64,000 nt of DNA from Teichococcus coralli (GTDB lineage Bacteria; Pseudomonadota; Alphaproteobacteria; Acetobacterales; Acetobacteraceae): NCBI RefSeq assembly GCF_009829925.1, contig NZ_SNVJ01000005.1:1-64000 (forward strand), given 5' to 3'. Numbering within the stretch: position 1 is the stretch's first letter; every line of letters begins with the position of its first letter. Positions 1 through 64,000 of the stretch are shown piece after piece. The notes under the pieces were generated by a model, which saw only the letters and a program-made list of their open reading frames with translations, made no database searches and was not told the DNA's origin. Made by a program: the position numbers and the translations under genes.

Positions 1-1
1 C

Positions 2-598
2 CCGGCGCGCAAGACGACCGGCACGCGCACCGCAAAGGCGACGGCGACCAGCCGCAAGTCGGCGACGGGCAGCCGCACGACGACGGCGCGCAAGGCGACC
101 GGCACGCGCGCCACGAAGGCGGCGACCCCCACCCGCAAGCCAGCGGCCAGCCGCAGCACGGCGGCGCGCAAGCCTGCGGCGACCAAGGCCGGCAGCACGC
201 GGAAGACGGCCACCACCGCCCGCAAGCCGGCGGCTGCCCGCACCGGCACGACGGCGCGCAAGGCGGCGACGCCGCGCCGCGCCTCCGCGCCGAAGGCCGC
301 GGCAGCCCCGAAGAAGACGACGTCTTCGCGCCGTGGCCGTGCCAGCGCCTCCGAGAAGGCAACGGGGGGAATGGCGCCGGAAGCCGCAACCCAGGCGGCC
401 CCGCAGTCCGCGGCGGAGACGAAGCCGAAGCGCGCTTCCGGCGCGCGCAGCGAGGCGGCCAAGAAGGCGGCGGCCACCCGGGCCCGCAAGAAGGAGGCAA
501 CTGCTCCGGAGCCGGCCTCCGCGCCTGAGGCGTTGCCGGAAGTCACCGTACTGACGGTGGCCGAAGACACGCCGCAGGACATGGCGCCCGGCAACTGA
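2..598 (+). CDS. Lysine/alanine/threonine-rich histone-like protein (3' part)
   Basis: The frame is open from the left edge to a TGA, so the N-terminus lies outside the window. The visible 198 residues are low complexity: repeated A-R-K, T-T-A-R-K and K-P-A-A units, about 120 residues of strongly basic sequence, followed by a more acidic C-terminal tail with many alanines and glutamates. This resembles the tails of bacterial histone H1-like proteins and of HupB-type extended HU proteins, which bind and condense DNA. No globular domain is visible here, so whether the missing N-terminus is an HU fold or nothing is unknown. A strong hairpin follows the stop. Confidence 0.6.
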   Translation, partial: PARKTTGTRTAKATATSRKSATGSRTTTARKATGTRATKAATPTRKPAASRSTAARKPAATKAGSTRKTATTARKPAAARTGTTARKAATPRRASAPKAAAAPKKTTSSRRGRASASEKATGGMAPEAATQAAPQSAAETKPKRASGARSEAAKKAAATRARKKEATAPEPASAPEALPEVTVLTVAEDTPQDMAPGN

Positions 599-601
599 AC
601 G

Positions 602-635
602 GTGAGAGGGCGGCGCATCGGCGCCGCCCTCTCAC
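602..635 (+). terminator. Hairpin terminator after the histone-like gene
   Basis: A perfect 15-bp inverted repeat (GTGAGAGGGCGGCGC and its complement) with a 4-nt loop starts 4 nt after the stop codon. There is no long T tract, which is common in GC-rich genomes, so it may act as a terminator or an RNA-stabilising 3' end. Confidence 0.65.
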
Positions 636-714
636 GCCATGGCTTTGCGGCGCCGGCGCTCTGCCCTAGCTTCTCCGCACCGTGCCACGACGCGGCACAC
701 GGAGAGGGAACCAT

Positions 715-1704
715 ATGTCAGAGAATATCCGCCGCATCCTGTATCTGAGCCATGCGCCGGAGGCCGTTTACGCCCTTTGGCGCGCCAGCATGCCGGAAGG
801 CTGCGAACTTCTGACCCTCTCGGCCAATGACGATGCGGAACGGCTGGAGAAGCTGGCGATCGCCGATGCGGTGATCGTCGCGCCCGCCGTGCTGCGGCCC
901 GAGTGGGTGGCGAAGGCGCCGCGGCTGAAGCTGGTGCAGCACCAAGGGGTGGGCTGGCAGGGCGAGACGCCGATCGCGGAACTGCGCGAGCGCGGCATCC
1001 GCCTCGCCATCAACCCCTCCGGCACCGCCGATGTTGTCAGCGAGCATGCCCTGGCGCTGATCTTCGCCTGCCTGCGGCACATCCCGCGCACCGATGCCGC
1101 CATCCGCCGTGGCGAGTGGCTGGGCACCGCGCTTCGCCCCATTTCCCGGAACCTGCGCGGACGCACCGTGGGGATTGTCGGCATGGGGCGCATCGGTTCG
1201 GCGCTTGCGGCCCTGCTGCAGCCCTTCAAGGTGCGCGGGTTGTACGCCGATCCCTACCAGCGCCTGCCGGAGGGGCTGGAACTGGCGCTCAACTTCCGCC
1301 GCGTCGGGCTGGAGGAACTGCTGCGCGAGTCCGAGGTGATCTCCCTGCACCTGCCAGCGACGGCGGAGACGCGCCACCTGTTCAGCGACGATGCCTTCGC
1401 CCGGATGCGCGCCGACGCGGTGCTGGTCAACTGCGCGCGGGGCGCGGTGGTGGACGAGGCGGCGCTGGCGCGCGCGCTGCAGGCCGGCAGCATCCGCGCC
1501 GCCGCCATCGATGTGTTCGAGCCGGAGCCGCCACGGCCCGACAATCCGCTCTTCGGCCTGCCGAACGTCGTGCTGACGCCGCACGTCGCCGCCGGCACCT
1601 TGGATGCCATGCAGGCGAAGGTGCAGGGTGCCACGGCCAACCTCGGCCGGTTCTTCCGCGACGAGCCGCTGGCGGACGAGATCGACCTCGCGGCATGCCC
1701 CTGA
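715..1704 (+). CDS. D-isomer-specific 2-hydroxyacid dehydrogenase
   Basis: A 329-residue NAD(P)-dependent 2-hydroxyacid dehydrogenase of the D-isomer family, which interconverts a 2-keto acid and a D-2-hydroxy acid in the cytoplasm. The Rossmann motif G-x-G-x2-G is in VGIVGMGRIG. The catalytic Arg lies in NCARGAVVDE, the Glu in the FEPEPP region and the His in TPHVAAGT, so the active site is intact. The start is the ATG at 715, preceded by GGAGAGGG; an ATG 33 nt upstream lacks a ribosome site. The substrate cannot be told from sequence. A GNAT gene overlaps its end by 10 nt, so the two are probably cotranscribed. Confidence 0.88.
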   Translation: MSENIRRILYLSHAPEAVYALWRASMPEGCELLTLSANDDAERLEKLAIADAVIVAPAVLRPEWVAKAPRLKLVQHQGVGWQGETPIAELRERGIRLAINPSGTADVVSEHALALIFACLRHIPRTDAAIRRGEWLGTALRPISRNLRGRTVGIVGMGRIGSALAALLQPFKVRGLYADPYQRLPEGLELALNFRRVGLEELLRESEVISLHLPATAETRHLFSDDAFARMRADAVLVNCARGAVVDEAALARALQAGSIRAAAIDVFEPEPPRPDNPLFGLPNVVLTPHVAAGTLDAMQAKVQGATANLGRFFRDEPLADEIDLAACP

Positions 1705-2162
1705 GCATCCGGCCCTTCACCGCCGCAGACCAGGCTGCCCTGCTGCCTCTGCTGGACGCCTATGCGGCGGAGATGCGCGGCGTGCTGCACGGGCAGGCGG
1801 CGACGACGGGTGCCGCCGTTGCCGCGCTGCTCGCCGCCGACGCGCGCGCGGAGCTGCTGGTCGCCTGGCAGGAGCGCGCGCCACAGGGCTTCGCGCTCTT
1901 CTTCGACCTGCCGGAGATCGTTTTCGCCCGCCGCTGCGGCCAGCTCGACGACCTGTTCGTGCTGCCGGCGGCGCGTGGCCGCGGCATCGCCCGCGCGCTG
2001 GTCGGGGCCGTGGGCGAAGCCGGACACGCGCGGGGCTGGAGCCATCTCCGCTGGTTTGTGCCGGAGTCCGATCGCGCGGCCATCGCCCTCTACGAGCGAA
2101 TCGCGGAGCACGCACCGTGGCGCAGCTATATCCAGCGGCTCGACCCCGGCGCTTCGCTTTGA
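1695..2162 (+). CDS. GNAT family N-acetyltransferase
   Basis: A 155-residue acetyl-CoA-dependent acetyltransferase. The acetyl-CoA binding motif A is visible as the segment from DDLFVLPAARGRGIARALVG, and the C-terminal strand near residue 130 carries the usual A-I-A-L-Y-E-R signature. It begins inside the last codons of the dehydrogenase gene (10-nt overlap, different frame), which indicates translational coupling. The acceptor substrate (amine, amino acid, protein or antibiotic) is not predictable. Confidence 0.85.
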   Translation: MPLSIRPFTAADQAALLPLLDAYAAEMRGVLHGQAATTGAAVAALLAADARAELLVAWQERAPQGFALFFDLPEIVFARRCGQLDDLFVLPAARGRGIARALVGAVGEAGHARGWSHLRWFVPESDRAAIALYERIAEHAPWRSYIQRLDPGASL

Positions 2163-2307
2163 AGCGAGTTCGGAACGGCGCGGCGCGGCAAGGCGTCGTC
2201 CGGCGATAAAGCTTCCCGTTCGGGTGAACTCGCCGAAACGGCGGCTGCCGGAAGCAACCAGCGCTGTCTGGGCGCTTTTTCCCGGCGGGCTTGCAAGGGC
2301 GTCGGCC

Positions 2308-3213
2308 ATGCGCATCAGGGTGATCATCAATGCGGGCGGCGGCTCGGTAGGTGGCGAGGACATCAGCCGGCAACTGACCGACGCTTTCGCCCAGCACGGC
2401 GTCGAGGCATCCGTGGCCGAAGTCGAGGGTCCGGCGCTGCGCGATGCCGTCGAGGCCGCGCTCGGAGAGCCGTGGGACGGCGTCGTGGTCGGCGGTGGGG
2501 ATGGCACCATTGGCACCGCTGCCGGGCTGGTGGCGGGCACGGAGCGGCCCTTCGGCGTGCTGCCGCTCGGCACCCGCAACCACTTCGCCAAGGATCTCGG
2601 GCTCCCTCTGGAGGTGAAGGAGGCGGTTGCCGTCATCGCCGGCGGCCACCTGCGCAGCATCGACGTCGCCCGGATCAACGACCGCATCTTCGTCAACAAT
2701 GCCACGGTGGGCCTCTACGCGGACATCGTGCGGGGGCGGGAGTACGAGCAGGAGCGGCACCGGCTGCCCAAGAACCCCGCCACCGTGCTGGCCACGCTGC
2801 GCGCGCTTTGGCGGTTCACCCGGCACCGCCTGGCCGTCCGCGCGGAAGGCTGGGGGGAGCGGTTGCGCACGCCGCTCGTCTTCATCGGCAACAATCTCTA
2901 CAGCACCAGCTTGCCCAACCCGGGCCGCCGCTGTGCGCTGGACAAGGGCGAGTTGTGCCTCTGCATCGCCCGCCACCACAGCCGCCTCGGCATCCTGCGC
3001 ATGTTTGTCCGCGCGCTGAGAGGGCGGCTGCGCGAGGACCGCGACTTCGAGATGCGCTCGGTCACCGCGGTGGAGATCCGTTCCCACCGCCGCAGCCTGA
3101 GCGTGACCCTGGACGGTGAAGTGCTGAAGATGCAGTCCCCCCTGGAATGCCGGAGCTGGCCGGGGGCGCTGCGCGTCTTCGCGCCGCCTCCGCCATCTCC
3201 CACCGGCGGATAG
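2308..3213 (+). CDS. Diacylglycerol/sphingosine kinase-like lipid kinase
   Basis: A 301-residue protein of the DAGK_cat/YegS-like family, which phosphorylates the hydroxyl of a lipid such as diacylglycerol with ATP. The nucleotide-binding loop GGGDGT is at about residues 62-67, and the following LPLGTRNHFAKDLG motif is the standard G-T-x-N-x-F/L-A segment. The C-terminal half is the usual beta-sandwich lipid-binding domain. The length is typical. The gap of 145 nt to the GNAT gene contains no other frame, so this could be the third gene of the same transcript or have its own promoter. Confidence 0.85.
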   Translation: MRIRVIINAGGGSVGGEDISRQLTDAFAQHGVEASVAEVEGPALRDAVEAALGEPWDGVVVGGGDGTIGTAAGLVAGTERPFGVLPLGTRNHFAKDLGLPLEVKEAVAVIAGGHLRSIDVARINDRIFVNNATVGLYADIVRGREYEQERHRLPKNPATVLATLRALWRFTRHRLAVRAEGWGERLRTPLVFIGNNLYSTSLPNPGRRCALDKGELCLCIARHHSRLGILRMFVRALRGRLREDRDFEMRSVTAVEIRSHRRSLSVTLDGEVLKMQSPLECRSWPGALRVFAPPPPSPTGG

Positions 3214-3236
3214 GCTGCCGCGACCCCGCCGCCAGC

Positions 3237-3869
3237 TCAGCCGAAGGTGGAAAGCAGGTCCTCGACCTGGGCGCCCGTCAGCGCGCGCGCGCCGGCGCCC
3301 CGCAGCATCAATGCAAGCCGCGCCGATTCCTCCAGCTCTTCGGCGGCGTAAACGGCGTCCATGAGCGTCTTCCCGGAAACGACGGGACCGTGGTTCGCCA
3401 GCAGCATGGCGCGCGCCGACTTCGCCGCCTCGTGGATCGCCGGCTCCATCGCCGCATCGCCGGGACGGTAGTAGGGGATCACCGGCAGGCTGCGGCCGAC
3501 GCGCATGACGAAATAGGGTGTCAGGGGTGGAATGGGCGCGCTCTCGCCCGGTTCCGCCAGGCAGCCGATGGCGGTTGCATGGGTGGAGTGCAGGTGCACC
3601 ACCGCTCCCGCATCGGGGCGTGCCGTCAGCACGGCGCGGTGCATGAACACTTCCTTGGAAGGCTTGTCGCCACCGACATGGGCCCAGCCGGCGTCCAGCT
3701 TGCTGATGCGCTCCGCCTTCAGCCGGCCGAGGGAGGAGTTGGTCGGCGTCATCAGGTAGCCGTCGGGCAGGCGGACGCTGATGTTGCCGGCGCTGCCGAC
3801 GGAGTAGCCGCGGGCGAAGAGGCTGGCGCCCAGTTCGCAGAGCAGGTCGCGGAGTTCGTTCTCGGTCAT
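3237..3869 (-). CDS. otnC: 3-oxo-tetronate 4-phosphate decarboxylase (class II aldolase family)
   Basis: A 210-residue class II aldolase/adducin-fold protein. The zinc ligands H92 and H94 lie in V-H-L-H-S-T-H and H160 in A-N-H-G-P. E73 in KPSKE corresponds to the catalytic Glu of fuculose-phosphate aldolase. Its start overlaps the stop of the kinase gene upstream by 4 nt (ATGA). In characterised tetronate pathways OtnK phosphorylates 3-oxo-tetronate and OtnC decarboxylates the product to dihydroxyacetone phosphate. The kinase-plus-aldolase pair makes this the best assignment. The dehydrogenase and isomerase steps of those pathways are not seen in this operon. Confidence 0.85.
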   Translation of the reverse strand: MTENELRDLLCELGASLFARGYSVGSAGNISVRLPDGYLMTPTNSSLGRLKAERISKLDAGWAHVGGDKPSKEVFMHRAVLTARPDAGAVVHLHSTHATAIGCLAEPGESAPIPPLTPYFVMRVGRSLPVIPYYRPGDAAMEPAIHEAAKSARAMLLANHGPVVSGKTLMDAVYAAEELEESARLALMLRGAGARALTGAQVEDLLSTFG

Positions 3870-5119
3870 GCGGCGAAGGCCTTGAGGAAGAAGTCGCGGG
3901 CACCGAAGTTGCCGGATTTCAGCGCCAGGTGCAGCCCGCCCGGCTCGGCATAGGTCCAGGGCACGCCGGGGTCGATCTGCGGACCGATGCGCAAGCTGGT
4001 CACGCCGAGCTTCTGCACCACCGCGCCCGAGGTCTCGCCGCCGGCCACCACGAGGCGGCCCACGCCGCGCTCCACCAGCGCCTGCGCGATGCCGGCGATG
4101 GCGTGCTCCACCAGCGTCCCGGCCGCCTCGCGCCCGAGCTTCTGCTGCAGCGCGGCCACCTTATCCGGCGGTGCGGAGGCAGCGATGACCACCGGCCGCT
4201 CCTCGGAGAGCTTGCCCTCCACCCAGCCGAGTGCCTCCTTGACCAGCGCCTGTGCGTCGGGGTTGGCGAGCGCGTCCAGCTCCAGCGTCGGCACGTGGTC
4301 GCGCGCCAGCCCGATCTGCCCGAGCGTGGCGCGGGAGCAGGAGCCGGCCACCACGGCCATGGCGCCGCGCGGCGGCGGCAGGCTGGCGGCGTCGCCGCGC
4401 TCGGGCAGCAGCCCCTTGGCGCGGAAGTTGTCCGGCAGCCCCATGGCGACGCCGGAGCCGCCGGTGATCAGCGCATGCTCGGCGCAGGCTTCCCCCAGCA
4501 TCCGCAGATGCGCGTCGGTCACCGCGTCGGTGATGGCGTAGCGGCGCCCGGCCTCCTTCAGCCTGGTGAACTCGCGGCGGATGGCCGCAGCGCCCTCCTC
4601 GACCACGGGGAAGGGCACCAGCCCGACGCCGCCCTCCGTTTGGCGGGAAAGGACGCGCACGAGGTTGGCGTCCTTCATGGGCGTCAGCGGGTGGTTCTCC
4701 ATGCCGCTCTCGTTGAGCAGCGCCTGGCCGACGAAGAGGTGCCCCATGTAGATGGAGCGGTTGTTGGCCGGGAAGGCCGGGCAGGCGATGGCGAAGCCGG
4801 ATTGCAGCCGCTTGAGCAGCGCGTCGGCCACCGGGCCGATATTGCCCTCATCGGTGCTGTCGAAGGTCGAGCAGTACTTGAAGAAGATCTGCTTCGCGCC
4901 TGCGGCCAGCAGCGCCTCGCAGGCGGCGAGGCTTTCGGCGACCGCGTCGGCCGCCGGCGTGGTGCGCGACTTGAGCGCGACCACGATCGCATCCGCGTCC
5001 GGCATGGGCCCTTGCGGAACGCCGATGACCTGCACCGTGGTCATGCCGTTGGCCACCAGCATGGCGGCGAGATCCGTCGCGCCGGTCGAATCATCCGCGA
5101 TGCAGCCGAGCAGAGGCAT
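3866..5119 (-). CDS. otnK: 3-oxo-tetronate kinase
   Basis: A 417-residue protein of the four-carbon acid sugar kinase family (formerly DUF1537). The N-terminal substrate domain begins G-C-I-A-D-D-S-T-G-A-T-D-L-A. The C-terminal nucleotide-binding domain carries VVAGGETSGAVVQKLG, the family's G-G-E-T-S-G signature. The start at 5119 has GGGAGAGAAG directly upstream; the open frame extends 19 codons further without a better site. It phosphorylates 3-oxo-tetronate at O-4 before decarboxylation by the downstream otnC. Confidence 0.88.
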   Translation of the reverse strand: MPLLGCIADDSTGATDLAAMLVANGMTTVQVIGVPQGPMPDADAIVVALKSRTTPAADAVAESLAACEALLAAGAKQIFFKYCSTFDSTDEGNIGPVADALLKRLQSGFAIACPAFPANNRSIYMGHLFVGQALLNESGMENHPLTPMKDANLVRVLSRQTEGGVGLVPFPVVEEGAAAIRREFTRLKEAGRRYAITDAVTDAHLRMLGEACAEHALITGGSGVAMGLPDNFRAKGLLPERGDAASLPPPRGAMAVVAGSCSRATLGQIGLARDHVPTLELDALANPDAQALVKEALGWVEGKLSEERPVVIAASAPPDKVAALQQKLGREAAGTLVEHAIAGIAQALVERGVGRLVVAGGETSGAVVQKLGVTSLRIGPQIDPGVPWTYAEPGGLHLALKSGNFGARDFFLKAFAA

Positions 5120-5197
5120 GCTTCTCTCCCTGTTCCTATCCTGAAGGCGCAGCCTTTGGCCCCATTCTTCGCCCAACGAACCGAAAGAAGAAGGGGG

Positions 5198-5220
5198 TTC
5201 GGGGAATTCATTCCCCCGAG
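5198..5220 (-). terminator. Possible terminator of the methyltransferase operon
   Basis: An inverted repeat (TCGGGG ... CCCCGA, 9-nt loop) sits just beyond the methyltransferase stop codon and before otnK, which is on the same strand. It has no T tract. It would separate the five-gene operon from otnK-otnC. Confidence 0.4.
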
Positions 5221-5227
5221 CTGCCTC

Positions 5228-6091
5228 TTATCCGGGCAGCGCGAGCAGGTCGGTGTGCCCGATGCGTGCCGCGAGCCGTCCGCGCATCGCCTGCGCCTGG
5301 CGCGCGCCTGCCCAGCCTCGCAGCATCGGCGAGAGGCTGCGCGGGAGGGATGTCATGGCCGCCCGCGCATGACCGTCCGCCAGCGCGTCGGCCATGGCGG
5401 GCGTGTTGGGGCCGACCCACCAGGGGCTGGGCGCGGTCCGCACGGTGAAGCCGCGCGCCCGGAAGGCGCTGGCCATGGCGGCAGGAGCAGCGGGGCCGAG
5501 GGCCGACCCGCCGAAGCCCTTGTCGCGCGTCTGGTCGCGCCGGAACCCGCGGGCGACGAGATGGTCGGCGGGATGGGGCGGAAAGAAGCGTTCGCGCCCG
5601 TTCACGTTCAGCGCGGCGTAGAAGGGCATGTTCAGCCCTCCGGCCATCGCTTCCACCCAGCGCCGCGAGACCAGATCGCAGAGGGCGGAGCTGACCACCG
5701 CATCCGCGCCGTCCAGCGGCAGAGCACGCGGACCGGCGGCGAGATCGGCGACCACCGCCTCCACGCGCCAGACGCCCTGCGGGGTGTGAACGAGCAGGGT
5801 ACGCTTCTTCGGCCAGGTGGTGGTCCAGCCGGCGAGGATGGCGCGCTCTTCGATGGTGGTGACGGCTTCCTCCAGCAGGGCAGCGTCGGCATCCACCAGT
5901 GTCCAGCGCTGGGAACGGGCGAGCAGCGGGGCCAGCCAGCGCAGCAAGGCGCCGGTGCCGGCGCCGAGATCCACGAGATGCGGGCGCGGCGGCAGCGCCT
6001 CCGCCAGCGCCACGGCGAGGCCCAGGCTGCGCGCGCGCGCATCGAAGGGCTCGCGGAGGGCGAGCCAGCCGGCGTCGAAGCCCTCGCTCAT
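5228..6091 (-). CDS. Class I SAM-dependent methyltransferase, last gene of five-gene operon
   Basis: A 287-residue protein with a Rossmann-like SAM-binding fold. Motif I is VDLGAGTGALLRWLAP at about residues 39-54, and the acidic residue that binds the SAM ribose is in W-T-L-V-D-A-D. It starts within the stop codon of the glycosyltransferase gene (ATGA overlap). The acceptor is unknown. As part of the operon it could O-, N- or C-methylate the small molecule handled by the other four enzymes. A large C-terminal part (after about residue 150) has no motif I recognise. Confidence 0.8.
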   Translation of the reverse strand: MSEGFDAGWLALREPFDARARSLGLAVALAEALPPRPHLVDLGAGTGALLRWLAPLLARSQRWTLVDADAALLEEAVTTIEERAILAGWTTTWPKKRTLLVHTPQGVWRVEAVVADLAAGPRALPLDGADAVVSSALCDLVSRRWVEAMAGGLNMPFYAALNVNGRERFFPPHPADHLVARGFRRDQTRDKGFGGSALGPAAPAAMASAFRARGFTVRTAPSPWWVGPNTPAMADALADGHARAAMTSLPRSLSPMLRGWAGARQAQAMRGRLAARIGHTDLLALPG

Positions 6092-7131
6092 GCCTGCGCC
6101 GCGTCCAGCTCGGCGGCGAAGGCCTCGGCGCGGTCGGTCCAGCGCGGCAGCTTCTGGCCGGCGGCCCAGGCGGCCTCGGCCATCGCGGCACGCAGGTCGC
6201 GGTCGTAGATGACGCGCCGCATGGCGCGGGAGAGCGAGCTGGCGTCACCCGGCGCGGCGATGACACCGGCCTCCTTCGGCACGAGGTCGGCGATGGCGCC
6301 ACCGGCGGTGATGGCCAGCGGCAGGCCGCGCGCCAGCGCTTCGGCCGCGGCCATGCCGTAGCCTTCCCAGTGGGTCGCCAGGGCGAAGAGGTCACTGCGG
6401 GCGTAGAGGGCGTCCAGGGCGGGCTGCTCGACCTCGCCGGCGAAGGTGACGCGCTGGGCGATGTTCAGCTCCTCGGCGAGTGCGGCGAGGCTCTTGGCGT
6501 GCACCGGATCGCGTGGGGAGCCGGCGATGGTCAGGCTCCATTCCAGGTCGGTGAGGCGGCCGAGGGCGTGCAGCAACACGTCATGGCCCTTGCGCGGCAC
6601 CAGCACGCCGACAGCCAGGAGGGCACAACCCGGCCCGCCCGAGCCCTGGCTGCGCGGCGCCGGATCGGTGCCGGGCTCGACCACGCCGATGCGCTCCTTC
6701 TCGGCGCCGAACTCCAGCGGAAGCCGGTCCGCGGTGAGACGGGAGGTGGCGACCAGCCGCGCCATGCGCGGGAAGAGCAGGCTCTCGCGCTGCTTCAGCT
6801 CCTCGCGGTCCTCCCCGTCGTAGCCGGGCTCGATGGCGGTGGGGTGGTGGATCAAGCCGACCGCCTGCCGCGCCTCCAGCTCGTCAACGAAGGGGGCGAA
6901 GGCGGGCAGGCCAAGCCCGTCGATGACCAGCCGCGTGTTCTCGGGAACGGCGTCCAGCGCCGCGCGGGCAGAGGCCTGGGCGGCGGCGTCTGGAAGGGGA
7001 TGGCGCCCATCCAGCTCGACCACGTCGATGTCATGGCCGGCGGCGCGGAAGCCCTCGACCAGCCGCCGGTCGTAGCCGTAGCCGCCGGAGATGGTGCTGA
7101 AGGGGCCGGGGACGAGCAGCGCGATCCTCAT
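6088..7131 (-). CDS. GT4-family glycosyltransferase
   Basis: A 347-residue GT-B fold glycosyltransferase. The N-terminus MRIALLVPGPFSTISGGY has the Gly-rich loop of the family. The C-terminal half carries a VLVPRKGHDVLLHAL segment and the E-x7-E donor-site motif in T-H-W-E-G-Y-G-M-A-A-A-E-A. The ATG follows the stop of the PTPS-like gene by one base, so translation is coupled. Secreted polysaccharide genes are absent nearby, so transfer of a sugar to the small molecule made by the neighbouring reductases is a reasonable inference. Confidence 0.82.
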   Translation of the reverse strand: MRIALLVPGPFSTISGGYGYDRRLVEGFRAAGHDIDVVELDGRHPLPDAAAQASARAALDAVPENTRLVIDGLGLPAFAPFVDELEARQAVGLIHHPTAIEPGYDGEDREELKQRESLLFPRMARLVATSRLTADRLPLEFGAEKERIGVVEPGTDPAPRSQGSGGPGCALLAVGVLVPRKGHDVLLHALGRLTDLEWSLTIAGSPRDPVHAKSLAALAEELNIAQRVTFAGEVEQPALDALYARSDLFALATHWEGYGMAAAEALARGLPLAITAGGAIADLVPKEAGVIAAPGDASSLSRAMRRVIYDRDLRAAMAEAAWAAGQKLPRWTDRAEAFAAELDAAQA

Positions 7132-7132
7132 C

Positions 7133-7534
7133 TCAGCCGACTTCCGCGTCATAGGCGGCCCAGGCGAGAGGGCTTTCGCGCAGCAGCACCTTGATGGCCT
7201 CCACCTTGCGGCCGCTTTCGCCGAGCCGGCCGTCTCTTGCCGCGGCGCAGAGCCGGCCATGGATGTGCCGGCAAAGGAATTCGGTGCTGGTGTTCTGCCC
7301 GGCGAATTCCGGCACCGTGTCGAGGTTGCGGTAGTCAATGGCGTCCAGCAGGCGGCGCAGTTCGATGCGGGCGGCAGCGATGTCCACCAGCAGGTTGGCC
7401 TCGTCCAGCGCGGTGGCGCGGAACTCCGCCTCCACCACGAAGGTGGCGCCGTGCACGCGCTGCGCGGGGCCGAAGCCGTCGCCGCGAAAGCTGTGCGCGA
7501 CCATGATGTGGTCGGCGACCGTCAGGCTGAACAT
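7133..7534 (-). CDS. 6-pyruvoyl-tetrahydropterin synthase-like protein, altered active site
   Basis: A 133-residue protein clearly homologous to PTPS/QueD (T-fold, pterin binding). In active family members the metal site uses one His in the first strand and a His-Gly-His pair, with a catalytic Cys four residues before that pair. Here H14 and H28 are kept, but H28 is followed by G29-A30, so the third zinc ligand is missing. The catalytic Cys position is A24. The later Asp-His of the charge relay reads D-Y in I-D-Y-R-N-L. The substrate-anchoring Glu residues near N-T-S-T-E and L-L-R-E-S remain. It may bind a pterin or purine-like compound without classical PTPS/QueD chemistry. I therefore do not call it queD. 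Confidence 0.8.
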   Translation of the reverse strand: MFSLTVADHIMVAHSFRGDGFGPAQRVHGATFVVEAEFRATALDEANLLVDIAAARIELRRLLDAIDYRNLDTVPEFAGQNTSTEFLCRHIHGRLCAAARDGRLGESGRKVEAIKVLLRESPLAWAAYDAEVG

Positions 7535-7570
7535 GGGGCTGCGCGTCTCCGGGGCGGTTTGCGGATCGTG

Positions 7571-8545
7571 TCAGTAGGTGATGACGGGGCAGAGCGGCGC
7601 AACCACGCCCGGCGGCGGATCGAGCAGCGCCGGCATCCGCGCGGACAGCTCGCCGAGGGGAACCGCCGGTCCGAGCAGCGCGTCGAAGACGGGTTCCGAC
7701 AGCAGGGAAAGGGCGAGGGCAAGCCGCTCCGCATGGCTGCGTCGGCCGCGCATGGCGGGCGAGACGGCACCGACCTGGCTGGAGCGCAGCGTCAGCCGCT
7801 TCGCATGGAAGGCCTCGCCCAGCGGCAGCGTCACCGGCTCGTCGCCATACCAGGAGGCTTCGATGATGCGCGCCTCGAAGGCGGCATGGGCGAGCGCGTT
7901 GCGCAGCCCTTCGGGATTGGCCGAGGCGTGGATAACCAGCTCCTGCTCGGCCGGACAGTCCTCCGGCGCGGCGAAGTGGACGCCGAGGGCCTCGGCCTCC
8001 GCGCGGCGGGCTGACTCGGTGTCCAGCACGGTGACGGCGGCGCCGGGGATCCGCGCCGCCAGCCAGGCGGCGAGCAGGCCGACCACGCCGGCGCCGATCA
8101 CCAGCACGCGCTCCCCCGGCAGGGGAGCCGCGTCCCAGATGATGTTCAGCGCGGTTTCCATGTTGGCGCCGAGCACCGCGCGCCGGTCGGGCACGGAATC
8201 GGGCAGCGGGATGCACATGGAAGCCGGGGCGAGGAAGCGGTCCTGGTGCGGGTGCAGGCAGAAGACGCGGCGGCCGGCGAGTTCCGCAGGCCCATCTTCC
8301 ACCACGCCGACGGCGGCGTAGCCGTATTGCACGGGAAACGGGAAATCGCCCTGCTGCAGGGGCGCCTGCATGGCCTGCCACTGGCTCTCGGGCACCTGGC
8401 CGTGAAAGACCAGCCGCTCGGTGCCGCGCGAGACGCCGCTGGCGGTGGCGCGGACCAGCGCCTGATCCGGCGCGCGTGGCGGAAGCCGCCGCGCGCGGAG
8501 TTCGCCGCGGCCCGGGGCGATGGTCCAGAAGCCGTGCGCGATCAC
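7571..8545 (-). CDS. BchC-like zinc-binding alcohol dehydrogenase family protein
   Basis: A 324-residue MDR-superfamily dehydrogenase. The nucleotide-binding domain has G-A-G-V-V-G-L in VLVIGAGVVGLLAA. The N-terminal catalytic domain has S-G-V-S-R-G-T-E-R-L where classical zinc alcohol dehydrogenases have C-G-x-C-G-T-D, so the catalytic Cys is Ser; bacteriochlorophyllide dehydrogenase BchC shows a similar S-G-I-S-T-G-T-E pattern. The start is a GTG that overlaps the stop of the reductase gene by 4 nt (GTGA); no ATG fits. It probably oxidises or reduces an alcohol on the operon's unknown metabolite. Confidence 0.8.
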   Translation of the reverse strand: MIAHGFWTIAPGRGELRARRLPPRAPDQALVRATASGVSRGTERLVFHGQVPESQWQAMQAPLQQGDFPFPVQYGYAAVGVVEDGPAELAGRRVFCLHPHQDRFLAPASMCIPLPDSVPDRRAVLGANMETALNIIWDAAPLPGERVLVIGAGVVGLLAAWLAARIPGAAVTVLDTESARRAEAEALGVHFAAPEDCPAEQELVIHASANPEGLRNALAHAAFEARIIEASWYGDEPVTLPLGEAFHAKRLTLRSSQVGAVSPAMRGRRSHAERLALALSLLSEPVFDALLGPAVPLGELSARMPALLDPPPGVVAPLCPVITY

Positions 8546-9363
8546 GCGCAGACCGCCGGGCGGGCGCGGTGCAGGGCGATGTCGAACAGCACGTCCTGGC
8601 CGAGCTGGTGCACCTGCCATTCGAAGCGCAGCCCGTCGGCGATGCGGGCGGCCTCGGGCAGGGTGAAGGCGGGAATGCCGGAGCCGAGCAGCACCGGTGC
8701 GACGGTGACGTGCAGCCGGTCCAGGCAGCCGCTGGCCAGGAAGCGCGAAACCGTCAATCCGCCGCCCTCGACGAAGAGCCGCTTCAGGCCGCGCGCAGCC
8801 AGCAGCGGCAGCAGCGCGCAGAGATCGAGCCCGCCGATTGCGGCACGCGGCGCTCGCAGCACCTCGGCCGCGCCGTGGCGGCCCGGCCCCTGGGCGTCCT
8901 CGGCGCAGACCAGCAGGGTGGGCGGCCCGCCCGCGGCGAAGACGCCGTGCTCCGTGCCGAGCCGCCGGTCGGTGTCCAGCACCACGCGCACGGGGCTGGG
9001 CCCATGCACCTCGCGGGTGGTCAGGCGGGGGTTGTCGTGCCGCACCGTTCCGGCGCCGATCACAACTGCATCGCAAAGGGCGCGCAGGCGGTGGGTGTGC
9101 AGGATGTCGCCGCGGCCGCCGATCCATTGGCTGGAGCCTGAGGCGGTGGCGATGCGCCCGTCCAGCGTCTGCGCCAGCCGGCCGAGCACCATGCAGCCAT
9201 CCGGCGCGCCGGGCGGGGCCAGGATCGGCGCGAACAGACCACCGAGCGGATGAGCGGCCAGGGCCGCGGCGTCATGCTCATCGCGGAGGCGCAGCAAGGC
9301 ATCCCAGGCGGAATCCTCCCCGGGAAGCTCGGCCTGCCGCGGGTCAGGGGTCGGCGTATCCAT
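8542..9363 (-). CDS. RibD C-terminal domain reductase, first gene of five-gene operon
   Basis: A 273-residue protein whose main part is the dihydrofolate-reductase-like RibD_C fold. It shows a D-G-R-I-A start of the domain, N-P-R-L-T, and the G-G-G motif in LFVEGGGLTVSRFLASG. RibD_C enzymes reduce the ribosyl chain of an aminopyrimidine with NADPH during riboflavin synthesis; stand-alone relatives act in other pterin or flavin pathways. The cytidine-deaminase half of true RibD is absent, replaced by about 50 unrelated residues. It heads a run of five genes joined by overlaps or 1-36-nt gaps. Confidence 0.82.
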   Translation of the reverse strand: MDTPTPDPRQAELPGEDSAWDALLRLRDEHDAAALAAHPLGGLFAPILAPPGAPDGCMVLGRLAQTLDGRIATASGSSQWIGGRGDILHTHRLRALCDAVVIGAGTVRHDNPRLTTREVHGPSPVRVVLDTDRRLGTEHGVFAAGGPPTLLVCAEDAQGPGRHGAAEVLRAPRAAIGGLDLCALLPLLAARGLKRLFVEGGGLTVSRFLASGCLDRLHVTVAPVLLGSGIPAFTLPEAARIADGLRFEWQVHQLGQDVLFDIALHRARPAVCA

Positions 9364-9488
9364 TGCCGTGATCTATGCCGCAGCGCGCGGAATGTTGCCA
9401 GACCCGCCCGCGGGCGGAGCGCCATGCCGTTTCGTGATCGAAACCGGACCCGCAGGCATGCTGAACTGTCGCTGAAGGAGGACGCCGC

Positions 9489-9821
9489 ATGAGGATCGTT
9501 CTGGCCACCTTGGCGTTGGCGGTCATGCTGACCCCGCTCGCCGCCTCCGCGCAGGGCAGCGCCCCGACACCGCAGCAAGACCGGATGAAGGCGTGCAATT
9601 CCGGCGCCGGAACGCAGAAGCTGGAGGGCGACGCGCGCCGGAAGTTCATGAGCGACTGCCTGGCGGGACGGGTTCCCGCGACGGGGCCGGCCCAGGGCGG
9701 CAGCCCGGCCCAGGCCGCGCAGCGCCAGCGCATGACGGGCTGCAACGCCACCGCCGCGCAGCGCAAGCTGAGCGGCACGGCGCGGCAGGACTTCATGAAG
9801 TCCTGCCTCTCGGGAAACTGA
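9489..9821 (+). CDS. Secreted PsiF-repeat protein
   Basis: A 110-residue exported protein. A Sec signal peptide (MRIVLATLALAVMLTPLAASA) is followed by two copies of the PsiF repeat, each with the pattern R-M-x2-C-N ... F-M-x2-C-L, at about residues 30-58 and 78-107. PsiF proteins are periplasmic, small and of unknown function; the E. coli member is induced by phosphate starvation. A clear GAAGGAGG ribosome site precedes the start. It converges on the transporter gene with only 6 nt between the stop codons. Confidence 0.85.
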   Translation: MRIVLATLALAVMLTPLAASAQGSAPTPQQDRMKACNSGAGTQKLEGDARRKFMSDCLAGRVPATGPAQGGSPAQAAQRQRMTGCNATAAQRKLSGTARQDFMKSCLSGN

Positions 9822-9827
9822 GGCGCC

Positions 9828-10385
9828 TCAGGCCGGCAGAATGCCGCGCCGGGCGTCGGCCCGGCGCAGCCAGGCGGTCAGCGGCAGGGCGAGCAGCACC
9901 ATCCAGAGCTTGCCCAGCACCTGCCCGGGAAGGAAGCTGAGGTCGCCAAAGGCGATCAGCAGGAAGAAGATGCTGTCCACCACCAGCCCGGCCAGACCGG
10001 AGGCGAAGACGGCGAGCACCAGGTTGCGCCGCTGCAGCGGGGTATAGACGACGAGGTCCACCGTCTCGCTGATCAGGAAGGCCACGGCGGAGGCCAGCAC
10101 CAGCGATGGCGCCGCCAGCAGGGCCGAGAGCACGGTGCCCGCCAGAATGGCCAGCCAGGCGAAGCCGACGCCCAGGCGGCGCTGCACGAGGTCCCGCAGC
10201 ACCAGGGCGAGGCCGATCATCAGCACGCCGGAGGGCGCCATGACACCGGGCGCCACCGGGATCAGGCAGGGGCCTTCCGCCGTGCAGACCGTGCCGGCAT
10301 TGCCGATGAGCCAGTTCGCCGCGGGAATGGTCAGGCCGAAGGCAATCAGAGCCAGCAGGCCCTCCAGGCGGCGAATTCCGGTCAT
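9828..10385 (-). CDS. VUT-family (YhhQ-like) queuosine-precursor transporter
   Basis: A 185-residue membrane protein with about six hydrophobic segments. The conserved helices contain S-E-T-V-D-L-V-V-Y and a later D-S-I-F-F, which match the S-E-x-x-D and D-x-x-F motifs of the vitamin uptake (VUT/YhhQ) family. Members import preQ0/preQ1 into the cell. Location directly downstream of queC supports a queuosine role. The ATG at 10385 starts the recognisable protein; the frame extends upstream into queC without a ribosome site. Confidence 0.82.
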   Translation of the reverse strand: MTGIRRLEGLLALIAFGLTIPAANWLIGNAGTVCTAEGPCLIPVAPGVMAPSGVLMIGLALVLRDLVQRRLGVGFAWLAILAGTVLSALLAAPSLVLASAVAFLISETVDLVVYTPLQRRNLVLAVFASGLAGLVVDSIFFLLIAFGDLSFLPGQVLGKLWMVLLALPLTAWLRRADARRGILPA

Positions 10386-10399
10386 CTGCGAGTTTTCCC

Positions 10400-11113
10400 T
10401 TATGGGGCGGGTGCATCCGCGCGTAAGCGGCGCGACTGGTACGCCATCCACCCCTTGGCGCGCAACGCGCAGGCCGGACATTCACCGCAGCCATGTCCCC
10501 AGGGATGGCTCGCGCCGCGCTCGCCGAGGTAGCAGGTGTGGGTCCTCTCCACGATGTCCCGCACCAGGGGCGCGCCGCCGAGGCTTTCGGCCATTTCCCA
10601 GGTCTGCGCCTTGTCCAGCCACATCAGCGGCGTGTGCAGGACGAAACGGCTCTCCATCCCGAGGTTCAGCGCCACCTGGAGGGCCTTGATGGTGTCGTCC
10701 CGGCAGTCCGGATAGCCGGAATAGTCGGTTTCGCACATGCCGCCGACGATGTGGCGCAGCCCGCGCCTGTAGGCGAGGGCGGCGGCGAAGGTGAGAAAGA
10801 CGATGTTGCGGCCGGGGACGAAGGTGTTGGGCAGGCCACTGTCCGTCATGGCGATTTCGGTCTCGCGGGTCAGCGCGGTGTCCGAAACGGCACCAAGCGC
10901 CTCCAGGGCGAGCGTGTGGTCGGCGCCGAGGCGATCCTGCCAGCGCTGCGGCAGGGCGGCGCGAAAGTCGGCGCGGCATTCCAGCTCGACGCGGTGCCGC
11001 TGGCCGTAGTCGAAGCCCAGGGTTTCCACCCGCTCGAAACGGTCCAGCGCCCAGGCGAGGCAGGTTGCGGAATCCTGCCCGCCGCTGAACAGAACCAGTG
11101 CGCCTTCGCTCAT
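10400..11113 (-). CDS. queC: 7-cyano-7-deazaguanine (preQ0) synthase
   Basis: A 237-residue N-type ATP pyrophosphatase. The P-loop SGGQDS is at residues 10-15, and the C-terminal zinc-binding cluster C-G-E-C-P-A-C is present. QueC converts 7-carboxy-7-deazaguanine to preQ0 using ammonia and ATP, in the queuosine pathway. The start at 11113 has GAGCGAGGA upstream. It is followed after 14 nt by the transporter gene, so the cell can probably make and also salvage deazaguanine precursors. Confidence 0.93.
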
Positions 11114-11129
11114 TCCTCGCTCTCCTTCG

Positions 11130-11163
11130 GCTGCCGGGCGTGGGGCTTCCCGCCCCGGGCAGC
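11130..11163 (-). promoter_or_regulatory. Hairpin in the queC leader
   Basis: An imperfect inverted repeat (12 of 15 pairs, 4-nt loop) lies 17 nt upstream of queC on its coding strand. It could be a terminator of the small upstream gene or part of a leader structure. I could not fit the known preQ1 riboswitch core motifs to it. Confidence 0.3.
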
Positions 11164-11199
11164 GCAGGTCAAGGGTAGGACGGCGGGGGCGCGCCGGCC

Positions 11200-11541
11200 T
11201 CAGAAGAAGGAGAAGGCCTTCTTGCGCGAGCGCTCCGCCTGCACCACCAGCCGCGCCTGGTCGGCCGCGAAGGCGCGGCGGGCCGCAAGGCCGGGCGCGC
11301 CGATTCCGCGCTGCCGGCACCAGGCGAAGAAGTCGTCCGGCCGCATCGCGATGCGGATGACGCGGTAGCCCTCCTGCTCCGCCTTCTTCAGGTCCTTCTG
11401 CGCGCCGAGGCGCCAGTCGTCGTAGTTCTCGCTCATGTCGGGCATGGCTTCGCGCAGCTTGTCGAAGCTGCCGGAATCGTACCAGGCGAAGCCCATGACA
11501 GGACGGTTGTCCGACTGAAAACCAAGAATTTCAGAGATCAT
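11200..11541 (-). CDS. Conserved-looking hypothetical protein, 113 residues
   Basis: I do not recognise the family. The protein is soluble, with an aromatic-rich first half (F-A-W-Y-D near residue 17, D-D-F-F-A-W-C near residue 70) and a basic Arg/Lys tail. There is no signal peptide or membrane segment. I take the ATG at 11541; two upstream in-frame ATGs are possible. It lies between the queG end (about 120 nt upstream on the same strand) and queC, so it might be carried on a queuosine transcript, but nothing in the sequence ties it to that pathway. Confidence 0.6.
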
Positions 11542-11662
11542 TCCCGATCCGCCCATCATCCGAGAGTTGTCAGGACCGTGCGGAAGGAAGTGCCGCACGT
11601 GGTGTGATGCGGCGCATAATCCGGGACAAAATTTACAAAATCATGAACGGCGTGCGCCCAAA

Positions 11663-12697
11663 TCAGGGCAAGGCCTCGGCCAGCCGCGCGGTTGCCCAGC
11701 CGGCGGCCTCCGCCACCACCGGGGAGGGATCGCCGCGCAACGCCTCGGCCGCCGGGCGCAACCCGGCCTCGCCGGAATTGCCGATGGCGATCAGCACGTT
11801 GCGCACGAACCGGTCCCGCCCGATGCGCTTGATGGGCGAGCCGCTGAACAGGGAGCGGAAGGCGGCGTCGTCCAGCGCCGCCAGCTCCGCCAGGCGTGGC
11901 GCGGTCAGCTCCTCACGCGGAAGCAGGCCCGGCTCCTGCGTGGCATGGGCGAACTTGTTCCAGGGACAGACCGCGAGGCAGTCGTCGCAGCCATAGATGC
12001 GGTTGCCCATGGCGGCGCGGAATTCCTCGGGGATCGGCCCCTTGTGCTCGATGGTCAGGTAGGAGATGCAGCGCCGCGCATCCAGCCGGTAGGGGCCGGT
12101 GAAGGCGTTGGTCGGGCAGGCGGCGAGGCAGCGCGTGCAGCGGCCGCAATGGTCGCTCTCGGCGCCGGAGGGAGCGAGGTCGAGCGTGGTGTAGATCTCG
12201 CCCAGAAAGAGCCAGGAGCCGAACTCCCGCGAGACGAGGTTGCTGTGCTTGCCCTGCCAGCCGATTCCGGCTGCCTGCGCCAGCGGCTTCTCGGACACGG
12301 GAGCGGTGTCCACGAAAACCTTCAACGCGCTGCCGCGCCAGCGGTCCACCATCCAGCGCGCCAGCGCCTTCAGCCGCTTCTTGACGATGTCATGGTAGTC
12401 CTTGTTGCGCGCATAGACGCTGATGGCGGCGCGGTCACGCTGCTGCAGGACCGCGAGCGGGTCCTCCTCCGGCCCGTAGTTCATGCCGAGCGCGATGACG
12501 GAGACGGCCTCGGGCCAGAGCGCCCGCGGATGGGCGCGCTGCCCGGCGCGATCGGCCAGCCAGTCCATCTCCCCCTGCATGCCGGCGGCAAGGAAGGCGT
12601 CCAGCCGCTCCCGCACCTCCGGGCCGAGATGCGCCGGCGCGAAGCCCACCGCATGGAAGCCGAGCGCCAGCGCCTGCGCGCGGATCTCCGCCGCCAT
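11663..12697 (-). CDS. queG: Epoxyqueuosine reductase
   Basis: A 344-residue cobalamin- and iron-sulfur-dependent enzyme that reduces epoxyqueuosine to queuosine in tRNA, the last step of the pathway. The N-terminal DUF1730 domain contains D130 in VFVDTAP, the likely proton donor. Two 4Fe-4S clusters are marked by C184-C187-C190-C194 and C237-C240-C244 with C210. A C-terminal HEAT-like tail follows. The start is chosen at 12697 because GGAGG lies just upstream; a GTG 30 nt further up is possible. It is the last gene of queA-tgt-queF-queG, 61 nt after queF. Confidence 0.92.
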
Positions 12698-12758
12698 GCC
12701 CTCCGGCGTCAGTGCCGGGGAGGGCACCGGGGGCGGCGCCTTGCCGGCGCGGGGCGTC

Positions 12759-13223
12759 TCACCCCCGGCCACGGTAGTTGGGCACGTCCTGGGCCGGCAC
12801 CCAGACGCCCTCCGGCGCGTTGCCGGTCTGCCAGAACACGTCGATGGGCATGCCACCGCGCGGATACCAATAGCCGCCGATGCGCAGCCAGGCCGGGTCC
12901 AGCACTTCGGCGAGCTTGAGGCCAATGCCCACCGTGCAGGCCTCATGGAAGGCGCCGTGGTTGCGGAAGCTGGTGAGGTAGAGCTTCAGGCTCTTGCTTT
13001 CCACCAGCCAGCCGCGCGGGATGTAGTCGAGGACGAGGTGGGCGAAGTCCGGCTGACCGGTGATCGGGCAGAGCGAGGTGAACTCGGGTGCGGTGAAGCG
13101 CACGCAGTACTGCCTGCCGGGATGCGGGTTGGGCACCCGCTCCAGCACGGCCTCCTCGGGGCTCTGCGGCTGCTTCGTGGCCTGGCCGAGCATGGTGAGG
13201 CCGGACACGTCGTGCGTGGTCAT
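12759..13223 (-). CDS. queF: NADPH-dependent 7-cyano-7-deazaguanine reductase
   Basis: A 154-residue T-fold enzyme of the short (YkvM) QueF type. The catalytic Cys is C52 in [13 protein letters not shown], with the partner Asp at 59. The QueF-specific segment V-E-S-K-S-L-K-L-Y follows. It reduces the nitrile of preQ0 to the amine preQ1 with two NADPH. The ATG overlaps the tgt stop codon (ATGA). Confidence 0.93.
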
Positions 13224-14356
13224 GCGGTGGTCTCCTGGGCGCGGACCCAGCCGGCCTCGATGGCGGTGGCCTTCTCGGCGAAGCGGCCCGCGAGGATGGC
13301 GGCGCGGAGGCGCGCCATCAGGGTCTGGTAGTAGCGGATGTTGTGCCAAGTCAGCAGGATCGGCCCGAGCATCTCGGCCGCCTTGAACAGGTGATGCAGA
13401 TAGCCCCTGGAGTGCCTGGTGCAAGCGGGGCAGTCGCAATCCGGGTCGAGCGGGCCGATATCCTCGGCATGGCGGGCGTTGCGCAGGTTCAGCACGCCCT
13501 GACTGGTATAGGCCCGGCCGGTGCGGCCCGAGCGCGTCGGGATGACGCAGTCGAACATGTCCACGCCGCGCGCCACGGCGCCCACCAGGTCGGAGGGCGT
13601 GCCGACGCCCATCAGGTAGCGCGGATGCGTCTCCGGCAGCATGCCCACGCTGAAGTCGAGCACGCGGAACATTTCCTCCTGCCCCTCGCCGACGGCGAGC
13701 CCGCCGATCGCATAGCCCTCGAAGCCGATCCGCTTCAGCGCCTCCGCGCTCTCTCCGCGCAGGTCGGCATAGACGCCGCCCTGCTGGATGCCGAACAGCC
13801 CGTAGCCCGCGCGCGGCGTGAAGGCGGCGCGGGAGCGCGCGGCCCAGTCCATCGAGAGCCGCATGGCGCGCGCGGCCTCGTCATGCGTCGCCGGGTAGGG
13901 GATGCACTCGTCGAAGCACATGCTGATGTCGGCATCCAGCAGGTGCTGGATCTCGATGCTGCGCTCCGGCGTCAGGCGGAACCGCTCGCCGTTGATGTGG
14001 CTCTGGAAGGTGACGCCGTCCTTGTCGAGCTTCCGAAGCTTGGAGAGCGACATCACCTGGAAGCCGCCGGAATCCGTCAGGATCGGTCCCTGCCAGTCCA
14101 TCATGCGGTGCAGCCCGCCGAGCCTGCCGACGCGCTCGGCGCCGGGGCGCAGCATCAGGTGGTAGGTGTTGCCGAGCACGATGCTGGCGCCGGTGGCCCG
14201 CACATTGTCGGCCGTCATGCCCTTCACCGTGCCGGCGGTGCCGACGGGCATGAAGACCGGCGTCGGCACCTCGCCATGCGCGGTGCGCAGGGTGCCGGCG
14301 CGGGCATGGCCGTCGCGGCACTGGCAGGTCCAGGCCAGGGGGCCATGCGTCGTCAT
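13220..14356 (-). CDS. tgt: tRNA-guanine transglycosylase
   Basis: A 378-residue TIM-barrel enzyme that exchanges guanine-34 of GUN-anticodon tRNAs for preQ1. The substrate-binding motif [16 protein letters not shown], the nucleophile region [12 protein letters not shown] and the zinc site C-D-C-P-A-C followed by His are all visible. The bacterial length is typical. Its start and stop both overlap neighbours by 4 nt (queA upstream, queF downstream). Confidence 0.95.
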
Positions 14357-15435
14357 GAACAGTAATCCTCCCGGAACAGCAGGCTGGCATCGCCATAGGA
14401 GTAGAAGCGGTAGCCGGCCGCCACGGCATGGGCATAGGCGTTGCGCATCCGCGCCATGCCGGCGAAGGCCGAGACCAGCATGAACAGGCTCGACTTCGGC
14501 AGGTGGAAGTTGGTCAGCAGCAGGTCCGCCGAGTGGAAGCGGTGGCCGGGTAGTAGGAAGATGTCGGTGAGGCCGCGGAAGGGATGCACCACGCCCCGGC
14601 TGTCCACCGCGCTTTCCAGCAGCCGCAGCGCCGTGGTGCCGATGGCGACGATGCGGCCGCCCTTGGCGCGGGCGTCGTTGATCGCCGCCGCCGCCGCGGG
14701 CGTGATCTCGCCCCATTCGGCGTGCAGCTTGTGGGCGCGGGGGTCCTCGGCGCGGATGGGAAGGAACGTCCCGGCGCCGACATGCAGCGTCAGCGCCACC
14801 TGCCCGACGCCGCGCTCGGCCAGCGCGCCCAGCAGGCGGTCGGTGAAGTGCAGGCTGGCGGTCGGCGCCGCCACCGCGCCGGGCTGGCGCGCGAAGATCG
14901 GCTGGTAGTCCTCGCGATCCTCTGCGCGCGGCCCCTCGGGGCGGGCGATGTAGGGCGGCAGCGGGATCTCGCCGGCCTTTTCCAGCGCGGCGGCGAGCAG
15001 CGCCTGGTCCGGCCCGAAGTCGAGCAGCGCGGCGCCGCCTTCCTGCCGCTCCACCACGCGGGGGGCGAGCTCCGGCGCGCCCTCGATGCTCAGGATGTCG
15101 CCGGGGCGCAGCTTCCTGGCGTTGCGCACCAGGGCGTGCCAAATGCCGCCGGCCTCGGCGCGGTTCAGCATGATCTCCAGCCGCGCCTCGCCGCGCCGGG
15201 CGCGCAGCCGGGCGGGAATGACGCGGGTGTCGTTCACCACCATCAGGTCGCCGGGGCGCAGCCATTGCGGCAGGTCCAGCACGCCGGCATCGCGGATGCC
15301 CTCCGGCGCGGCCACGAGCATGCGCGCCGCATCGCGCGGGCGGGCCGGCGCCTGGGCGATCAGCGCCTCGGGCAGGGCGAAGTCGAAATCATCCGCCCGC
15401 AGGGGGGGCAGGGTGGAGGGGTCTTGCGCGGTCAT
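14353..15435 (-). CDS. queA: S-adenosylmethionine:tRNA ribosyltransferase-isomerase
   Basis: A 360-residue QueA, which moves the ribosyl part of SAM to preQ1 in tRNA to form epoxyqueuosine. Family motifs include [12 protein letters not shown] near residue 70, LHVGAGTF near residue 230 and [20 protein letters not shown] near residue 310. It is the first gene of the queA-tgt-queF-queG operon. The chosen ATG gives the normal length; the frame continues 22 codons upstream without a better signal. The 145 nt to the divergent TPP-enzyme gene must hold both promoters. Confidence 0.94.
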
Positions 15436-15580
15436 TCCGATGGGGCTTTCGCCGCGCGCGGTAGCGGAGGGGAGCCCCGAAGGCAAGCGCGGCCTCGGCA
15501 TTGCGTGCTCGGAAGGGGTTGCCTCCCCACAGGGGCGGGGGCAGGCTCAGGCAAAACAAGCACCGGGGGATCGTCCGACC

Positions 15581-17257
15581 ATGGGCCTCAAAGGGGCGGA
15601 GTGGCTGGCGCGCAGCATCGCGGCATCCGGCCAGAGCCATGTCTTCTTCATCGACGCCGTGCTGCGCCCCACCCTGATGGCGCTGCAGGCGCAGGGCGTG
15701 CGGCCCATTCTGGCGCATTCCGAGAAGGGCGCGGCCTACATGGCCGATGGATATGCCCGCGTCAGCGGGCGGCCGGGCATCGTCGCGGCGCAGTCGGTCG
15801 GCGCGGCCAACCTCGCGGCGGCCTTGCAGGATGCCTGGCTCGGCCGCGCGCCGGTGATCGCGCTGACCGGGCGCAAGCCGCCCTCGGCGCAGCACCGCAA
15901 TGCCTACCAGGAAGTGCCGCATGCGCCGCTCTTCGCCCCGGTGACGCGGTTCGGCGCCGCCGTCGAGGCCGCTTCCGACCTACCGCGCCTGTTCCGCATG
16001 GCCTGGGCGGCCGCCACGACGGCGCCGCCGCGCCCGGTGCATCTCGATCTCCATGGGCTGATGGGCGAGGTGGTGGAGCAGGGCGACAGCGGCGCCGAGC
16101 CGGCCGACTTCTCCGCCTGGACCGCGCCCCGGCACCGCCCGGTGGCTGAGGGCGCGCAGATCGAGGCCGCCGCCGCCCGCCTCCGCGCCGCCGGGGATGT
16201 GGTGATCCTGGCCGGCGATGGCGCCGCGCTCTCCGGCTGCGGCGAAGGCCTGCAGGTGCTGGCCGAGGCGCTGCAGGCACCGGTCGTCACCAGCCTGGGC
16301 GCGCGGGATCTTCTGCCGTCGCGCCACCCGCTCAACATCGGCGTTGCCGGCAGCTACTCGGCGCCGCCTGCCAATCAGGTGCTGCACGAGGCCGGCCTGG
16401 TGCTGATGGTCGGCTGCGACGGCGGCGACCAGGTGACGCATGGCTGGCGCCTCCCGCGCCCCGGCACGCCGGTCATCCAGATCGACGCCGACGCGCTCGA
16501 GCTCGACCGCTGCCCGGCCGAGCTTTCCCTGCACGGCGACCCAAGGGGCACGCTGAGCCACCTGATCGAGGCGCTGGGCCGCCCGGCGCGGGACCATGCC
16601 TTCGCCCGCCGCGCCAGCGCCCGGATGGAGGACTGGCGCGCGGCCATGGCGCCCCGCCTCGCCAGCGACGAGGCGCCGATCGATCCCGCCCGGCTCTGCG
16701 CCGAGATTTCCGCCGCCCTGCCGGAGGATGGCATCCTCGTCGCCGACACCGGCTATTCCGGCATCTGGACCGGCACGCTGATCGAGATGAACGGCGCCGG
16801 GCAGCGCTACCTGCGCGCCGCCGGCTCGCTCGGCTGGGCCTTTCCCGCCTCGCTCGGCGCCAAATGCGCGGCGGGCGACCGCAAGGTGGTCTGCTGGAGC
16901 GGCGACGGCGCGCTCTACTACCACCTGACCGAGCTGGAGACGGCGAAGCGCCGCGGCATCGCCGTGACGCTGGTGGTGAACAACAACCAGGGCTTCGGCC
17001 AGGGCTGGCCCAACCTCCTCCGCGCCGCCGGCAACAACCCCGAGCGCGCCGCGACGCTGCTGCGCTTCGGCGAGCACACCGATTTCTGCGCCCTCGCGCG
17101 CGGCTTCGGCCTGCGCGGCATCCGCGTCGAGCGGCCGGAGGAGATCGGCCCCGCCCTGCGCGAGGCCATGGCCGCCGACGAAACCGTGGTGGTTGAGGTG
17201 ATGACCGGCATCGAGCATCGCGCGCCCGAGCCCTGGGCGCCGGAGGAGCGGGTATGA
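15581..17257 (+). CDS. Thiamine pyrophosphate-dependent enzyme, acetolactate synthase-like
   Basis: A 558-residue protein with the three TPP-enzyme domains: N-terminal PYR domain with the catalytic Glu in LAHSEKGAAYMADGYAR, a central Rossmann-like domain, and a C-terminal PP domain with the G-D-G ... N-N motif in WSGDGALYYHL and VVNNNQGFGQ. Relatives include acetolactate synthase, benzoylformate decarboxylase and sulfoacetaldehyde acetyltransferase; the substrate is not evident. It is coupled by a 4-nt overlap to a hydroxyacyl-CoA dehydrogenase-like gene and then an SDR, which suggests a catabolic operon rather than branched amino acid synthesis. Confidence 0.85.
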   Translation: MGLKGAEWLARSIAASGQSHVFFIDAVLRPTLMALQAQGVRPILAHSEKGAAYMADGYARVSGRPGIVAAQSVGAANLAAALQDAWLGRAPVIALTGRKPPSAQHRNAYQEVPHAPLFAPVTRFGAAVEAASDLPRLFRMAWAAATTAPPRPVHLDLHGLMGEVVEQGDSGAEPADFSAWTAPRHRPVAEGAQIEAAAARLRAAGDVVILAGDGAALSGCGEGLQVLAEALQAPVVTSLGARDLLPSRHPLNIGVAGSYSAPPANQVLHEAGLVLMVGCDGGDQVTHGWRLPRPGTPVIQIDADALELDRCPAELSLHGDPRGTLSHLIEALGRPARDHAFARRASARMEDWRAAMAPRLASDEAPIDPARLCAEISAALPEDGILVADTGYSGIWTGTLIEMNGAGQRYLRAAGSLGWAFPASLGAKCAAGDRKVVCWSGDGALYYHLTELETAKRRGIAVTLVVNNNQGFGQGWPNLLRAAGNNPERAATLLRFGEHTDFCALARGFGLRGIRVERPEEIGPALREAMAADETVVVEVMTGIEHRAPEPWAPEERV

Positions 17258-18213
17258 AGGTTTCGATCATCGGCGCGGGGCTGATGGGCCATGCGCTGGC
17301 CCTGGTCTTCGCCATCGGCGGCCATCGCGTGCGGCTGACCGACAACAACCCGGCGGCCCTGGCCCGCGCCCCCTCGCTGATGGAGAAGGCGCGCGCCACG
17401 CTGGACGGCGCCGGCGAGGCCAACGGCCTGACCGAGGCCGGGCTGCGCGAGCGCGTCACCCTGCACGAAAGCCTCGCCGAGACGGTGGCGGACGCCGGGC
17501 TGGTGATCGAGGCCATCATCGAGAAGCCCGAGGTGAAGCGCGCGCTCTTCGCCGAGTTGGACCCGCTGATGCCGGCGGACACCATCCTGGCCAGCAACAC
17601 CTCCTATCTCGACGCCTTCCCGCTGATGCCGCCGGGCCGGCTGAAGCGCGCCATCCTGATGCACTGGTACACGCCGCCCTACCTGGTGGACCTGGTGGAC
17701 CTCGTCGGCAGCCCGGAATGCGCGCCGGAACTGGTGGAGCAGGTCGCCGCCACCCTGCGGGCCATGGGCAAGGTGCCGCTGGTCATGCGGCGCTTCCTGC
17801 CGGGCTACCTCGCCAACCGCATCCAGTCGGCGCTGTCGGGCGAGTGCTACCGGCTGATGGACGAGGGCTACGCCACCCCGCAGGAGATCGACGCCGCCAT
17901 CATCCATGGGCTCGGGCTGCGGCTGCTGCTGCTGGGCCAGATGGCGAAGGCCGACTTCACCGGCCTGCCGCTTTCCGCCCAGGCCCTGGCCAACGGCATG
18001 TACCAGCCGCCGCCGCCGCGCCGGAACAGCGAGACGCTCGACCGCGCCCTGGCGGAAGGCCATACCGGCGTCATGGCCGGGCGCGGCCTCTATGACTGGG
18101 GCGGGCAGGACCCCGAGGCGCTGCTTGCCGAGCGGGACCGCCGCCTGCTGGCGCTGAAGCGCGCGATCAAGGAGATCGGCCCGATGGCGGGCCTGGAGGA
18201 CAAGAAGACATGA
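17254..18213 (+). CDS. 3-hydroxyacyl-CoA dehydrogenase family protein
   Basis: A 319-residue NAD-dependent dehydrogenase. The N-terminal Rossmann motif is GAGLMG (residues 7-12), the central segment I-L-A-S-N-T-S-Y is the family's S-N-T-S signature, and H-W-Y-T-P-P replaces the H-F-F-N-P of fatty-acid enzymes. That substitution and the length fit the L-carnitine dehydrogenase / lambda-crystallin / L-gulonate dehydrogenase branch. The substrate may therefore be a small hydroxy acid rather than an acyl-CoA. Both ends overlap neighbours by 4 nt. Confidence 0.83.
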   Translation: MKVSIIGAGLMGHALALVFAIGGHRVRLTDNNPAALARAPSLMEKARATLDGAGEANGLTEAGLRERVTLHESLAETVADAGLVIEAIIEKPEVKRALFAELDPLMPADTILASNTSYLDAFPLMPPGRLKRAILMHWYTPPYLVDLVDLVGSPECAPELVEQVAATLRAMGKVPLVMRRFLPGYLANRIQSALSGECYRLMDEGYATPQEIDAAIIHGLGLRLLLLGQMAKADFTGLPLSAQALANGMYQPPPPRRNSETLDRALAEGHTGVMAGRGLYDWGGQDPEALLAERDRRLLALKRAIKEIGPMAGLEDKKT

Positions 18214-18983
18214 TCCGCTACGAACTTCCCGGCAAGACGGCGCTCGTCACCGGCGGCGCCTCCGGCATCGGGCTGGCCACGGTGCGCGGGCTGGCCGAGG
18301 CCGGCTGCCGTGTCGCCATCAACCACCTGCCGGACGACCCGCGCGCCGAAGGCGTCATCGCCGCGCTGCGCGCCGCCGGGCATGACGTGATCTCCGCGCC
18401 GGGCAATGTGGGCGAGGCCGAAAGCGGACCGCGCATGGTGGAAAAGGCCATCGCCGATCTCGGAGGCAAGCTCGATTACCTCGTGAACAATGCCGGCACG
18501 CCCGGCACCAGCAGCCTGATCCCGCCCGCCGCGCTGGACCGCCTCACCGAGGAGCTCTGGCAGACCGTGCTGCAGGTGAACCTGCTCGGCGTCTTCCGCT
18601 GCGCCAAGGCGGCGGCGCCTGCGCTGAAGGCCTCGCACGGCGCGGTGGTGAACGTCGCCTCCATCGCCGGCCTCGACAGCCCCGGCAGCTCGATGGCCTA
18701 TGGCGCCACCAAGGCGGGCGTCATCAGCCTGACCAAGAACCTGGCGCGCTCGCTTGCGCCGGAGGCGCGGGTGAACGCCATCGCCCCCGGCGCGGTGGAC
18801 AGCCCCTGGATGGTGGAGTGGACGGAGGAGCGCCGCGCTGCCTCCGCCAACAAGGCCCTGCTGAAGCGCCGCAACCAGCCGGAGGACCTGGCCGAGGTCA
18901 TCATCTTCCTGCTCGCCGGCGCACGGATGGTGACGGGGCAGACCGTCGTCGTCGACGGCGGGCTGACGCTGGAGGCGCGGTAG
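18210..18983 (+). CDS. Short-chain dehydrogenase/reductase
   Basis: A 257-residue classical SDR. The cofactor motif is VTGGASGIGLA, N-N-A-G is present, the catalytic Ser is in NVASIAG and the Tyr-Lys pair in S-M-A-Y-G-A-T-K. The C-terminal V-V-D-G-G-L is normal. It is the third gene of the TPP enzyme-dehydrogenase-SDR operon and likely oxidises or reduces an alcohol or ketone intermediate of the same pathway. A hairpin after the stop probably ends the transcript. Confidence 0.88.
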   Translation: MIRYELPGKTALVTGGASGIGLATVRGLAEAGCRVAINHLPDDPRAEGVIAALRAAGHDVISAPGNVGEAESGPRMVEKAIADLGGKLDYLVNNAGTPGTSSLIPPAALDRLTEELWQTVLQVNLLGVFRCAKAAAPALKASHGAVVNVASIAGLDSPGSSMAYGATKAGVISLTKNLARSLAPEARVNAIAPGAVDSPWMVEWTEERRAASANKALLKRRNQPEDLAEVIIFLLAGARMVTGQTVVVDGGLTLEAR

Positions 18984-18992
18984 GCGAAGAGA

Positions 18993-19013
18993 CGAGGGGA
19001 CCTTGTCCCCTCG
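18993..19013. terminator. Bidirectional hairpin terminator
   Basis: A perfect 9-bp inverted repeat (CGAGGGGAC and complement) with a CTT loop lies between the convergent SDR and RidA genes. It has no long T tract. Confidence 0.6.
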
Positions 19014-19052
19014 CGCTCACCCTTCGTGAAACCGCGTTTCCCGGACCTTCCC

Positions 19053-19436
19053 TCAGCCGAGCGCGGCAACGCCCTCGATCTCCAGCAGGAACTCCGGCAG
19101 CGGAAGCGCCTTCACCACCGCCGTGGTGCGCGCGGGATACGGGCCGGGGCCATACCAGGCGGCGTAGAGGCGGTTCATCTCCTTCACGTCCTCCTCGCGC
19201 GTCAGCAGCACGTTGACCTTCACCAGCCGGCTGCGGTCCGCGCCCGCCTGCGCGAGCACCTTGTCCAGCGTCGCCAGCACCAGTTGCATCTGCGCCTCGA
19301 AGCCATCAGGCACGCTGTTGTCGGCGTTCAGCGGCCCGATGCCGGAAACGTAGAGCAAGTCTCCCGTGCGCACCGCATAGGAGAGCGGTGGCGTCCGGAG
19401 CCCGGCCGGCGGCGGAATGTGCGTCAGCGCGCGCAT
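19053..19436 (-). CDS. RidA/YjgF-family protein
   Basis: A 127-residue protein of the RidA family, whose members hydrolyse reactive imine/enamine intermediates or act in specific catabolic pathways. V-S-G-I-G-P-L and V-N-V-L-L-T are recognisable. The C-terminal part has A-R-T-T-A-V-V-K-A-L-P-L-P, where R at the R-x-x-V position, needed for deaminase activity in RidA, seems present. The start at 19436 has GAGGAGGATTG upstream. The gene is divergent from the M20 hydrolase, with about 140 nt between. Confidence 0.85.
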   Translation of the reverse strand: MRALTHIPPPAGLRTPPLSYAVRTGDLLYVSGIGPLNADNSVPDGFEAQMQLVLATLDKVLAQAGADRSRLVKVNVLLTREEDVKEMNRLYAAWYGPGPYPARTTAVVKALPLPEFLLEIEGVAALG

Positions 19437-19573
19437 GGCAATCCTCCTCTTCAGCAGCGCCTCCATCCTGCACGCCATCCGGGCCACAGGCGAGACACCT
19501 TGCCCGCCGCAGGCTGGAGCGGCACGCTGCCTGCTGACGCTGCAACGACCGCAGTCACCGACGGAGCCTCGCC

Positions 19574-20782
19574 ATGCCCCAGGTTGATACCGCCCGCTTT
19601 CTTCAGGACCTGCACGACCTGCGCAGGATCGGCGCCTTCAAGACCGGGGTGCATCGTCCGACCTACTCCCCTGACGACATGGAATCCCGCCGCTGGCTGA
19701 TGCAGCGGATGGAGGAGGTCGGGCTGGAAGCCTCCATCGACGGCATCGGCAACGTTTTCGGCCGCAACAAGGGACCGGGACCGCACCTGCTGGTCGGCAG
19801 CCATATCGAGAGCCAGAACGAGGCCGGCTGGCTGGATGGCGCGCTTGGTGTCGTCGCCGGGCTGGCGCTGGCGCGTGCCGGGCTGCCGGTGGATGTTTGC
19901 GCCTTCGCCGACGAGGAAGGGCATTTCGAGGGCGGCTTTCTCGGCAGCAGGTCCATCATCGGCGAGCTGTCGGAGGAGGAGATCGACCGCAGCCGCAGCC
20001 GCAACGATGGCACGCCGCTGCGGGACGCGCTGAGGGCCGCCGGCCTCGCCGGATTGCCGCGGATGCAGATTGATCCCGCCCGCTACAAGGGCTTCTTCGA
20101 AATGCATATCGAGCAGGGCACGCAGCTTGAGGGGGCCGGGCTGCAGGTCGGCGTCGTCACCGGTATCGTCGCCATCTGGCAGTGGCGGCTGAGCGTGACG
20201 GGGCAGCAGGACCATGCCGGCGGCACCACCATGGCCGAGCGCCGGGATGCCGGGCTGGCGGCGGTGCGCCTGCTCGCCGCCATCGACCGGGAATTTCCGC
20301 GCGTCTGCGGCGAGCGCAGCACCTGGACGACCGGGCGCATCCTGCTGGAGCCGGGTGCGCCGAGCATCATTCCGGGCAAGGCGGAGGTGCTCTTCCAGTT
20401 CCGCGACGTGTCCATGGAGAAGCTGCAGGAGATGGAAGCGGCACTGCGGATGCTCGTGCGCGAGAGCAACCGGCGCGAGCGCAGCCACACCGAGCTCGTC
20501 GGCATCAGCAAGGCGACGCCCGCGCTCTGCGACCCGGCGATGATGCGCGCCCTCGGCGGCGCGGCCGAGGCGCTGGCGCCCGGCGCCTGGCAGGAAATGC
20601 CGAGCGGCGCGGGACATGACGCGCAGTACCTCGCGAAGCGGATGCCCGCCGCGATGCTGTTCACCCCCTCGATCGGCGGCATCAGCCACCATTGGGCGGA
20701 AGACACGAAGGAAGAGGATCTCGCCCTCTGCGTGCGGGTGCTGGCCGAGGGCGCGGAGCGCTACCTGGCAGGCTCGAACTGA
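19574..20782 (+). CDS. M20-family zinc hydrolase (N-carbamoyl amino acid / allantoate amidohydrolase-like)
   Basis: A 402-residue amidohydrolase of the M20 dimetal family. Metal-binding residues are visible in G-S-H-I-E-S (residues near 77), the W-L-D-G-A-L-G segment and A-D-E-E-G. The dimerisation domain carries Q-D-H-A-G-G-T-T-M and the C-terminal G-I-S-H-H. Relatives cleave N-carbamoyl-L-amino acids, allantoate or ureidoglycolate. G-H-F-E-G-G-F-L-G-S differs slightly from the usual E-G-x-R-F-x-x-x-x-x-G-S, so the exact substrate is uncertain. Together with the adjacent RidA it suggests a small nitrogen-compound catabolic pair. Confidence 0.85.
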   Translation: MPQVDTARFLQDLHDLRRIGAFKTGVHRPTYSPDDMESRRWLMQRMEEVGLEASIDGIGNVFGRNKGPGPHLLVGSHIESQNEAGWLDGALGVVAGLALARAGLPVDVCAFADEEGHFEGGFLGSRSIIGELSEEEIDRSRSRNDGTPLRDALRAAGLAGLPRMQIDPARYKGFFEMHIEQGTQLEGAGLQVGVVTGIVAIWQWRLSVTGQQDHAGGTTMAERRDAGLAAVRLLAAIDREFPRVCGERSTWTTGRILLEPGAPSIIPGKAEVLFQFRDVSMEKLQEMEAALRMLVRESNRRERSHTELVGISKATPALCDPAMMRALGGAAEALAPGAWQEMPSGAGHDAQYLAKRMPAAMLFTPSIGGISHHWAEDTKEEDLALCVRVLAEGAERYLAGSN

Positions 20783-20807
20783 GAACTCGAAGAACGAAGA
20801 TGGGGGC

Positions 20808-20829
20808 GCGGGGGAGTTCCTTTCCCCGC
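20808..20829. terminator. Weak hairpin between convergent genes
   Basis: GCGGGG and CCCCGC are separated by 10 nt between the M20 hydrolase and the transglutaminase gene. Only six base pairs, so support is modest. Confidence 0.35.
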
Positions 20830-20837
20830 ACGTCCTC

Positions 20838-21698
20838 CTAGCCCGGCGCCAGATCCACCTCGACCCGCAGGCTATGCCGCCCGCCGCCAAGGATGATGCC
20901 GCGCAGGGGCGAAATGTCGTGGAAGTCGCGTCCCCAGCCCAGCGTGACATGCTCGTCGCGCACGACCAGGGCGTTGGTCGGGTCAAGGTCCACCCAGCCG
21001 TGCTCCAGCCCGAGCCAGGCGCTGACCCAGGCGTGGGACTGGTCGGCGCCCATGAGGGACGCGCCCCCCGGCGGCGGCAGGGTGCGGATGTAGCCGGAAA
21101 CGTAGCGCGCCGGCAGGCCAAGCCCACGCAGCGCGCAGAGCATCAGGTGGGTGAAGTCCTGGCAGACGCCCGCCCGTTGCGCCAGCACCTGCGCGACCGG
21201 CGTGGCGATGCCGGTGACGCCGGGGCGAAAGGCGAAGTCGCGCGGGATGCGCGCGGTCAGGTCCAGCAGCCCTTCCAGCACCGGCTGGCCCGGGCGGAAG
21301 GAGGCAGCCGCATAGGCGGTGGCTTCGGCCTCGGGCGGAAGCATGGGCGAGGGAAGAGCGAACTCGGCCGCCTCAGGCTCCCGCGAGGCCCGTTCCGCGA
21401 CGGTTTCCCAGGGCGGCGTCGCGGCGGGATCAGGAAGGGCGCGGGCGGTAACCTCCACCGTCGCCTCCGCCACCACTTCAAAGACCGAGTGTGGGCGGTC
21501 GAGGAAGAGCCAGGCGACGCGGTTGCCGAAATGGTCGGTGCCGGTGGCGACGCGCGCGGGCTCGGGCTGGCAGGTCAGGCTTTCCGCCAACACGCGCTGG
21601 TGCGGCAGCGGCCGGGGCGCGAGGTGCAGAAGGTGGGTGGCGATGTCCACCGGCTCGGCATAGCGATAGGTGGTGGCGTGGCGCACATGCCACATCAT
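20838..21698 (-). CDS. Transglutaminase-like protease-fold protein
   Basis: A 286-residue protein with the bacterial transglutaminase N-terminal beta domain (begins W-H-V-R-H-A-T-T-Y-R-Y) and the core papain-like domain. The Cys-His-Asp triad is visible as C in R-A-G-V-C-Q-D-F, H in D-Q-S-H-A-W-V and D in W-V-D-L-D-P-T-N. It therefore appears catalytically competent. Its first codons overlap the stop of the ATP-grasp gene. In the predicted three-component system such proteins are proposed to act as peptidases on a ligated peptide; this has not been shown. Confidence 0.87.
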   Translation of the reverse strand: MMWHVRHATTYRYAEPVDIATHLLHLAPRPLPHQRVLAESLTCQPEPARVATGTDHFGNRVAWLFLDRPHSVFEVVAEATVEVTARALPDPAATPPWETVAERASREPEAAEFALPSPMLPPEAEATAYAAASFRPGQPVLEGLLDLTARIPRDFAFRPGVTGIATPVAQVLAQRAGVCQDFTHLMLCALRGLGLPARYVSGYIRTLPPPGGASLMGADQSHAWVSAWLGLEHGWVDLDPTNALVVRDEHVTLGWGRDFHDISPLRGIILGGGRHSLRVEVDLAPG

Positions 21699-24187
21699 CC
21701 CGCGCCTCCGCCGGGATATTCCTGCCCGATCTGCTGGATGGGCGGCAGCAGCGCGAAGTAGCGGCGGGTGATGGCGTCGGAAAGGACGGCGATCTCGCCC
21801 TCCATCGCGGCGAGGCGGGGTGCGAGCGCCACCGCCGCGGCCGCCTGGTCGGGCGCGGCGAGAACCGCGGCGGGCATGGCCTCCACGGTTGCGATCAGCG
21901 CTTCGGCCGGCGGCAGCAGCTCGCACTCTGAGCCGCCATCCACCGACCGCAGCAGGTCGCGGATGGCGTGGAGCTGGAAGGCGAGGCCGCGCGGGTTGCC
22001 GGGCTCGGCCAGCACCAGGTCGAGCGCCGGCGCGGGCTGCAGCGTGCCGAGATAGCGGCTGCGATAGGTGATGACGGAGTCGCACAGCTCCAGCGCCAGC
22101 CGCAACCCGCCCTCGATGCGGCTGGCGCTCTGGCCGAGCGCGAAGCCAAGCTGCGCGGCGATGCTCTGCGCCCGCTCCACGCGCCGCCCGAGGTCGAGAA
22201 AGGCGAACCCGCCGGCGCGCACCATGTTCTCGGCCGCGGCGCCCGCCACGCCAGCCGAGTAGCGGAGCACGCTGCCCAGCACGGCTTCCAGGCCTTGCAG
22301 GCCAAGCTGCGGTGCATCGGCCTGCACGCGCACGGCGCGCAGCGGCAGGGTGAAGAGGGTGTGCATGTCGCCGGTCAGCCGGTCACGCACGGCCTCCACC
22401 AGGCGGCCGATCTCATCGAAGAGCCGCGCGACCGTGCCGCCCTCCCGCAGCGTGCGCCAGAGCGCGGCCTGGAAGGCGGAGCTGGCGGCGGTGTTCGGCA
22501 TGTCCTCGGGCATGACCAGCCCGGCATGGCGCAGGCCCGTGAAGAGTGCCGCCAGCTCCGCCATCTCGCGCGGCAGCAGCGGGCCGCGGTCCAGCCGGGC
22601 CAGGGCCGCGCGCATCAGTCTCGCGGCGCCTTCCATGCGCTCGACGTAGCGGCCGAGCCAGAACAGGTTGTCGGCCACGCGACTGGGAAAGTCGCCACCG
22701 GCACGGCGGATCGGCAACGGCGCCTGGCGTGGCGCGCCCGGCCCCTGGATGCGGCCGCCTTCCTCGCTGAGCACCCAGACATCCTTGGACAGGGCCTGGC
22801 GCGGCAGCCGGCCGATCGGCCCGGTCGCCTCGTCCGGCACACGGGCGAGGCCGCCGGGGAAGGCGCTCCACGCCGCGCCGTCCTGCGCCAGGAAAAGGCG
22901 CAGCAGCACCGGGCGCGGCGCCAGGCCACCACCCTCGACGAAAGGCGCGACGGAGGGCGGAAGGTCGCGCGTGGCGGCGAAGGCGCGCGGCTGCGCCGCC
23001 ACGCGGGCGAGCAGGGTCTCGCGCTGGGCGGGCGTCATGCGGCCGGGGCGCCAGGCGGGGGCGATGCCGTCGGCGGCGGGTCGCAGCAGCCAGGCGTCCG
23101 GGTTGCGCAGCACGGCGGCGAGGGCATCGGGATCCGCCAGCCAGTGCGTCTCGACCGAAGGCAGGCGCAAGGGCTCGCCGAGCAGGTGCTCGCAGAGGCG
23201 CGGCAGCAGGGCGGTCAGGCCCGGCGCCTCGGCCAGGCCGCAGCCGGGCGCATTCACCACCCGTACGCCGCCATGCCGCCAGGCGTCGAGCAGGCCGGGG
23301 ACGCCAGGTTCATGGCCGCCGAATTCCAGCGGATCGAGCAGGCGGCCGTCCATCCGGCGCAGCAGCACGTGGACGGGCTGCAAGCCCTTCAGCGTCTTGA
23401 GGAAAACAGCCCCGCCACGCGCCGCCAGATCGCCCGGCTCCACCAGCGCGCAGGAGAGCTCGCGCGCCAGCAGCACATGCTCGAACCAGAGCGGGTGCTG
23501 CACGCCCGGCGTCAGCAGCGCGATGGCGGCGTTCTCCTGGCGCGGCGGGGCGAGGCGTTGCAGCGCGTCCTGCCAGAGATCGAAGAACGGGCGCAGCGGC
23601 CGCACCTGCTGGCTCTGGAACAAGTGCGGCAGCACGCGCCCGAGCATGCGCCGGTTCTCCTGCGCATGACCGATGCCGGCGGCGCGGCTGGTGCGATCGG
23701 CCAAGACCCGCCAGCACCCGTCGGGCCCGCGCAGCAGGTCGGCGGCATAGGTCTGCAGCATCGGGCGCGGCGGTGGCGCGGCGGCGCTGCGGCAGGGGCG
23801 CAGGAAGGCCGGGTTGGCGAAGAGCAGTTCGGGCGGCACCAGCCGGCCGGCCAGCAGGCGCTGCTCGCCGTACAGGTCGGCCAGCACGGCATCCAGCAAC
23901 CGCGCGCGCTGCGCCAGCCCCTCGGCGAGGGTGGCGAACTCGGCGGCGGGAAGGGGCAGCGGCACCGGATCGCAGCGCCAGGAAGGTTCGGCGCGCCTGA
24001 GGCCAGGCAGCAGGGAGGTGGCGCCCTCCTCCTCGAAGGCGCGGTCGAGCCGGCGCGCGGCCTCGCCGAGGCCGCCCTCGGCGGAGTCGGGCGGCAGGTC
24101 GGAAAGGGCCGCGAGCACGCGCCGCCAGTGCGGCCGCACCTGGCCACGGCCATCGACCATCTCGTCGGGCGGGGAGGGCTGGATCAC
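21695..24187 (-). CDS. Circularly permuted ATP-grasp and alpha-E fusion protein
   Basis: An 830-residue protein. About residues 1-480 form a circularly permuted ATP-grasp domain, with D-L-Y-G-E-Q-R-L near residue 105, an R-T-S-R-A-A-G-I-G-H-A-Q-E-N-R segment and F-V-E-G-G-G-L-A-P-R-P near residue 410. From about residue 510 an all-helical alpha-E domain begins with S-R-V-A-D-N-L-F-W-L-G-R-Y-V-E-R, its signature. In many genomes the two parts are separate adjacent genes. ATP-grasp members are predicted carboxylate-amine ligases. The start is a GTG, 11 nt after the DUF2126 gene. Confidence 0.87.
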   Translation of the reverse strand: MIQPSPPDEMVDGRGQVRPHWRRVLAALSDLPPDSAEGGLGEAARRLDRAFEEEGATSLLPGLRRAEPSWRCDPVPLPLPAAEFATLAEGLAQRARLLDAVLADLYGEQRLLAGRLVPPELLFANPAFLRPCRSAAAPPPRPMLQTYAADLLRGPDGCWRVLADRTSRAAGIGHAQENRRMLGRVLPHLFQSQQVRPLRPFFDLWQDALQRLAPPRQENAAIALLTPGVQHPLWFEHVLLARELSCALVEPGDLAARGGAVFLKTLKGLQPVHVLLRRMDGRLLDPLEFGGHEPGVPGLLDAWRHGGVRVVNAPGCGLAEAPGLTALLPRLCEHLLGEPLRLPSVETHWLADPDALAAVLRNPDAWLLRPAADGIAPAWRPGRMTPAQRETLLARVAAQPRAFAATRDLPPSVAPFVEGGGLAPRPVLLRLFLAQDGAAWSAFPGGLARVPDEATGPIGRLPRQALSKDVWVLSEEGGRIQGPGAPRQAPLPIRRAGGDFPSRVADNLFWLGRYVERMEGAARLMRAALARLDRGPLLPREMAELAALFTGLRHAGLVMPEDMPNTAASSAFQAALWRTLREGGTVARLFDEIGRLVEAVRDRLTGDMHTLFTLPLRAVRVQADAPQLGLQGLEAVLGSVLRYSAGVAGAAAENMVRAGGFAFLDLGRRVERAQSIAAQLGFALGQSASRIEGGLRLALELCDSVITYRSRYLGTLQPAPALDLVLAEPGNPRGLAFQLHAIRDLLRSVDGGSECELLPPAEALIATVEAMPAAVLAAPDQAAAAVALAPRLAAMEGEIAVLSDAITRRYFALLPPIQQIGQEYPGGGAG

Positions 24188-24200
24188 CCGCCGCCCGCTA

Positions 24201-27200
24201 TCATGCGAGGCGGCGCAGGTCGAGGGTCCGGCGCAGCTCCGCCCCCTGCACCGTCAGCGGCGCGGCGCCGGGCCCGGGCGTGTGGCCGCCCCCGGGGGTA
24301 TGTCCGAAGGGGAAGAAGCGGGCGCGGCGCCGCGCCTCCGCCTCGTTGGCGTTCACCGGAAAGCGCTCGTAGTTGCGCCCGCCCGGATGCGCCGCGTGAT
24401 GCATGAAGCCGCCGAGGCTGCGGCCGGTCCAGCTGTCCCAGAGGTCGAAGGTCAGCGGTGTCTGCGCGCGGATGGCCGGGTGCATGGCGGAGGTCGGCGC
24501 CCAGGCCTTGAAGCGCACGCCTGCCACGAACTCGCCGGCGCGGCCGGTAGGGGCCATGGGCAGGGCGCGGCCGTTCACCGCCAGGGTGAAGCGCTCCGGG
24601 GTGAAGCCGGTGGCGCGGAGCTGCAGCCGCTCGGTGCTGCTGTCCACGAAGCGGGCGGTGCCGCCAACGTAGTTTTCCTCGCCCAGGACGTTCCAGGGTT
24701 CCAGCGCGTGCCGCAGTTCAAGGCCGACATCGTGCACCGCCGTCTCGCCCAGCAGCGGGAAGCGGAACGCGAAGTGCGGGTCGAACCACGCCTCCTCCAG
24801 CGGTGCCCCGAGCGCCCTCAGCTCCTCGATGGCGTCGCGGAAATTCTCGCGCGCGTAGTGCGGCAGCATGAAGTCGTCATGCAGGCGGGTTCCCCAGCGC
24901 ACCAGCCGGCGCTCATAGGGTGCCTTCCAGAAGGCGGCGAGGGCGGCGCGCATCAGCAGCATCTGCGCCGCCGACATGCGCGGGTTGGGCGGCATCTCGA
25001 AGGCACGGAACTCCACCAGGCCGCGCCGGCCGCCGGAATGGTCGGGCGAGTAGAGCTTGTCGATGCAGAACTCGGTGCGGTGGGTGTTGCCGGTCATGTC
25101 CGCCAGGATGTTGCGGAACAGCCGGTCCACCAGCCAGGGCGGGCATTCCAGCCCGGGCTCGATCTGCTGGAAGGCGATCTCCAGGTCGTTCAGCACGTCC
25201 TGCCGCGCCTCGTCGATGCGCGGGTGCTGGCTGGTCGGGCCGATGAACAGGCCGGAGAAGAGGAAGGAAAGGCTCGGATGGTTGTGCCAGAAGCCGAGCA
25301 GCGACTTCAGCAGGTCCGGCCGGCGCAGGAAGGGGCTTTCGGCCACCGTCGCGCCGCCCATCACCACATGGTTGCCGCCGCCGGTGCCGACATGGCGGCC
25401 ATCAAGCATGAACTTCTCGGCCGCAAGGCCTTCCTCCCGCGCCAGGGCGTAGAGCTGCTCGGTGCGCTCCACATGCTCGGCCCAGGAAGCGGCGGGATGG
25501 ATGTTCACCTCGATCACCCCAGGATCGGGCGTGACGGAGAAGCCCTGCAGGCGCGGGTCGGAGGGCGGCCCATAGCCTTCCAGCACCACGCGGCGCCCGG
25601 CGGCGGCGGCGGTTTGCTCAACGGCGGCGCAGAGTTCCAGCCAGTCCTCGGCGGCGTAGAGGGGCGGGAAGAAGACGTGCAGCCGGCCTGCGCGCGGCTC
25701 CACCGTCAGTGCGGTGCGGACGAGATCCCGCTCATCGCGGCCGTTCTCGGCAGGCAGCGGCGCGCGGGCGCGGCGCAGTGCCTCGGCGCCGGGCAGCGGA
25801 CCGGCGCCGGGCGCGCCCGCAGGGGACGTGTGCCCGATCTGGTGGTGGATGGGAAACCCGGCTGCGCTTGTGGCGGGCGGCGGCGCAGCGGGGCGGAAGG
25901 CCTGGGCGGGCGGGAGGGGCGCGCGCGAGGCGAAGGGATCGGCCTCGAACTCGGCGGGAATGCTGGCCGGGTCGGCCCAGGGCAGGCTTTCCAGCGGCAG
26001 GCGGGAACCGATCGGTGAATCGCCGGGGACAAGAAAGATCAGGTCATCCTCGCGGAACAGCCACCGGCCGGATTCCCAGCCCCTGCCATCTTTCCGCCGG
26101 CGCAGCGGCAGCACCGAGCCGACGCTCGCCGCCAGCCCCTGGCCGAAGACCTTCGCCAGGCGCGCCCGCTCCAGCGGGTCCTTCAGCCTGGAATCCTCGG
26201 CCAGCACGTTGGCCGGTAGGCGCTTCTCCTTCCAGAGATAATAATGGATGTCCTCATGCGCCGGCTGCACGTGGCGCGCGTCGAGCCCGAGCCGTTCCGC
26301 GAGTGCCGTGGCGAAACCGGCAGCATCGGCGGCGGTGGCGCTGTCCGCGTGCTCGTCGTCGGCGAGGAGGGCGGGGTCGGTCCAGACCGGCTCGCCATCC
26401 TTCCGCCAATAGGCGTTGAGCGCCCAGCGCGGCAGCTGCTCGCCGGGATAATGCTTGCCCGCCGCGTGCTGCACCACGCCGCCCGGCGCCCAGAGCGGCA
26501 TCAGCCGCTTCAGCAGCCGCCCGGCGATGCGCCGCTTGGTCGGGCCAAGGGCATCGGTGTTCCACTCGGGCGCCTCCTGGTCGGTGGCGGAGACGAAGGT
26601 GGGCTCGCCGCCCATGGTCAGCCGCACCTTGCCCTCGGCGAGCTGCGCGTCCACCACCTCGCCGGCCTCCAGGATGTCCTGCCAAGTCTCCTCGGAATAG
26701 GGCTTGGTGACGCGCGGCGTTTCGCGCAGGCGGGTGACGCGCATGCCGAAGTCAAAGGCCACCTCGGCCTTCGACATCACGCCGCTGATCGGCGCGGCCG
26801 ACTGCGGCTCCGGCGTCGCCGCGAGCGGAACATGGCCCTCGCCTGCCAGCAGGCCGGAGGTGGCGTCCAGCCCGACCCAGCCGGCACCGGGAAGATAAAC
26901 CTCCGCCCAGGCATGCAGGTCGGTGAAGTCGGCCTCCGGACCTTCAGGCCCTTCCAGCGGCTTCTCGTCGGCGACGAGCTGGATCAGGTAGCCCGAGACG
27001 AAGCGCGCGGCATAGCCGAGGTTGCGCAACATCTGCACCAGCAGCCAGGCGCTGTCCCGGCAGGAGCCCTTGCCCGCGGTCAGCGTCTGCTCGGGCGACC
27101 AGACGCCTGGCTCCATCCGCACGATGTAGGAGACGCGGCTCCGAACCAGGCTGTTCAGCGCCATCATCATGGAGACGGTGCCCTGCTCGCCGCGCGGCAC

Positions 27201-27599
27201 CTCCGCCAGCAGCGCGGCGAGGCGCGGACCGGGCTCGGCGGCGCGGCGGAAGGGTGCCAGCTCCTGTTCCAGCACCGGGTCATAGCTGAGGGGCCAGGTC
27301 TCGGCCTCGGGCTCCAGGAAGAAGTCGAAGGGATTGATGGTGGCCATGTCGGCCACGAGGTCCACCGTCACGTCGAAATGGGTGATGCGTTCGGGAAAGA
27401 CGACGCGGGCGAGGAAATTTCCCTGCGGGTCCTGCTGCCAGTTCAGGAAGTGCGGCTTGGGCGCGATGCTCAGCGCGTAGGAGAGGATCGGCGTGCGCGC
27501 ATGCGGGGCCGGCCGCAGCCGGATGGTCTGCGGCCCCAGGCTGACGGGGCGATCATAGCGGTAGCTGGTGCGATGGGTCAGCGCGACATGGATCGGCAT
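24201..27599 (-). CDS. Transglutaminase domain plus DUF2126 protein
   Basis: A 1132-residue protein. The N-terminal 300 residues are a transglutaminase module with Cys in G-K-G-S-C-R-D-S-A-W, His in D-L-H-A-W-A-E and Asp in V-G-L-D-A-T-S. The rest is DUF2126, beginning near T-M-G-G-E-P-T-F-V-S and containing H-V-G-T-G-G-G-N-H-V-V and F-R-A-F-E-M-P-P. DUF2126 has been predicted to be a glutamine-synthetase-like or COOH-NH2 ligase fold. It is the first gene of the three-gene operon, with its promoter in the 160 nt before 27762. Its function is uncharacterised. Confidence 0.87.
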   Translation of the reverse strand: MPIHVALTHRTSYRYDRPVSLGPQTIRLRPAPHARTPILSYALSIAPKPHFLNWQQDPQGNFLARVVFPERITHFDVTVDLVADMATINPFDFFLEPEAETWPLSYDPVLEQELAPFRRAAEPGPRLAALLAEVPRGEQGTVSMMMALNSLVRSRVSYIVRMEPGVWSPEQTLTAGKGSCRDSAWLLVQMLRNLGYAARFVSGYLIQLVADEKPLEGPEGPEADFTDLHAWAEVYLPGAGWVGLDATSGLLAGEGHVPLAATPEPQSAAPISGVMSKAEVAFDFGMRVTRLRETPRVTKPYSEETWQDILEAGEVVDAQLAEGKVRLTMGGEPTFVSATDQEAPEWNTDALGPTKRRIAGRLLKRLMPLWAPGGVVQHAAGKHYPGEQLPRWALNAYWRKDGEPVWTDPALLADDEHADSATAADAAGFATALAERLGLDARHVQPAHEDIHYYLWKEKRLPANVLAEDSRLKDPLERARLAKVFGQGLAASVGSVLPLRRRKDGRGWESGRWLFREDDLIFLVPGDSPIGSRLPLESLPWADPASIPAEFEADPFASRAPLPPAQAFRPAAPPPATSAAGFPIHHQIGHTSPAGAPGAGPLPGAEALRRARAPLPAENGRDERDLVRTALTVEPRAGRLHVFFPPLYAAEDWLELCAAVEQTAAAAGRRVVLEGYGPPSDPRLQGFSVTPDPGVIEVNIHPAASWAEHVERTEQLYALAREEGLAAEKFMLDGRHVGTGGGNHVVMGGATVAESPFLRRPDLLKSLLGFWHNHPSLSFLFSGLFIGPTSQHPRIDEARQDVLNDLEIAFQQIEPGLECPPWLVDRLFRNILADMTGNTHRTEFCIDKLYSPDHSGGRRGLVEFRAFEMPPNPRMSAAQMLLMRAALAAFWKAPYERRLVRWGTRLHDDFMLPHYARENFRDAIEELRALGAPLEEAWFDPHFAFRFPLLGETAVHDVGLELRHALEPWNVLGEENYVGGTARFVDSSTERLQLRATGFTPERFTLAVNGRALPMAPTGRAGEFVAGVRFKAWAPTSAMHPAIRAQTPLTFDLWDSWTGRSLGGFMHHAAHPGGRNYERFPVNANEAEARRRARFFPFGHTPGGGHTPGPGAAPLTVQGAELRRTLDLRRLA

Positions 27600-27761
27600 G
27601 CGAGGGCCCGGCTGCTGTTGCTGCAGTGCAGCTTAGACCTTGCCTCGCGCGCCGCGAAACCCGCTATGAACGACGGCGTGGCAGGGCCGTCTTGGCGATC
27701 CGGCCGGCCCATCCCATCATGCCGCCCTCGCTGGATGACCCACAGGCGGAGGCTTTCCTTT

Positions 27762-28568
27762 ATGGCTGCTGACAACGAATCATCCGCCGGTGGCGTGCAG
27801 GGTGGCGTCGAGGGCGCGACGCCCAGCCTGGAGGTGGCCGGCGCCGTCGCCACCATCCGCCTGAACCGTCCGCGCCACCACAACCGCCTGGAGCCGGAGG
27901 ACCTGCTGCGCCTGGTGCAGCTGCTGGACCGGGTGGAGGCGGATGATGCCCTCCGTGTCCTGGTGCTCACCGGCGCCGGGCGTTCCTTCAGCGCCGGCTA
28001 CAACATCGGCAAGCTCGGCCGCGGGGCGGGTCCGGAGACCCCTGAGTTTGGCACCGTGGGCGACCGCCTCGAGCGCTGCCGCCTGCCGACGATCTGCGCC
28101 CTCAACGGCAGCGTCTATGGCGGCGCGGTGGACCTCGCCATGGCCGCGGACTTCCGCATCGGCGCCGCCGGCATGTCGCTGACCATGCCGGCCGCAAGGC
28201 TGGGCCTGCACTACTACCCCAGCGGACTGCAACGGGCCGTCGCGCGCATTGGCCTGGGGGCGGCCAAGCGGATCTTCCTGCTGGCCGAGCCCGTCGGCAC
28301 CGACGAGCTGCTGCGCATCGGCTTCCTGGACGAGGCGGTTCCGGCCGAGGCGCTGCAGGCCCATGTCGCCGCCCGGGCGGCGCTGCTGGCCGGGCACGCG
28401 CCGCTGGCCGTGCAGGGCATGAAGGCGGCGCTGAACGCCTTCGCACGGGGCGACGCCGATTTCGCGGCGATCGACACCCGCCACCAGCAGTCGCAGCGCT
28501 CCGCCGACCTCGCGGAGGGGCGTGCCGCCTGGCTGGAAAAGCGCGCGCCGCGCTTCGCCGGGCGCTAG
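27762..28568 (+). CDS. Enoyl-CoA hydratase/isomerase family protein
   Basis: A 268-residue crotonase-fold protein. The oxyanion-hole segments are F-S-A-G-Y-N-I and G-S-V-Y-G-G-A-V-D-L-A-M-A-A-D. The second differs from the usual G-x-A-x-G-G-G in that Val-Tyr replaces Ala-x. The catalytic Glu of classical hydratases is not obvious in M-P-A-A-R-L-G-L-H-Y-Y, so the reaction (hydration, isomerisation, hydrolysis) is unclear. C-G-G-A-G-G lies 12 nt upstream of the start. It stands alone between divergent and convergent neighbours. Confidence 0.83.
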   Translation: MAADNESSAGGVQGGVEGATPSLEVAGAVATIRLNRPRHHNRLEPEDLLRLVQLLDRVEADDALRVLVLTGAGRSFSAGYNIGKLGRGAGPETPEFGTVGDRLERCRLPTICALNGSVYGGAVDLAMAADFRIGAAGMSLTMPAARLGLHYYPSGLQRAVARIGLGAAKRIFLLAEPVGTDELLRIGFLDEAVPAEALQAHVAARAALLAGHAPLAVQGMKAALNAFARGDADFAAIDTRHQQSQRSADLAEGRAAWLEKRAPRFAGR

Positions 28569-28575
28569 AGCAGCT

Positions 28576-28672
28576 CCCGTTCCGATGGCATCATCGGGAC
28601 GGGTGAAGATGCTCGTTAAAACAAACGGCTAGAGCGTTTCCCGTGCGCCAGGATGAACCGAAAATGCTCTAG
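28576..28672. repeat. Two palindromic units of an intergenic repeat
   Basis: The convergent gap holds two hairpins. One is CCCGTTCCGATG paired with CATCGGGACGGG (28576-28603). The other is CTAGAGCGTTTC paired with AAAATGCTCTAG (28629-28672), joined by GTTAAAACAAACGG. The C-T-A-G-A-G-C ends and the AAAACAAA linker resemble repeats common between genes in alphaproteobacteria. They may also terminate both transcripts. Confidence 0.55.
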
Positions 28673-28688
28673 GCGAGGGGGAGCCGCC

Positions 28689-29237
28689 TCAGTTGTTCCG
28701 CAGGTTGTCCTGCCGGGCCATCTCGGCGTTCACCGCGCCTGCCGCCTCGGCGCTGCGCGGTAGCCGCGGCATGCTGGCCAGCAGGCGCAGCGTCTCCGCC
28801 CCGCCGCGGCTGAAGGCCGGCGCCTGCAGCGCCGCCTCGGCGGTGGCGCGGCTGCCGTGGTCCAGCGCCTCCGCGGCCTGGCGCAGCGATCCCATGACCG
28901 CCTCCGCCGGCGCCCCTTCATGGATGCCGAGGTAGTTGCGCGCCTCCCGGCGAGCCCACTCCATCTGCGTCATCACGGTGGGCGAGGTCTTGGCGGACCA
29001 GTAGGGATCGTTCACCAGGGCGTCCGCCAGGAACTCGATCTGGACAACCGCCAAGGCGGCGCGGCCGGGCTGCCCCTGCCACTTGGACAGGTCGCCGAAC
29101 TGGAAGGGGGCGTTCAGCGCCGCCCCGCGCACCGAGCTGCCGGCGCCAAACAGGTAGGAACGTGCCGGATCCGCCGAATAGCAGGCGGCGAGAAGGGCAG
29201 GGAGGCCAAGGGCGGCGAGCAGGGTGCGGCGGTTCAT
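28689..29237 (-). CDS. Putative lipoprotein
   Basis: A 182-residue protein with a lipoprotein signal: MNRRTLLAALGLPALLAAC, Cys at residue 19 in a clear lipobox (L-L-A-A-C). The mature part is mostly helical with no family I recognise. It includes a stretch resembling a short helix bundle (Q-I-E-F-L-A-D-A-L-V near residue 68) and Ala-rich repeats. It would be anchored in the inner or outer membrane. The gene is divergent from hisZ. Confidence 0.75.
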   Translation of the reverse strand: MNRRTLLAALGLPALLAACYSADPARSYLFGAGSSVRGAALNAPFQFGDLSKWQGQPGRAALAVVQIEFLADALVNDPYWSAKTSPTVMTQMEWARREARNYLGIHEGAPAEAVMGSLRQAAEALDHGSRATAEAALQAPAFSRGGAETLRLLASMPRLPRSAEAAGAVNAEMARQDNLRNN

Positions 29238-29393
29238 GCACGCCAGATGGGACCATCCGCGCCGCGCTGAAGGCAGATCTGCTTCACGCTCCCGCGCGCG
29301 ATCCGCCCTTGCCCCCGCCGCGCGGCGCTGCCACACACGCGCCGTCCGAACCCTCTTGCGCCGCGCCTCCCCGGCGCCACGGCCAGCGGAACC

Positions 29394-30539
29394 ATGACCG
29401 AAGACCTGCCCAACCCCGCCCTGCTGCCCTCCGGCCTCGCCGACCTCCTGCCGCCCGAGGCGGCGCGCGAGGCGGACATGGTCGAGGCGATGCTCGCGGT
29501 GTTCGTGGGGCAGGGCTATGAGCGGGTGAAGCCGCCGCTGCTGGAGTTCGAGGATTCCCTGCTGGCCGGCTCCGGCGCCGCGGTCGCCGACCAGACCTTC
29601 CGCCTCATGGACCCGGACAGCCATCGCATGATGGGGCTGCGTGCCGACATCACGCCGCAGGTGGCGCGCATCGCCGCCACGCGGCTGGCGGATGTTCCGC
29701 GTCCGCTGCGGCTCTCCTATTCCGGCCAGGTCCTGCGCATCCACGGCAGCCAGCTCGCGCCCGAGCGGCAGGTGCCGCAGGCCGGCATTGAGCTGATCGG
29801 CGTGGATTGTGCCGAGGCGGATGCCGAGGTGGCGCTGATCGCCACCGCGGCGCTGGCCGAGGTGGGCATCACCGCTCCCAGCCTGGACATCACGCTGCCC
29901 ACCATGGCCCCCGCCCTGCTGGACGCGGCCGGCGTGCACGGCGACCTGCGCCGCAAGCTTGCCCGCGCGCTGGACCGCAAGGACGCGGCGGCGGTGCGCG
30001 AGCTGGCGACCATGGCAGGGCCGCCGGCCATTGGACTGCCGGCGCTGCTGACCGCCGCCGGACCGGCCGACCGTGCCCTGGCCGCGCTTCAGGAGGCTGA
30101 CCTGCCGCCTGCCGCCCGCGCCATCGCCGACAATGCCGCGGCCATCGTGGCGGTGATCCGCGCCCGCGCGCCGGAACTGCACATCACGCTGGACCCGGTG
30201 GAGTTCCGCGGCCTTCAGTACCATGTGGGGGTGGCCTTCACCCTCTACGGCCCCGGCACCGCCGGGGAGCTGGCGCGGGGCGGCCGCTACCGCTCCGGCG
30301 ACGAGGCGGCGACCGGCATGACGCTCTATCTGGACGCGGTGCGCCGCGCCGCGCCGGTGCCGCCGGAGGCGCCGCGCGTCTTCATCCCGCTCGGCGCCGA
30401 TCCGGCGGCGGCGGCGGGCCTCAGGGCCCAGGGTTTCGTCACGGTGGCGGCGCTGACCCCCGCCGACACGCCGCAGCGCCTGCGCTGCGGCCATATCCTG
30501 CGCGGAAACAGCGCCGCGCCGATCGAGGAGAGTGTTTAG
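29394..30539 (+). CDS. hisZ: ATP phosphoribosyltransferase regulatory subunit
   Basis: A 381-residue paralogue of histidyl-tRNA synthetase that lacks the anticodon domain and works with the short form of HisG in the first step of histidine synthesis. Features include [13 protein letters not shown] near the start, [14 protein letters not shown] and a truncated C-terminus. It lies 2 nt upstream of purA, an arrangement found in other alphaproteobacteria. The hisG partner is not in the window. Confidence 0.92.
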
Positions 30540-30541
30540 CC

Positions 30542-31831
30542 ATGGCCAATGTCGCCGTGATCGGCGCCCAGTGGGGTGACGAGGGCAAGGGCAAGGTGGT
30601 GGACTGGCTGGCAAGCCGGGCCGACATCGTCGTGCGCTTCCAGGGCGGCCACAATGCCGGCCATACGCTGGTGGTGGGCAACCAGACCTACAAGCTGTCG
30701 CTGCTGCCCTCGGGCGTGGTTCGCGGCAAGCTCGGCGTCATCGGCAACGGCGTGGTGCTGGACCCGGACGCGCTGCTCGGCGAGATCTCGCGCGTGCGCG
30801 GGCAGGGCCTCGACGTCGGGCCGCACAACCTGCGCATCGCCGAGAACGTGCCGCTGATCCTGCCGCTGCACCCGGCCATCGACAAGGCGCGCGAGGAAGC
30901 GCGCGGCGAGCGCAAGATCGGCACCACCGGCCGCGGCATCGGCCCGGCCTACGAGGACAAGGTGGCCCGCCGCGCCATCCGCCTCTGCGACCTCGCCGAG
31001 CCCGAAACGCTGTCGTCCAAGCTCGACGAGCTGCTGCTGCACCACAACACTTTGTTGAAGGGCCTCGGCGCCGAGACCTTCGAGAAGCAGGACCTGCTGG
31101 ACCGCCTGCTGGCGCTGGCGCCGAAGCTGCTGCCCTATGCCGAGGCGGTGTGGGAGCGGCTGGACGAGGCGCGCCACAAGAACAGCCGCGTGCTGTTCGA
31201 GGGGGCGCAGGCCGTCATGCTGGATGTGGACCACGGCACCTACCCCTTCGTCACCTCCTCCAACACGGTGGCGGGCAGCGCGGCGGCCGGCTCCGGCATC
31301 GGGCCGCACAACATCGGCACCGTGCTGGGCATCGCCAAGGCCTACACCACCCGTGTCGGCTCCGGGCCGTTCCCGACCGAGCTGCATGACGACACCGGCA
31401 AGCGCCTGGGCGAGCGCGGCCGCGAGTTCGGCACCGTGACGGGCCGGCCGCGCCGCTGCGGCTGGTTCGACGCTTGCCTGGTGCGCCAGGCGGTGAAGGT
31501 CGGCGGCGTGCAGGGCCTCGCGCTCACCAAGCTGGACGTGCTGGACGGCCTGCCCGAGCTGAAGATCTGCACAGGCTACCGGATCGACGGCGAGGTGGTG
31601 AAGCGCCTGCCCGCCGCCGCCGCCGCCCAGGCCAAGGCCGAGCCGATCTACGAGACGCTGGAAGGCTGGAGCCAGTCCACCATGGGCGCCCGCTCCTGGG
31701 CCGAGCTGCCGGCCACCGCCATCAAGTACGTCAAGCGCATCGAGGAACTGGTGGAGGCGCCCGTCACGCTGCTCTCCACCTCGCCGGAACGCGACGACAC
31801 CATCCTGGTGAGCGACCCCTTCGCGGGGTGA
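30542..31831 (+). CDS. purA: Adenylosuccinate synthetase
   Basis: A 429-residue GTP-dependent enzyme joining IMP and aspartate in AMP synthesis. The P-loop-like GDEGKGK is at residues 12-18, with catalytic Asp13 and the H-N-A-G-H-T segment with His41. [10 protein letters not shown] and the C-terminal S-T-S-P-E-R-D-D are as in the family. It is translated immediately after hisZ. Confidence 0.96.
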
Positions 31832-31916
31832 GGGGAGGGGACGCCCTCCCCGGCCGGCCAGGGGAAGGCGCCGCCTTCCCCCGGACCCCCATCCGCCAGG
31901 AGGCTGAGCCTCCTGG
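31832..31916. repeat. Tandem palindromes after purA (repeat/terminator)
   Basis: Three successive inverted repeats follow the purA stop codon: GGGGAGGGGACGCCCTCCCC (31831-31850), a perfect 10-bp repeat GGGGAAGGCG with complement (31861-31881) and a perfect 10-bp repeat CCAGGAGGCT with complement (31896-31916). Such alternating palindromes are typical of repetitive extragenic elements and also stop transcription. The remaining bases to 32100 hold nothing recognisable. Confidence 0.55.
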
Positions 31917-32100
31917 ACCTCAATTAGATGAGGATTCTGGGAGCGGAGCATCTGGTCGTCGATCCTCTGACCGATGTTGGCCGGTAGCGGAATGGCGGCT
32001 CTGAGGGACGCGACGGGGCAGAAGCAGACCTTCTTGCCCGTAAGGGGCTAGCACCGGATGCGCCCCACAGGAGCTCTGCTAGGCCTCCAACTGGGCGTGA

Positions 32101-33108
32101 TTACCTGCCCGGCTGAGCCAAAGAAAAGGAAAGCGTCACCCAGGCATTCCATCCTTCGGGACGATTCTGGGCAGCGAACTCGCCGTACGCCTTGACGTTC
32201 AGGTAAGCGTTGATCCGCTCCCCGATGCGGAACATGTAGCCGATCTGCGGTCCGACGCCCGCGACGCGCGACTTGAAGTCGCCGAGCCGCGCTCCCTCGC
32301 CGCTGTCGCCAGTGATCTGGTTGTAGAGGTAACCGACGGCGCCGACGTGCAGCCGCTCGTTGATGAAGTACGAGGCGCCCCAATCCAGGTGCATATCGAT
32401 GCCGTTCCTGTACTCGGTGTCGGGGTTCTCGAAGTTGTAGGTGAAGCCCAGAACCGCCGAGAACTCCAGCTCGCTCTTCGGGTCGAAGTAGGTGTAGCCG
32501 CCGCCCCCATCGATTGCGGCGTGCCCCGTGCCGAGATTTGCGAGGCGGTTTGGGTTGTAGGCGCCGACAGGTATGCCGCCGGTTCCATAGGCCAGAAAGT
32601 TGTGGACGCCCTGGTTCCACTTGAGGGTGAACTGGGGGTAGAGGTCGCCGAAGGCTGTGCGGGCATCGCTTCGTTCGCCGGAGATCGTGTTGCCGCGTGG
32701 GCCTGTGAGCGTCGCATCTACGGAGGCTTCCGAGCGCCCCGCAATGCCGGTGAGGCTGAGTGCCGCCTGCGCCCCGAGAAACGGGGTCTCAAAGGTGTAG
32801 GTCGGGCCGAAGAAGACGCCGTCGACCCTGGCTGAGAGGCCACTCTCGAACCGGCCGCCACGCAGGAAGGTCCTGCCGCCGCCGCCATCGACTGAGGTGT
32901 GGTTGTAGACCGTGGCCCATGACCATCCCGCCTCCCCTGGCACAGCCGCGAGGCTGCCGTAGAGCCCGGGTGCCCAGAAGCTGACGCCGCCTTCATCAGC
33001 ATGGGAAGCGGTGGAAGTCACGACCCCGCCAAGGGCCACGAGGAGCGCCGCGCTTGGACTCCACCCCCTGCTGGGGTCGTTCCTGAACGGCGCCGGTGCC
33101 GTGCTCAC
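32101..33108 (-). CDS. Outer-membrane protein of the MetA-type (phenol degradation) transporter family
   Basis: A 335-residue predicted beta-barrel. A signal sequence ends near A-S-H-A-D-E (about residue 37). The mature start F-W-A-P-G-L-Y-G-S-L-A-A-V and repeated amphipathic strands with aromatic girdles match the Phenol_MetA_deg family. The last residue run W-V-T-L-S-F-S-L lacks a terminal Phe but looks like a final strand. Members are thought to admit hydrophobic or aromatic compounds. It is translationally coupled (4-nt overlap) to a sulfatase, so it may import that enzyme's substrate or product. Confidence 0.75.
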   Translation of the reverse strand: MSTAPAPFRNDPSRGWSPSAALLVALGGVVTSTASHADEGGVSFWAPGLYGSLAAVPGEAGWSWATVYNHTSVDGGGGRTFLRGGRFESGLSARVDGVFFGPTYTFETPFLGAQAALSLTGIAGRSEASVDATLTGPRGNTISGERSDARTAFGDLYPQFTLKWNQGVHNFLAYGTGGIPVGAYNPNRLANLGTGHAAIDGGGGYTYFDPKSELEFSAVLGFTYNFENPDTEYRNGIDMHLDWGASYFINERLHVGAVGYLYNQITGDSGEGARLGDFKSRVAGVGPQIGYMFRIGERINAYLNVKAYGEFAAQNRPEGWNAWVTLSFSLAQPGR

Positions 33109-34634
33109 CCACTCTTCCCCGGCCTATAGGGGTCGGCTGCCCCCATGGGGATGGGAGGGTGCTCCTTCAGGCTCTGCTGGAAGGGGGTGAGGGCCGCAAA
33201 GATGCCATGCACCACCCAGCCATGCGTGAATCCCGTCGGCAGGCTTTCATCCGGGCGCTCCTGCGGAGTGATGTCCAGGTTGAACAGCTTGACGCCGCCT
33301 CCGAGCCGCTGCGGCGCGTCGTCCATGCGCTCCTGCCAGACGAAGTGGAGCTTCCAGTTGCGCCATTTCACGGCGAAAAGCTCGTTGTTGACATAGACCG
33401 GGAACCATTCGCGGACCGAGGTCTCCTGGCGACCCAGAAGGAAGCTGGTCTGGTCCAGGCCGTCGATCGGCCGGTCCTGCGGGATCTCCGCTCCGGCGAT
33501 GCGGGCCAGCGTGGTGAAGAGATCCGCGATGTGCACGATCTCGTTGCTCACGCGCCCTTCGGGAACCCGGCCCGGCCAGCGAATAATGAAGGGTGTGCGC
33601 AGCGAGCCTTCCATGGCTGTGAAGTAGGAGCCAGACCACGGGCCCGCCCAGCCTCGCCACGGATAGGTTTCTTCCGGCCCGTTGTCGCTGGTGAAGACAA
33701 AGACGGTGTTGTCTTGGACGCCCATTTCGGCCACCGCATCGAGGATCTGCCCGACGCTCCAGTCCATCTGGGCCAGCACGTCTGCCCAGTCGCCTCGTCC
33801 CGTCTTGCCCGCGAACTGCTTCGACGGCTCGGTTGGCGCGTGGACGAGGGTGAACGGCACGTAGGCGAAGAAGGGGCGTCCGGCCTGCACGCTGCGCTTC
33901 ATGAAGTCGATGGTCTTGGTCGTGAGCTCAAGATCAATCTCCCGACGGGCGTTATCGTCGTAGACCTTGATGCCCCGCGCCTTCTCTCCTCGGCGCCCCT
34001 CCATGACTTGCTCCAGGTGTGCCAGCTTGGCGTCAAAGCCCGCCTGTTGCGGCCAAAAGCTCTCGTCGCTCGAATTTGGTATGCCGTACCACTCGTCAAA
34101 GCCGCGGTCGTGAGGGTAGCGACCCTCGCTGTCGCCCAGGTGCCACTTGCCGAAGATGCCGGTGGCGTAGCCTTGCGAAGACAGCAGATCCGGCAGGGTG
34201 ACCTCCCACCGCACAGGGCCGTAAGGGCGGCCGTCAATCGGAACGCTGTAGGTACCGGAGCGGATCGGGTGCCTGCCCGTAATGAAGGCGGAGCGCGATG
34301 GCGTGCACTGCGGCTCGACATTGAAGTTCAACAGCCGCGTCCCCTCGGCGGCCAAGCGGTCTATCCTGGGCGTCGGGGCACCGCGGAGGATGCCACCACC
34401 GTAACAGCCGAGCTCGCCATAGCCCAGGTTGTCGGCCAGGATGAAGATGATGTTCGGCTTCTGCCCACCCTGCTGGCTCTGCTGTGCTCGCACGGATCTG
34501 CTCGAGGCGGCAGAACCCACAGCCAACGCCCCAACAAGTGCGGAGCCACTCAACAGCAGGCTTCGCCTGCTACCGTCGCCGCTTCTTCGCTGGGGCCCTG
34601 ACGAAACATCTATGGTGACGCGTTCCTGGGGCAT
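33105..34634 (-). CDS. Exported arylsulfatase-type sulfatase
   Basis: A 509-residue type I sulfatase. The formylglycine motif C-T-P-S-R followed by S-A-F-I-T-G-R is present, so the Cys needs conversion by a formylglycine-generating enzyme (none in the window). The N-terminal metal motif is I-F-I-L-A-D-N (D-D in most sulfatases, D-N here), and V-F-T-S-D-N-G-P is the second metal site. A twin-arginine-like signal (S-R-R-S-L-L-L-S-G) precedes a hydrophobic stretch ending near residue 50, consistent with Tat export. It releases sulfate from a sulfate ester in the periplasm. Confidence 0.85.
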   Translation of the reverse strand: MPQERVTIDVSSGPQRRSGDGSRRSLLLSGSALVGALAVGSAASSRSVRAQQSQQGGQKPNIIFILADNLGYGELGCYGGGILRGAPTPRIDRLAAEGTRLLNFNVEPQCTPSRSAFITGRHPIRSGTYSVPIDGRPYGPVRWEVTLPDLLSSQGYATGIFGKWHLGDSEGRYPHDRGFDEWYGIPNSSDESFWPQQAGFDAKLAHLEQVMEGRRGEKARGIKVYDDNARREIDLELTTKTIDFMKRSVQAGRPFFAYVPFTLVHAPTEPSKQFAGKTGRGDWADVLAQMDWSVGQILDAVAEMGVQDNTVFVFTSDNGPEETYPWRGWAGPWSGSYFTAMEGSLRTPFIIRWPGRVPEGRVSNEIVHIADLFTTLARIAGAEIPQDRPIDGLDQTSFLLGRQETSVREWFPVYVNNELFAVKWRNWKLHFVWQERMDDAPQRLGGGVKLFNLDITPQERPDESLPTGFTHGWVVHGIFAALTPFQQSLKEHPPIPMGAADPYRPGKSG

Positions 34635-34844
34635 CCATAGCCTCCCGCAGCGTGCCGCCGCTGCGCAGGGACTTACGCTTACGATCCAAGGAACCTAGCG
34701 AAAGAAGGGTTCGAGGAGCCATACAGGAAAACCCTGGGATCTTCGGAAGATTTCCGCTTCTGAGAACACGCAATGTGCGACGTGACGTCTAAGATGGGCG
34801 CAAGGCAGACCTCAGGGGCGGTTCATTCCTCACCCATGCCTATC
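34635..34844. other. Intergenic region upstream of the sulfatase operon
   Basis: This divergent gap has clearly lower GC than the flanks and must hold the sulfatase promoter. I see no gene, and no repeat beyond short palindromes. Confidence 0.5.
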
Positions 34845-34871
34845 TTGACAACAGGACCAAATTCCTATTAC
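34845..34871 (+). promoter_or_regulatory. Putative sigma-70-type promoter of the transposase-like gene
   Basis: TTGACA (34845-34850) and TATTAC (34866-34871) are separated by 15 nt, shorter than the usual 17, and lie 29 nt before the start codon. A perfect -35 box is unusual in this GC-rich sequence. Confidence 0.45.
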
Positions 34872-34900
34872 CCTCCGCTCCCCCCACCCGGAGCGGCCCC

Positions 34901-35467
34901 ATGTCCCGCCTCACGCCCCCAACCCTCTGGACCCCGCTTTCCGACACCGCCTGGGCCGCCCTCCAGCCCTTCCTGCCCGCGCTCTCCCCGCAAGGCCGCC
35001 GCACCGCCGACCCGCGCGCCCGGCTCGATGCCATCTTCCACCTCGCCCAGCTCCCCGGCGCCCCCTGGCGCGACCTGCCGGAGCGCTACGGCAACCCCGC
35101 CACCGTCGCCCGCTTCTTCCGCCGCCTGACCCATGCCGGGTTCTGGCACGGCCTGCTGCGGGGGCTGGCCAAGGCGCCGCCCGGCCATCCGCTCCGCGCC
35201 GTGGAATACGCCATCTGCCGTGCCTGCCGCCGCGCCGCGCGCCTCGGCGGCCTGCCGCTGCTGGCACTGATCCGCCGCCTCGGCCTACGCTCCGCCCTGG
35301 CCGCACCCCCCTGGCTGCTGCCCGATCCGCTTTTGTCCGAAACTCTCGCCCGCCTTCCGCTCGGCCCGCGCGCCGCGCCCGAAACGCTGCGCAGCCTGCT
35401 CCGCCTGCTGCGGGACGCCGGCGGACGCGCCCGCATCCCGCGCTCCGTCCGCCTGGCCTGGCCATGA
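34901..35467 (+). CDS. Solo DUF4096 (IS5-type transposase N-domain) protein
   Basis: A 188-residue protein. Residues 10-80 match the DUF4096 domain that precedes the DDE domain in IS5-family transposases: L-S-D-T-A-W-A-A-L-Q-P-F-L-P, G-R-R-T-A-D-P-R-A-R-L-D-A-I-F and A-P-W-R-D-L-P-E-R-Y-G. The DDE catalytic domain is absent, replaced by about 100 Arg/Leu/Pro-rich residues. No inverted terminal repeats were found around the gene. It has GC content and codon use like the host. It may be a domesticated DNA-binding remnant rather than an active insertion sequence. GGAGCGG precedes the ATG. Confidence 0.65.
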   Translation: MSRLTPPTLWTPLSDTAWAALQPFLPALSPQGRRTADPRARLDAIFHLAQLPGAPWRDLPERYGNPATVARFFRRLTHAGFWHGLLRGLAKAPPGHPLRAVEYAICRACRRAARLGGLPLLALIRRLGLRSALAAPPWLLPDPLLSETLARLPLGPRAAPETLRSLLRLLRDAGGRARIPRSVRLAWP

Positions 35468-35613
35468 GCGCCATGCCCGCCCCGCCGCGCGAGTCCACCG
35501 GCCACGCCGGCCGCACCCCGAACCTGCCGCGGGTCCCGCTGGCGCTGCGCCGCGCCGGCTGCGCCCACGCCCTCCCGGCCCGCCGCCCCCGTCCCGAACC
35601 GCGCCCGACAACG

Positions 35614-35642
35614 AAAAAGGGGCGCGGCCTTCGCCGCGCCCC
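35614..35642 (-). terminator. Intrinsic terminator of rpoH
   Basis: A perfect 10-bp GC-rich stem (GGGGCGCGGC and complement, 4-nt loop) is followed on the minus strand by five T residues, directly downstream of the rpoH stop codon. Confidence 0.9.
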
Positions 35643-35667
35643 TTCTCCAGTCCCGCTGCCGGGGCAG

Positions 35668-36555
35668 TCAGTCCACCGCCAGCCGGCGCTCCATGATCTG
35701 CGTCTTCATGCTCTTCTGGAGCTTCTCAAAGGCGCGCACTTCGATCTGCCGCACCCGCTCGCGGCTGATGTTGTACTGCTGCGACAGCTCCTCCAGCGTG
35801 GTCGGCTCGTCCTTGAGCCTCCGCTCGATGAGGATGTGGCGCTCGCGCTCGTTCAGCGTCTTGAGCGCCTCGCCAAGCAGCTGGCGGCGGTTGGTGAGGT
35901 CCTGCCGTTCGGCAAGCTCCTCCTCCTGGCTTTCGCCCTCATCCACCAGCCAGTCCTGCCACTCGCCCTCGCTGTCGGCGCGCACCGGCGCGTTCAGCGA
36001 GTTGTCGGGAGAGGCGAGGCGTCGGTTCATCGACACCACGTCCTGCTCCGGCACTTGCAGCACGCGGGCGATCTTCTCGACCTGCTCAGGCTGCAGGTCG
36101 CCTTCCTCCAGCGCGGCCATTTGGCCCTTCAGCCGGCGCAGGTTGAAGAACAGCTTCTTCTGCGCGGCCGTGGTGCCCATCTTCACGAGCGACCAGGAAT
36201 GCAGGATGTACTCTTGGATCGCGGCGCGGATCCACCACATGGCATAGGTGGCCAGGCGGAAGCCCCGGTCGGGATCGAAGCGGCGGACGGCCTGCATCAT
36301 GCCGACATTGCCCTCGCTGATCAGTTCGCCGACCGGAAGGCCATAGCCACGGTAGCCCATGGCGATCTTCGCCACGAGGCGCAGATGCGAGGTGACAAGC
36401 TTATGGGCGGCCTGCTGGTCGCCATGCTCCTTCCAGTCCTTCGCCAGACGGAGTTCCTCGTCCGGCGAAAGCATGGGGAACTTGCGGATCTCCTGCAGGT
36501 AGCGGGAGAGATTGCCCTCGGGGGCAATCGGAATCATCGACGAAGTGGAAGCCAT
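35668..36555 (-). CDS. rpoH: RNA polymerase heat-shock sigma factor (sigma-32)
   Basis: A 295-residue sigma-70-family factor. Regions 1.2-2 include L-A-T-Y-A-M-W-W-I-R-A-A-I-Q-E-Y. The RpoH box that distinguishes this class is present as Q-K-K-L-F-F-N-L-R-R-L-K near residue 133. Region 4.2 has Y-N-I-S-R-E-R-V-R-Q-I-E. It directs transcription of chaperone and protease genes under heat stress. The start is placed at 36555 (AGGAGG upstream); the frame runs on 33 codons without a better site. It lies downstream of rluD, the conserved order in alphaproteobacteria. Confidence 0.95.
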   Translation of the reverse strand: MASTSSMIPIAPEGNLSRYLQEIRKFPMLSPDEELRLAKDWKEHGDQQAAHKLVTSHLRLVAKIAMGYRGYGLPVGELISEGNVGMMQAVRRFDPDRGFRLATYAMWWIRAAIQEYILHSWSLVKMGTTAAQKKLFFNLRRLKGQMAALEEGDLQPEQVEKIARVLQVPEQDVVSMNRRLASPDNSLNAPVRADSEGEWQDWLVDEGESQEEELAERQDLTNRRQLLGEALKTLNERERHILIERRLKDEPTTLEELSQQYNISRERVRQIEVRAFEKLQKSMKTQIMERRLAVD

Positions 36556-36756
36556 TCTGCATCTGCCTCCTGCACCGGCCGGGTGCTCCTGTGACAGCGA
36601 GCCCCGGAGGGTATGGTCCGGCCGTCCCCGCTGAGCCCTGGCGCGCCGCTTCATCCCCTGTCACGGGAGGGACAGCTTCGGCGGCCGCGCCTTGGTGGTG
36701 GCACCCGGCGTTGGCGACGGGTTGAACGCTACCCCGCTTCAATTGGTTTCGCAAGA

Positions 36757-36779
36757 AAATCCCGACTGTAATAGTCGGG
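36757..36779 (-). terminator. Terminator between rluD and rpoH
   Basis: A perfect 7-bp inverted repeat CCCGACT/AGTCGGG with a 5-nt loop is followed on the minus strand by ATTTTC, immediately after the rluD stop codon. The other 200 nt up to rpoH therefore probably contain a separate rpoH promoter. Confidence 0.7.
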
Positions 36780-37754
36780 TTACGGCGGGTTACCATCCAG
36801 CAATGTTAGCAGCCCGCGCATGTCGGGCGGCAGGGGGGCGGCGAAGCGCAGCAGCTCCCCCGTGGCGGGATGGCGGAATCCGAGGCTTTCCGCGTGCAAG
36901 GCCTGCCGCGGAAAGGCCAGCAAGGCGTCGCGCGCCGTTGCCGGTAGGATGCGGGCGGCGGCGGGTATGCGCCGCAGGTAGACCGGATCACCCACCAGTG
37001 GATGGCCGATCTGCGACAAATGGACCCGGATCTGGTGGGTCCGTCCGGTGGCGAGGCGGCAGCGCAGCAGCGCGCAGCCGGTGCCCCAGGCGCGTTCGGT
37101 GGCGAACCGTGTCAGCGCGGGCTTGCCGCCCCGGGTGACCACAGCCATGCGCTTGCGGTCGGTCGGGTGCCGGCCGATCGGCGCATCCACTTCGCCCGCC
37201 GGCCGGGAGGGCACACCCCAGGCCAGCGCAAGGTAGGCGCGCTCCAGGTCGCGCGTCGCGAAGGCGGTGCTGAGGGCCTGGTGCGCGAGGTCCGTCTTGG
37301 CCACCACCATGACGCCGGAGGTGTCCTTGTCCAGCCGGTGCACGATGCCGGGACGCCGCTCGCCGCCGATGCCGGTCAGTTCCTCGCCGGCATGGGCGAG
37401 CAGCGCATTGACCAGTGTGCCGTCCTGGTTGCCGGGGGCAGGATGGACCACCAGCCCGGCCGGCTTGTCCAGCACGATCAGGTGGCGGTCCTCGAACAGG
37501 ATGGTCAGCGGCATCGCCTGCGGCTGCGGCGTCGCGTCCACCGCCGGCGGCGGAGCGACGCGGTAGCGCATGCCGGCGCGCACCGTCTCGGAGGGATCGG
37601 TCGCGGGCGCGCCGCCGCGGCTGACATGGCCTGCCTCGATCAGCGCCTTGACGCGCGAGCGGGAGAGCGTGCCTATCGCCGCCGCCAGGAACCGGTCGAG
37701 CCGGTCGCCCGCGTGGGCGGCTTCCGCAAGGACCTCGAACTGACCGTCCGGCAT
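36780..37754 (-). CDS. rluD: 23S rRNA pseudouridine synthase (RluD family)
   Basis: A 324-residue enzyme with an N-terminal S4 RNA-binding domain (S-R-S-R-V-K-A-L-I-E-A-G-H-V) and a RluA/RluD catalytic domain. The catalytic Asp is in G-I-V-H-R-L-D-K-D-T-S-G. The C-terminal motif R-T-H-Q-I-R-V-H-L is intact. RluD makes the three pseudouridines in helix 69 of 23S rRNA. The start at 37754 gives the usual length. It is divergent from a DUF6476 gene with only 34 nt between starts. Confidence 0.9.
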   Translation of the reverse strand: MPDGQFEVLAEAAHAGDRLDRFLAAAIGTLSRSRVKALIEAGHVSRGGAPATDPSETVRAGMRYRVAPPPAVDATPQPQAMPLTILFEDRHLIVLDKPAGLVVHPAPGNQDGTLVNALLAHAGEELTGIGGERRPGIVHRLDKDTSGVMVVAKTDLAHQALSTAFATRDLERAYLALAWGVPSRPAGEVDAPIGRHPTDRKRMAVVTRGGKPALTRFATERAWGTGCALLRCRLATGRTHQIRVHLSQIGHPLVGDPVYLRRIPAAARILPATARDALLAFPRQALHAESLGFRHPATGELLRFAAPLPPDMRGLLTLLDGNPP

Positions 37755-37788
37755 GGGGCCGGGCTCGGGCTGGCTTGCGGAAGGGGAG

Positions 37789-38085
37789 ATGTGGGTGCGC
37801 GCGCTCAAGATTTTGGTCGTTGTGATGGGGGTGATGATCATCCTGGGCACGGTGGCGCTGGTGGTGGCGCTGGTGCAGCGCTCGCACACGGCGATGACCG
37901 GCCTTTCTTCCGGTGCGGTTAGCACGGATCTCGCCCTGCGCCAGCCACCAGGCACGCGGATCGGCCAGATCGCCGTGCTCAATGGCCAGTTGGCGATCTG
38001 GGTGGAGCGGCCGGACGGTGGGCGCATCCTGCTGGTGGACCCGCAGGGCAGCCGCGTGGCCGGGGAGATCCGGCTCGGCGACTGA
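37789..38085 (+). CDS. DUF6476-like single-pass membrane protein
   Basis: A 98-residue protein with one N-terminal membrane helix (A-L-K-I-L-V-V-V-M-G-V-M-I-I-L-G, residues 4-28) and a periplasmic or cytoplasmic beta-rich tail with I-G-Q-I-A-V-L-N-G-Q-L-A-I-W-V and R-I-L-L-V-D-P-Q-G. The pattern and the position divergent from rluD recall the DUF6476 family of alphaproteobacteria. Function unknown. AAGGGGAG precedes the ATG at 37789. Confidence 0.7.
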   Translation: MWVRALKILVVVMGVMIILGTVALVVALVQRSHTAMTGLSSGAVSTDLALRQPPGTRIGQIAVLNGQLAIWVERPDGGRILLVDPQGSRVAGEIRLGD

Positions 38086-38143
38086 GGTCGACGGCCAGGG
38101 AAACGGGGAAGCATTCCGAGTGCGGAAAGTTGGAATCTTCCTC

Positions 38144-38170
38144 TTGCCCGGCCAGGGCAGGGCCTATAAA
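38144..38170 (+). promoter_or_regulatory. Putative promoter of tRNA-Glu
   Basis: TTGCCC (38144-38149) and TATAAA (38165-38170) have a 15-nt spacer and end 18 nt before the mature tRNA. Confidence 0.5.
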
Positions 38171-38188
38171 AGCCCCCTCACGCCTCCA

Positions 38189-38264
38189 GTCCCCTTCGTC
38201 TAGAGGCCTAGGACACCGCCCTCTCACGGCGGCAACAGGGGTTCGAATCCCCTAGGGGACGCCA
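38189..38264 (+). tRNA. tRNA-Glu(CTC)
   Basis: The 76-nt cloverleaf is complete: acceptor GTCCCCT/AGGGGAC, anticodon stem CCGCC/GGCGG with loop CTCTCAC (anticodon CTC), T-loop G-T-T-C-G-A-A-T-C and an encoded CCA. Its 3' 17 nt form the left attachment site of the integrated element. Confidence 0.95.
38248..38264 (+). repeat. Left attachment site (tRNA-Glu 3' end)
   Basis: This 17-bp direct repeat is identical to 43161-43177 and contains the palindrome CCCCTAGGGG formed by the T-arm and acceptor junction. Confidence 0.9.
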
Positions 38265-38361
38265 AGCGTGCTAAGGCGCGCTTTTTCAAAGGCTTAGGCG
38301 CTTTCCACTTTTTATTTCTGTAGCAGTAGTTCGTAGCAGTTTTGGCTCCGTTTGGCCTCCG

Positions 38362-39888
38362 CTAGCGGCTGGCTGCGGCAGGGGCTGCCGAGTCAGTCTT
38401 CAGCTTCAAATTCACTCCTGCAAGCTCCTTGCCTGCACGCTTGATAGCCTCATGCGCCGTTCCCTCTGCTGAGGCGGCGACGATCAAGCCGTCATGCATG
38501 GGCAGCGCCAGGATGCCCTTCGTGGCGAGATCCTCCATCGCCTGCGAGATGATGCTGGCCTCAATGAACATGAGCTGGAGGGGAAGCAGCTTACGCCGTT
38601 GCGGCAGCGCTTCGTTGGTACGAATGGCATCTGCTGGCTCGCTGAGGAAGGGATACCGCCCAAGGACGGCTGCACCGACCTGCTTCGGAGACCAGCTGAC
38701 ATCCCGCCCCAACTGCTCCCGCGCCTTCTGTGCCCAGCGCTGGACGGGCGAACCCTTGCCAATCGTCGCATTAATCCACGCCTTCGCCACATCACGGGGC
38801 ACGCCCTCGACCGAGTAGGCATCTCCCTCCGGCTCCGGCAGGCCCAGCATCCCGTGCAGCAGGGTCAGATGCGAGGCTGAGATGTCCACCTCGACCACGG
38901 ATTCTCCCCCGATCCGGATCTGGAGTCGATCCGCCTGGGAGAGGTTCTGGTAGTTCCCTTCCGCTCCTGCGGCATACCAACGCCCATGGTGCTGCCAGTC
39001 GTGCGTAAAGGTCCGCCTCCACTGTGGAGGAAGGCAGCCCTCAACTACGGTGGCGGCAGCCAGGCGGTTCATGGCCTCGATCTGCTGGATCAGGTGGAAG
39101 GCTTCCGGTGAGGCAGCATCGATCTGAAGGACAGATTGCCTCCTGCCTCGTACCTTCAACTCCATAAGCCGGAGCGGCTGGACAACCCTTGGCGCCTTCT
39201 TGGGAGGGTTCAGCCGGAAGTGCTGGCGGAGGGTGCTTGGGGCGATGCCATGCTGATCTGCCAGCTTGAGCAGGTTCTCTGACGGCCAATAGCGGGCTGA
39301 GAAGCTGTCGCTTGCCTGCCTGCGGTATCCTTCATGCTGATGAATGAGGCCAAGCTGAAGGAGAGCCTTCAACGTGCCCTTGAAGACCTCAGCGCCAATT
39401 GGTTCTCCGGTGAAGTCATTGGTCTTCAGGCTGCGATACGACGCTCTCGGCTGCGTGGCACCCCAGTGCCAGAGCAACCCACCCAGGATGGTGCCAAGGG
39501 CCTTCTCCAGCTTCACCAGGCCCTTCTGCCGACGTTTCCGCTTCCGGTTTCTGGCCGATGCTTCCCACTCAATGACCAACTGCCCGATCTCAGCAACGAA
39601 GCCTGCTGCTCCGAGTGAGATAGGCTGAGCATGGAGAGGAATGATCTTGGCAGCCTTGAACTGCTCCTTGTTCAGCGTCTGGAAGGGCTGCCTGAAGCCT
39701 GACGGGGAAGCAGAAGCTCCGATGCTGGCCATAGGGCAGGCATTAGGACTGACCTGAAAGGGCAGAAGAGAAGGCTGAAGACCTTCGGGCTGCCCTGAAG
39801 CCTCGTCCTCAGCCTCAATAGAGGGGGAGGCCAAGGATGGCATACAGATAAGGTTTTTGAGGAAGGTCGATGGAGTAGGAGAGGGCAT
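38362..39888 (-). CDS. Family A DNA polymerase palm-like protein of the element
   Basis: A 508-residue protein. The C-terminal half resembles a divergent family A polymerase palm. A motif A-like V-V-E-V-D-I-S-A-S-H-L-T-L-L has Asp335. A motif B-like R365-D-V-A-K369-x3-N follows. A motif C-like M-H-D-G-L-I-V has Asp466. An upstream G-R-W-Y-A-A-G ... R-L-Q-I-R-I segment also recurs, as I recall, in poorly annotated alphaproteobacterial proteins. The N-terminal 90 residues are Ser/Pro-rich; a later segment (about residues 200-235) looks like a helix-turn-helix. No 3'-5' exonuclease domain is obvious. A role in replicating the excised element is inferred. Start uncertain: ATGs lie at 39888 and 39843. 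Confidence 0.6.
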   Translation of the reverse strand: MPSPTPSTFLKNLICMPSLASPSIEAEDEASGQPEGLQPSLLPFQVSPNACPMASIGASASPSGFRQPFQTLNKEQFKAAKIIPLHAQPISLGAAGFVAEIGQLVIEWEASARNRKRKRRQKGLVKLEKALGTILGGLLWHWGATQPRASYRSLKTNDFTGEPIGAEVFKGTLKALLQLGLIHQHEGYRRQASDSFSARYWPSENLLKLADQHGIAPSTLRQHFRLNPPKKAPRVVQPLRLMELKVRGRRQSVLQIDAASPEAFHLIQQIEAMNRLAAATVVEGCLPPQWRRTFTHDWQHHGRWYAAGAEGNYQNLSQADRLQIRIGGESVVEVDISASHLTLLHGMLGLPEPEGDAYSVEGVPRDVAKAWINATIGKGSPVQRWAQKAREQLGRDVSWSPKQVGAAVLGRYPFLSEPADAIRTNEALPQRRKLLPLQLMFIEASIISQAMEDLATKGILALPMHDGLIVAASAEGTAHEAIKRAGKELAGVNLKLKTDSAAPAAASR

Positions 39889-40510
39889 GGGGGAACTCGG
39901 AGGGGGGTTATGAGAACCGGATCGTTAGCCGGGTCTGGCCGTGGACTTAGGCTCTTCTTCTGAACCGAAAGTTAACGAAATCCCCCCCCCAAGATTCCGT
40001 TTCAGGACTGGTATCGGCTGCGTAAGCGAAGGCAGGCAAGCATGACGGCGCATGCAGGGCTCGGATTAGGTCGAACCAGCAACTCCCCTCCTAATGGCGC
40101 ATACCCCGCCTAATGTGGTATCTGAGTATACGGCAAGAACTTCCAGCGTGAACGTCGTAGGAGAACAGGGTACCCCTGGGTGGCCCAGGCCCGGCCCCTT
40201 TCCTCTACTGCTACAGAAGACACCTGTGGCAGTGCTGGAGAGGCTCTGGGCCATCGACCTCCTTTGGAGAGGTCTAGGCCATTGGCCTCCTTGGTGCTGC
40301 TGCGTGCCGGCCTGCCACGCTTGTTCTGCTTCACTCCAGTGGAACCTATCACTTTGCCATCGAGCGGGTAGCTCTGCCCACGCCAGTTCATCCGTGCCAC
40401 GTTAACAACCTGGCCCTGTCCGAGCATTCAGGGGCAACAACACCGGAGCCTGCACTCCCAAGTCATTCAGTCAGGGTTCTGAACGTGTCCAGTTTCACAA
40501 GACCTCGCCC
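39889..40510. other. Structured non-coding region of the element
   Basis: About 620 nt without a convincing gene. It holds a run of nine C residues near 39985, a hairpin GACCTC/GAGGTC (40256-40274) immediately followed by the perfect palindrome AGGCCATTGGCCT (40276-40288), and short inverted repeats near 39920. It separates the polymerase-like gene from the nuclease-like gene. It could contain a promoter, a small RNA or a replication origin; none is proven. Confidence 0.4.
40110..40391 (-). CDS. Doubtful small protein with an AT-hook-like motif
   Basis: A 93-residue frame in the otherwise non-coding part of the element. It contains K-R-G-R-P-A-R, resembling an AT-hook, and no other motif. 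There is no ribosome site and it overlaps hairpins, so it may not be translated. Confidence 0.22.
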   Translation of the reverse strand: MNWRGQSYPLDGKVIGSTGVKQNKRGRPARSSTKEANGLDLSKGGRWPRASPALPQVSSVAVEERGRAWATQGYPVLLRRSRWKFLPYTQIPH

Positions 40511-41485
40511 CTAATATTTTCCGCGATAGACGTCGAAGAGAGAGCGGAAGAATCGGTCGTAGGCCGGAGCGCGTGGATCGCGGCGCACCGATGCCCGCAA
40601 GCAGAGCAACGGATCTCCTGGGACATAATTTCGCCCTTGCCCCTGCCCTCTTGCCCGTCTCTCTCCCCATACTTCGCCGATAACCGTCAACTTCCGAGCG
40701 CTTAGCGCGATTTCGAGTTGCGAGTAGCACCAGAGCTGAGCCCATACATTCGGCCAAAGATTTGTTGTAATCGGTAGTTTAGAGTGTTTTATCTCCACAA
40801 TTATTACGTCACCATTCATTTTATTCATGTAAATAAGGTCGGGAGATGCCCTCAAGGGTCTTCCGTTGACCTGCAAACTTTTTATTTCGTAGTAGTTTTC
40901 TTTCTTTTTCCCACAAACGTGTAAGCCATTATGCAATAAATTCCAATCCGAATTTATATATTTTAAAAAATCATTATCGGTGCATTCAGATAATTGGCTT
41001 CGACGATTTAGAATTTCCTCCTCCGCTGCCTTACCGCGTTCGCGATCATCATCGTTTCCATGATCACTACTATAAAGAGAGTAGATCCACTGTGAGAAGG
41101 CCGATGCAGTCGCTTGAGGCTTGTCCGGCGGCATTGTTTGCGCTCGACGCAGGAACTCCGACGGAACCAACTTAAAAGTAGGAGATGGTTTTCGGCGCAG
41201 AGGGTAGTTTTTAACGAACTGATGTATTTTTTTATTACCAGCTTCAGCTGTACTATCGCTAATTTTCGGGCGATAAAAAGGTTCTTCTGTTGTGGCTGCC
41301 CCAAAAAGTATGGCGGCTCTGTTTTCAGCTGCCTCTCTGTTTATTTTGTAAATGCCGTGCGGATCGGCCCGGAGATGAACGTGCAGCTCGGGTAAGCTTT
41401 GCGGAATCGCAAGCTCATCTGGCTTATTGGATTCATCAGGCTCTTGGGACTCGTCGTCCCAATCTCGCGGTGGGCGCTGCGTCAT
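40511..41485 (-). CDS. PD-(D/E)XK nuclease-like protein of the element
   Basis: A 324-residue protein, notably AT-rich in its middle (40.8-41.3 kb), unlike the host. A nuclease-type core is visible as D216 in S-P-D-L-I-Y, then E231-x-K233 in V-I-I-V-E-I-K, followed by a helix with Q and W-C-Y. This order (Asp ... Glu-x-Lys ... Gln) is typical of the PD-(D/E)XK fold. The N-terminal 100 residues are acidic and of unknown fold. Cargo genes at such positions often act in phage defence, but nothing here proves it; a recombination role is also possible. Confidence 0.5.
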   Translation of the reverse strand: MTQRPPRDWDDESQEPDESNKPDELAIPQSLPELHVHLRADPHGIYKINREAAENRAAILFGAATTEEPFYRPKISDSTAEAGNKKIHQFVKNYPLRRKPSPTFKLVPSEFLRRAQTMPPDKPQATASAFSQWIYSLYSSDHGNDDDRERGKAAEEEILNRRSQLSECTDNDFLKYINSDWNLLHNGLHVCGKKKENYYEIKSLQVNGRPLRASPDLIYMNKMNGDVIIVEIKHSKLPITTNLWPNVWAQLWCYSQLEIALSARKLTVIGEVWGERRARGQGQGRNYVPGDPLLCLRASVRRDPRAPAYDRFFRSLFDVYRGKY

Positions 41486-41526
41486 CCGCCTACTTTAGCT
41501 CGGCCGCGCAAAGCGCATAGCATGCT

Positions 41527-43059
41527 CTAGCTGCTGGCCGATTCTTCCACTCCAAATTCCACAAGATCGATCTTCGCCTTCAAATCCGCATAGTCGCCGT
41601 AGGTCCGGCTCACCCGCTGCGACTTGTGGCCGGTGATCCGCTCCCGATAATCCTCCTCCATAACCTTCCGCGCAGCACCGATGAAGGTGTGCCGCAGGGA
41701 ATGAACGACCTTGCCCTCACCGAGGCCGACGGCCTTGAAGCGACGGAGCAGACGCTTGCTGGCCACGGCGCTGGTGAAGGGGAACAGCTGCTCCTGAGGG
41801 CGGGAGGCAGCCCATTCCGCGAAGCCATCCGCCATCAGCTGGCGATGCACCGGCACCTTCCGCACTGAATTGCGGGTCTTCACCGTCTTGCCCAGCTCCG
41901 CATCATCCCTGATGTGGAGGAAGGTCACGCCACCCTCGACGGTGACATCCGGCTTGCGGAGCTGGCACAACTCGCCCAGGCGGGCACCCGTATAGAGAGC
42001 CACCCGGACCAGCCACCATTCCTCGCCCTCCAGGCTGGAGAAGAGCTTGGTCAGGTCGTCCCTGGTCAGGATTTCCCGGCTCTCGGCGTCGTCTTTCAGC
42101 TGCCCGAGCTTGACCTGATCGAAGGGATCAGTGGCCAACAAGCCGTCATCCTTCGCCACGGTGAACAGGACGCGGACCATCGACCACTGCTTCTGCTTGG
42201 TGGCGTTCTTGATGGAAGTGTCCCGGATCAGGTCATCTTTGAAGCGCCGAACATGCTCAGTGGTAACGTCACCATAGGGGAGAGGCCCATTCAGCCGCTC
42301 GAAGCGATCCAGCGCTGTGTTCATGTCCGCCTGGGAGCTGCGGGCCGGGGTTCGCTGAACGGTCCATACGGTGACGAGAGAGCGAAGGCTGCCGGGTTTT
42401 GCAGCCTTCTCCGCCCCCGCAAGGGGGACTGATCCACTGGCAGGGGAATTGGCGGCGGCGCCTTGGAACTGTGCCCGGATGGCTTCCAGGGAGCGCTTGG
42501 TCGCCTCGAACTGTTCTTCCAGGAAATGCGTAAGGGGGTCCAGGTACCGCTCAGGCACACCCCAGATTGGCTCGCCGTCAGGGTCCTGACCGATGGCGAA
42601 GGTCCAGCCGTGCTCCCGCTCCAGCGCCAGGGCTTCCAGAGCCTGGTCAATCATCGCCATGGCCTCGCTACGGGACTTCGGCCGGCTCTGAAGCTGGCCA
42701 AGCTCAAGAGCTCTAGCGATGAAGTCCCGATTCTCCGGAGACGGATCGGCGGGGGCAAAGGTTGGATTTGGCAATCCAAGCTGCCCTGCGAGGCGGGTGA
42801 ACTTGCTTAACGCGGCGTCAGCGCGGGCAGAGGCCATTTGGGCTGCCTCTTCAGCCTCCGCGTTCACTGCCCGCTCAGCCGCCTGGAACTCGGCGTTGAG
42901 CTTGGTCATGGCGTCGTGGAAGCGGCGCTCAGCCTCCTTGCGGTCCTGGGTGCCGAGGCTCTTCCAGAGATCCTTCTTCCCGCTGAAACTAGGCCGCAAC
43001 GGCTCCGGGACGGAGCGGCGGAGGTACCAAAAGCCATTGCGCTGGAGGAGGTTCTTCAT
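41527..43059 (-). CDS. Tyrosine recombinase/integrase of the element
   Basis: A 510-residue site-specific recombinase. The N-terminus resembles the DUF6538 arm domain (L-L-Q-R-N-G-F-W-Y-L-R-R-S-V-P). A coiled-coil Ala/Glu-rich segment spans about residues 45-110, then a SAM-like core-binding domain. The catalytic domain has Arg in Y-T-G-A-R-L-G-E-L, His-x2-Arg in H-S-L-R-H-T-F, the second His in T-G-H-K-S and the nucleophile Tyr in T-Y-G-D-Y. All catalytic residues are present. ATG at 43059 is preferred to a GTG at 43065. It is adjacent to the right attachment site, the usual arrangement. Confidence 0.93.
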   Translation of the reverse strand: MKNLLQRNGFWYLRRSVPEPLRPSFSGKKDLWKSLGTQDRKEAERRFHDAMTKLNAEFQAAERAVNAEAEEAAQMASARADAALSKFTRLAGQLGLPNPTFAPADPSPENRDFIARALELGQLQSRPKSRSEAMAMIDQALEALALEREHGWTFAIGQDPDGEPIWGVPERYLDPLTHFLEEQFEATKRSLEAIRAQFQGAAANSPASGSVPLAGAEKAAKPGSLRSLVTVWTVQRTPARSSQADMNTALDRFERLNGPLPYGDVTTEHVRRFKDDLIRDTSIKNATKQKQWSMVRVLFTVAKDDGLLATDPFDQVKLGQLKDDAESREILTRDDLTKLFSSLEGEEWWLVRVALYTGARLGELCQLRKPDVTVEGGVTFLHIRDDAELGKTVKTRNSVRKVPVHRQLMADGFAEWAASRPQEQLFPFTSAVASKRLLRRFKAVGLGEGKVVHSLRHTFIGAARKVMEEDYRERITGHKSQRVSRTYGDYADLKAKIDLVEFGVEESASS

Positions 43060-43160
43060 GAGCACTCTTGTAGCACTTATTCGTAGCAGATTTCTCCTGT
43101 AATCCTGTGATATCGGCTAGATGACCAAGTTTTCTGCTTATTTTCGTCGGTGTCTTCCCT

Positions 43161-43177
43161 TCCCCTAGGGGACGCCA
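43161..43177 (+). repeat. Right attachment site
   Basis: This 17-bp copy matches the 3' end of tRNA-Glu. No tRNA structure precedes it, so it is a fragment, not a second tRNA gene. Confidence 0.9.
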
Positions 43178-43697
43178 TCTTCCTGGCATCGATGATCGGA
43201 AGACTGGCCCATGCCAGCCAAGGCGGGTAGCACATATCCGTCAGGCATCCCTGGCCCGGAGGGCTTCCCCCGGGAATGCCGCGGAACTTCGCAAGAGACG
43301 ATGGTTCACCCGGCACTCAGCTTCCGCTGCGCCACCTGAAACGCCGCTGCCACATGCCGATGCCGAAGAAGGCCCGGCGATAGGCGGCCTGCGACAAAGC
43401 GCTTTCATCGGGGTGCGCCGGCACCTGCAGGCAGGGGTTTGCGCGCGGTGAGCCGCTTGGCCCATTGTCGTGCTGCCTCCGCATCGGCCCCATCCTGTTA
43501 GGCCGGAAGGCGAAGCCTCGCCACGGCCGGGCGGGGCCGTTACGCGGAATCACGTCTCGAAGCCGGGCGAAGCCGAAGCGGACCGCCCGCATCGGCAAGC
43601 GGCGCTGACGCCCATCCCGAACGGTTGCGCAACGGCATCCCTTCTCCGGATTATCTCGGCTCCCGCGTCCTTTGCGCTCTTCAATATGCCCTGTTCG
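43178..43697. other. Region right of the element, mostly without a clear gene
   Basis: About 520 nt between the attachment site and the 49-residue membrane protein gene. The only candidate is a doubtful 58-codon frame (43317-43493). Otherwise I see no promoter, repeat or RNA. Confidence 0.4.
43317..43493 (-). CDS. Doubtful small basic protein, 58 residues
   Basis: The frame encodes a short Arg- and aromatic-containing protein ending F-F-G-I-G-M-W-Q-R-R-F-R-W. I do not recognise it. There is only a weak A-C-A-G-G upstream. It may be spurious. Confidence 0.3.
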   Translation of the reverse strand: MGPMRRQHDNGPSGSPRANPCLQVPAHPDESALSQAAYRRAFFGIGMWQRRFRWRSGS

Positions 43698-43847
43698 TCA
43701 CCAGAGACGGAGGTTGAGGGTCATGGCGAAGCTGAGGCCTGCGACCAGCAGGCCCAGGAGGATCAGCACCGCAAGAGCCAGCAGCCTGACTTTCAGAGGA
43801 CGGTCTTCACCGACGCAGTAGTCCATATGGGCAATGCCCTGCTTCAT
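43698..43847 (-). CDS. Small single-pass membrane protein, 49 residues
   Basis: A short gene with ATG preceded by GAGGGA. The protein has about 18 polar N-terminal residues, with a Cys and several acidic residues, followed by one strong membrane helix (V-R-L-L-A-L-A-V-L-I-L-L-G-L-L-V-A-G and onward) and a short tail ending L-R-L-W. It resembles small bacterial membrane-associated regulators or subunits. The start, helix position and stop are all well defined, but no family is recognised. Another small membrane gene follows about 420 nt upstream on the same strand. Confidence 0.55.
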   Translation of the reverse strand: MKQGIAHMDYCVGEDRPLKVRLLALAVLILLGLLVAGLSFAMTLNLRLW

Positions 43848-44268
43848 CTATCCCTCGAAGGTCCAGAACGCCGACGTTGCCAGCCAACATAGCGGCGACT
43901 AGGCCGACATGTTCGGATGGACCGCAGCATGGCGAACGCAAGAGCGTGAAGCCTTCCTTCGCGCAGCCTGGCCGCTCCACGCAGCCTGGCCGCTCCACGC
44001 GGCCTGGTCCTCGGCTCAGGCGCGCACCAGGTGCGCCGAACAGCCTGTGCGGGCCAAGGCGAAGGGTGAGGGAAGTAGACGCCCGCAGGTGCCCGGCGCG
44101 ATCTGACGGCACCCTCCATCGTGAGGGCCAGTGGCGCTTGCGGCGCGTTGAGGATGCGGCCTCGGGGAAAAGCGCAGCAGAAATCTTCCGTCGCGGATCT
44201 GCCGGCTCCGGCGCGCGTGCCCACGGTCCCGGTGCGCACCTTTCAGTGTGCAGCGAGACGGCAGCGCG
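43848..44268. other. Gene-poor stretch with an 18-bp tandem repeat
   Basis: No convincing gene. The long minus-strand frame here is Arg/Pro-rich and looks like noise. The stretch contains the tandem repeat at 43963-44007. Confidence 0.4.
43963..44007. repeat. 18-bp tandem repeat, 2.5 copies
   Basis: GCAGCCTGGCCGCTCCAC occurs twice in direct succession (43963-43980, 43981-43998) with a partial third copy differing by one base (43999-44007). It is possibly variable in copy number. Confidence 0.6.
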
Positions 44269-44529
44269 CTAGGGGCAAGCCGCAATCGCGGAGGTCGCCG
44301 GAAGCGCTCCTGCCAGCACCGGCGCAACCTTTGCGCGCGGTGGAGCGGTGAGGAGCCGCGCCGATGAGGCCAGGGCCCGGTCAGGCACGGGTGCCTCGGG
44401 GCGCGCGTCCAGGCTGGAAAAGGTGAGGGCCGCCAGCACCAGGGTGATGCCATAGGCCGTGCCGACCATCACCATCGGGCCGCGCGCATACCAGAATCGT
44501 TCGAAAGCCACTCTTCCGCGATAATGCAT
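44269..44529 (-). CDS. Small single-pass membrane protein, 86 residues
   Basis: The ATG at 44529 has AGGAGG nine nt upstream, a strong signal. The protein begins M-H-Y-R-G-R-V-A-F-E-R-F-W-Y and has one membrane helix (about residues 20-38, M-V-M-V-G-T-A-Y-G-I-T-L-V-L). The rest is Ala/Pro-rich and probably periplasmic. I do not recognise the family. The gene is followed by the gene-poor stretch. Confidence 0.55.
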   Translation of the reverse strand: MHYRGRVAFERFWYARGPMVMVGTAYGITLVLAALTFSSLDARPEAPVPDRALASSARLLTAPPRAKVAPVLAGALPATSAIAACP

Positions 44530-44582
44530 TGTCCGGTCCTCCTGCAAAGGTGTCCCGCCAAGCCTGTGCTCAGACGCGCCTG

Positions 44583-44813
44583 CTATCGCCCTCGGTCATG
44601 CGCCCAGCGTTCCAGCTGCAACCGCTCCCAGGCGAGTCCCAGCCCACGCTGGAAGCCTTCCAGCACCCGGCGCGCCGCCCGCGCCTCGCGCCACTGGCAG
44701 TCCCTTTCGAGCAGCAGGATGAGGGACAACTGCCGCGCGATTCGATCCTCGCTTTCCCGCACCTTCCGCTCGGCGGTTGCGAGAGGCGCCTCGGGCGGAT
44801 CACCGACATGCAT
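44583..44813 (-). CDS. Small helical (coiled-coil) protein, 76 residues
   Basis: A highly charged helical protein with A-E-R-K-V-R-E-S-E-D-R-I-A-R-Q in the first half and A-R-R-V-L-E-G-F-Q-R-G-L in the second. Many alphaproteobacteria carry short proteins of this pattern (A-E-x2-V-x-E-G-E-x-R-I-x-R-Q), of unknown function. The start is ATG at 44813 without a strong ribosome site. It lies upstream of the 86-residue membrane protein gene, 53 nt apart, so the two may be one transcript. Confidence 0.55.
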   Translation of the reverse strand: MHVGDPPEAPLATAERKVRESEDRIARQLSLILLLERDCQWREARAARRVLEGFQRGLGLAWERLQLERWAHDRGR

Positions 44814-45147
44814 CTTTTTGGGCCGCCATGGTGTCTGCCTACTGGAGCAGTGGAGGATTTCGGGAACTATCCAGCTTCCGCTCGCGCCGAGTGAATCGCT
44901 CTTTCGGAGATCAGCCATTTGGGGAGGGTTTCACCTCTCGCTTGAAGAAGGCAACGGTGGCCTTCGACTCCCAGCGCGAAGTTGAGGCTGGCCCACTTTG
45001 CTGGCTGGAGCGGGAGATTCTACGCTCCGCCGTGTTGCCCGCCGCCGAAGCAGGCACCGACGGAAAGCGCCATACTGCCGGTAGGGGAACAACCGCGTGC
45101 CTGAAGCACTCCATCGTCCTTCGCCCGCGAAGGGCCCTCCCGTCGGC
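44814..45147. other. Divergent intergenic region
   Basis: About 330 nt between the small helical protein gene and the polytopic membrane protein. Apart from an alternative GTG start at 45097, no feature was recognised. It must contain promoters for both directions. Confidence 0.4.
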
Positions 45148-46806
45148 ATGCGAGCTTCCAGTGGGCGCTTCGCCTGGCTGCTGGCCTTCGCGGTCGTTCT
45201 GCTGGCGCTCCCTGTTCTGCTTACGCCGCTTCCGCCGCTGCTCGACTATCCCAACCACCTGGCACGCCTCTGGCTGGTGGCGGGCCGTGCGGCGCAGCCG
45301 CCCTTTGACCGAATCTATGCGGTGGACCTCACCAGCGTGCGGACGAATATCGGCATCGATCTCCTGGCGGCCGCGCTGGGTTCATGGCTGCCGATCGAGC
45401 GTTTCGGGCAGATGCTGGTGCTGGGCGCGGTGGTGCTGCCACCGCTGGGAGCCGCGTTGCTGAACCGCTCCGTCTTCGGTGGCCTGCACTGGTGGCTGGT
45501 CGGCCTTCCCCTGCTGGCCTGGAACTGGACGCTGATCGCCGGCTTCCTGAACTTCCAGATCGGGCTCGGGCTCGCCCTCCTGGCCGCCGCCGCCGATCCG
45601 GCGCTGGCACGGCGAACCGGCCCCCTCGGCGCCTTCGCCATACGTGCTGCGCTCGCTGCGTTGCTGCTGCTGGCGCATGCCTTTGCCGCATTGTTCTATG
45701 CGGGACTCCTCGCGGCCCTCGCGCTCGGCCGTGACTGGGACTTCCTGCGCTCGCCTCGCGAACTGGGACGGGCCGTGCGACGGGTGGCCGTGGCGGTGCT
45801 GCCGATCCTGCTGCCGGTGCTGCTTGCCTGGCTTTCCGCGCCCGCTTTGCCGGGGGCGCAGGAGGATCCGGCCACACAGACCTCCTGGCAGGGCGGCTTC
45901 AGCCTCCATGCGAAGCTGGTCACGCTGTTTTCCGGCATCGCCGCCTACAAGTCGCTTTACGACCTCGTCTTCGTGGCGCTGCTTGCCCTGCCCGTGCTGG
46001 TGGCGCTGGCGAGGCGGAGGCTTCGTTGCCACGCCGGGCTGCTGCTGGCCACGCTGGGTTTTCTCCTTCTGGCCTTCGCCGTGCCGCCCAAGGTCGCGGG
46101 AACCTATTTCGTGGACGCGCGCTTTCCCGTCATGGCGGTGCTGACCGCCGTCGCCGCGCTGCGCCCCGACATTGTCGTGCCGGCCTGGCCGCGGCGCCCC
46201 GCAGCCGAGGTTTTGCTGGCCTGCGCGCTGCTGGCCCTGGTTGGCCTCCGGGCTGCCTGGGTCGGCGGCATCTGGCATGAACGGCAGGCGGATATCGCTT
46301 CCCTCAGCCGGGCACTCGCTCACGTCCCACCAGGGAAGGCCATTCTGCAAGTGACGCATTCCATGACGGTTCCCGCCCGTCGGAGTGCGCCGCGAGGGCG
46401 GTACTACGGCGGCGGCGGTCCGATGCTCTACGAGCACTTGCCTGCCCTCGCGGTGCCTTGGCGGCACGCCTTCGTGCCGATCCTGTTCGCCTCGCGCGGA
46501 AAGCAGCCGCTGCAGGTCCTGCCGCCCTGGGACGAGATCGCCGGCCCGGACAACACGACCGCTGTCTCGGTTCACCGCCTTGCCGACGCGGAGCATGCCG
46601 TGCTGCCGGAGAACACGGAGTATGTCCGCGCCTGGCGCACCCGCTTCGACTATATTCTTGTCCTGAACGCCGACCAGCCTGACGACGAAGGACCGATGAC
46701 GATGCCGCCCGAACTGGAGCTGGTGGCCGACGAAGGCTTCGTGCAGCTCTACCGTGTCAAATCCCCCCCGGCCAGGCCGCCGGGGGAGGTCAGGGCCGGA
46801 GGCTAG
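45148..46806 (+). CDS. Polytopic membrane protein, possibly a GT-C-type glycosyltransferase
   Basis: A 552-residue protein with about ten membrane helices over residues 1-380, including the N-terminal one, and a soluble C-terminal domain of about 170 residues. An early D-Y-P-N-H-L segment follows the first helix, where GT-C glycosyltransferases often have an acidic catalytic motif. The architecture resembles lipid-linked-sugar transferases, but no family is certain. The ATG at 45148 is preferred; a GTG at 45097 with GTAGGGGAAC upstream would add 17 residues. It ends 132 nt before the FixL-like kinase. Confidence 0.6.
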   Translation: MRASSGRFAWLLAFAVVLLALPVLLTPLPPLLDYPNHLARLWLVAGRAAQPPFDRIYAVDLTSVRTNIGIDLLAAALGSWLPIERFGQMLVLGAVVLPPLGAALLNRSVFGGLHWWLVGLPLLAWNWTLIAGFLNFQIGLGLALLAAAADPALARRTGPLGAFAIRAALAALLLLAHAFAALFYAGLLAALALGRDWDFLRSPRELGRAVRRVAVAVLPILLPVLLAWLSAPALPGAQEDPATQTSWQGGFSLHAKLVTLFSGIAAYKSLYDLVFVALLALPVLVALARRRLRCHAGLLLATLGFLLLAFAVPPKVAGTYFVDARFPVMAVLTAVAALRPDIVVPAWPRRPAAEVLLACALLALVGLRAAWVGGIWHERQADIASLSRALAHVPPGKAILQVTHSMTVPARRSAPRGRYYGGGGPMLYEHLPALAVPWRHAFVPILFASRGKQPLQVLPPWDEIAGPDNTTAVSVHRLADAEHAVLPENTEYVRAWRTRFDYILVLNADQPDDEGPMTMPPELELVADEGFVQLYRVKSPPARPPGEVRAGG

Positions 46807-46938
46807 AGGGCGCCCCGCTGGGAGCGGCGGAGGCGTTCAGCCCGGTTGGGCGGCTCCGCCGCTCCGAGCGGAGGCTCTGGGCGCGGCGGCGCGAGGTGCG
46901 GCATGTCGAGCTCCGCCAGAGGAGGCAGCAATCCACTG

Positions 46939-48783
46939 ATGCCCGTGCGTGGTGCCGTCCCGACCCTTCGCCTAGACAGCCGGCTGGTGGTGCAGGGCTT
47001 CACCCCGTCGGCGGGTGCGCTGCTCGGGCTTGGGGCAGAGGATGTCGGCCGGCCCTTCGCCGCGCTGCTCGAGCGCGCGGGGCTGCATGGGCTGCAAGAG
47101 GCCGTCGCCGAGGCCCAGCGGACGGGCGAGCCGCAACACGGCCTCCTGGCGGTGGGTGGCGGCAAGCGCCGCTGGCAGGCGTTGATCCTGCCGGCGGCGG
47201 AGATGCTGACAGTCGCGTTGCTGCCCGGCCTTCCGCATTCGCCCGGTCCGCAGGAGGCAGCCGGTGCGGAGCAGGAAACCGCCCTGCTAGAAGCCCTGCC
47301 CATGGCGGGCATGCTGCTCGACCGCGAGGGCCATGTCCGGGCGGTGAACGCCGCCTGGCGCAGCCTGGCCGGAGAACTGCCCTTTCCCGGTGCGGGCGCG
47401 GCGCCGGGCGACCACTACATCCGCTGCGCCGCCGAGGCCCCGGCCTGCGATCCAGGGACGGCCGGGATGGTGGCCGAGGGTCTGCGTGCGCTGCTGGCCG
47501 GCGCGCATGACCGCTTCGAGGTGGAGTACCCCTGCGCGGGCGGCGGGCAGGCGCGCTGGCTCAAGCTGGCGGCGGTGGCGCGGGTGCCGCCACGAGGCGG
47601 GCGGCAGGCCCGGGAAGCCGTGGTCCTGCAGGAGGAGGTGACCGATGCGCGGCTGGCGCGGAACCGCATCCTGGAGCGGGAGGCGCATCTGCGCTCCATC
47701 CTGGAAACCGTGCCGGACGCCATGATCGTGATCGACGAGCACGGCACCGTTCTTTCCTTCAGCGCCGCAGCCGAGCGGCTGTTCGGATTCACCGCCGCCG
47801 AGGCCTGCGGGCAGAATGTCAGCCTGCTGATGCCGGCGCCCTACCGGGAGGCGCATGACGGCTATCTCCATCGTTATCTCTGTACCGGCGAGCGGCGGAT
47901 CATCGGCATCGGACGGCTGGTGGTCGGTCAGCGGAAGGATGGCAGCACCTTTCCGATGGAACTCTCGGTTGGCGAGGTCAGCCGCGGCGGCCGGCGCCTG
48001 TTCACCGGCTTCGTGTGCGACGTGACCGAGCGGCAGGAAACCGAGGTGCGGCTGCAGGAGCTGCAGACCGAGCTGCTGCAGGTTTCGCGGCTGAGCGCGA
48101 TGGGCCAGATGGCGGCCACCCTCGCGCACGAGCTGAACCAGCCGCTCACCGCCACCGCCAACTACCTGCGCGCCTGCCAGAGGCTGTTCGACAGCGGCGC
48201 GCCGGACCTGCCACGAGTGCGCGAGGCGGTGGCGCTGGCGGCCGAGCAGACCCTGCGCAGCGGGCAGATCATTCGCCGCCTGCGCGATTTCGTCACGCGT
48301 GGCGAAACCGAGCGGCAGGCGGAGAGCACGGTCAAGCTGGTGGAGGAGGCGAGCGCGCTGGCGCTGGTCGGTGCCAAGGAGCATGGGGTGACGGTGCGGC
48401 TGCGGCTCGATCCGCGCCTTCCGCGCATCCTGGCCGACCGAGTGCAGGTGCAGCAGGTGCTGCTGAACCTCATTCGCAACGCCATCGAGGCGATGAGCGG
48501 GATGCCGCGGCGCGAACTGACCGTGTCGGCCGAGGCGCAGGGCGAGGAGGTGGAGTTCAGCGTGGCCGATACCGGGCTGGGCCTGGCGCCGGAAGTCGCC
48601 GCGCAGCTGTTCTCGCCCTTTGTGACCACCAAGCGAAGCGGCATGGGGGTGGGGCTGTCGATCTGCCGCACCATCGTCGAGGCGCATGGTGGCCATATCC
48701 GGGCCGGGCCCAACCCCGCCGGCGGCAGCATTTTCCGCTTCACCATCCCTGTCGCGCCGGAGGGGGAAGCGGAGCCGCGCTGA
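46939..48783 (+). CDS. fixL: FixL-type oxygen-sensing heme PAS histidine kinase
   Basis: A 614-residue cytoplasmic kinase. Two less certain PAS-like regions fill the N-terminal 230 residues. A PAS domain (about residues 250-360) then matches FixL: the proximal heme His (residue 306) is in A-H-D-G-Y, and the equivalent of the distal Arg220 is in I-I-G-I-G-R. His214 of the Bradyrhizobium protein is Arg here. The dimerisation domain has the phospho-acceptor His397 in L-A-H-E-L-N-Q-P. The ATPase domain has N-A-I-E-A, D-T-G-L-G-L and [12 protein letters not shown] at 46939 with AGAGGAGG upstream is preferred to an upstream TTG. Confidence 0.87.
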
Positions 48784-49171
48784 AGCCGGCCTGTGGGCGC
48801 GAAGCGATGGCATGCTCGATCCAGGCGAGAAGGTCCTCCTGCTCGAACGGCTTTTCGAGCACGCCGACCGCACCAAGCGTGGCTGCCAGCCGCGTGATGT
48901 TCCGGCTGGGCATGCTGGTGACCAGCAGCGTCGGCGGGGCCAAGCCGGCATTGCGCAGGCGGGTGAGTAGCTCGAGGCCGGTGATCTGTGGCATCTCGTG
49001 GTCCAGCACAAGGCAGGCCAGCACCTCCGGCCGTGCCTCCGCCAGGAACTGCGTGCCCGAGGCGTAGGCCTCAACGACATAGCCGGCCGTCTCGAGCAGG
49101 AACCGGAGGGAGTCGCGAACACCCATGTCGTCGTCGACGAGGGCGATGGTGCGGAGAGGCGGGCTGACCAT
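48740..49171 (-). CDS. Single-domain response regulator receiver
   Basis: A 143-residue CheY-like receiver. The acidic pocket is in A-L-V-D-D-D, the phospho-acceptor Asp in C-L-V-L-D-H-E-M-P, and the switch residues are T in L-L-V-T-S and K in L-E-K-P-F. There is no output domain; a Pro-rich 20-residue tail follows. Its 3' end overlaps the 3' end of the kinase gene by 44 nt on the opposite strand. It lies upstream of fixJ on the same strand (gap 124 nt) and could be an alternative phosphate acceptor or sink for the FixL-like kinase. Confidence 0.85.
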
Positions 49172-49295
49172 GGGAAGCTCCGGGCTTCAGGGCTCGCGCC
49201 GGACGAGGCCGGCTCCTGAAGGAAGCCTTTCTAACGGAGGCCCGCCCGCCTCGCGCTGATCTGCATCACCTGGCCGGAGGGCATCGGTCCTCCGT

Positions 49296-49934
49296 TTACG
49301 GCGCCACGGCCACCCCTGCGCTGAGCGCCATGCGGACAAGCTCGGAAAGGTTGCGCGCCCCCATCTTCTCCATCACCCGGGCGCGATGCACTTCCACGGT
49401 CCGTGGACTGGCGCCGAGATCGGCGGCAATCGTCTTGTTGGATTGGCCGGCCACGAGCCGCTCCAGCACCTGGTGCTCGCGCGGGGTGAGGGTGGCCAGG
49501 CGGGCGGCGACGCGGCCGCGCTCGGCCTCGTGCTCACGGCTTCTGCGGTCGGCTTCCAGGGCGGTGCGGATCGTGCCGAGCAGCGCCTCGTCGTCGAATG
49601 GCTTCTCGATGAAGTCGAAGGCGCCCGCCTTGAGGGCCTGCACGGCGATCGGAACGTCGCCATGCCCGGTCATGAAGATCAGCGGCAGCCGAAAGCCGAG
49701 CTCCCGCAGCCGGCGCTGCAGCGCCAGGCCGTCGATATCCGGCATCCGCACGTCGGCCAGCACGCAGCCAGACTGAAGCGCGGGCGCGACCACCAGGAAG
49801 GCCGCGGCGGAGTCATAGGTCCGCGCGGCAAGCCCGGCGCACTGGAACAGGAAGGCCAGGGAATGGCGGACCGCCTCATCGTCGTCGATGACATGCACAG
49901 CGGCCTCGCCCGCTGCCGGGGATATCTCTGGCAT
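49296..49934 (-). CDS. fixJ: FixJ-family response regulator
   Basis: A 212-residue regulator with an N-terminal receiver (D-D-D-E-A-V-R, phospho-acceptor Asp in L-A-D-V-R-M-P-D-I-D-G, Lys in I-E-K-P-F) and a C-terminal LuxR-type DNA-binding domain (L-T-P-R-E-H-Q-V-L, S-P-R-T-V-E-V-H-R-A-R). It is the expected partner of the FixL-like kinase about 0.5 kb away. ATG at 49934 gives the usual length; the frame extends 12 codons upstream. Typical FixJ targets are fixK-type genes such as the one 0.8 kb away. Confidence 0.9.
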   Translation of the reverse strand: MPEISPAAGEAAVHVIDDDEAVRHSLAFLFQCAGLAARTYDSAAAFLVVAPALQSGCVLADVRMPDIDGLALQRRLRELGFRLPLIFMTGHGDVPIAVQALKAGAFDFIEKPFDDEALLGTIRTALEADRRSREHEAERGRVAARLATLTPREHQVLERLVAGQSNKTIAADLGASPRTVEVHRARVMEKMGARNLSELVRMALSAGVAVAP

Positions 49935-50753
49935 GGTCGCGAACAATCCTTCCGCCGGGCGATCGCGCATCCAGGGGCGGCTGCCGGGTGGCAGCCGGCT
50001 TTGTCGCCCCCGGCCAGCCTAACACGATCTCGAATCACCGGGGGCCTGGCGCGGGTCCAGACAGGCTACGAGGCGCAGGAGGGGGCAGGCGCCGCTAGGT
50101 TCCGGTGCGGATCAGCCCCGGTCTCCCACCGGGCGCCCTTGCGTCATTGCCGCGTGCCGGCGCCGGGCAAGGCGGCAGCACGGACGGAGGTTGATCCGGT
50201 GGAGGGTGGATGCGCAGGGAAGCCGCGCGTTGCTCGCGAGCTCTGCCGGCCCTGCCGCGAACGCCAAGCTGCTCCAGGCGATCTCTGCCCGGGGCGCGGC
50301 ATCGCGCAGACCATCGCGGCACCGGCACGCCGGGATGCTGCTGCCGCGGCATGCAAGCCACGCCGGAGAGGGCCGGCGCGGCAGGAAAGCGGCGGCGCAC
50401 GCTGAACGCCAGGCCCTCGACCATGATCCGGAAGGACTTCTCCGCACGACAATGATCAAGCCCGAGACGCGGCTGAATCGGAGGGGCAGACCGCGTGATC
50501 GTCGAGGCGGCAGCCAACCCCGTCGTCTTCATCGACGGGCGAGGCGTGGTGCGGCCGGTGAAGCCTGTGGTGACTCGGGTTTCCGGCCGCCCTGCGGCGG
50601 TCAGGTCGCCCCCGCCAGGTTAAGGTGCCGGCCGCGGCGCGGCATACATACTTCTCCTGATGGGGCTTTCCCCGATGGGGAAGTTCCGGATTATCGCACT
50701 TCCGCTGTTCCGGTATTGGTTCGACTGGACCGCCTGGCCGATGGAGCGCGAAC
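49935..50753. other. Long intergenic region between fixJ and the FixK-type gene
   Basis: About 820 nt with no convincing gene; short Arg/Pro-rich frames on both strands look like noise. A 42-codon GTG-started frame at 50492-50620 is possible but unsupported. The region contains GGGGCTTTCCCCGATGGGGA (50663-50682), a small hairpin upstream of the FixK-type gene. It may hold FixJ-controlled promoters. Confidence 0.4.
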
Positions 50754-51452
50754 ATGCCCATTGCTTCCCTTGTCCGTGGCAGCTCCGCTCCTGCGCCGCC
50801 CACCTCGGCCATGGAGATGCTGGGCATGGGCGAAGCGCATGATCCGCGCTTCGCTTTCGGCCATCCCCTCCGGCTCGGACGGGGCGCCGAGATCTATGCC
50901 GAAGGGGCACCGATCGGGGATCTCTACAAGGTCGTCTCGGGCACGGTCCGCACCTGCCGCTACCTGCAGGATGGCCGCCGCGTCGTGGCGGAGTTCGTTC
51001 TCGCCGGCGAGATCTTCGGCGTGGATGGCGTGGACCACCACAACTTCTCGGCGGAGGCGGTCACCGAGGCGGTTGTCATCGCCTTTCCGCGCGAGCAGCT
51101 CAATGCGTGGGTGGACCACGAGCTGCCCGCGGCCCGCGCCTGGCGCAACTTCATGCTTGCCAAGCTGAGCGGCGCGCAAAGCCACTGCGTTCTGCTCGGC
51201 CGCAAGACGGCGACGGAGCGCGTTGCATCCCTCCTGCTCGATCTTGCCGACCGCGCCGGCTCCGCTTCCCTCCTCGACCTGCCGATGTCCCGCTACGACA
51301 TCGCCGACCATCTTGGCCTGACGGCCGAGACGGTGAGCCGCATCTTCAGCGGATTCAGGCGGGGCGGCGTCATCGCCAACCGCAATTCCCGCAAGGTGCG
51401 GATCCTGGACCGGAGTCGTCTTGAGGCCGAAGCGGCCCGGGACACTGCCTGA
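50754..51452 (+). CDS. Crp/Fnr-family (FixK-type) transcription regulator
   Basis: A 232-residue regulator with an N-terminal cyclic-nucleotide-like beta barrel (L-R-L-G-R-G-A-E-I-Y-A-E-G-A through the G-E-I-F-G-V turn) and a C-terminal winged helix whose recognition helix is T-A-E-T-V-S-R-I-F-S-G-F. The N-terminal cysteines needed for the Fnr iron-sulfur cluster are absent, which fits FixK rather than Fnr. The recognition residues E-x2-S-R match proteins binding TTGA-N6-TCAA-like boxes. It likely relays FixLJ oxygen signals to target genes such as the adjacent stress protein. Confidence 0.82.
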   Translation: MPIASLVRGSSAPAPPTSAMEMLGMGEAHDPRFAFGHPLRLGRGAEIYAEGAPIGDLYKVVSGTVRTCRYLQDGRRVVAEFVLAGEIFGVDGVDHHNFSAEAVTEAVVIAFPREQLNAWVDHELPAARAWRNFMLAKLSGAQSHCVLLGRKTATERVASLLLDLADRAGSASLLDLPMSRYDIADHLGLTAETVSRIFSGFRRGGVIANRNSRKVRILDRSRLEAEAARDTA

Positions 51453-51733
51453 GCCTGCAGAGCACCGCGTGGCAAGGTGAGTTGCGGGCGAAGCAGCCGA
51501 GCGGGTCACCGGCAGCGTGCCGGCGCGCGGGTGCGGCAGAATCCTGGTGGTATGCGGCGCCGGGGCGGAGGCGAGCGGCACGGCGCTGCCGGTGGGGGAG
51601 GGAGATGCCGTGCTCCGGCGGCTGCCCGATGTGAGGCGGGCAGGTGCGCGAGCTCGGCCCGGCGCTGTCAGAGCGTGCGCCGCACCGGTCCGCCCCTCGC
51701 CCGCTGCCGCCGCCCGTGGGGTCGCGACCGCAG

Positions 51734-51751
51734 CGCTGACATAGGTCAGCG
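51734..51751. promoter_or_regulatory. Fnr/FixK-type palindrome upstream of the stress-protein gene
   Basis: The 18-bp sequence CGCTGACATAGGTCAGCG is a perfect palindrome apart from its 4-nt centre. It contains TGA-N6-TCA, the core of Fnr/FixK boxes, with C/G rather than T/A at the outer positions. It is centred about 75 bp before the universal stress protein start and 290 bp after the FixK-type gene. Confidence 0.5.
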
Positions 51752-51817
51752 ACGGCGGCCCCGGAAAATGCTGCGCTGTGGAGGCAGGCATCCCGCCGCG
51801 AAAGGGAACCAAGTCTC

Positions 51818-52657
51818 ATGCAGGGCTACGGGAGCATTATGGTTCATGTGCGCGCCGAGGGAGAGGCCGGCCAGGCCGTCTCTCTCGCGGCGGAACTGGC
51901 CCGGCGCTTCGACGCACGGCTGATTGGCATCGCGGCCGCTGATGTGGCGCTGACCATGAGCGTCGCATCCTATGGATCAGGCAGCGCGCAGCTTGTCACG
52001 TTGCGGATGGCTGAGCTGGAGGACAAGCTGCGCGCTGCCGAGCTGCTGTTCCGGGGCTCTGCCGGCGCGGCGGGCGAGCATGTGGAATGGCGTGCCTTCA
52101 CCGAGTTCCCCGCGACCGCCGTGGCGCGCGAGGCACGGGCTGCGGACCTGTTGGTGATGAGCCCGCGCGCGGGCGCGCGGAACAGCAGCTTCATGAGCGA
52201 GGCCGAGCCTGGCGACGTCCTGATGCAGGCGGGACGACCCATTCTCCTCGTGCCTTCCGGACTGGGCGAACTCTCTGCTTCCAGGATCCTGGTCGCGTGG
52301 AAGGACCGTCGGGAGGCCCGGCGCGCCGTCCGCGACGCCCTGCCGCTGCTCGCCCGGGCGGAGCGCGTGCAGGTGCTGGAGATTTGTGAAGCCGAGGAAT
52401 CGGTGGCCGCTGCCAGGCGCCGGGTCGCGGACGTCGCTGCCTATCTGCGCGATCATGGCGCGTGCGCGGAGGGCGAGGCCCGCCTCCGAAGGGAGGTGAG
52501 CGCTTCAAGGGAACTCGCGGCGGCGGCGGCTGCGCTGGAGGCTGATCTGGTTGTCGCGGGCGGCTATGGCCATGCACGGTTGCGCGAGTGGGTCTTCGGT
52601 GGCGTCACGCGGGACTTGATGGCGGATCCCACCCGCTGCTGCCTGTTGAGTCACTAG
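51818..52657 (+). CDS. Tandem-domain universal stress protein
   Basis: A 279-residue protein with two UspA domains (about residues 5-145 and 155-279). The second carries the ATP-binding loop G-G-Y-G-H-A-R and G-G-V-T-R. The first has a degraded loop. Such tandem Usp proteins are often induced by low oxygen together with fixK-type regulators. The palindrome upstream of the gene supports this here. Confidence 0.87.
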   Translation: MQGYGSIMVHVRAEGEAGQAVSLAAELARRFDARLIGIAAADVALTMSVASYGSGSAQLVTLRMAELEDKLRAAELLFRGSAGAAGEHVEWRAFTEFPATAVAREARAADLLVMSPRAGARNSSFMSEAEPGDVLMQAGRPILLVPSGLGELSASRILVAWKDRREARRAVRDALPLLARAERVQVLEICEAEESVAAARRRVADVAAYLRDHGACAEGEARLRREVSASRELAAAAAALEADLVVAGGYGHARLREWVFGGVTRDLMADPTRCCLLSH

Positions 52658-52917
52658 AGCGACCCGCCTCCGCCTTGGCTCACCTCGAACGCTCCCGCTC
52701 TTCGCCATGAAGAGCGCTTCCACCCGATCCGGTGCTTGCGCCTGATCGGGATCAGGAAACGAGGGTCTGTTCTCAATGGCCTGCCGGTCCGCGGCGTACA
52801 TGGAGAGGCCGACCAACTTCGCGGGCAGGACACTGGCGCTGCGCGACCTGTGCGCGGCCGCGGCGGCGCCCGCGCGCCACCACCTCCGCATCCGGCCCAC
52901 CCCGGGCGTTCCGCGCC
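52658..52917. other. Intergenic region with palindromes
   Basis: About 260 nt. It contains ACTAGAGCGACCCG near 52666 and the hairpin CCTGATCGGGATCAGG near 52740, which share short words with the palindromic unit near 28.6 kb. No gene was seen. Confidence 0.4.
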
Positions 52918-53571
52918 TCATGGGAGCCGCATGAAGTTGGCTGCTCCCGAGGCGCGGGCGATCAACGCCTGCATGGCGGGGTTGCTCGCGCCCTGCTCGT
53001 CGGTCAGCGCATCCATCGGACAGAAATACTCGTGCGCCTGCGGCATCTGGGTGCGCGCGAAGCCGTCGTACTGGCGGGTCTTCAGCCCGTAGAGCACCCG
53101 CACGTCGCGCACCGGCAGTACCAGCGGTTCGACCGGCTGCTGCCGCAGCAGCTTGATATGCTGCCAGCGCGGCTTGTCGCTCCCGGGGTCGAGCGGCGCC
53201 GTCAGCCAGGGCACCGGGCAGACCGTGAGCAGCGAGGTCGTGGACGGGGCGAAGCGGGAGCGCTTGTCGAGCAGGTTCTGCAGGGTCGAGCAGGCCTCGA
53301 TGCAGAGAATATCGCAGTAGGCGTCCGCCGGATCCGGGCTGAAATGCAGCCAAAGGCCATCCGGCAGGGTGCGAAGCCGGTTGGAACCCGGGAGCCGCAG
53401 AAAAGGGTGGGTACTCGTATCAGCCTCGCCCGGGCGGGCGCGCATCCAGATGCCACGCTGCTTCGGGGAGTCGAGGGCGCCAGGCGGTCGCTGTGGCCAG
53501 GTACGCAGTCGCCGGCGGACCAAGTCGTCCAGTGAGCGGTAAGTAAGTTCCGGTTGGCCCGAGTCGCGCAT
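52918..53571 (-). CDS. Hypothetical protein, 217 residues
   Basis: I do not recognise this family. The protein has no signal peptide or membrane segment. It contains W-L-H-F-S-P-D-P-A-D-A-Y-C-D-I-L-C-I-E-A-C with three closely spaced cysteines and a later L-K-T-R-Q-Y-D-G-F-A-R-T-Q. The codon pattern and length look like a real gene. It lies alone between the stress-protein region and gltA, on the strand of gltA but beyond its terminator. Confidence 0.6.
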   Translation of the reverse strand: MRDSGQPELTYRSLDDLVRRRLRTWPQRPPGALDSPKQRGIWMRARPGEADTSTHPFLRLPGSNRLRTLPDGLWLHFSPDPADAYCDILCIEACSTLQNLLDKRSRFAPSTTSLLTVCPVPWLTAPLDPGSDKPRWQHIKLLRQQPVEPLVLPVRDVRVLYGLKTRQYDGFARTQMPQAHEYFCPMDALTDEQGASNPAMQALIARASGAANFMRLP

Positions 53572-53786
53572 CAGAGGTGTTCCGTCCGCATCTTGCAGGT
53601 AACGGGGAACAATGAATGCGATCTCGAACTTGTGATCAAGAGGAAGAGCGGAGTTTCTCTGAATTTTTCGTTGAAAGCTTTCACTGCCGATGGAGATTTA
53701 ACTTCCGAATGCGACCATAGACTTCTCCTTCATTTGATGCGTGACAATAACTTGGAAGTCGTTCTTCCTGCGAAGTGCAAAGAAAA

Positions 53787-53812
53787 GCCCGCCACAGCGA
53801 ACCGTGGCGGGC
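53787..53812 (-). terminator. Terminator of gltA
   Basis: A perfect 9-bp stem GCCCGCCAC/GTGGCGGGC with an 8-nt loop is followed on the minus strand by TTTTC, 31 nt downstream of the gltA stop codon. The AT-richer bases to 53571 contain no gene. Confidence 0.75.
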
Positions 53813-53843
53813 CTCCTTGCGGCCGAAATGCGGCGTGGCGCGG

Positions 53844-55151
53844 TTAGCCGCGCTGCTCGACCGGCTTGAAGGCGCGCTCGGTGGCGCCGGTGTAGATCTG
53901 GCGCGGACGGCCGATGCGCTGGCCCGGATCCTCGATCATTTCCTTCCACTGGCTCACCCAGCCCACCGTGCGGGCCACCGCGAAGAGCACCGTGAACATA
54001 TGCGTCGGGATGCCCATCGCCTTCAGGATGATGCCCGAATAGAAGTCCACGTTCGGGTAGAGCTTGCGGGAGACGAAGTAGTCGTCCTCCAGCGCGATCC
54101 GCTCCAGCTCCATGGCAAGGTCGAGCAGCGGCTCGTCTTTGATGCCGAGCTCGGCCAGCACCTCGTGGCAGGTCTCGCGCATGATCTTCGCGCGCGGGTC
54201 GAAGTTCTTGTAGACCCGGTGGCCGAAGCCCATCAGCTTCACGCCGCTGTTCTTGTCCTTCACCTTGCTGATAAAGTCCGGGATGTTGTCGGCGTGCCCG
54301 ATCTCCCCCAGCATCTTCAGCACGGCCTCGTTGGCGCCGCCATGGGCGGGGCCCCACAGGGCGGCGATGCCGGCGGCGATGCAGGCGAAGGGGTTGGCGC
54401 CTGTCGAGCCCGCCAGCCGCACCGTGGAGGTGGAGGCGTTCTGCTCGTGGTCGGCGTGCAGGACCAGGATGCGGTCCATGGCGCGGGAGAGGATCGGGTT
54501 CGGCTTCCACTCCTCGGCCGGCACGGCGGTCATCATGTAGAGGAAGTTCTCAGCGTAGCTGAGGTCGTTCCGCGGATACATGAAGGGCTGGCCGATCGAG
54601 TACTTGTAGGCCCAGGCGGCGATCGTCGGCACCTTGGCGATCAGGCGGAAGGCGCTGATCTCGCGCTGCGCCGGGTCGTTGATGTCCAGGCTATCGTGGT
54701 AGAAGGCCGAGAGGGCGCCGACCACGCCGCAGAGGATCGCCATCGGATGGGCGTCGCGGCGGAAGCCGTCGAAGAAGCGCCGCAGCTGCTCGTGCACCAT
54801 GGTGTGCAGGGTCACGCCGCGACCGAACTTCTCCATCTGCTCCTTGGTGGGCAGCTCGCCGTTCAGCAGGAGGTAGGAAACCTCAAGAAAGTTGCTCTGC
54901 TCGGCCAGCTGCTCGATCGGGTAGCCGCGGTACAGCAGGATACCCTGGTCGCCATCGATATAGGTGATGGCGCTGTCGCATGCAGCCGTGGCACCATAGC
55001 CGGGGTCGAAGGTGAAGACGCCGAGTTCGCCGTAAAGCTTGCGAATGTCGAAAACGTCGGGGCCGATCGAACCCTGGATAAGTGGCAGGGTGGCGGAGCG
55101 ATTGCTCCCGTCGAGCGTGACGGTGACGGTCCCTTTGGCCGTGCTGCTCAT
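53844..55151 (-). CDS. gltA: Citrate synthase (type II)
   Basis: A 435-residue hexameric-type citrate synthase that condenses acetyl-CoA and oxaloacetate at the entry of the TCA cycle. The active-site residues sit in [12 protein letters not shown] (His), [13 protein letters not shown] (His, Arg) and near D-F-Y-S-G-I. The N-terminal NADH-responsive beta domain is present, as expected for a Gram-negative enzyme. Confidence 0.96.
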
Positions 55152-55280
55152 AGCGTCTTCCTCTTTTCCGGAGGGCGGCGTCCGAAGTGCGTGACGCCGT
55201 CAATGATGCGGTGCAAGATTAGGCGTCAGGCCGGCGGCTTGTCCATCCGGCGGGGGTCTCCCATGGTGCCGCAGGCTTAT

Positions 55281-55844
55281 CTAGGGGCGCATGCGCCAGC
55301 TTGCAGGAGCACCGGGAAGATGCGCCCATAGGCCGCGTCTTGCCTGGCGCGCTGTGGCTTCCGCCCTCGCCAGCGTAGCCTCGTCATCCTCGGCCAAGGC
55401 CCAGCCGGCCTCCACCAGCGCGGCGCCCATGTCCATACCGCCTGCCTTGCAGGTGCCGAGTGCGCGCCCGAGCCGGTCGCGGCCCTGCACCCGGCAGGCG
55501 ATGTCATGCCCCTGAGCCAGCCGGGCCAGCGCCTCGGCCGCGGCGGCGCCGCAGTCGAAGCCGACGCCCTGGGCCGTTGTGCAGGTCTGCCCGCGTTGCG
55601 GCGAAAGCAGGCCTGCCAGCCGTAGCGTGCGGCTCCCCAGGCGCAGTGTGTCGCCGTCCGCCACCCGGACCAGTGCGGCTTCCGCCGCCCAATCCTGCTC
55701 GCGCGGCGCAAAGCCCGATAGGCTGGCCGGCAGACCGAGGCCGACCAGCCCGAGGGCGAGGAGTGCCGCGCTGCCCCCAAGGGCAGCGCCGCCCCATCGG
55801 CGAGACGACCTGGCAGGACGGAAGATGCGGCGGCGGGACAACAC
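55281..55844 (-). CDS. Thermonuclease (SNase)-like protein with altered catalytic residues
   Basis: A 187-residue protein with an N-terminal membrane anchor or signal (residues 20-41) and an SNase-like OB fold. R-V-A-D-G-D-T-L (Asp63, Asp65) and Arg75 align with SNase Asp21 and Arg35. The next catalytic positions differ: SNase Asp40 is Leu80, Thr41 is Ser81 and Glu43 is Gln83. The second Arg region R-D-R-L-G-R-A is kept. Two cysteine-containing segments may form disulphides in the periplasm. Nuclease activity is doubtful. Confidence 0.75.
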   Translation of the reverse strand: MLSRRRIFRPARSSRRWGGAALGGSAALLALGLVGLGLPASLSGFAPREQDWAAEAALVRVADGDTLRLGSRTLRLAGLLSPQRGQTCTTAQGVGFDCGAAAAEALARLAQGHDIACRVQGRDRLGRALGTCKAGGMDMGAALVEAGWALAEDDEATLARAEATARQARRGLWAHLPGAPASWRMRP

Positions 55845-55912
55845 GTCGTGAAGCGTTAGACCAGGGAGAGGTACCCCTTCAAGCGATGATCGGCCTCATT
55901 CCCGCCGGCCTT

Positions 55913-57364
55913 TCACTCCGTGCCCCAGAAGGGATCAAGCCTGGAGAAGCGGCGCCAGGCCGGAAGCGTCTGCTGGCGTACGCCGCGCGTCGCCGCCAAG
56001 GCCCATCCCTCCGCCAGCCCGACCGCCCAGGCAGGCGCGCCCCGGCCGAGGCCCGCAACCAAGGCCCGAGACGTGACGGTATCATTGGCCACTCCCAGCG
56101 CCTGCTGCAGGGCGGCGATACGCTTGAGGAAACGGCGCGCCGGCTTGCCCGGCCACAAGGGGGCGAACAGTTCCGCGGCGTAGCGCAGGCGCTTGGCCTT
56201 CAGGCGCAGCTCGTGCAGCGCCGTGTCGGACAGGGAGGCGATATCCCGGCCATCTTTCAACAGCTTGCGGTGGCGCTTGCTCAGGAGCCCCGCGGCGAGA
56301 GCCCGCAGGGGGGGCGCCGCTTCGGCGCCTTCCCAGTCCCGCAGGGCTGCGAGCCGCACCGCCTGCCATACCAGCCTGCGGAACACCGGCCCGTCGAGCA
56401 TCGCGCGCAGCTCCCCGTAGGCAGCGACCCGGCGGGCTTCGGCGGCCCGCAGCAGCCGTGCCCAGCGCCGCTCCGGCCCCAGCGCCGCGGTGAGCTGCGC
56501 CCCCAGCTCCGACAGAAACACGTCCCATTCACGCGCCTCGCCCAGCGCCCCCGCGAAGTCACGCAGGGCGGCGTCCAGGCTGCGCAGGGCGGGCCCGTCG
56601 AGCGCCGGCCGGAACAGGCGCAAGCAGGAGCGCAGCCGCCGCGCGGCGACACGCAGCTGATGCACCGCCTCCGGGCCGCAATCGGGCCGGGCGGCGGGCG
56701 CATGGGTCAGCAGCACGTCGGTGAGATGGGCGATGGCGAGGGCCAGTGCCTCATCCGCCGTCTCCACCACGCCCAGGTCGGGCGGTCCGCGTCGGCCGTC
56801 CGGGAGTGCTGCAGGGCTGCGGCGCAGGCCGAGCGCAAGGCGATCGAGCCCCGCCACCGCAGGCAGCAGCGGCAGGTCGTCGGCCAGGGCGCCGACCAGT
56901 TCCAGCACAGGCGCCTCCGGCCCTTCCAGCTCCAGCAGCGCCACCGGCCGCGCCGGGTCGCCGATGGTAAGGTCGCCGATGGTGAGATCGCCCGTGCGCA
57001 GGCGAAGCGTGACGCCGGCGGCGTCGGGCCTGGTCTGCTGCAGCCGTCCGGCATAGCGGGCGATCGCCTGCAGGGCCTCGCCCCCGGCTTCCGGCGGGGC
57101 GGCGCCCACCGGAAGCAACTCCGGCTCGCCGGGCAGCGCGCCGGGCAGCCGTAGGCCGGGGGGCGGCTCAAGGCGGCAGAGGCGGCGGTTGCCTGCGGCC
57201 GGGCTGCGCAGCGCCATGCCCGCCCCGGCAAGATGCCCCTCGGCGCTGTCGAGCCAGGTCCATCGCTCCGGCATGGCGCGCGGGCGCCGCAGCTCAGCCA
57301 GCGCCGCATGACGCCAGAGTGCGGCCACGGTCTCGGGGGGCAGGGCGAGCTGGAGCCGGAGCAC
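55913..57364 (-). CDS. CYTH-CHAD domain protein
   Basis: A 483-residue protein. The N-terminal 200 residues look like a CYTH domain, but the E-x-E-x-K motif of CYTH triphosphatases is replaced by L-R-L-Q-L. The C-terminal 270 residues form a CHAD domain: V-H-Q-L-R-V-A-A-R-R-L-R-S-C-L-R-L-F and H-E-L-R-L-K-A-K-R-L-R-Y-A-A-E-L-F, the two conserved His/Arg helices that bind polyphosphate. Start is GTG. A 15-bp in-frame tandem duplication (56958-56987) gives D-L-T-I-G twice. The gene is 7 nt after sixA, probably cotranscribed. Confidence 0.83.
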   Translation of the reverse strand: MLRLQLALPPETVAALWRHAALAELRRPRAMPERWTWLDSAEGHLAGAGMALRSPAAGNRRLCRLEPPPGLRLPGALPGEPELLPVGAAPPEAGGEALQAIARYAGRLQQTRPDAAGVTLRLRTGDLTIGDLTIGDPARPVALLELEGPEAPVLELVGALADDLPLLPAVAGLDRLALGLRRSPAALPDGRRGPPDLGVVETADEALALAIAHLTDVLLTHAPAARPDCGPEAVHQLRVAARRLRSCLRLFRPALDGPALRSLDAALRDFAGALGEAREWDVFLSELGAQLTAALGPERRWARLLRAAEARRVAAYGELRAMLDGPVFRRLVWQAVRLAALRDWEGAEAAPPLRALAAGLLSKRHRKLLKDGRDIASLSDTALHELRLKAKRLRYAAELFAPLWPGKPARRFLKRIAALQQALGVANDTVTSRALVAGLGRGAPAWAVGLAEGWALAATRGVRQQTLPAWRRFSRLDPFWGTE

Positions 57365-57371
57365 GCGTGCT

Positions 57372-57905
57372 CTACTCCGCCATTTCCGGCAGGTCGTTCG
57401 GCGCGATGAAGCGCACCAGCCGGCCGCTGCCCGCCTCCAGCATCCGCCATGGCGCGGCGACCGCGAACTCCGCCAGGGCGCCGGTCGGGTAGCCGCCGGC
57501 CAGCCGCTGCGTGCCCGGAGCGCGCCCCGCCATGCCCGCCGGGCCGGCCAGCGCGAGGGCGAGGTCGTGCAGCCCGGGGTTGTGGGCGATCAGCAGCACG
57601 CTGCGGACCGTTTCCGGTGCGCTGTGCAGGGCCTCCAGCAGGCGTGGCCAGGGCGCCAGGTAGAGATCGTCCATCGGTTCGATGATGGGGCTGTCCGGCA
57701 GCGGCGCGAGGGCTTCCAGCGTCTGCAAGGTGCGGCGGGCCGAGGAGACGAGCACGATGTCGGGCGCCAGCCCGAGACTGTGCATCACCTCCGCCATGGC
57801 GGCGGCCGCGCGTTTTCCGCGCGCGTTCAGCGGGCGGGCATGGTCGGGCAGGCTGGGGTCGTCCCATGACGACTTGGCGTGCCGCAGCAGGAGCAATTGC
57901 CGCAT
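57372..57905 (-). CDS. sixA: SixA-type phosphohistidine phosphatase
   Basis: A 177-residue histidine-phosphatase-fold protein. The catalytic R-H-A motif is in L-L-L-R-H-A-K-S-S-W and the second His in L-L-I-A-H-N-P-G-L-H. SixA removes phosphate from histidine residues of phosphotransfer proteins. The start is ATG at 57905. The gene is divergent from the SDR gene and precedes the CHAD gene. Confidence 0.87.
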   Translation of the reverse strand: MRQLLLLRHAKSSWDDPSLPDHARPLNARGKRAAAAMAEVMHSLGLAPDIVLVSSARRTLQTLEALAPLPDSPIIEPMDDLYLAPWPRLLEALHSAPETVRSVLLIAHNPGLHDLALALAGPAGMAGRAPGTQRLAGGYPTGALAEFAVAAPWRMLEAGSGRLVRFIAPNDLPEMAE

Positions 57906-58039
57906 GGGCCCCAATCTGGCACGCCGCGTTGCCGCTGTCGCGGGGGGTGGAGGAAACTGAGCGCCCCTTGAGCGGGGTTACGCTTCCCGGGAAGGTTCCC
58001 ATGTTTCGGTCGTTTGCGGCAGCCGGAGAGGGGAGGCGC

Positions 58040-58768
58040 ATGGCGGAGCGAGTGGTTGTGCTGGGGGCGACCGGCGGGGTGGGCAAGGCGCTTTCGCGCC
58101 GCCTGATCGCGCGCGGCGCCGAGCCTTTCCTTATCGCGCGCGACGCGGATAGGCTCGCGGCGCTCGCGCGGGAGATCGAAGCTCCCTTCGCTCCGGCGGA
58201 TGCCACCGATCCCGACGCGCTTGCCGCCGCCATCGGGCGCGCCGGGCCGCGTCTGGCCGGTCTGGCCTACTGCATCGGCTCGATCCCGTTGCGGCCGCTG
58301 AAGCGGCTCACGGCCGCGGACTTCGCCGAGGCCTTCCGGCTGAACGCCACCGGTGCGGCGCTCGCGGTGCAGGCGGCGCAGCCGGCGCTGGCGGCGGCCG
58401 ACGGCGGCGGCAGCGTCGTGCTGTTCTCCTCCATCGCGGCCCGGGCCGGCTTTCCCAGCCATGCGCTGATCGCCGCGGCCAAGGCTGCCGTCGAAGGGCT
58501 GGTGGTGGCGCTCGGGGCGGAGTTGGCGCCCGCGATCCGGGTGAACGCGGTGGCGCCGAGCCTGATGCGCACGCGCATGGCCGCGGCGATGACGGAAAGC
58601 GCCCAGATGGCCGAGGCCATCGCGCGCCTTCACCCGCTGCCCCGCCTGGGCGAGCCGGAGGACGCGGCGGCATTGGCGGACTTCCTGCTCTCGCCGCAGG
58701 CGGGCTGGATCAGCGGCCAGGTGGTCGGCGTCGATGGCGGCCGCGGCACGCTGCGGGTGAAGGGATGA
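58040..58768 (+). CDS. SDR-family protein lacking the catalytic Tyr
   Basis: A 242-residue Rossmann-fold protein. The cofactor loop L-G-A-T-G-G-V-G and the C-terminal V-V-G-V-D-G-G are SDR-like, and F-S-S-I-A-A aligns with the catalytic Ser. The Tyr of Y-x3-K appears to be Ile (I-A-A-A-K). A proton relay may therefore differ, or the protein may only bind NAD(P). ATG at 58040 is preceded by GGGGAGG. Its stop overlaps the DUF6134 start by 4 nt. Confidence 0.8.
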   Translation: MAERVVVLGATGGVGKALSRRLIARGAEPFLIARDADRLAALAREIEAPFAPADATDPDALAAAIGRAGPRLAGLAYCIGSIPLRPLKRLTAADFAEAFRLNATGAALAVQAAQPALAAADGGGSVVLFSSIAARAGFPSHALIAAAKAAVEGLVVALGAELAPAIRVNAVAPSLMRTRMAAAMTESAQMAEAIARLHPLPRLGEPEDAAALADFLLSPQAGWISGQVVGVDGGRGTLRVKG

Positions 58769-59358
58769 TGCGCCGCCGCGCGCTGCTGGGGGCGCCGCTG
58801 CTGGCGCTGCTGCCGCCGACAGCACGGGCCTTTCCCGCCGAGGGCTACCGGTTCCGCCTGATGCGCGAGGGGCGGGAGATCGGCACCCATACCGTGCGGT
58901 CCGAGCCGGGCGGCGTGACCCGCACGGCCGTGACGCTGGAAGTGAAGCTGCTTTCCTTCACCGTGTTCCGCATGACGCACGAATATGCCGAGCGCTGGCA
59001 GGGCGGGGCGCTGGTCGGATTCGCCGCCCGCACCGTGCGCAACGGCGACGAGGGGCGGCTGAACCTCGTCGCCACGGCTGACGGCCTGCGCGGCGAGGGA
59101 CCGGAGGGGGCGGTGCGGCTTCCGGCCGAGGCCGCGCCGCTTTCCTGGTGGGCGCCTGCGCATCTGGAGCGCCCGCTCTTCGACACCGCAACGGGCAAGC
59201 CGCTTCCCTCCGCGCCGCAACGCAGCCGCCAGGGCGCGCTGACGCGCTGGGAATGGCCGGAGCGCGGCATGGTGGCGCTGTATGACGCCGCCGGCACCTG
59301 GGTCGCCTTCTCCATGCGCGGGGATGACGGCAGCACGGTTCGCTACGAGACCGCCTGA
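58765..59358 (+). CDS. DUF6134-like exported protein
   Basis: A 197-residue protein with a signal peptide (M-R-R-R-A-L-L-G-A-P-L-L-A-L-L-P, cleavage near A-R-A-F). The mature part is beta-rich, with R-F-R-L-M-R-E-G-R-E-I-G-T-H and W-V-A-F-S-M-R-G. This pattern resembles the DUF6134 family of small periplasmic proteins of unknown function. It is translationally coupled to the SDR gene. Confidence 0.7.
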   Translation: MMRRRALLGAPLLALLPPTARAFPAEGYRFRLMREGREIGTHTVRSEPGGVTRTAVTLEVKLLSFTVFRMTHEYAERWQGGALVGFAARTVRNGDEGRLNLVATADGLRGEGPEGAVRLPAEAAPLSWWAPAHLERPLFDTATGKPLPSAPQRSRQGALTRWEWPERGMVALYDAAGTWVAFSMRGDDGSTVRYETA

Positions 59359-59390
59359 GGCCGGCGGGCCAACCGCCGGCCCCGCGGCGT

Positions 59391-60578
59391 TCAGGCCACT
59401 TCCAGCCGCGAGCCGGCGGGGCGCACCACGTCGTCCCGCCGGGGAGCGTGCAGCACCTCGGCGGTGACATCGCGCACGTCCCTGGTGCCGGTCAGTGCCA
59501 TCGAGACATCCAGCTCCTTGCGGATGATCTCCAGCGCCTGCGTCACGCCGGGGCCGCCGCCGGCCGCCAGCCCGTAGAGCCAGGCCTTGCCGATCATGCA
59601 GCCCCTGGCGCCGAGCGCCAGCGCCTTCAGCACGTCCTGCCCCGAGCGCACGCCGCCGTCGAACAGCACCTCGGTCTTGTCGCCCACCGCCTCGGCGATG
59701 GCCGGCAGCATGGAGATGGAGGAGGGGGCGCCATCGAGCTGCCGGCCGCCATGGTTGGAGACCACCATCGCGTCCGCCCCGCAGTCGGCGGCGATGCGGG
59801 CATCCTCCACGTCCAGCACCCCCTTCAGGATCAGCTTGCCCGGCCAGATCTTGCGGATCCAGGCGACGTCCTTCCAGGAAAGCGAGGGGTCGAACTGGCC
59901 GGCGATCCAGTGCGAAAGGGTGCTGAGCCCCTCCTTGGCGCCCGGCGCCTCGGTGAGGTTGCCGAAGGTCTTGCGCCTGCCGCGCAGCACCTCCAGCGCC
60001 CAGCGCGGCTTGGTGGCGATGTCCAGCGCGTTCTTCAGCGTCAGCTTCGGCGGCACCGCCAGCCCGTTCTTGATGTCCTGGTGGCGCTGGCCCTGGATCT
60101 GCAGGTCAAGCGTCAGCACCAGGGCCGAGCATTTCGCGGCGATCGCGCGGTGCACGAGGGATTCCGCGAAGCCGCGATCGCGCATGACGTAGAGCTGGAA
60201 CCAGAAGGGCTTCTCCACCGCCGCCGCCACATCCTCGATCGAGCAGATGGACATGGTGCTGAGCGTGAAGGGGATGCCGAAGGCCTGCGCCGCGCGGCAG
60301 CCGTGGATCTCGCCATCCACGTGGAACAGCCCGGTCAGGCCGGTGGGCGCGATGGCAAGCGGCATGCTGACCGGCTCGCCCAGCATGGTGCTGGCGGTGC
60401 TGCGGTCGGAAACGTCAATCATCACCCGCTGGCGCAGCTTCAGCGCGGCCAGGTCCTCGCGGTTGGCGCGGTAGGTGGCCTCGTCGTAGGAGCCGCGGTC
60501 GGCGTAGTCGAAGATGGCGCGGGGAATGCGCCGGCGGGCGATCCGGCGCAGGTCCTCGATATTGGTGACGGGCGGCAT
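59391..60578 (-). CDS. lldD: FMN-dependent L-lactate dehydrogenase
   Basis: A 395-residue TIM-barrel flavoprotein of the L-2-hydroxy acid oxidase family. The signature S-N-H-G-G-R-Q-L-D-G, with the catalytic His and substrate Arg, and the FMN-binding F-D-G-G-V-R-S-G-Q-D-V-L are intact. R-I-P-R-A-I-F-D-Y-A-D-R-G is at the N-terminus. It most likely oxidises L-lactate to pyruvate; other 2-hydroxy acids are possible. It is divergent from a GntR regulator with a shared intergenic palindrome. Confidence 0.86.
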   Translation of the reverse strand: MPPVTNIEDLRRIARRRIPRAIFDYADRGSYDEATYRANREDLAALKLRQRVMIDVSDRSTASTMLGEPVSMPLAIAPTGLTGLFHVDGEIHGCRAAQAFGIPFTLSTMSICSIEDVAAAVEKPFWFQLYVMRDRGFAESLVHRAIAAKCSALVLTLDLQIQGQRHQDIKNGLAVPPKLTLKNALDIATKPRWALEVLRGRRKTFGNLTEAPGAKEGLSTLSHWIAGQFDPSLSWKDVAWIRKIWPGKLILKGVLDVEDARIAADCGADAMVVSNHGGRQLDGAPSSISMLPAIAEAVGDKTEVLFDGGVRSGQDVLKALALGARGCMIGKAWLYGLAAGGGPGVTQALEIIRKELDVSMALTGTRDVRDVTAEVLHAPRRDDVVRPAGSRLEVA

Positions 60579-60626
60579 GGCGGTTCCTTTGGTGCGGTGG
60601 TGCCATTGTCATGCCCTCGCGGCGCT

Positions 60627-60645
60627 TGGTAAAGTTTTTTGACCA
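60627..60645. promoter_or_regulatory. Putative operator for the GntR regulator
   Basis: TGGT and ACCA half-sites flank an AT-rich 11-nt centre (AAAGTTTTTTG) in the lldD/GntR divergent gap, 15 nt before the regulator start. This fits FadR-subfamily GntR operators, whose half-sites are T-G-G-T/A-C-C-A. Confidence 0.5.
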
Positions 60646-60660
60646 GATTGCGGAGCCGCC

Positions 60661-61452
60661 ATGCCCGAGCCGATCCGTACCCCGCCTCTGGCAAGCGCCG
60701 TGGCCAGTCATCTGGAGGAGCTGATTCTGGAAGGGGCGCTGCGCCCGGGCGAGCGCCTGGCCGCGGAACGTGAGCTGGCCGAGGCGCTGGGCGTCTCCCG
60801 CCCGTCGCTGCGCGAGGCCCTGGTGATGCTGGAGCGCAAGGGCCTGCTGGCCGGCTCACGCAACGGCACGGTGGTCGCGGATTTCCTGGCGCCGCTCAGC
60901 GGACCCCTGGAGGGGCTGTTCGGCCGCAACTCACGCGCGGCCGGCGACTATTTCGAGTACCGCCGGCTGATCGAGCCGGAGGCGGCCGTGCTCGCCGCCC
61001 GCCGCATCACGCCGCCCGAGCGGATGGCGCTGGAGGAATGCCTCGTGGCCATGAAGGCCGCCCATGCCCGTGCCGTTCCGGCGGAGGAGGCGGCGGAGGA
61101 CCTGCGCCTGCACCAGATCGTGCACGAGGCCGCCCATAACCTGGTGATGCTGCACGTGCTGCGCGTCTTCTCAGGCCTGCTGAAGCGCGGGATCTTCCTG
61201 AGCCACGAACAGTACTGGCAGCGCGACGCGCTGCGCGCGGCCATCCTGGAACAACATCAGGCGCTGGGCGACGCCATCCTGCGAGGAGATGCGGGGGTGG
61301 CGGGCGAGGCCATGCGCGCGCACATTGCCTTCACCGAAACCGCCTTCCACGAGCTTCGGCGGGAGGCCTCGCGCCTTTCCGAGACATTGCGCAAGCGCGA
61401 CGTGCGCGCGCTGGTCAGCACGCCTGCCCGGCGCGGCGGCGGCATGGCCTGA
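60661..61452 (+). CDS. GntR-family (FadR subfamily) regulator of lactate dehydrogenase
   Basis: A 263-residue regulator: N-terminal winged helix-turn-helix (L-A-A-E-R-E-L-A-E-A-L-G-V-S-R-P-S-L-R-E-A-L) and a C-terminal FCD ligand-binding domain, with L-H-Q-I-V-H-E-A-A-H-N and E-Q-H-Q-A-L as metal/ligand segments. Relatives LldR and PdhR respond to lactate or pyruvate. Divergence from lldD suggests it represses that gene; the operator-like palindrome supports this. Confidence 0.87.
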   Translation: MPEPIRTPPLASAVASHLEELILEGALRPGERLAAERELAEALGVSRPSLREALVMLERKGLLAGSRNGTVVADFLAPLSGPLEGLFGRNSRAAGDYFEYRRLIEPEAAVLAARRITPPERMALEECLVAMKAAHARAVPAEEAAEDLRLHQIVHEAAHNLVMLHVLRVFSGLLKRGIFLSHEQYWQRDALRAAILEQHQALGDAILRGDAGVAGEAMRAHIAFTETAFHELRREASRLSETLRKRDVRALVSTPARRGGGMA

Positions 61453-61485
61453 GGGCAGCGGGCCGGCGCCGCGCCAGGCGGAAGG

Positions 61486-62403
61486 CTACTCCCAGGGCGC
61501 CGCGCCGAATGCGTCGAGCGGGATGCGCAAGTAGCGCCGGCCGTTGCTTTCAGGCGGCGGCAGCCGGCCGCCGGCGATGTTCACCTGCAGCGCGTGCAGG
61601 ATCAGCTTCGGCATTGGCAGGGTGCGGTCCCGCGCCGTGCGGAGGCGCACAAAGCTTTCCTCGTCCTGGCCCTTTACATGCGCGTTCTGCTCCCGCTGCT
61701 GGGCCACCGTGCTTTCCCAGGCCACGGGCCGGCCATTCGGCTGGTAGTCATGCCCGGTGAAGAGACGCGTCCGGTCGGGCAGAGCAAGGATGCGCTGGAT
61801 GCTGCGCCAGAGCGCCCGCGCGTCGCCGCCCGGGAAGTCCGCCCGCGCCGTGCCGCCATCCGGCATGAACAGCGTGTCGTGCACGAAGGCGGCGTCGCCG
61901 ACCAGGTAGGTGACGGAGGCCATCGTATGCCCCGGCGAAAAGAGCACCGAACCCTCCAGCCCGCCGATGCGGAAGCCATCGCCATCGCTGAACAGGCGGT
62001 TCCACTGGGAGCCGTCGGTGGGGAAGCCTTCGGGGAGGTTGTAGAGCTCCTTCCAGAGCTGCTGGACCTTGACCACCTGCGCGCCCGTCGCTGTTGGCGC
62101 GCCGGTCGCGGAGTGCAGATAAGCGGCCGCCGAAAGATGGTCGGCGTGCGGATGCGTATCGAGGATCCATGCCACGCGCAGGCCACGTTCGTGCAGGTGG
62201 GCAAGGATCGCATCCGCAGATCGCGTGGCGGTGGAGCCGGATTTCTCGTCATAGTCGAGCACCGGGTCGATCACGGCGCAGGCGCCGCTGCGCGGGTCCG
62301 AGACGACGTATTGCAGGCTGCAGGTGCGCGGATCGTAGAAGGCCTTCACGTCCGCCGGCGCAAGCCCCGCGGCCGTTCCGGCGGCGCGTTCAGCGTCATG
62401 CAT
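61486..62403 (-). CDS. Persulfide dioxygenase-like metallo-beta-lactamase fold protein
   Basis: A 305-residue MBL-fold protein. The metal motif is T-H-P-H-A-D-H; further ligands are H in F-S-P-G-H-T and D in V-H-D-T-L. The substrate Arg/Lys region T-A-R-A-D-F-P and F-T-G-H-D-Y match the ETHE1/Blh persulfide dioxygenase branch, which oxidises glutathione persulfide. GGAGGGAGG precedes the ATG. No rhodanese or sulfide:quinone reductase gene lies next to it. Confidence 0.84.
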   Translation of the reverse strand: MHDAERAAGTAAGLAPADVKAFYDPRTCSLQYVVSDPRSGACAVIDPVLDYDEKSGSTATRSADAILAHLHERGLRVAWILDTHPHADHLSAAAYLHSATGAPTATGAQVVKVQQLWKELYNLPEGFPTDGSQWNRLFSDGDGFRIGGLEGSVLFSPGHTMASVTYLVGDAAFVHDTLFMPDGGTARADFPGGDARALWRSIQRILALPDRTRLFTGHDYQPNGRPVAWESTVAQQREQNAHVKGQDEESFVRLRTARDRTLPMPKLILHALQVNIAGGRLPPPESNGRRYLRIPLDAFGAAPWE

Positions 62404-62819
62404 GTCGAAGCCTCCCTCCGCTTGGTCGCTGCCTCCGGCGAGACCGGTCCGGCCTCCCTCCTTCTGCGCCGGGGGACGGCCATGATGATTAGAAGTTCTT
62501 GAAAGGAAGTTATCTTAACTGTTGAAGTGCTGTCACCTGGTGGTTGCCCCAGGGCGGCACCCAGCTTGCGGGGCCGCGGCACGCCCACCCCGCTGTGGGC
62601 CGCCGCTCCCTGGCGCCGCCGCGCCGCAGGCGCGCCTGCCCGGCATGGAGAAACGGCCAGGCCCTGGAAACCTACCGCACTTGCCGGCCTTCGCGGTTCT
62701 CGCATCCGGCGGACCACACGCCGGTTTGCGCCGACGCCGTCACCGCCCTCACGGTCGGCCGCGCCCCTGGCTTCCTGCGGACAGCACCCCGCTTCGTCGT
62801 CTCCGCCGGCGCAGGGCGG
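62404..62819. other. Intergenic region upstream of the persulfide dioxygenase-like gene
   Basis: About 415 nt. The AT-rich segment around 62490-62530 probably holds the promoter of the dioxygenase-like gene. I see no gene, repeat or clear operator. Confidence 0.45.
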
Positions 62820-63557
62820 TCACCATGGCAGGTCGATCCAGGAGAGATGCCCGCCCTTGCCCGCGCCGGTGTCGAGGAACACGGCGCGTCCACCCGCGGC
62901 GGAAACGGCGACAAAGGGTCGCCCGTTCAGGCTGCGCATCTCATGCCCGCAATAGACGGTGATGCCGGAGGGAATGCGGTGCACCCAGCTATGCAGCCGC
63001 TCGGGGTAGCCGTCGAGCCGTGTGCGGCTGGTCACCTGGCCGAACAGGGCGCGCGGCACCAGCCCCTCGGGCTTGCGCAGGCCGGCATCCGGCGGGGAGG
63101 GCTCGCGCAGCATGCGCGGATGGAAGCCTCCATGCACGAAGAGCCAGGGGCCGAGCCGCAGCCAGGCCGGAGCGTGGCTGATCTCCTCAAGCGCGCGTGC
63201 CCTCAGCGCAACCCCGTCCGGCGCGGCCTCGAGTTGCGCCAGCGTGACGCCCAGCCCGTCCGGGTCAGGCCGGACCACGGCGCCTGCCAGGGCACGCCGC
63301 AGCTTATGGTCGTGGTTGCCGAGCAGGAAGAGGCCGCGCCGCTCCGCGCGCATGGCGAAGGCGAGGCGCAACGCCTCGGCGCTGTCCGGGCCACGATCGG
63401 TGAGGTCGCCGAGCTGCAGCACAAAGAGGCGCTTCTCCTGCGCGCCGGCCAGCGCAGCGGAGAAGCTCGCGGCGTCGCCATGCACGTCACCGACCACCCG
63501 CAGCCCGGCGAAGTCATGGCGGAGCCGGTGGAGCAGCTCGGCAGGGGACTGGCTCAT
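62820..63557 (-). CDS. Metallophosphatase (calcineurin-like)
   Basis: A 245-residue enzyme with the metallophosphatase motifs: G-D-V-H-G-D (residues 23-28), G-D-L-T-D-R-G (residues 49-55), G-N-H-D (near residue 79), later H in L-F-V-H-G-G and Y-C-G-H. The architecture resembles the serine/threonine-type or diadenosine tetraphosphatase group. The substrate is unknown. The ATG overlaps the photolyase stop codon (ATGA). Confidence 0.84.
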   Translation of the reverse strand: MSQSPAELLHRLRHDFAGLRVVGDVHGDAASFSAALAGAQEKRLFVLQLGDLTDRGPDSAEALRLAFAMRAERRGLFLLGNHDHKLRRALAGAVVRPDPDGLGVTLAQLEAAPDGVALRARALEEISHAPAWLRLGPWLFVHGGFHPRMLREPSPPDAGLRKPEGLVPRALFGQVTSRTRLDGYPERLHSWVHRIPSGITVYCGHEMRSLNGRPFVAVSAAGGRAVFLDTGAGKGGHLSWIDLPW

Positions 63558-64000
63558 TCGGCGGCCTTCATGCCCCGCAGGGCGGCGAGGGCGCGGGCGC
63601 GGCCGGATTCGGGCGCGACCGCCGGGGCAGGATAGTCGCGGCCGAGCACGACGCCGGCTTCGCGCAGCACCGGCGCCGGGGCGGACCAGGGCTCGTGCAG
63701 CCAGCGGTCCGGCAGGCGGGCCAGCTCGGGCACGAAGGCGCGGACATAGGCGCCGCCGCTGTCGAACTTCCGGCCCTGCAGCACCGGGTTGAAGATGCGG
63801 AAATAGGGCGTGGCGTCGGTGCCGCAGCCCGCCACCCACTGCCAGTTGGCGCTGTTGTTGGCGAGGTCGGCGTCCACCAGCGTGTCCCAGAACCAGGCGG
63901 CGCCGTCCCACCAGGGCTGCAGCAACTGCTTCACCAGCAGGCTGGCCGCGATCATCCGCACCCGGTTGTGCATCCAGCCGTGCCGCCAGAGCTGGCGCAT
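63554..64000 (-). CDS. Deoxyribodipyrimidine photolyase / cryptochrome (C-terminal part)
   Basis: The frame runs off the right edge, so only the last 148 residues are seen. They contain the FAD-binding end of the family: R-H-G-W-M-H-N-R-V-R-M, the W-F-W-D-T-L-V-D-A-D-L-A-N-N segment, W-Q-W-V-A-G-C-G-T-D and P-Y-F-R-I-F-N-P-V-L-Q-G. The protein repairs cyclobutane dimers in light or is a photoreceptor of the same family. The N-terminal antenna domain and start are outside the window. Confidence 0.92.
   Translation of the reverse strand: MRQLWRHGWMHNRVRMIAASLLVKQLLQPWWDGAAWFWDTLVDADLANNSANWQWVAGCGTDATPYFRIFNPVLQGRKFDSGGAYVRAFVPELARLPDRWLHEPWSAPAPVLREAGVVLGRDYPAPAVAPESGRARALAALRGMKAAE

Follow-up and report, generated by a model that had tools for sequence, protein, structure and literature searches.

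A conserved five-gene operon of Teichococcus coralli and a candidate pathway to a pterin- or pyrimidine-like glycoside

Described relatives and the five operon proteins

Several described systems share protein families with the operon analysed here. The riboflavin pathway includes RibA, RibD_C and, in archaea, ArfB, with the RibD_C domain of RibD fused to a deaminase; in RIB7-like ribosylaminopyrimidine reductases the RibD_C domain stands alone. QueD and 6-pyruvoyl-tetrahydropterin synthase (PTPS; COG0720) belong to PF01242. The pteridine glycosides limipterin and cyanopterin are a further point of comparison; the pteridine glycosyltransferase of Chlorobium tepidum takes tetrahydrobiopterin as its substrate and is assigned by the authors to a GT-1 and AviGT-4-like family (PMC5683033). 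The phosphatidylglycerolphosphate synthase PgsA and the THI5/NMT1-type importers (ThiY) resemble proteins that accompany the operon genes in other lineages.

The operon lies in a 64,000-nucleotide stretch of T. coralli DNA (the window), and its five open reading frames, all on the minus strand, have the places and junctions given in the first-pass annotation: a 4-nt overlap of the RibD_C and dehydrogenase genes (8542–8545), a 36-nt gap between the dehydrogenase and PTPS-like genes (7535–7570), a 1-nt gap between the PTPS-like and GT4 genes (7132), and a 4-nt overlap of the GT4 and methyltransferase genes (6088–6091). A consensus scan of positions 3100–9600 found neither a sigma-70-like promoter nor a terminator-like site. 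We know of no product of such a cluster, and none was found in the literature searched.

P0001 (8542–9363, minus strand; 273 aa) matches RibD_C (PF01872, E 2.6e-38) and, at an E cut-off of 0.01, nothing else in Pfam; unlike RibD, it has no fused deaminase. Judged by sequence similarity it is probably closest to the RIB7-like reductases, its nearest solved relative (6p8c, E 1.1e-26) being a 2,5-diamino-6-ribosylamino-4(3H)-pyrimidinone 5'-phosphate reductase. The contig has a second RibD_C gene at another place, within a longer open frame of 487 aa. The medium-chain dehydrogenase P0002 (7571–8545, minus strand; 324 aa, GTG start) had been called BchC-like; BchC is its top NCBIfam match, but the score of 59.4 bits is far under the cut-off of 291, so the likeness is a distant one. 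The motif S39-R-G-T-E, invariant in an alignment of 25 rows, occupies what we take to be the position of the catalytic Cys in zinc enzymes, and the dehydrogenase apparently lacks the catalytic zinc.

The GT4 glycosyltransferase P0004 (6088–7131, minus strand; 347 aa) matches Glycos_transf_1 (E 2e-30). P0005 (5228–6091, minus strand; 287 aa) falls under the Pfam cut-off (Methyltransf_25, E 4e-5); its AlphaFold model (mean pLDDT 96.7) matches 3mgg (Z 19.2, rmsd 3.4, 238 residues aligned), and this predicted class I fold bears out its earlier assignment as a SAM-dependent methyltransferase. A close characterised relative was found for neither the dehydrogenase nor the methyltransferase.

The PTPS-like protein and the nearby queuosine genes

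The PTPS-fold protein P0003 (7133–7534, minus strand; 133 aa; PF01242, E 9e-21) is the counterpart of Streptomyces coelicolor SCO6650 (PDB 3d7j, recorded as the structure of an uncharacterized protein), a member of the same family that aligns with it almost end to end (phmmer E 2.6e-43, query residues 1–130 of 133). In the printed alignment SCO6650 has, like the P0003 family, Ala for Cys27 and His33 and Tyr for His71. The authors of that structure reportedly found neither zinc nor PTPS activity. Across the 118 rows of our family alignment (E. coli QueD numbering), the zinc ligands His16 and His31 are kept in every row, as is Glu110, presumably the substrate-anchoring residue of QueD. The catalytic and remaining zinc positions of QueD are, in contrast, lost throughout: Cys27 is replaced by Ala (117) or Ser (1), His33 by Ala in all 118, and His71 by Tyr (106), Met (6), Leu (3) or Phe (3), never His. 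P0003 scores 38.6 bits with the QueD model, whose cut-off is 89.25. With both catalytic residues and one zinc His gone, identification of P0003 as QueD/PTPS is rejected, and ordinary tetrahydrobiopterin is not expected from it.

Genes for QueC, QueF, QueG and a Vut_1 transporter lie near the operon at 9828–15501, where Tgt and QueA can also be read from the open frames, and the operon could accordingly be viewed as a branch of queuosine or deazapurine synthesis. We give this reading hardly any credence: Cys27, His33 and His71 of QueD are missing from all 118 rows, another PTPS-family gene is present elsewhere in the genome, directly after a GTP cyclohydrolase I gene, and the QueG group (the sole que gene checked, in a screen that can miss genes) is found at only 3 of 92 clustered loci, the window included. 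On these grounds the deazapurine-like product once suggested for the operon is unlikely.

Conservation of the gene set

The gene set recurs in three phyla, in Alpha- and Gammaproteobacteria, Gemmatimonadota and Actinomycetota, with Streptomyces, rhizobia and marine roseobacters among its bearers; in the window's own family, the Acetobacteraceae, 67 of 150 genomes have the PTPS-like gene. That gene has at least 588 relatives, and neighbourhoods were counted at the best 80 loci (L017–L096) in stretches of up to 10 kb on each side, some of them ended by contig ends. At 75 of the 80 a same-strand dehydrogenase gene is found no more than 600 nt upstream, and at 74 a GT4 gene no more than 600 nt downstream. 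At the 30 distant loci among them (L067–L096: Gemmatimonadota, Actinomycetota, Gammaproteobacteria and others), we find the dehydrogenase at 30, GT4 at 29, a separate methyltransferase at 27 (29 counting fused copies), a CDP-alcohol phosphatidyltransferase at 27, a flippase-like protein at 25, a creatininase-family protein at 22, GTP cyclohydrolase II (RibA) at 18, a PF00884 protein at 11 and RibD_C at 10, the last being missing from the other 20 within the same contig-limited stretches. Five Streptomyces loci (L087, L088, L091, L092 and L094) combine phosphatidyltransferase, dehydrogenase, PTPS-like, GT4, methyltransferase, flippase-like, creatininase and RibA genes. At the 50 other loci (L017–L066), RibA was found in none of the stretches of up to 10 kb per side, some ended by contig ends; among the 36 with 4.5 kb or more to each side, the methyltransferase was undetected at 7. 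On two Streptomyces plasmids the PTPS-like gene has none of the other cluster families nearby.

Among 149 genomes of a Rhodobacterales-like family, the PTPS-like, dehydrogenase and methyltransferase genes each occur in 12, and these 12 are identical for all three. Fusion of GT4 to the methyltransferase is seen at 8 of the loci annotated, and creatininase–RibD_C and phosphatidyltransferase–PF00884 fusions each occur at one locus. The clusters in three phyla, the identical set of 12 genomes and the eight GT4–methyltransferase fusions strongly support the first-pass proposal that the proteins work together, and the five families are by no means rare neighbours in other genomes.

Among the 12 retrieved alphaproteobacterial loci with the core but without the phosphatidyltransferase, RibA adjoins the core at 6 and a cytochrome b561 gene at 7. 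The cluster RibA and RibD_C proteins are clear members of the riboflavin-pathway families; one creatininase-family protein was scanned and gave 141 bits with MftE and 37 bits with ArfB, the deformylase of that pathway. Membership of RibA and RibD_C in these families would suit conversion of a ribityl-aminopyrimidine to a modified flavin, lumazine or deazaflavin. This we consider very unlikely; neighbour clustering gave no further family widely common to the distant loci, which argues weakly against it.

The membrane module and an importer in place of synthesis

Outside the Acetobacteraceae the cluster is often joined by a membrane module: a PgsA-like CDP-alcohol phosphatidyltransferase, a flippase-like protein, a PF00884 protein and cytochrome b561. 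The phosphatidyltransferase shares PF01066 with PgsA, has pgsA as nearest NCBIfam model in 2 of 3 members scanned, and keeps D-G, A-R and D residues, which we take to be the motif residues of the family, invariant in 10 rows; it differs from PgsA in its scores of 37.6 and 47.1 bits, where the cut-off is 109, and in forming a separate, cluster-tied group. Among 398 Pseudomonadota genomes, 27 have the PTPS-like gene, 18 the phosphatidyltransferase and 14 both (hypergeometric p 2e-15), the two lying a few kb apart in 12 of the 14. The phosphatidyltransferase is missing from 13 of the 27 PTPS-like genomes of Pseudomonadota and 7 of the 12 in the Rhodobacterales-like family. Within the Acetobacteraceae it is matched in 1 of 150 genomes, weakly (E 2e-11), as against 67 with the PTPS-like gene, and the window's genome has no match to a dedicated enzyme at E 1e-10. 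Attachment to a lipid therefore may not apply to the window's organism; the link may belong to some other lineages and not extend to the Acetobacteraceae, where only the core is seen.

These absences would fit a limipterin- or cyanopterin-like pteridine glycoside that is soluble and secreted, a methylated pterin sugar acting as light screen, signal or antioxidant, with the membrane genes making a separate lipid that happens to share the neighbourhood. Pteridine glycosyltransferases exist, and the cluster shares with such glycoside systems a GT4-type enzyme next to a protein of a pterin family. It departs from the C. tepidum route, where the enzyme acts on tetrahydrobiopterin (PMC5683033), in having a PTPS-like protein without the tetrahydrobiopterin-route residues and extra genes for methylation, lipid and import. 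The PTPS-like and phosphatidyltransferase genes moreover co-occur far beyond chance, and in the Rhodobacterales-like family GT4 accompanies the membrane module; we hold a soluble glycoside to be doubtful.

In the Rhodobacterales-like family, close copies of a THI5-like ABC importer occur in 11 of the 15 genomes having the phosphatidyltransferase without the PTPS-like gene, and the importer is intact in none of the 5 with both (Fisher p 0.008), a contrast drawn from one family and small numbers that gives p 0.11 if the broken copy of G602 is scored as present; in both values G683, with a contig too short for a verdict, is scored as importer-free. Importer and synthetic genes coincide in G602 alone, where the binding-protein gene has a stop and the permease is matched in two pieces. 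Excluded from the count as paralogues were the weaker binding-protein matches of G565 and G655 (E 1e-68 to 1e-69), of which G655 has both modules. Three further genomes of the 398 (G356, G386 and G425) have the importer with the phosphatidyltransferase only; two importer genomes (G553 and G661) gave no phosphatidyltransferase match. Of the 11 genomes, 10 have GT4 next to the importer and none has the methyltransferase or dehydrogenase there, which suggests that glycosylation follows import; at the importer locus of G588, GT4 was undetected.

As in ThiY, the binding protein belongs to PF09084 (two scanned, E 7e-40 and 2e-36); it has no NCBIfam match at 1e-10. Its PDB matches are 4nmy (the best, with no ligand named), 3ix1 (ThiY, E 7e-9) and 4esx, the last two of which are pyrimidine-related. 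The cluster importer is distinguished from THI5/NMT1-type systems by its location in a phosphatidyltransferase–GT4 locus. Three phosphatidyltransferase loci have a carbohydrate-type ABC importer instead, and this, with the lack of close characterised relatives for the dehydrogenase and methyltransferase, would favour a pathway to a sugar or polyol lipid, with the RibD_C, PTPS-like and dehydrogenase folds recruited to a substrate unrelated to GTP. GTP cyclohydrolase II at 18 of 30 distant and 6 of 12 alphaproteobacterial loci, the creatininase–RibD_C fusion and the pyrimidine-related matches 3ix1 and 4esx argue against such a pathway, which we judge unlikely.

A candidate pathway and its meaning

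We tentatively prefer, at close to an even chance, to see in the operon the central biosynthetic genes of a single dedicated and so far uncharacterised pathway to a GTP-derived methylated, glycosylated ribityl-pyrimidine or pterin, lipid-linked in some lineages. A glycosylated, methylated product of pterin- or pyrimidine-like kind would fit the protein families, the Glu that is kept, the THI5-like importer and the recurrence of GTP cyclohydrolase II; of the options first proposed, the deazapurine one is unlikely. The chemical steps, their order, the lipid link, the product and its use we infer from these families, residues, fusions and co-occurrences, and from the importer in place of synthesis.

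GTP cyclohydrolase II, encoded in-cluster in many other lineages and presumably a housekeeping enzyme in the window's organism, would convert GTP to 2,5-diamino-6-ribosylamino-4(3H)-pyrimidinone 5'-phosphate, the ribosyl chain of which the deaminase-less RibD_C enzyme would reduce to ribityl. From the ribityl compound the PTPS-fold protein and the zinc-less dehydrogenase might then form a head group resembling a pyrimidine or pterin. The PTPS fold would hold the 2-amino-4-oxo ring by the kept Glu without QueD/PTPS chemistry; the methyltransferase would methylate the head group and GT4 attach a sugar. In some other lineages the PgsA-like phosphatidyltransferase could couple the head group via a polyol phosphate to lipid, the flippase-like and PF00884 proteins handling the product at the membrane, often with cytochrome b561 near. 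Some bacteria may forgo synthesis and take up the unglycosylated head group through the THI5-like transporter. As a caution, the folds of the cluster proteins could act on a ring other than a pterin or pyrimidine.

A bolder form of the preferred reading, which we put forward as rather improbable, is a membrane cofactor: a GTP-derived methylated, glycosylated ribityl-pyrimidine or pterin on a phospholipid, perhaps a redox carrier for the linked cytochrome b561. Some bacteria would make it, and others would take it up as a vitamin with the help of the dedicated importer.

Several cluster members carry annotations that are probably misleading: 6-carboxytetrahydropterin synthase, together with a queuosine note, RibD or alcohol dehydrogenase. 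The cluster is old, uncharacterised and conserved in three phyla, and if it makes a head group that can be scavenged, it would represent a new vitamin-like exchange among bacteria, and perhaps also a membrane redox cofactor of a new kind.

The operon and its chromosomal surroundings

The five minus-strand open reading frames at 5228-9363, and the junctions between them, agree exactly by ORF coordinates with the first-pass annotation, and domain scans bear out its RibD_C, PTPS and GT4 family calls. The second gene had been described as a BchC-like dehydrogenase, and the scans recover this likeness as a distant one. The methyltransferase is only weakly matched in Pfam, yet structure prediction (mean pLDDT 96.7) gives it a plain class I methyltransferase fold.

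Upstream, a plus-strand gene for a PsiF-repeat protein (9489-9821) is divergent from the operon, and the upstream region is common to both. Directly downstream on the minus strand are an OtnK-like kinase (PF07005/PF17042) and a class II aldolase (3237-5176). Neighbour clustering, which used a codon-composition filter and may have missed real genes, places an OtnK group at 31 loci and an aldolase group at 20, on the same strand and downstream. These groups are confined to the window and the fetched loci L017-L066, with no locus beyond, and we do not regard the two genes as operon members. A hairpin at the junction with the operon folds no better than shuffled sequences (z -0.02).

Genes for queuosine synthesis lie just upstream of the operon on the minus strand (9828-15501), comprising a Vut_1 transporter, QueC, QueG and QueF identified with Pfam, and Tgt and QueA identified by reading of the ORFs. 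A functional link suggested by this adjacency is rejected on three observations. First, the linkage is not conserved elsewhere, as judged by a check of QueG in the neighbour clustering. Second, another PTPS-family gene is present on contig C6, where a GTP cyclohydrolase I gene (PF01227, E 2e-43) precedes the start of its match by about 160 bases. Third, in an alignment of 118 rows of the PTPS-like family with QueD of E. coli MG1655, the zinc ligands His16 and His31 are kept, as is Glu110, which we take to grip the ring substrate, and other QueD residues are lost: the His33 position is Ala in all 118 rows, the Cys27 position is Ala in 117 and Ser in one, and the His71 position is never His and is Tyr in 106. 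Given these losses, the PTPS-like protein should not perform QueD or PTPS chemistry, although it may still hold a 2-amino-4-oxo-pyrimidine ring. Its closest match of known structure is SCO6650 of S. coelicolor (3d7j, 'uncharacterized protein'; residues 1-130, E 2.6e-43), and at a threshold of E 0.01 the PDB gives only one further match, to a putative 6-pyruvoyl tetrahydrobiopterin synthase (E 6e-4).

Distribution of the core genes

A survey of one genome per species identified at least 588 relatives of the PTPS-like protein, and the best 80 loci were analysed. Fifty of these (L017-L066) are nearly all from Acetobacteraceae or Rhodospirillales by title, three titles saying only Alphaproteobacteria or Proteobacteria. 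All five core genes are present in 37 of the 50, and in 29 of the 36 that are flanked on each side by 4.5 kb or more, the methyltransferase being most often absent from these; the additional, non-core families listed below for distant loci were found in none of the 50. The other 30 of the best 80 loci (L067-L096) are distant, from Gemmatimonadota, Actinomycetota, Chromatiaceae, Marinobacter and others. Counting one label per open frame, so that fused proteins fall under a single family, these contain the dehydrogenase (30/30), GT4 (29/30), a separate methyltransferase (27/30), a PgsA-like CDP-alcohol phosphatidyltransferase (27/30), a flippase-like LPG_synthase_TM protein (25/30), a creatininase-family protein (22/30), the GTP cyclohydrolase II RibA (18/30), PF00884 (11/30), RibD_C (10/30), FkbM (6/30) and cytochrome b561 (1/30). 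Several families are also found fused: GT4 and methyltransferase form a single protein in eight loci (L082, L093, L117, L119, L121, L122, L124 and L127), creatininase and RibD_C are joined in L093, and phosphatidyltransferase and PF00884 in L156.

Twenty plasmid records have a PTPS-like match, and 11 were examined. Dehydrogenase, PTPS-like, GT4 and methyltransferase genes stand in a row on plasmids of Thiodictyon, Methylosinus, Rhizobium, Agrobacterium, Microbacterium and S. fungicidicus; the row lacks GT4 on those of Palleronia and Rhodobacteraceae SC52, and an Arthrobacter plasmid has the dehydrogenase, PTPS-like and GT4 genes only. Two Streptomyces plasmids carry a PTPS-like gene with no member of any other cluster family beside it (stand-alone genes of the same family, L007 9001-9399 and L015 12001-12426, near cupin and MBL-fold genes). 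No virus-borne copies were found in one scan.

In a tree of joined dehydrogenase and PTPS-like proteins (56 rows), three phyla each stay together, with a single change per phylum; nine rows fall in no group, and support for Pseudomonadota is only 86/77. This phylum-wise grouping speaks against recent transfer between phyla, and since the phyla are kept apart, the core and its dehydrogenase-PTPS-like linkage look old.

SCO6655 is presumably near SCO6650 and an active GTP cyclohydrolase II. A search of open-licence papers, outside which most subscription papers fall, found no literature that deals with the gene set or with SCO6650. For SCO6652, a hypothetical protein, expression values of 0.8, 4.3 and 4.1 are given (PMC3610822), and SCO6655 is named as GTP cyclohydrolase II (PMC2853524).

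Co-occurrence with membrane genes

Among 150 Acetobacteraceae genomes the PTPS-like gene is present in 67 and the phosphatidyltransferase in one, as a weak match. Across 398 Pseudomonadota the two genes occur in 27 and 18 genomes respectively and together in 14 (p 2e-15), and the phosphatidyltransferase is absent from 13 of the 27 genomes with a PTPS-like gene. At the 12 of these 13 loci that were examined (all but the window's), RibA is beside the core in six and cytochrome b561 in seven. Cytochrome b561 adjoins the core at L106, L107, L108, L109, L112, L115 and L129, loci of alphaproteobacterial genomes that have no phosphatidyltransferase. Many Alphaproteobacteria have it next to the core, whether or not the phosphatidyltransferase is present, and this at most hints at a redox role; light screening and signalling are other candidate functions of the product.

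In a Rhodobacterales-like family the genes form two modules, one synthetic (RibA, RibD_C, dehydrogenase, PTPS-like and methyltransferase) and one membrane-associated (cytochrome b561, phosphatidyltransferase, PF00884, flippase-like and GT4), which in genome G487 are on separate contigs. The PTPS-like, dehydrogenase and methyltransferase genes occur in exactly the same 12 of 149 genomes. One of these is G620, whose PTPS-like gene does not share a contig with the other two.

A THI5-like importer and the proposed product

The phosphatidyltransferase is present in 20 of the 149 genomes, 15 of which have no PTPS-like gene. The binding protein of a THI5-like ABC importer is matched in 16 of the 149; the copy is close in 14 of these (E 1e-172 or better), and the matches in G565 and G655 (E 1e-68 to 1e-69) were excluded as paralogues. 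Eleven of the 15 genomes with the phosphatidyltransferase and no PTPS-like gene have a close copy, which is at the phosphatidyltransferase locus in ten and, in G628, on a different contig, each gene being at a contig end. GT4 adjoins the importer in ten of the 11, none being detected in G588. The other four are G683, with a contig of only 3.5 kb, and G560, G604 and G631, whose loci have an ABC importer of carbohydrate type and lack GT4, the type being assigned by Pfam SBP_bac_1 and a MalK-type ATPase in G560 and G604 and by a matching plasmid's annotation in G631. The loci that combine the membrane module with a carbohydrate-type importer and have no GT4 are L148, L149 and L150.

Five genomes have both modules. 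No importer is present at the loci of G613, G641, G643 and G655, and that of G602 is broken (L152, 9545-11846), its binding-protein gene being interrupted by a stop and its permease matching as two pieces. With G683 counted as lacking an importer, the contrast between import and synthesis gives a Fisher p of 0.008 if G602 is scored as having no intact importer and 0.11 if it is scored as having one. Among the 398 Pseudomonadota, G356, G386 and G425, which have the phosphatidyltransferase and no PTPS-like gene, combine the importer with GT4. The PTPS-bearing loci among L097-L129 and L137-L167 yielded no importer. Against the link, G553 and G661 have the importer and no phosphatidyltransferase match. 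Of 29 plasmid matches to the phosphatidyltransferase six were examined, and five (D. shibae, Rhodobacter, Paracoccus, Alloyangia and Tateyamaria) carry the THI5-like importer, the Qingshengfaniella plasmid having a carbohydrate-type one. The binding protein belongs to PF09084. It has three matches in the PDB: 4nmy (ligand unnamed), the pyrimidine-binding ThiY, and THI13.

As judged from the gene families, the head group would be imported in place of synthesis. Among the 14 importer genomes, only G602 yields dehydrogenase and methyltransferase at the thresholds used, and GT4 accompanies the importer; the molecule taken up would thus be the methylated head group without its sugar. As a guess, a carbohydrate-type importer that lacks GT4 would fit import of a head group already glycosylated. 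The RibD_C enzyme of the window lacks a deaminase and has the diaminopyrimidine reductase 6p8c as its nearest relative, which points to a ribityl-diaminopyrimidine; a second RibD_C gene is present elsewhere in the T. coralli genome. PgsA takes glycerol 3-phosphate as acceptor, and the PgsA-like phosphatidyltransferase of other lineages could accept such a polyol phosphate. The many genomes without a phosphatidyltransferase slightly lower our confidence in this best explanation. The phosphatidyltransferase group was not found in the T. coralli genome by the test used, nor the other membrane families at the window's locus, and we therefore limit the claim for this organism to a glycosylated, methylated and probably GTP-derived product.
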